Shown in pieces: positions 1 to 5,810 of a stretch of DNA of 5,810 bases. Within the stretch, counting starts at the first letter, position 1. Each line of letters begins with the position of its first letter. The stretch is from Actinomycetes bacterium (GTDB lineage: Bacteria; Actinomycetota; Aquicultoria; CAJVYJ01; JAUVQD01), in contig JAUVQD010000099.1 in NCBI GenBank assembly GCA_030598355.1, positions 1 through 5,810 on the forward strand. The letters run 5' to 3'. Below the pieces are notes generated by a model that searched no databases, was not told where the DNA came from, and saw only the letters and a list, made by a program, of their open reading frames with translations. Both the position numbers and the translations under genes were made by a program.

Positions 1-459
1 CGGGCTGGAACGGAAAACATGCTCGGAATCGTCGGAATGGGTGCGGCAGCTGAGTTGGCCGCAGCTGAAATGGAAGAGAGAAACAAAAAGATTGTGCCGT
101 TGCGGGATCGTTTGATCAAGGGTTTACTAGAAACTATTGACCACGCCGAACTAAACGGTCACCCTAAATTAAGATTGCCAGGCAATGTCCACATCAGGAT
201 CGAATATATTGAAGGCGAATCGATGTTGATAATGCTTGATATGGAGGGTGTCGCAGCAGCCAGCGGGTCGGCCTGCACATCGAGAGCCTTGAAGGCCTCG
301 CATGTTCTGGCCGCGATGGGTGTGCCGCATGAAAAAATTCACGGCTCACTTCTTTTCAGTCTTGGCAAAGAGAACAACGAGAAAGACGTGGACCACGTAA
401 TAAAGGTTTTGGGGCCGATTGTAACCAGATTAAGGTCAATGTCGCCGTTGGCCCAGTGA
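1..459 (+). CDS. Cysteine desulfurase, NifS/IscS type (C-terminal part, 5'-truncated by window edge)
   Basis: PLP-dependent enzyme that takes sulfur from L-cysteine as a protein-bound persulfide and leaves alanine; it supplies Fe-S cluster assembly and sulfur carriers in the cytoplasm. The frame is open from base 1 and begins with RAGTEN, the conserved family motif, so the ATG at 19 is internal. The 152 visible residues are roughly the last 40% of a protein usually near 390-400 aa. The mobile catalytic loop SGSACTS is present, with the active Cys at nt 274-276. Further on, the family motif usually read (I/L)R(F/I)S(L/F)G is LLFSLG here: the Arg expected to bind the substrate carboxylate is Leu (nt 352-354). 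The gene leads a likely operon with a DsrE-like protein and TusA, which are plausible acceptors. The family is certain. The choice between nifS, iscS and a dedicated paralogue is open, so no symbol is given. Confidence 0.95.
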   Translation, partial: RAGTENMLGIVGMGAAAELAAAEMEERNKKIVPLRDRLIKGLLETIDHAELNGHPKLRLPGNVHIRIEYIEGESMLIMLDMEGVAAASGSACTSRALKASHVLAAMGVPHEKIHGSLLFSLGKENNEKDVDHVIKVLGPIVTRLRSMSPLAQ

Positions 460-487
460 TAGAAGAGATATTTAGTTTTTTGTCCAT

Positions 488-494
488 AAGGAGG
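488..494 (+). promoter_or_regulatory. Strong Shine-Dalgarno site for the DsrE-like gene
   Basis: AAGGAGG lies 8 nt before the ATG at 503. It is a near-perfect anti-16S match and fixes that start. The 43-nt gap to the preceding desulfurase gene shows no convincing terminator, which supports co-transcription. Confidence 0.85.
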
Positions 495-502
495 AGTTTG
501 GC

Positions 503-1045
503 ATGAGCGATTCTAAGGCTAAAGAGCCGGTTGCCGCGGCTATGAACGAAATACAAAAAAATGCCGGGACCAAGAAAAAGGTGACAATTGTTGTCTTCAG
601 CGGTGAGCTGGATAAAGTGCTGGCAGCTTTTAATATCGCCACAGGCGCCGCTTCCATGGGCATGGAATGTACTTTGTTTTTTACGTTCTGGGGGCTTAAT
701 GTCCTGAAAAAGAATGACGCCAAGAATACGGCTTCAGGATTGATGAAAAGGATGTTGGGCCGGATGAATAAAGGTGGAAGCCAACGACTACCATTGTCAA
801 AATTTCATATGCGCGGCCTTGGAACCTGGATGATGAAGAAACTAATGAGTCAACATAAGATGCCCACCGTCGATGAGATGATTTCGCTCTCAAAAGAACT
901 AGGAGTTCAGTTCATGGCTTGCACAATCACGATGGGGATCATGGGTATTGAGAAAGAGGCCTTGCGACCCGAGATCGATAAGTTTGTCGGGGTTGTTACT
1001 TATCTGGCGGAGGCCCAGGAAAGCTCCGTTAATCTGTTTATATAG
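503..1045 (+). CDS. DsrE/DsrF/DrsH-like family protein (sulfur relay)
   Basis: A 180-aa cytoplasmic protein of the DsrE/DsrF/DrsH-like (DsrE2-type) family, which is associated with persulfide transfer. Residues about 1-25 are a polar, Lys-rich leader. A Rossmann-like strand (KKVTIVVFSGELDK, about 25-38) opens the domain, followed by a helix and a hydrophobic strand with Cys56 (MECTLFFTFWGL). A long Met/Lys-rich middle section (about 78-122) has the pattern expected of this subfamily, which often carries such an insert. The conserved C-terminal motif is FMACTITMGIMGI, in which Cys140 matches the cysteine found in relatives (the A-C-x-x-S/T-M pattern) and is the likely sulfur-carrying residue. 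The start is fixed by a strong ribosome site. It sits between a cysteine desulfurase and tusA (11 nt to the next ATG), which implies a sulfur carrier or acceptor. The sulfur's final destination cannot be read from the sequence. Confidence 0.88.
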   Translation: MSDSKAKEPVAAAMNEIQKNAGTKKKVTIVVFSGELDKVLAAFNIATGAASMGMECTLFFTFWGLNVLKKNDAKNTASGLMKRMLGRMNKGGSQRLPLSKFHMRGLGTWMMKKLMSQHKMPTVDEMISLSKELGVQFMACTITMGIMGIEKEALRPEIDKFVGVVTYLAEAQESSVNLFI

Positions 1046-1051
1046 AGGTGG
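1044..1051 (+). promoter_or_regulatory. Shine-Dalgarno site that decides the tusA start
   Basis: AGAGGTGG overlaps the stop codon of the upstream gene and sits 5 nt before the ATG at 1057. A GTG at 1048 in the same frame would start inside this ribosome site and has no ribosome site of its own, so the ATG at 1057 is preferred. Confidence 0.65.
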
Positions 1052-1056
1052 AAGAT

Positions 1057-1320
1057 ATGGAAGAGACTGTTGAGATTGGCGACAAAACAATAAAAGTCGA
1101 CGCTGAGCTGGATTGTTTTGGTTTGCTCTGCCCGATGCCAATTGTAAAAACTGCCGCAAAAGTCAAAGAGATTGACGTCGGGCAGGTGCTGAAGGTTGCC
1201 TCCACAGATTTGGGCATCAAAGAAGATATGCCGGTTTGGTGTGCTGAAACAGGAAATGAGTTCTTAGGCGTTAAAGAAGCTGACGGTGAATATTTCGTTT
1301 ACCTGAGGCGATTAGTCTAA
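1057..1320 (+). CDS. tusA: TusA-family sulfurtransferase
   Basis: Small (87 aa) cytoplasmic sulfur carrier of the TusA/SirA/YeeD family. It accepts persulfide sulfur from a cysteine desulfurase and passes it on; known uses include tRNA thiolation, molybdenum cofactor synthesis and dissimilatory sulfur metabolism. The family signature CPMP is at residues 25-28, with Cys25 the expected sulfur-carrying cysteine, followed by IVKTAAKVKEI as the first helix. Cys20 precedes it by five residues, and a further Cys62 lies in VWCAETGNEFL. That stretch has the form usual in TusA proteins that travel with DsrE-like partners. Length is normal (about 75-90 aa). The start is the ATG with the well-spaced ribosome site; a GTG three codons earlier is less likely. 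It is the last gene of the plus-strand cassette and ends 1 nt from the stop of the convergent radical SAM gene. Confidence 0.93.
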   Translation: MEETVEIGDKTIKVDAELDCFGLLCPMPIVKTAAKVKEIDVGQVLKVASTDLGIKEDMPVWCAETGNEFLGVKEADGEYFVYLRRLV

Positions 1321-1343
1321 ATTAGCTAGAGACTTTCTCGCCT
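1306..1343. terminator. Imperfect hairpin spanning both convergent stop codons (possible bidirectional terminator)
   Basis: AGGCGA (1306-1311) pairs with TCGCCT (1338-1343), and AGTCT (1314-1318) pairs with AGACT (1330-1334). A small internal loop (TT opposite TTC) separates the two stem parts, and the apical loop is 11 nt. It covers the ends of tusA and of the opposing radical SAM gene. Neither side is followed by a T-run, so a classical intrinsic terminator is not shown. Its placement between genes 1 nt apart is the main argument for a role. Confidence 0.4.
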
Positions 1344-2824
1344 ATTAAGTCGGCTAGTATATCGTGGACTTTCTTGGGCATTTTTCCGAAACCCTTCATC
1401 TGGTCTGCCAGATAAGAATGAGTTGCCAGTAGCTTGGCCACCGAAATCATGTATTCGCGCTTAAACTTGGTCATATTTGGCAGCTGCGCCATTTTGCCCA
1501 TATAAAACTTCTTGAAGGCGCCCATCAGCTCCCGAGAAACCTGCTCGGTGGTCATCGCTGTTGGCTTTATAACCGGCTCAACCAAGTTATATTTACTGTA
1601 GTCATAGGATTCGATAAAAGGCTTGAGCTCTTCATAGATGTCGGCATATGGCCAAGGGGCAATGGCCAGGAAAAAAGCCAAATCGGGATTGTAATACTTC
1701 GCGAGCTTAACTGTTTCTCTGATCGACTCGGGGGTATCCTCAGGCAGACCGAGGACAAAAGAAGTTTCGGTAATAATGTTGGCCTGGTTTATTAAGTCTA
1801 GGGCTTTCTTTGATTCCTCGACTTTGATGTTCTTTTTGAACCTATCGAGCGTTGCTTGTGAACCAGCTTCAACGCCGAGGTAAATGTGATCAATTCCGGC
1901 TTCACGGTATCGGTCAAGGATAGGTTCGTCCCGGACGATATCGGTAACTCTGGTCTCGAGTAGAATCTCAATCCCGAGATCGCGCTCGATCAAAAGGTCT
2001 AAAACCCTGTGCCAGGCTTTCTCGTCTGTGGTTGGGGCCTCATCGGCTATCATAACCACGTCAACACCAAAATTGCTTTTTAGGTAGGCGAGTTCAGTAA
2101 CAAAATCATCAGGTGTACGGGCTCGCCATCCTTGTTTCCAAAAAAGTTGTTGCGAACAGAAACTGCAAGCCTGCACACAACCCCTGGCATACGACACAAC
2201 GGCCAAAGTTGAATTTGGTGTTGGTCGATAAGTGTAGTCTTTCCATTCAATAAGATCCCAAGCCATCGGTAGACCGCTGAGTGATTCCAAAAACAGTCTC
2301 TCAGGTGTGGCGACAACCTGTTTTTCGACCCGGTAGGCGATACCTTTAACCTCAGAAAGCTTACCGCCGCCGAAATGGCAATCGAGCAACTCAGGCATTG
2401 TTAACTCGCCCTCTCCTCTGACCGCGTAGTCAACAGAAGGATGGTTCTCAAGCATTTCCCGGTAGCAGAAGTTCGCGTGGACACCGCCGATTACAGTCGT
2501 GACATTCGGGTTAAGAGATTTGGCGATGTCGCATATCTTAACGCAATCATTAATTGTTGCCGTTATGGCCCCCGTGGCAATTACATCGGGCGCGCGATCT
2601 TTGATCCGCTCAGTAATAGCCGGCCACTCGTCAAATTTTGACATAGCGTCGTAGATTTCGACTTCATAGCCAGCTGCTCGGAGTGATCCGGCCACGTAAA
2701 CAAGAGACAGAGGCATCCAAGTACCAGCTGACTCGACAACGCCGCAATGATATGGCGGTGTAATCAACAAGACTTTGCGTCTTTTTTTACCATTCGGCCC
2801 AGAGGACAAAGTGAAATTAGTCAC
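1322..2824 (-). CDS. BchE-like cobalamin-binding radical SAM protein
   Basis: Predicted 500-aa enzyme with an N-terminal B12-binding domain (about residues 15-150: KVLLITPPYH, then YVAGSLRAAGYEVEIYD, IGGVHANF and RGEGE) and a radical SAM core (about 205-420). The core carries GCVQACSFC, a CxxxCxxC [4Fe-4S]/SAM motif with Cys 216, 220 and 223. Several C-terminal blocks (ETRVTDI, NPD, APWPY, DYSKYNLVEPVIKP, FYMGKM, FKREYM) match what I recall of BchE, the oxygen-independent Mg-protoporphyrin IX monomethyl ester cyclase. No DxHxxG cobalamin-ligand motif is evident. No other bacteriochlorophyll gene is visible, so true BchE activity is not implied; a tetrapyrrole or other unactivated-carbon substrate is inference. 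The start is taken as GTG 2824, with AGGAGC 5 nt upstream. A GTG at 2842 in frame lacks a ribosome site. It has its own promoter and lies downstream of cytochrome c maturation genes. Confidence 0.88.
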   Translation of the reverse strand: MTNFTLSSGPNGKKRRKVLLITPPYHCGVVESAGTWMPLSLVYVAGSLRAAGYEVEIYDAMSKFDEWPAITERIKDRAPDVIATGAITATINDCVKICDIAKSLNPNVTTVIGGVHANFCYREMLENHPSVDYAVRGEGELTMPELLDCHFGGGKLSEVKGIAYRVEKQVVATPERLFLESLSGLPMAWDLIEWKDYTYRPTPNSTLAVVSYARGCVQACSFCSQQLFWKQGWRARTPDDFVTELAYLKSNFGVDVVMIADEAPTTDEKAWHRVLDLLIERDLGIEILLETRVTDIVRDEPILDRYREAGIDHIYLGVEAGSQATLDRFKKNIKVEESKKALDLINQANIITETSFVLGLPEDTPESIRETVKLAKYYNPDLAFFLAIAPWPYADIYEELKPFIESYDYSKYNLVEPVIKPTAMTTEQVSRELMGAFKKFYMGKMAQLPNMTKFKREYMISVAKLLATHSYLADQMKGFGKMPKKVHDILADLIGEKVSS

Positions 2825-2829
2825 ATAAA

Positions 2830-2835
2830 GCTCCT
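2830..2835 (-). promoter_or_regulatory. Shine-Dalgarno site that decides the radical SAM gene start
   Basis: Read on the minus strand, AGGAGC lies 5 nt before GTG 2824. An ORF start at GTG 2842 would put this site inside the coding region, so the shorter 500-aa product is preferred. Confidence 0.65.
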
Positions 2836-2869
2836 GACACACTCGTTTGTAGGCAGTTAGAACCTATAA

Positions 2870-2898
2870 ATTATACCAGAATAAGGACCATGGGTGAA
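2870..2898 (-). promoter_or_regulatory. Predicted sigma70-type promoter with extended -10 for the radical SAM gene
   Basis: On the minus strand, TTCACC (2898-2893, 4/6 match to TTGACA) is followed by a 17-nt spacer and a perfect TATAAT (2875-2870). The spacer ends in TGG, giving the extended -10 form TGnTATAAT. Transcription should start near 2863, leaving a leader of about 40 nt before GTG 2824. It lies in the 108-nt gap behind the small membrane protein gene, so the radical SAM gene can be expressed apart from resB-ccsA. Confidence 0.65.
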
Positions 2899-2932
2899 GG
2901 GTGGTTTGAGCAACTATTTGAACTAAGGGGCG

Positions 2933-3370
2933 TTATTGATTTGGCGCCACACGTTTTGTTAAATCCGGTTCCTTGCTGGTTGTATCACTTTCTATTCCAT
3001 ATGTTTGGCGCAGTTTAATGACTTTTTGGTTTAGCTTTTTCCACGAGTAGATGCCTCCGCCGACCAAGCCAAAGATTAATACATGTTTCATGATTAACAC
3101 CGGAACCATGTTCTTGCCGACCGCCTGCGCCCACTCAAATTCCTGGAAATTGATTAGCCTGAAGACCCCGGCGACAATTATCCAGACAAACGCGCCCCGG
3201 CCGAGAATGGTTAAGCGGCGATAAGAATCCAAAAAATATTTGATGACGGCTTGATCGTTAGTGTCCTCGGCGGCTTTTGCGAAATAATAGACAACCACAC
3301 CACTGGTCATGAGTAGAGCCGTAGCAAGGTCATGGAAGTAATTGTTAAGCATGATGATAATATTTAGCAC
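2933..3370 (-). CDS. Small three-helix membrane protein of unknown function, in the cytochrome c maturation cluster
   Basis: I do not recognise a named family with certainty. The 145-aa product has three likely membrane helices (about residues 12-31, 57-73 and 88-108) and a polar, charged tail (about 110-145). One histidine lies at the start of helix 1 (FHDLATALL, His13) and another in helix 3 after Lys (IMKHVLIFG, His96). This layout recalls heme- or metal-binding membrane proteins such as CopD or HemJ, but that is only pattern similarity. A GTG start at 3370 is preferred because AAGGGA lies 8 nt upstream; ATG 3352, six codons in, has no ribosome site. It follows ccsA by 91 nt on the same strand. 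That position suggests a role in heme handling, or as an accessory to a membrane cytochrome, but the sequence does not prove it. Confidence 0.75.
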   Translation of the reverse strand: MLNIIIMLNNYFHDLATALLMTSGVVVYYFAKAAEDTNDQAVIKYFLDSYRRLTILGRGAFVWIIVAGVFRLINFQEFEWAQAVGKNMVPVLIMKHVLIFGLVGGGIYSWKKLNQKVIKLRQTYGIESDTTSKEPDLTKRVAPNQ

Positions 3371-3461
3371 TTTAATAATCCCTTAGTTTAAGTATTTTTC
3401 TTGAGCTTAAATGATACCACAGATAGGCGTGGCCTGGATGTTCTTTAGTCTTAAAACAGTC

Positions 3462-4295
3462 TTAGTTGATGTGAACGCGGCTGCCGATGTCAAAGACATG
3501 AAATGTTGACCCGGGCGGAAAATAGGTCATTAGCCAGTAGGCGGCGATTACGGTGATCATTGAGATGATCGCCAGCCACGACAGGCGGCGAGAGTCCCAT
3601 GCAAATGACTTTTTTAGGTGAATAAAAAGCGCATAAAGAAACCAAGACGCCAAGGTCATCGATTCAATCGGATCCCACCGCCACCAGGTGCCGAAGACGA
3701 TAAACTCATAGTAGGCTCCGCTGGCTAAGGTGAACGTCTGCGTCACAAAACCAAAAATTATGTATTTCATAAGCCAGTCATCCATTACGCCTAAAGACGG
3801 AAGGTTGAGAAAGGGTAGGTGTTCGCGCGCATTCGCCAAGATCAAAACGGCGATGATAAACGCCAGCGTGTAGCTGCTATAAGAGAACCAGGCAAAAGTG
3901 GCGTGCAGATCGACCCACAGGCTCTGCTCCGAAATAGTCAATGGGAATCTCGTGCTATCAAAACCAACACCAAAAGCGATTATCGCAAGCGCCATAGGCG
4001 TCGTGAATAGGCCGATTACCTTTAGCCAAGGAGTTTTTTTCGAGATAACCAAACCAAATAGAATGACAAACCAGGAACCGGCCAGGGCATTTTCGAAGCT
4101 ACCGAAAACCGGAGGGTGTCCGGTCGAAATCCAGCGCGCGATAATTGAAACGGTTTGGCTGATAAATGCCGCGGCGCTTAAGATAAGGGCGACAGAGTTT
4201 AGTTTGTCAGAACGCCAGACTATAGCAGCGATATAGAAGCAAAACGCCAATACAAAGAGGATAACCGCAATTGATAACGCCCAGGTCTCAACCAT
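3462..4295 (-). CDS. ccsA: System II cytochrome c biogenesis protein CcsA (ResC/CcsB type)
   Basis: Polytopic membrane protein (277 aa, a usual length) of the heme-handling CcsA/CcmC superfamily. With ResB it exports heme and ligates it to CxxCH apocytochromes outside the membrane. The diagnostic Trp-rich WWD motif is present as FGTWWRWDPIESMTLASW (residues 201-218), followed by YALFIHLKK. Expected conserved histidines are visible: His60 in TGHPPVFGSFENA, His131 in LWVDLHATFAWFSY, His226 after the WWD segment, and His266 in the C-terminal STFHVFDI. About eight hydrophobic segments can be drawn, beginning at residues 5-27. The ATG lies inside the end of resB (8-nt overlap), which implies translational coupling; only a weak GGA-type ribosome site precedes it. 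Naming varies: the same protein is called ResC, CcsA or CcsB in different organisms. Confidence 0.95.
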   Translation of the reverse strand: MVETWALSIAVILFVLAFCFYIAAIVWRSDKLNSVALILSAAAFISQTVSIIARWISTGHPPVFGSFENALAGSWFVILFGLVISKKTPWLKVIGLFTTPMALAIIAFGVGFDSTRFPLTISEQSLWVDLHATFAWFSYSSYTLAFIIAVLILANAREHLPFLNLPSLGVMDDWLMKYIIFGFVTQTFTLASGAYYEFIVFGTWWRWDPIESMTLASWFLYALFIHLKKSFAWDSRRLSWLAIISMITVIAAYWLMTYFPPGSTFHVFDIGSRVHIN

Positions 4296-5628
4296 CTGAT
4301 TTCCACTGTTTTATTTGTTTCGCCAGGTCTTGCAGGTCCATAATTGCTTTATTGGGAAAGTAGTCGTCCCGCAGGTGCAAATGTATTACCTGGATGTTTT
4401 TGTCAGACACTCCTACCGCAGTGAAATCCTTGCGAAAGAAGACGAGCCGCCAGACAAGGCCGGTTAATCCAGCTAAAAAACCTAGCCATATAAAGATCAG
4501 CCCGGGATTATGGATTATCTTAAACTGTCCCCAATAGACCATCTTGGGAAAAGATAGGTGAAAGCGGCCGACGTCAATAGATTCATTTGGCCGGACAAAC
4601 TGCTTTGCAATGGTCGTATCGCCCATAGCCAAGCGGACGCCGTACCCAAGCTGTTTAAGATTATTAGACTTGTTTGTGATATTTCCTTTATCTTTTCGGA
4701 AGTCTGGAAAGACTTTGACGTTTACAATATAGGGGATAGCGCTCAGTCGAAAACTATCTTCGATACCTGGCGGAAAAGTGGCTAGGTTGACATAGCCCGA
4801 TTCGACCTCGACGCCGTCGTCGTCGACCAGGCGGTAGAAAGGCGCGTAGCCGATTCCGACCAGCGTAACGTAAGTTGTCAACGTGGGCTTCCAGGCTTTT
4901 GTTAAAAGCACTAGATCTTCCCTTTTTGATTCAAGGGGTTGAATTGTGGCCCTCATATCAGTGAAAAGAAGTTCATCTTTCCAGAAACGCGCCGAGATCT
5001 TTTTGACCTTGAAACCGAACTTAGGCATTCTGTCCTTGGTATTTCTCGGTTCAACTTGTATCAAACGATCGCTTTGCTCAGTGGTTAAGGTATCTCCCTC
5101 GGCTACAATTGCTTGGGCTTGCGTCCGGAGCATGGGGCTAATCAGGATGCCAAACACAATAAAAAAAAGGGCGAAGTGAAAAAAGAGCGTTCCTAAAGAG
5201 GAAAGCCGCCAGCGAATCGCCCTCAGGGTCGTTTTATCCGCATTTAATACAGTCTTGTAGCCGCGGGCGCGGAATCGGGCGCCCAGCTTCGACATGATTT
5301 CGTGAGCCGAAAGAGCTGACTCTACCGTTATGTAATTACGCTTTTTTTTCAGGGATTCGACGGTCGGCTCAGATTTGTCGAGCTCCACGTTACTAATAGC
5401 AATGGAAAAGTAACGGATCATACAGAAGAGATTATTTACAACAAAAAGTGTTAGCCAAAACTTCATGGGCAGTGAGTTTGCTATCAGAATTACCTGGGAG
5501 CTTGGGCTAGCGGCCGCCCAAGCCAGGAGCATTATGCCGTATACAGTTCCCGAGACGAGAAGAAAAATATTGAGTGTTTTGGAGCTGAGTAAATTGAAGA
5601 CCGCGGTCGCTCGTGACGCTTTTTCCAT
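4288..5628 (-). CDS. resB: System II cytochrome c biogenesis protein ResB (Ccs1)
   Basis: Membrane partner of CcsA in the System II synthetase (446 aa, at the short end for ResB). Layout is typical: helices at about residues 19-40 and 57-79, a cytoplasmic loop, helix 3 at about 145-165 (GTLFFHFALFF, His151), a large extracytoplasmic domain (about 166-370), helix 4 at about 376-398 preceded by IIHNPG (His373), and a soluble tail. The two membrane-edge histidines match the conserved heme-ligand positions of the family. An in-frame TAA 9 nt upstream rules out a longer product, and no ribosome site precedes the ATG. A weak promoter ends only 8 nt before it, so the message may be nearly leaderless. 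It is the first gene of the minus-strand cluster. No ResA or CcdA (thiol reduction partners) is in the window. Confidence 0.93.
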   Translation of the reverse strand: MEKASRATAVFNLLSSKTLNIFLLVSGTVYGIMLLAWAAASPSSQVILIANSLPMKFWLTLFVVNNLFCMIRYFSIAISNVELDKSEPTVESLKKKRNYITVESALSAHEIMSKLGARFRARGYKTVLNADKTTLRAIRWRLSSLGTLFFHFALFFIVFGILISPMLRTQAQAIVAEGDTLTTEQSDRLIQVEPRNTKDRMPKFGFKVKKISARFWKDELLFTDMRATIQPLESKREDLVLLTKAWKPTLTTYVTLVGIGYAPFYRLVDDDGVEVESGYVNLATFPPGIEDSFRLSAIPYIVNVKVFPDFRKDKGNITNKSNNLKQLGYGVRLAMGDTTIAKQFVRPNESIDVGRFHLSFPKMVYWGQFKIIHNPGLIFIWLGFLAGLTGLVWRLVFFRKDFTAVGVSDKNIQVIHLHLRDDYFPNKAIMDLQDLAKQIKQWKSDG

Positions 5629-5636
5629 CGCTTGTT

Positions 5637-5665
5637 AGCATACAGTGTGAGGGATTCGAGAACAA
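5637..5665 (-). promoter_or_regulatory. Weak candidate promoter for resB
   Basis: On the minus strand, TTGTTC (5665-5660) is separated by 17 nt from TATGCT (5642-5637). Matches are 3/6 and 4/6, so this is weak by itself. The spacing is optimal, the position is right, and the -10 ends 8 nt before the resB ATG, which fits the missing ribosome site if the mRNA is leaderless. A promoter farther upstream, in or beyond the repeat region, is equally possible. Confidence 0.28.
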
Positions 5666-5690
5666 GGATAATGAAATTACTGAAATTAAA

Positions 5691-5755
5691 GGGACACGTA
5701 CTTAATTCTGAAAATCGAATTAGAACATGTCCCAGTTGTTAAAGAACATGTCCCC
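5691..5755. repeat. REP/RAYT-like palindrome with an additional direct arm copy
   Basis: The left arm at 5691-5708 (GGGACACGTACTTAATTC) and right arm at 5717-5733 (GAATTAGAACATGTCCC) form a long imperfect hairpin around the loop TGAAAATC, with one C/T difference, one A/T difference and one extra base. A second copy of AGAACATGTCCC follows at 5743-5754, exactly 21 bp after the first (5722-5733). The GGGACATGT-type arms resemble the hairpins I recall flanking REP-associated tyrosine transposase (Y1, RAYT) genes, or dispersed as stand-alone repeats. No transposase is visible here. The remaining sequence of the 5629-5810 gap shows no supportable gene. Confidence 0.7.
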
Positions 5756-5810
5756 ATAATTATCACTTGCTCAACCTGCCTTCTTTTGCTTTAATATAAT
5801 TCTGTCCACG

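What the first reader, a model, noticed from the sequence alone, without database searches (positions are those of the whole stretch)
1322..2824. BchE-like B12/radical SAM enzyme beside cytochrome c heme-handling genes, with no visible chlorophyll genes
The C-terminal blocks and the CxxxCxxC core look like the anaerobic Mg-protoporphyrin ester cyclase, yet the neighbours are resB, ccsA and a His-containing membrane protein. One reading is a tetrapyrrole-modifying or anaerobic heme-related enzyme working with cytochrome maturation in a non-phototroph. The domain assignment is seen in sequence and recalled family knowledge; the heme link is inference from gene order, and the gene has its own promoter.
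Basis: partly seen in the sequence, partly recalled or inferred. Interest (0 to 1): 0.7.

Follow-up and report, generated by a model that had tools for sequence, protein, structure and literature searches.

The report
BchE-like enzyme tied to cytochrome assembly
A vitamin-B12 radical enzyme, sister to an enzyme that makes chlorophyll, often sits in one gene cluster with the genes that build c-type cytochromes, in bacteria and archaea of several phyla, and it likely alters heme without oxygen before that machinery would attach it to electron-carrying cytochromes.

Summary
The gene at 1322-2842(-) is a B12-binding radical SAM protein nearest BchE (404.8 bits, below the 481.35 cut-off). In a tree its family stands beside, not inside, five BchE proteins. 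BchH was found in 0 of 14 genomes and BchM over cut-off in 0 of 9. The ccsA/resB link recurs across phyla and in archaea: of 85 loci, 42 hold CcsA, 36 ResB, 34 both, 40 the small membrane protein 'C3'; 61 hold at least one of CcsA, ResB, C3 or a second B12-radical-SAM protein. Same-strand partner genes lie upstream 128 times and downstream 12 times. None of 16 other B12-radical-SAM loci from nine of these genomes' set holds CcsA, ResB or C3. In the window's class, ResB-type matches occur in 9 of 11 genomes with the enzyme and 0 of 25 without, as I count them. BchE-specific residues are kept, and the window's genome has other heme-synthesis genes. Best reading: an anaerobic heme-side-chain oxidase feeding a System II cytochrome c synthase. 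Linkage and phylogeny are shown; substrate and chemistry are inferred.

The parts
1322..2842 (-). BLR: BchE-like B12-binding radical SAM protein, 506 aa (likely start 2824, 500 aa)
   Evidence: tree; conserved residues; model pLDDT 89.1, best PDB match AprD4
2173..2179 (-). start of the CxxxCxxC radical SAM cluster motif region (codons for C222, C226, C229 lie at about 2156-2179)
   Evidence: residue numbers converted to window coordinates; sequence
2870..2898 (-). promoter-like site before BLR (weak)
   Evidence: 10 of 12 consensus match, but site number equals chance
2933..3370 (-). C3: small membrane protein, 145 aa, invariant N9 N10 H13 D14 A18 G68 R71 E79 K95 G106, nearly invariant H96
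   Evidence: 1043 relatives at E up to 1e-5 among 7999 scored candidates, none of the 120 listed with a Pfam domain; model pLDDT 78.6 with three long helices; weak, below-cut-off likeness to CopD and Caa3_CtaG
3462..4295 (-). CcsA-type cytochrome c assembly protein, 277 aa, with a WWRWDP motif at residue 204
   Evidence: PF01578 79.3 bits over cut-off; CcsB model TIGR03144 96.3 bits, below its 187.6 cut-off; motif
4288..5628 (-). ResB-type protein, 446 aa, overlapping ccsA by 8 bases
   Evidence: PF05140 66.4 bits over cut-off; coordinates

Best explanation
A B12-binding radical SAM protein whose family is the sister of BchE lies in one gene cluster with genes matching the cytochrome c synthase proteins ResB and CcsA and with a small His-containing membrane protein, and it likely oxidises a side chain of heme without oxygen so that the neighbouring synthase would export and attach a modified heme to multiheme cytochromes. 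Inferred steps: heme b comes from the cell's ordinary pathway; the enzyme uses cobalamin, a [4Fe-4S] cluster and SAM to abstract hydrogen from a heme propionate and to hydroxylate, desaturate or cyclise it, in the manner of BchE on Mg-protoporphyrin monomethyl ester; C3 hands the product to CcsA-ResB at the membrane. In other genomes a second B12-radical-SAM protein, a LuxE-like carboxylate-activating protein or an SRPBCC (hydrophobic-ligand) domain joins the cluster, which fits a short tailoring pathway. Shown here: phylogeny, gene linkage, absence of two tested chlorophyll genes, presence of other heme-synthesis genes. Not shown: substrate, product, and the role of C3.
For: Family beside BchE, 38 rows at 99/95 support against 5 BchE rows at 100/100. 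Positions fixed in BchE and kept in 36 of 36 family rows but absent in four or more of six other B12-radical-SAM rows, such as E37, G40, W42, M67, E359, W397, P398, Y418, N419, P423, P427. CcsA in 42, ResB in 36, both in 34, C3 in 40 of 85 loci, 128 same-strand partner genes upstream against 12 downstream. Controls: 0 of 16 paralogue loci and 0 of 5 BchE loci (short flanks) with CcsA, ResB or C3. Class co-occurrence: ResB-type in 9 of 11 genomes with BLR and 0 of 25 without; C3 in 6 of 11 and 0 of 25. Multiheme cytochromes in 25 of 85 loci. No BchH in 14 of 14 genomes, no BchM over cut-off in 9 of 9. HemE, HemH and HemY in the window's genome.
Against: No direct evidence on the substrate. 24 of 85 loci hold none of CcsA, ResB, C3 or the second radical SAM protein (7 of these have under 2.2 kb of upstream sequence), and a Coriobacteriia-type group (L019, L020, L034, L035) lacks them in full-length loci. 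Two BLR genomes of the class show no ResB (75% and 74% complete). LuxE-like and SRPBCC partners would also suit a lipid or polyketide-like substrate. Most CcsA-ResB loci lack RS2, LuxE and SRPBCC, so the fuller pathway is not universal. Genomes and loci are related, so the Fisher values overstate independence.
Confidence: 0.45

Rival explanations
1. BLR acts on a hydrophobic non-tetrapyrrole molecule (lipid, quinone or similar) that the cytochrome system or its membrane needs; heme is not its substrate.
For: LuxE-like neighbour in 17 of 81 loci and SRPBCC (polyketide cyclase/lipid transport) domain fused or nearby in 17 of 85 loci; the next named families after BchE include hopanoid enzymes HpnR and HpnJ.
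Against: BchE scores 404.8 bits, HpnR 141.9 and HpnJ 110.3; BchE-specific residues are kept; the most frequent partners are heme-handling CcsA and ResB.
Confidence: 0.2
2. BLR is a methyltransferase, like most B12-radical-SAM enzymes, and methylates heme or a cytochrome polypeptide before maturation.
For: Most cobalamin-dependent radical SAM enzymes are presumed methylases (PMC13142503, passage); the best PDB matches include the methylases TsrM, MgmA and TokK; association with cytochromes.
Against: The closest family, BchE, is a non-methylating oxidase (PMC13142503, abstract), and its signature residues are kept.
Confidence: 0.17
3. BLR supplies a missing anaerobic step of ordinary heme synthesis, such as propionate-to-vinyl conversion, near the site of heme use.
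For: AhbD, the known heme synthase of the siroheme route, passes its cut-off in only 7 of 13 genomes; the window's genome has one copy at 451.3 bits, below the 500 cut-off.
Against: Seven BLR genomes do have AhbD over cut-off; the window's genome has HemE, HemH and HemY over cut-off beside the AhbD-like gene.
Confidence: 0.12
4. BLR is a true Mg-porphyrin cyclase, or a relict of chlorophyll synthesis.
For: [quoted passage not shown]
Against: Below the BchE cut-off, outside the BchE clade, no BchH in 14 of 14 genomes, no BchM over cut-off in 9 of 9, different fixed residues.
Confidence: 0.03

Closest known systems
BchE, anaerobic Mg-protoporphyrin IX monomethyl ester cyclase (TIGR02026)
   Same: B12-binding plus radical SAM architecture, CxxxCxxC core, many BchE-specific fixed residues
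   Different: Below the curated cut-off, separate clade, other fixed residues (N296 to E, S321 to Y, W391 to F, Y394 to I; BchE first, window numbering), no BchH or BchM found, CcsA/ResB neighbours
System II cytochrome c biogenesis (CcsA/CcsB-ResB)
   Same: ResB and CcsA genes overlap in the window and are the commonest partners together with C3
   Different: An added B12-radical-SAM enzyme and C3; I know of no description of such parts in System II (recalled; searches listed none that I could see as such)
bchE homologues reported in Binatota and other non-phototrophs (PMC8262859, passages read)
   Same: bchE homologues without bchM in genomes without reaction centres, called gene 'shrapnel' there
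   Different: The passages read do not mention cytochrome maturation; whether those genes belong to this family was not tested
Heme-route radical SAM enzymes AhbD/AhbC/NirJ
   Same: Radical SAM enzymes acting on heme precursors (PMC10452713 and PMC12505453, search listing only)
   Different: Separate families; in G000 the AhbD-like protein is another gene on another contig

Membership tests
B12-binding radical SAM proteins | B12-binding and Radical_SAM domains over Pfam cut-off with CxxxCxxC | tested here: met
   PF02310 101.5 and PF04055 86 bits; C222/C226/C229 invariant in 71 rows
BchE (TIGR02026) | score over the curated cut-off 481.35 | tested here: not met
   404.8 bits
BchE (TIGR02026) | placement inside the BchE clade | tested here: not met
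   five BchE rows form a 100/100 clade without the window's family; both join at 96/83 (only five BchE rows, from plasmids)
BchE (TIGR02026) | Mg-porphyrin pathway in the host (BchH, BchM) | tested here: not met
   BchH 0 of 14 genomes, BchM over cut-off 0 of 9; incomplete bins among them
BchE (TIGR02026) | cyclase activity | not testable with these tools
   needs an anaerobic assay
System II cytochrome c biogenesis | ResB and CcsA proteins side by side | tested here: met
   PF05140 and PF01578 over cut-off, genes overlapping by 8 bases; TIGR03144 below its cut-off (96.3 of 187.6)
HpnR hopanoid C-3 methylase | score over cut-off 650 | tested here: not met
   141.9 bits
CopD / Caa3_CtaG (for C3) | Pfam gathering score | tested here: inconclusive
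   window C3: no CopD or CtaG row at E up to 1; among 61 members 30 hit CopD and 16 hit Caa3_CtaG, best E 6.3e-4 and 7.5e-5; the scores shown were below cut-off

The most novel reading that the evidence does not exclude
Anaerobic bacteria and archaea that live by multiheme cytochromes carry a dedicated, oxygen-free heme-tailoring pathway, a B12-radical-SAM sister of BchE coupled to its own CcsA-ResB synthase, which makes a so far unseen modified heme c (for instance with an oxidised or cyclised propionate) for extracellular or long-range electron conduits; chlorophyll's ring-forming enzyme and this heme enzyme are two branches of one ancient anaerobic tetrapyrrole chemistry.
Probability: 0.33. 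Interest if true: 0.92.

Novelty: new variant of a known kind. Interest (0 to 1): 0.72.

Why it matters
Proteins now named anaerobic chlorophyll cyclase in public annotation would belong to cytochrome maturation instead. If so, c-type cytochromes of Nitrospirota, Methanoperedens-type archaea and some Actinomycetota may carry a heme that nobody has looked for, with consequences for redox potential and for electron transfer to minerals and partner cells. It would also offer a dark, anaerobic setting for BchE-type chemistry, and it makes the puzzling pattern 'bchE without the other bch genes' testable by one mass spectrum.

Tried and rejected
Chlorophyll synthesis: rejected. Replacement of ordinary heme synthesis: made unlikely by HemE/HemH/HemY in G000 and AhbD over cut-off in 7 of 13 genomes. 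A window-only accident: rejected by 85 loci and the controls. C3 as a HemJ homologue: a thought from memory (His in helix 1, Lys in helix 3); no HemJ row was shown in the Pfam scan of 61 members (25 of 29 families shown), so it is not claimed. Fold search of the C3 model gave no match at E up to 0.001, and the second look returned generic helical pairs; this says nothing either way. Shared contig lengths between the BLR and C3 hit lists (5 shared values of 120 and 120) were dropped as evidence, because chance coincidences among short contigs could be of that order.

Papers, all by search listing unless said otherwise: none held BchE, ResB, cytochrome c and radical SAM together, none held bchE and multiheme cytochrome, 3 held CcsBA and radical SAM, and searches listed none whose title or abstract start describes this family. 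Passages were read in PMC13142503, PMC11208441, PMC8262859 and PMC7943316. Only open-licence PubMed Central is searched, so a paper not held may exist. The archaeal cytochrome nanowire paper that I wanted is not held.

Rows dropped before counts: L029 (53-residue match), L117 (same contig as L017), L232 (same locus as L022), and one weak SRPBCC hit (L192, 17.5 bits). Of 57 matches, 55 were fetched; the other two are in L023 and L025. In one search, nine genomes ring for ResB only through a C-terminal stretch of 53-84 profile positions, eight in frames of 646-694 aa and one in a 302-aa frame; four of the nine pass the cut-off with their neighbours. I counted these nine as CcmF-like rather than ResB; that is my reading and was not tested. 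Counted as ResB instead, the figures would be 9 of 11 against 9 of 25.

Full report
WHAT IS IN THE WINDOW. On the minus strand, in transcript order, lie resB (5628-4288), ccsA (4295-3462, overlapping resB by 8 bases), a 145-aa membrane protein that I call C3 (3370-2933) and the B12-binding radical SAM protein that I call BLR (2842-1322). The gaps are 91 bases before C3 and 90 or 108 before BLR, by the start chosen. Convergent on the plus strand are the end of a NifS-type cysteine desulfurase, a DsrE2-type protein and a TusA-type protein. The window is a whole 5810-base contig of a 1.54-Mb genome in 260 contigs, 87.9% complete.

WHAT BLR IS. The best NCBIfam model is BchE at 404.8 bits, under the 481.35 cut-off; the next is HpnR at 141.9. 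A maximum-likelihood tree of 53 rows puts 38 family rows (99/95), including the window and two long-branched rows (G131, G048_b), beside a 100/100 clade of five BchE proteins taken from annotated plasmids; the two groups join at 96/83. Two proteins annotated bchE (Sphingobium, Allocoleopsis) and two paralogues of the window's genome fall outside both. The root is a midpoint, and HpnR or HpnJ were not rows. In 36 family rows, many positions fixed in all five BchE rows are kept that are absent in four or more of six other B12-radical-SAM rows (E37, G40, W42, M67, H319, E359, W397, P398, Y418, N419, P423, P427; H319 in 35 of 36 rows, the others in 36 of 36), while others are fixed or nearly fixed to a different residue (BchE N296, S321, W391, Y394; here E, Y, F, I). 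I read this as a related but changed substrate pocket; that is inference, since no residue was placed on a structure. The AlphaFold2 model (pLDDT 89.1) matches AprD4, TsrM, MgmA, OxsB and TokK best among solved structures.

THE LINK TO CYTOCHROME C ASSEMBLY. Profiles for CcsA, ResB, C3, BLR and a second radical SAM protein (RS2) were run over loci of up to about 17 kb. The 85 distinct loci are 27 from the first searches, 54 from 295 sampled genomes of the Thermodesulfovibrio phylum (49 of them with BLR), and 4 from 392 sampled genomes of the Methanoperedens phylum (4 of them with BLR, one already counted as L018). CcsA is in 42, ResB in 36, both in 34, C3 in 40 (partly a shorter variant with weak scores but the same HD and KH motifs), RS2 in 20, and a protein with three or more CxxCH in 25; 61 hold at least one of CcsA, ResB, C3 or RS2 and 24 none. 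Of the 24, 7 have under 2.2 kb of upstream sequence. In the archaeal phylum, 4 of 5 loci hold both CcsA and ResB. On BLR's strand 128 partner genes lie upstream (in 55 loci) and 12 downstream (in 10 loci); 12 are on the other strand. The profiles for CcsA and ResB were built from the first loci, so those members match by construction. Loci come from related species and are not independent.

CONTROLS. Sixteen loci of other B12-radical-SAM genes from eight of the same genomes hold none of CcsA, ResB or C3; one (L129) holds a ten-CxxCH protein. Five BchE loci, with 1-3 kb flanks, hold none. For the first 27 loci against the 16 controls, Fisher's test gives 0.0013 for CcsA plus ResB (12 of 27) and 5.6e-5 for any partner (16 of 27); relatedness is ignored there.

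CO-OCCURRENCE. In 36 genomes of the window's class, BLR is in 11. ResB-type matches are in 9 of these 11 (the two misses are 75% and 74% complete) and in 0 of 25 without BLR, if nine C-terminal-only matches that I read as CcmF are set aside; counted as ResB they would make it 9 of 25. C3 is in 6 of 11 and 0 of 25. ResB also rings in 5 of 14 control genomes; whether those hold BLR was not tested with the BLR profile, but System II of Bacillus is known to work without such an enzyme (recalled). So BLR looks like an addition to System II in certain lineages.

WHAT ELSE TRAVELS WITH IT. RS2 is 66% identical between an Actinomycetota locus (L120) and two Nitrospirota loci (L022, L023), and 80% between those two. 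A LuxE-like protein (PF04443, 57.5 bits in the member scanned) is in 17 of 81 loci. An SRPBCC domain (PF10604) is fused to BLR's C-terminus in 8 loci and separate in 9 more, one of these a short piece right behind BLR. A protein of about 160 aa with a lipoprotein-like start is in 13 of 81 loci, between CcsA and BLR or RS2 where I looked. Cytochromes beside BLR match Cytochrome_C7, Paired_CXXCH and MtrC/MtrF-like models; one archaeal example has 42 CxxCH and is followed on the same strand by ResB, CcsA and BLR. None of these extras is in the window.

HEME SUPPLY. BchH was found in 0 of 14 genomes and BchM over cut-off in 0 of 9 (all 9 with only weak generic matches), so BchE's substrate is not expected. 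The window's genome has an AhbD-like gene (451.3 bits, cut-off 500) followed by HemE, HemH and HemY, these three over cut-off. AhbD passes its cut-off in 7 of 13 genomes. Ordinary heme therefore seems to have its own enzymes, which argues for a tailoring role of BLR.

MECHANISM (inferred). BchE needs SAM, cobalamin and a low-potential reductant, installs a ketone and closes a ring on Mg-protoporphyrin monomethyl ester (PMC13142503, abstract). BLR plausibly does a related oxidation on a heme propionate in the cytoplasm; where present, the LuxE-like protein could supply the carboxylate activation that methylation gives in chlorophyll synthesis, and the SRPBCC domain could hold the hydrophobic intermediate; C3 and CcsA-ResB would take the product across the membrane and attach it. 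Each of these steps is a prediction.

PRIOR WORK. The Binatota paper (PMC8262859, passages) reports bchE homologues without bchM in non-phototrophs as gene 'shrapnel'. An actinobacterium on a biocathode with 18 c-type cytochromes is described in PMC7943316 (passages); its relation to this family was not tested. The Borg paper PMC11208441 (passages) reports many multiheme cytochromes in Methanoperedens and its Borgs; I saw nothing there on this enzyme. My searches listed no paper that I could see to link a BchE-like protein to cytochrome c maturation.

VERDICT. Phylogeny and gene linkage are firm; heme tailoring is the best explanation but unproven.

Noticed in passing
window 1-1320 (+): NifS-type cysteine desulfurase end, DsrE2-type and TusA-type sulfur-carrier genes in a row, convergent with BLR; the same order is kept in the same-genus copy L016.
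   Followed up: partly
L022:4015-5388, L023:6238-7575, L120:6969-8399: RS2, a second B12-radical-SAM family beside BLR, C3 or CcsA, in 20 of 85 loci.
   Followed up: partly
L221, L222, L224, L225, L228, L229, L234, L237: BLR with a C-terminal SRPBCC (polyketide cyclase/lipid transport) domain fused on.
   Followed up: partly
for example L211:10753-12267(-), L200:6030-7529(+): LuxE-like proteins beside BLR in 17 of 81 loci.
   Followed up: partly
L249:3-5447(+): An archaeal open frame (cut by the contig start) with 42 CxxCH motifs, followed by ResB, CcsA and BLR.
   Followed up: no
L022:1402-2793 and 9461-10759: Two FtrD-like membrane iron-sulfur proteins (PF10080) flank the Thermodesulfovibrio locus.
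   Followed up: no
L123 (G000 contig C93): The window's genome has a second ccsA-resB pair, with a stronger ResB score and no BLR on its 5159-base contig.
   Followed up: partly
L019, L020, L034, L035: A Coriobacteriia-type BLR group without CcsA, ResB or C3 nearby but with its own shared neighbours.
   Followed up: no
L153 (G000 contig C14) 1305-5883: AhbD-like, HemE, HemH and HemY genes in a row, a mix of siroheme-route and classical heme genes.
   Followed up: no
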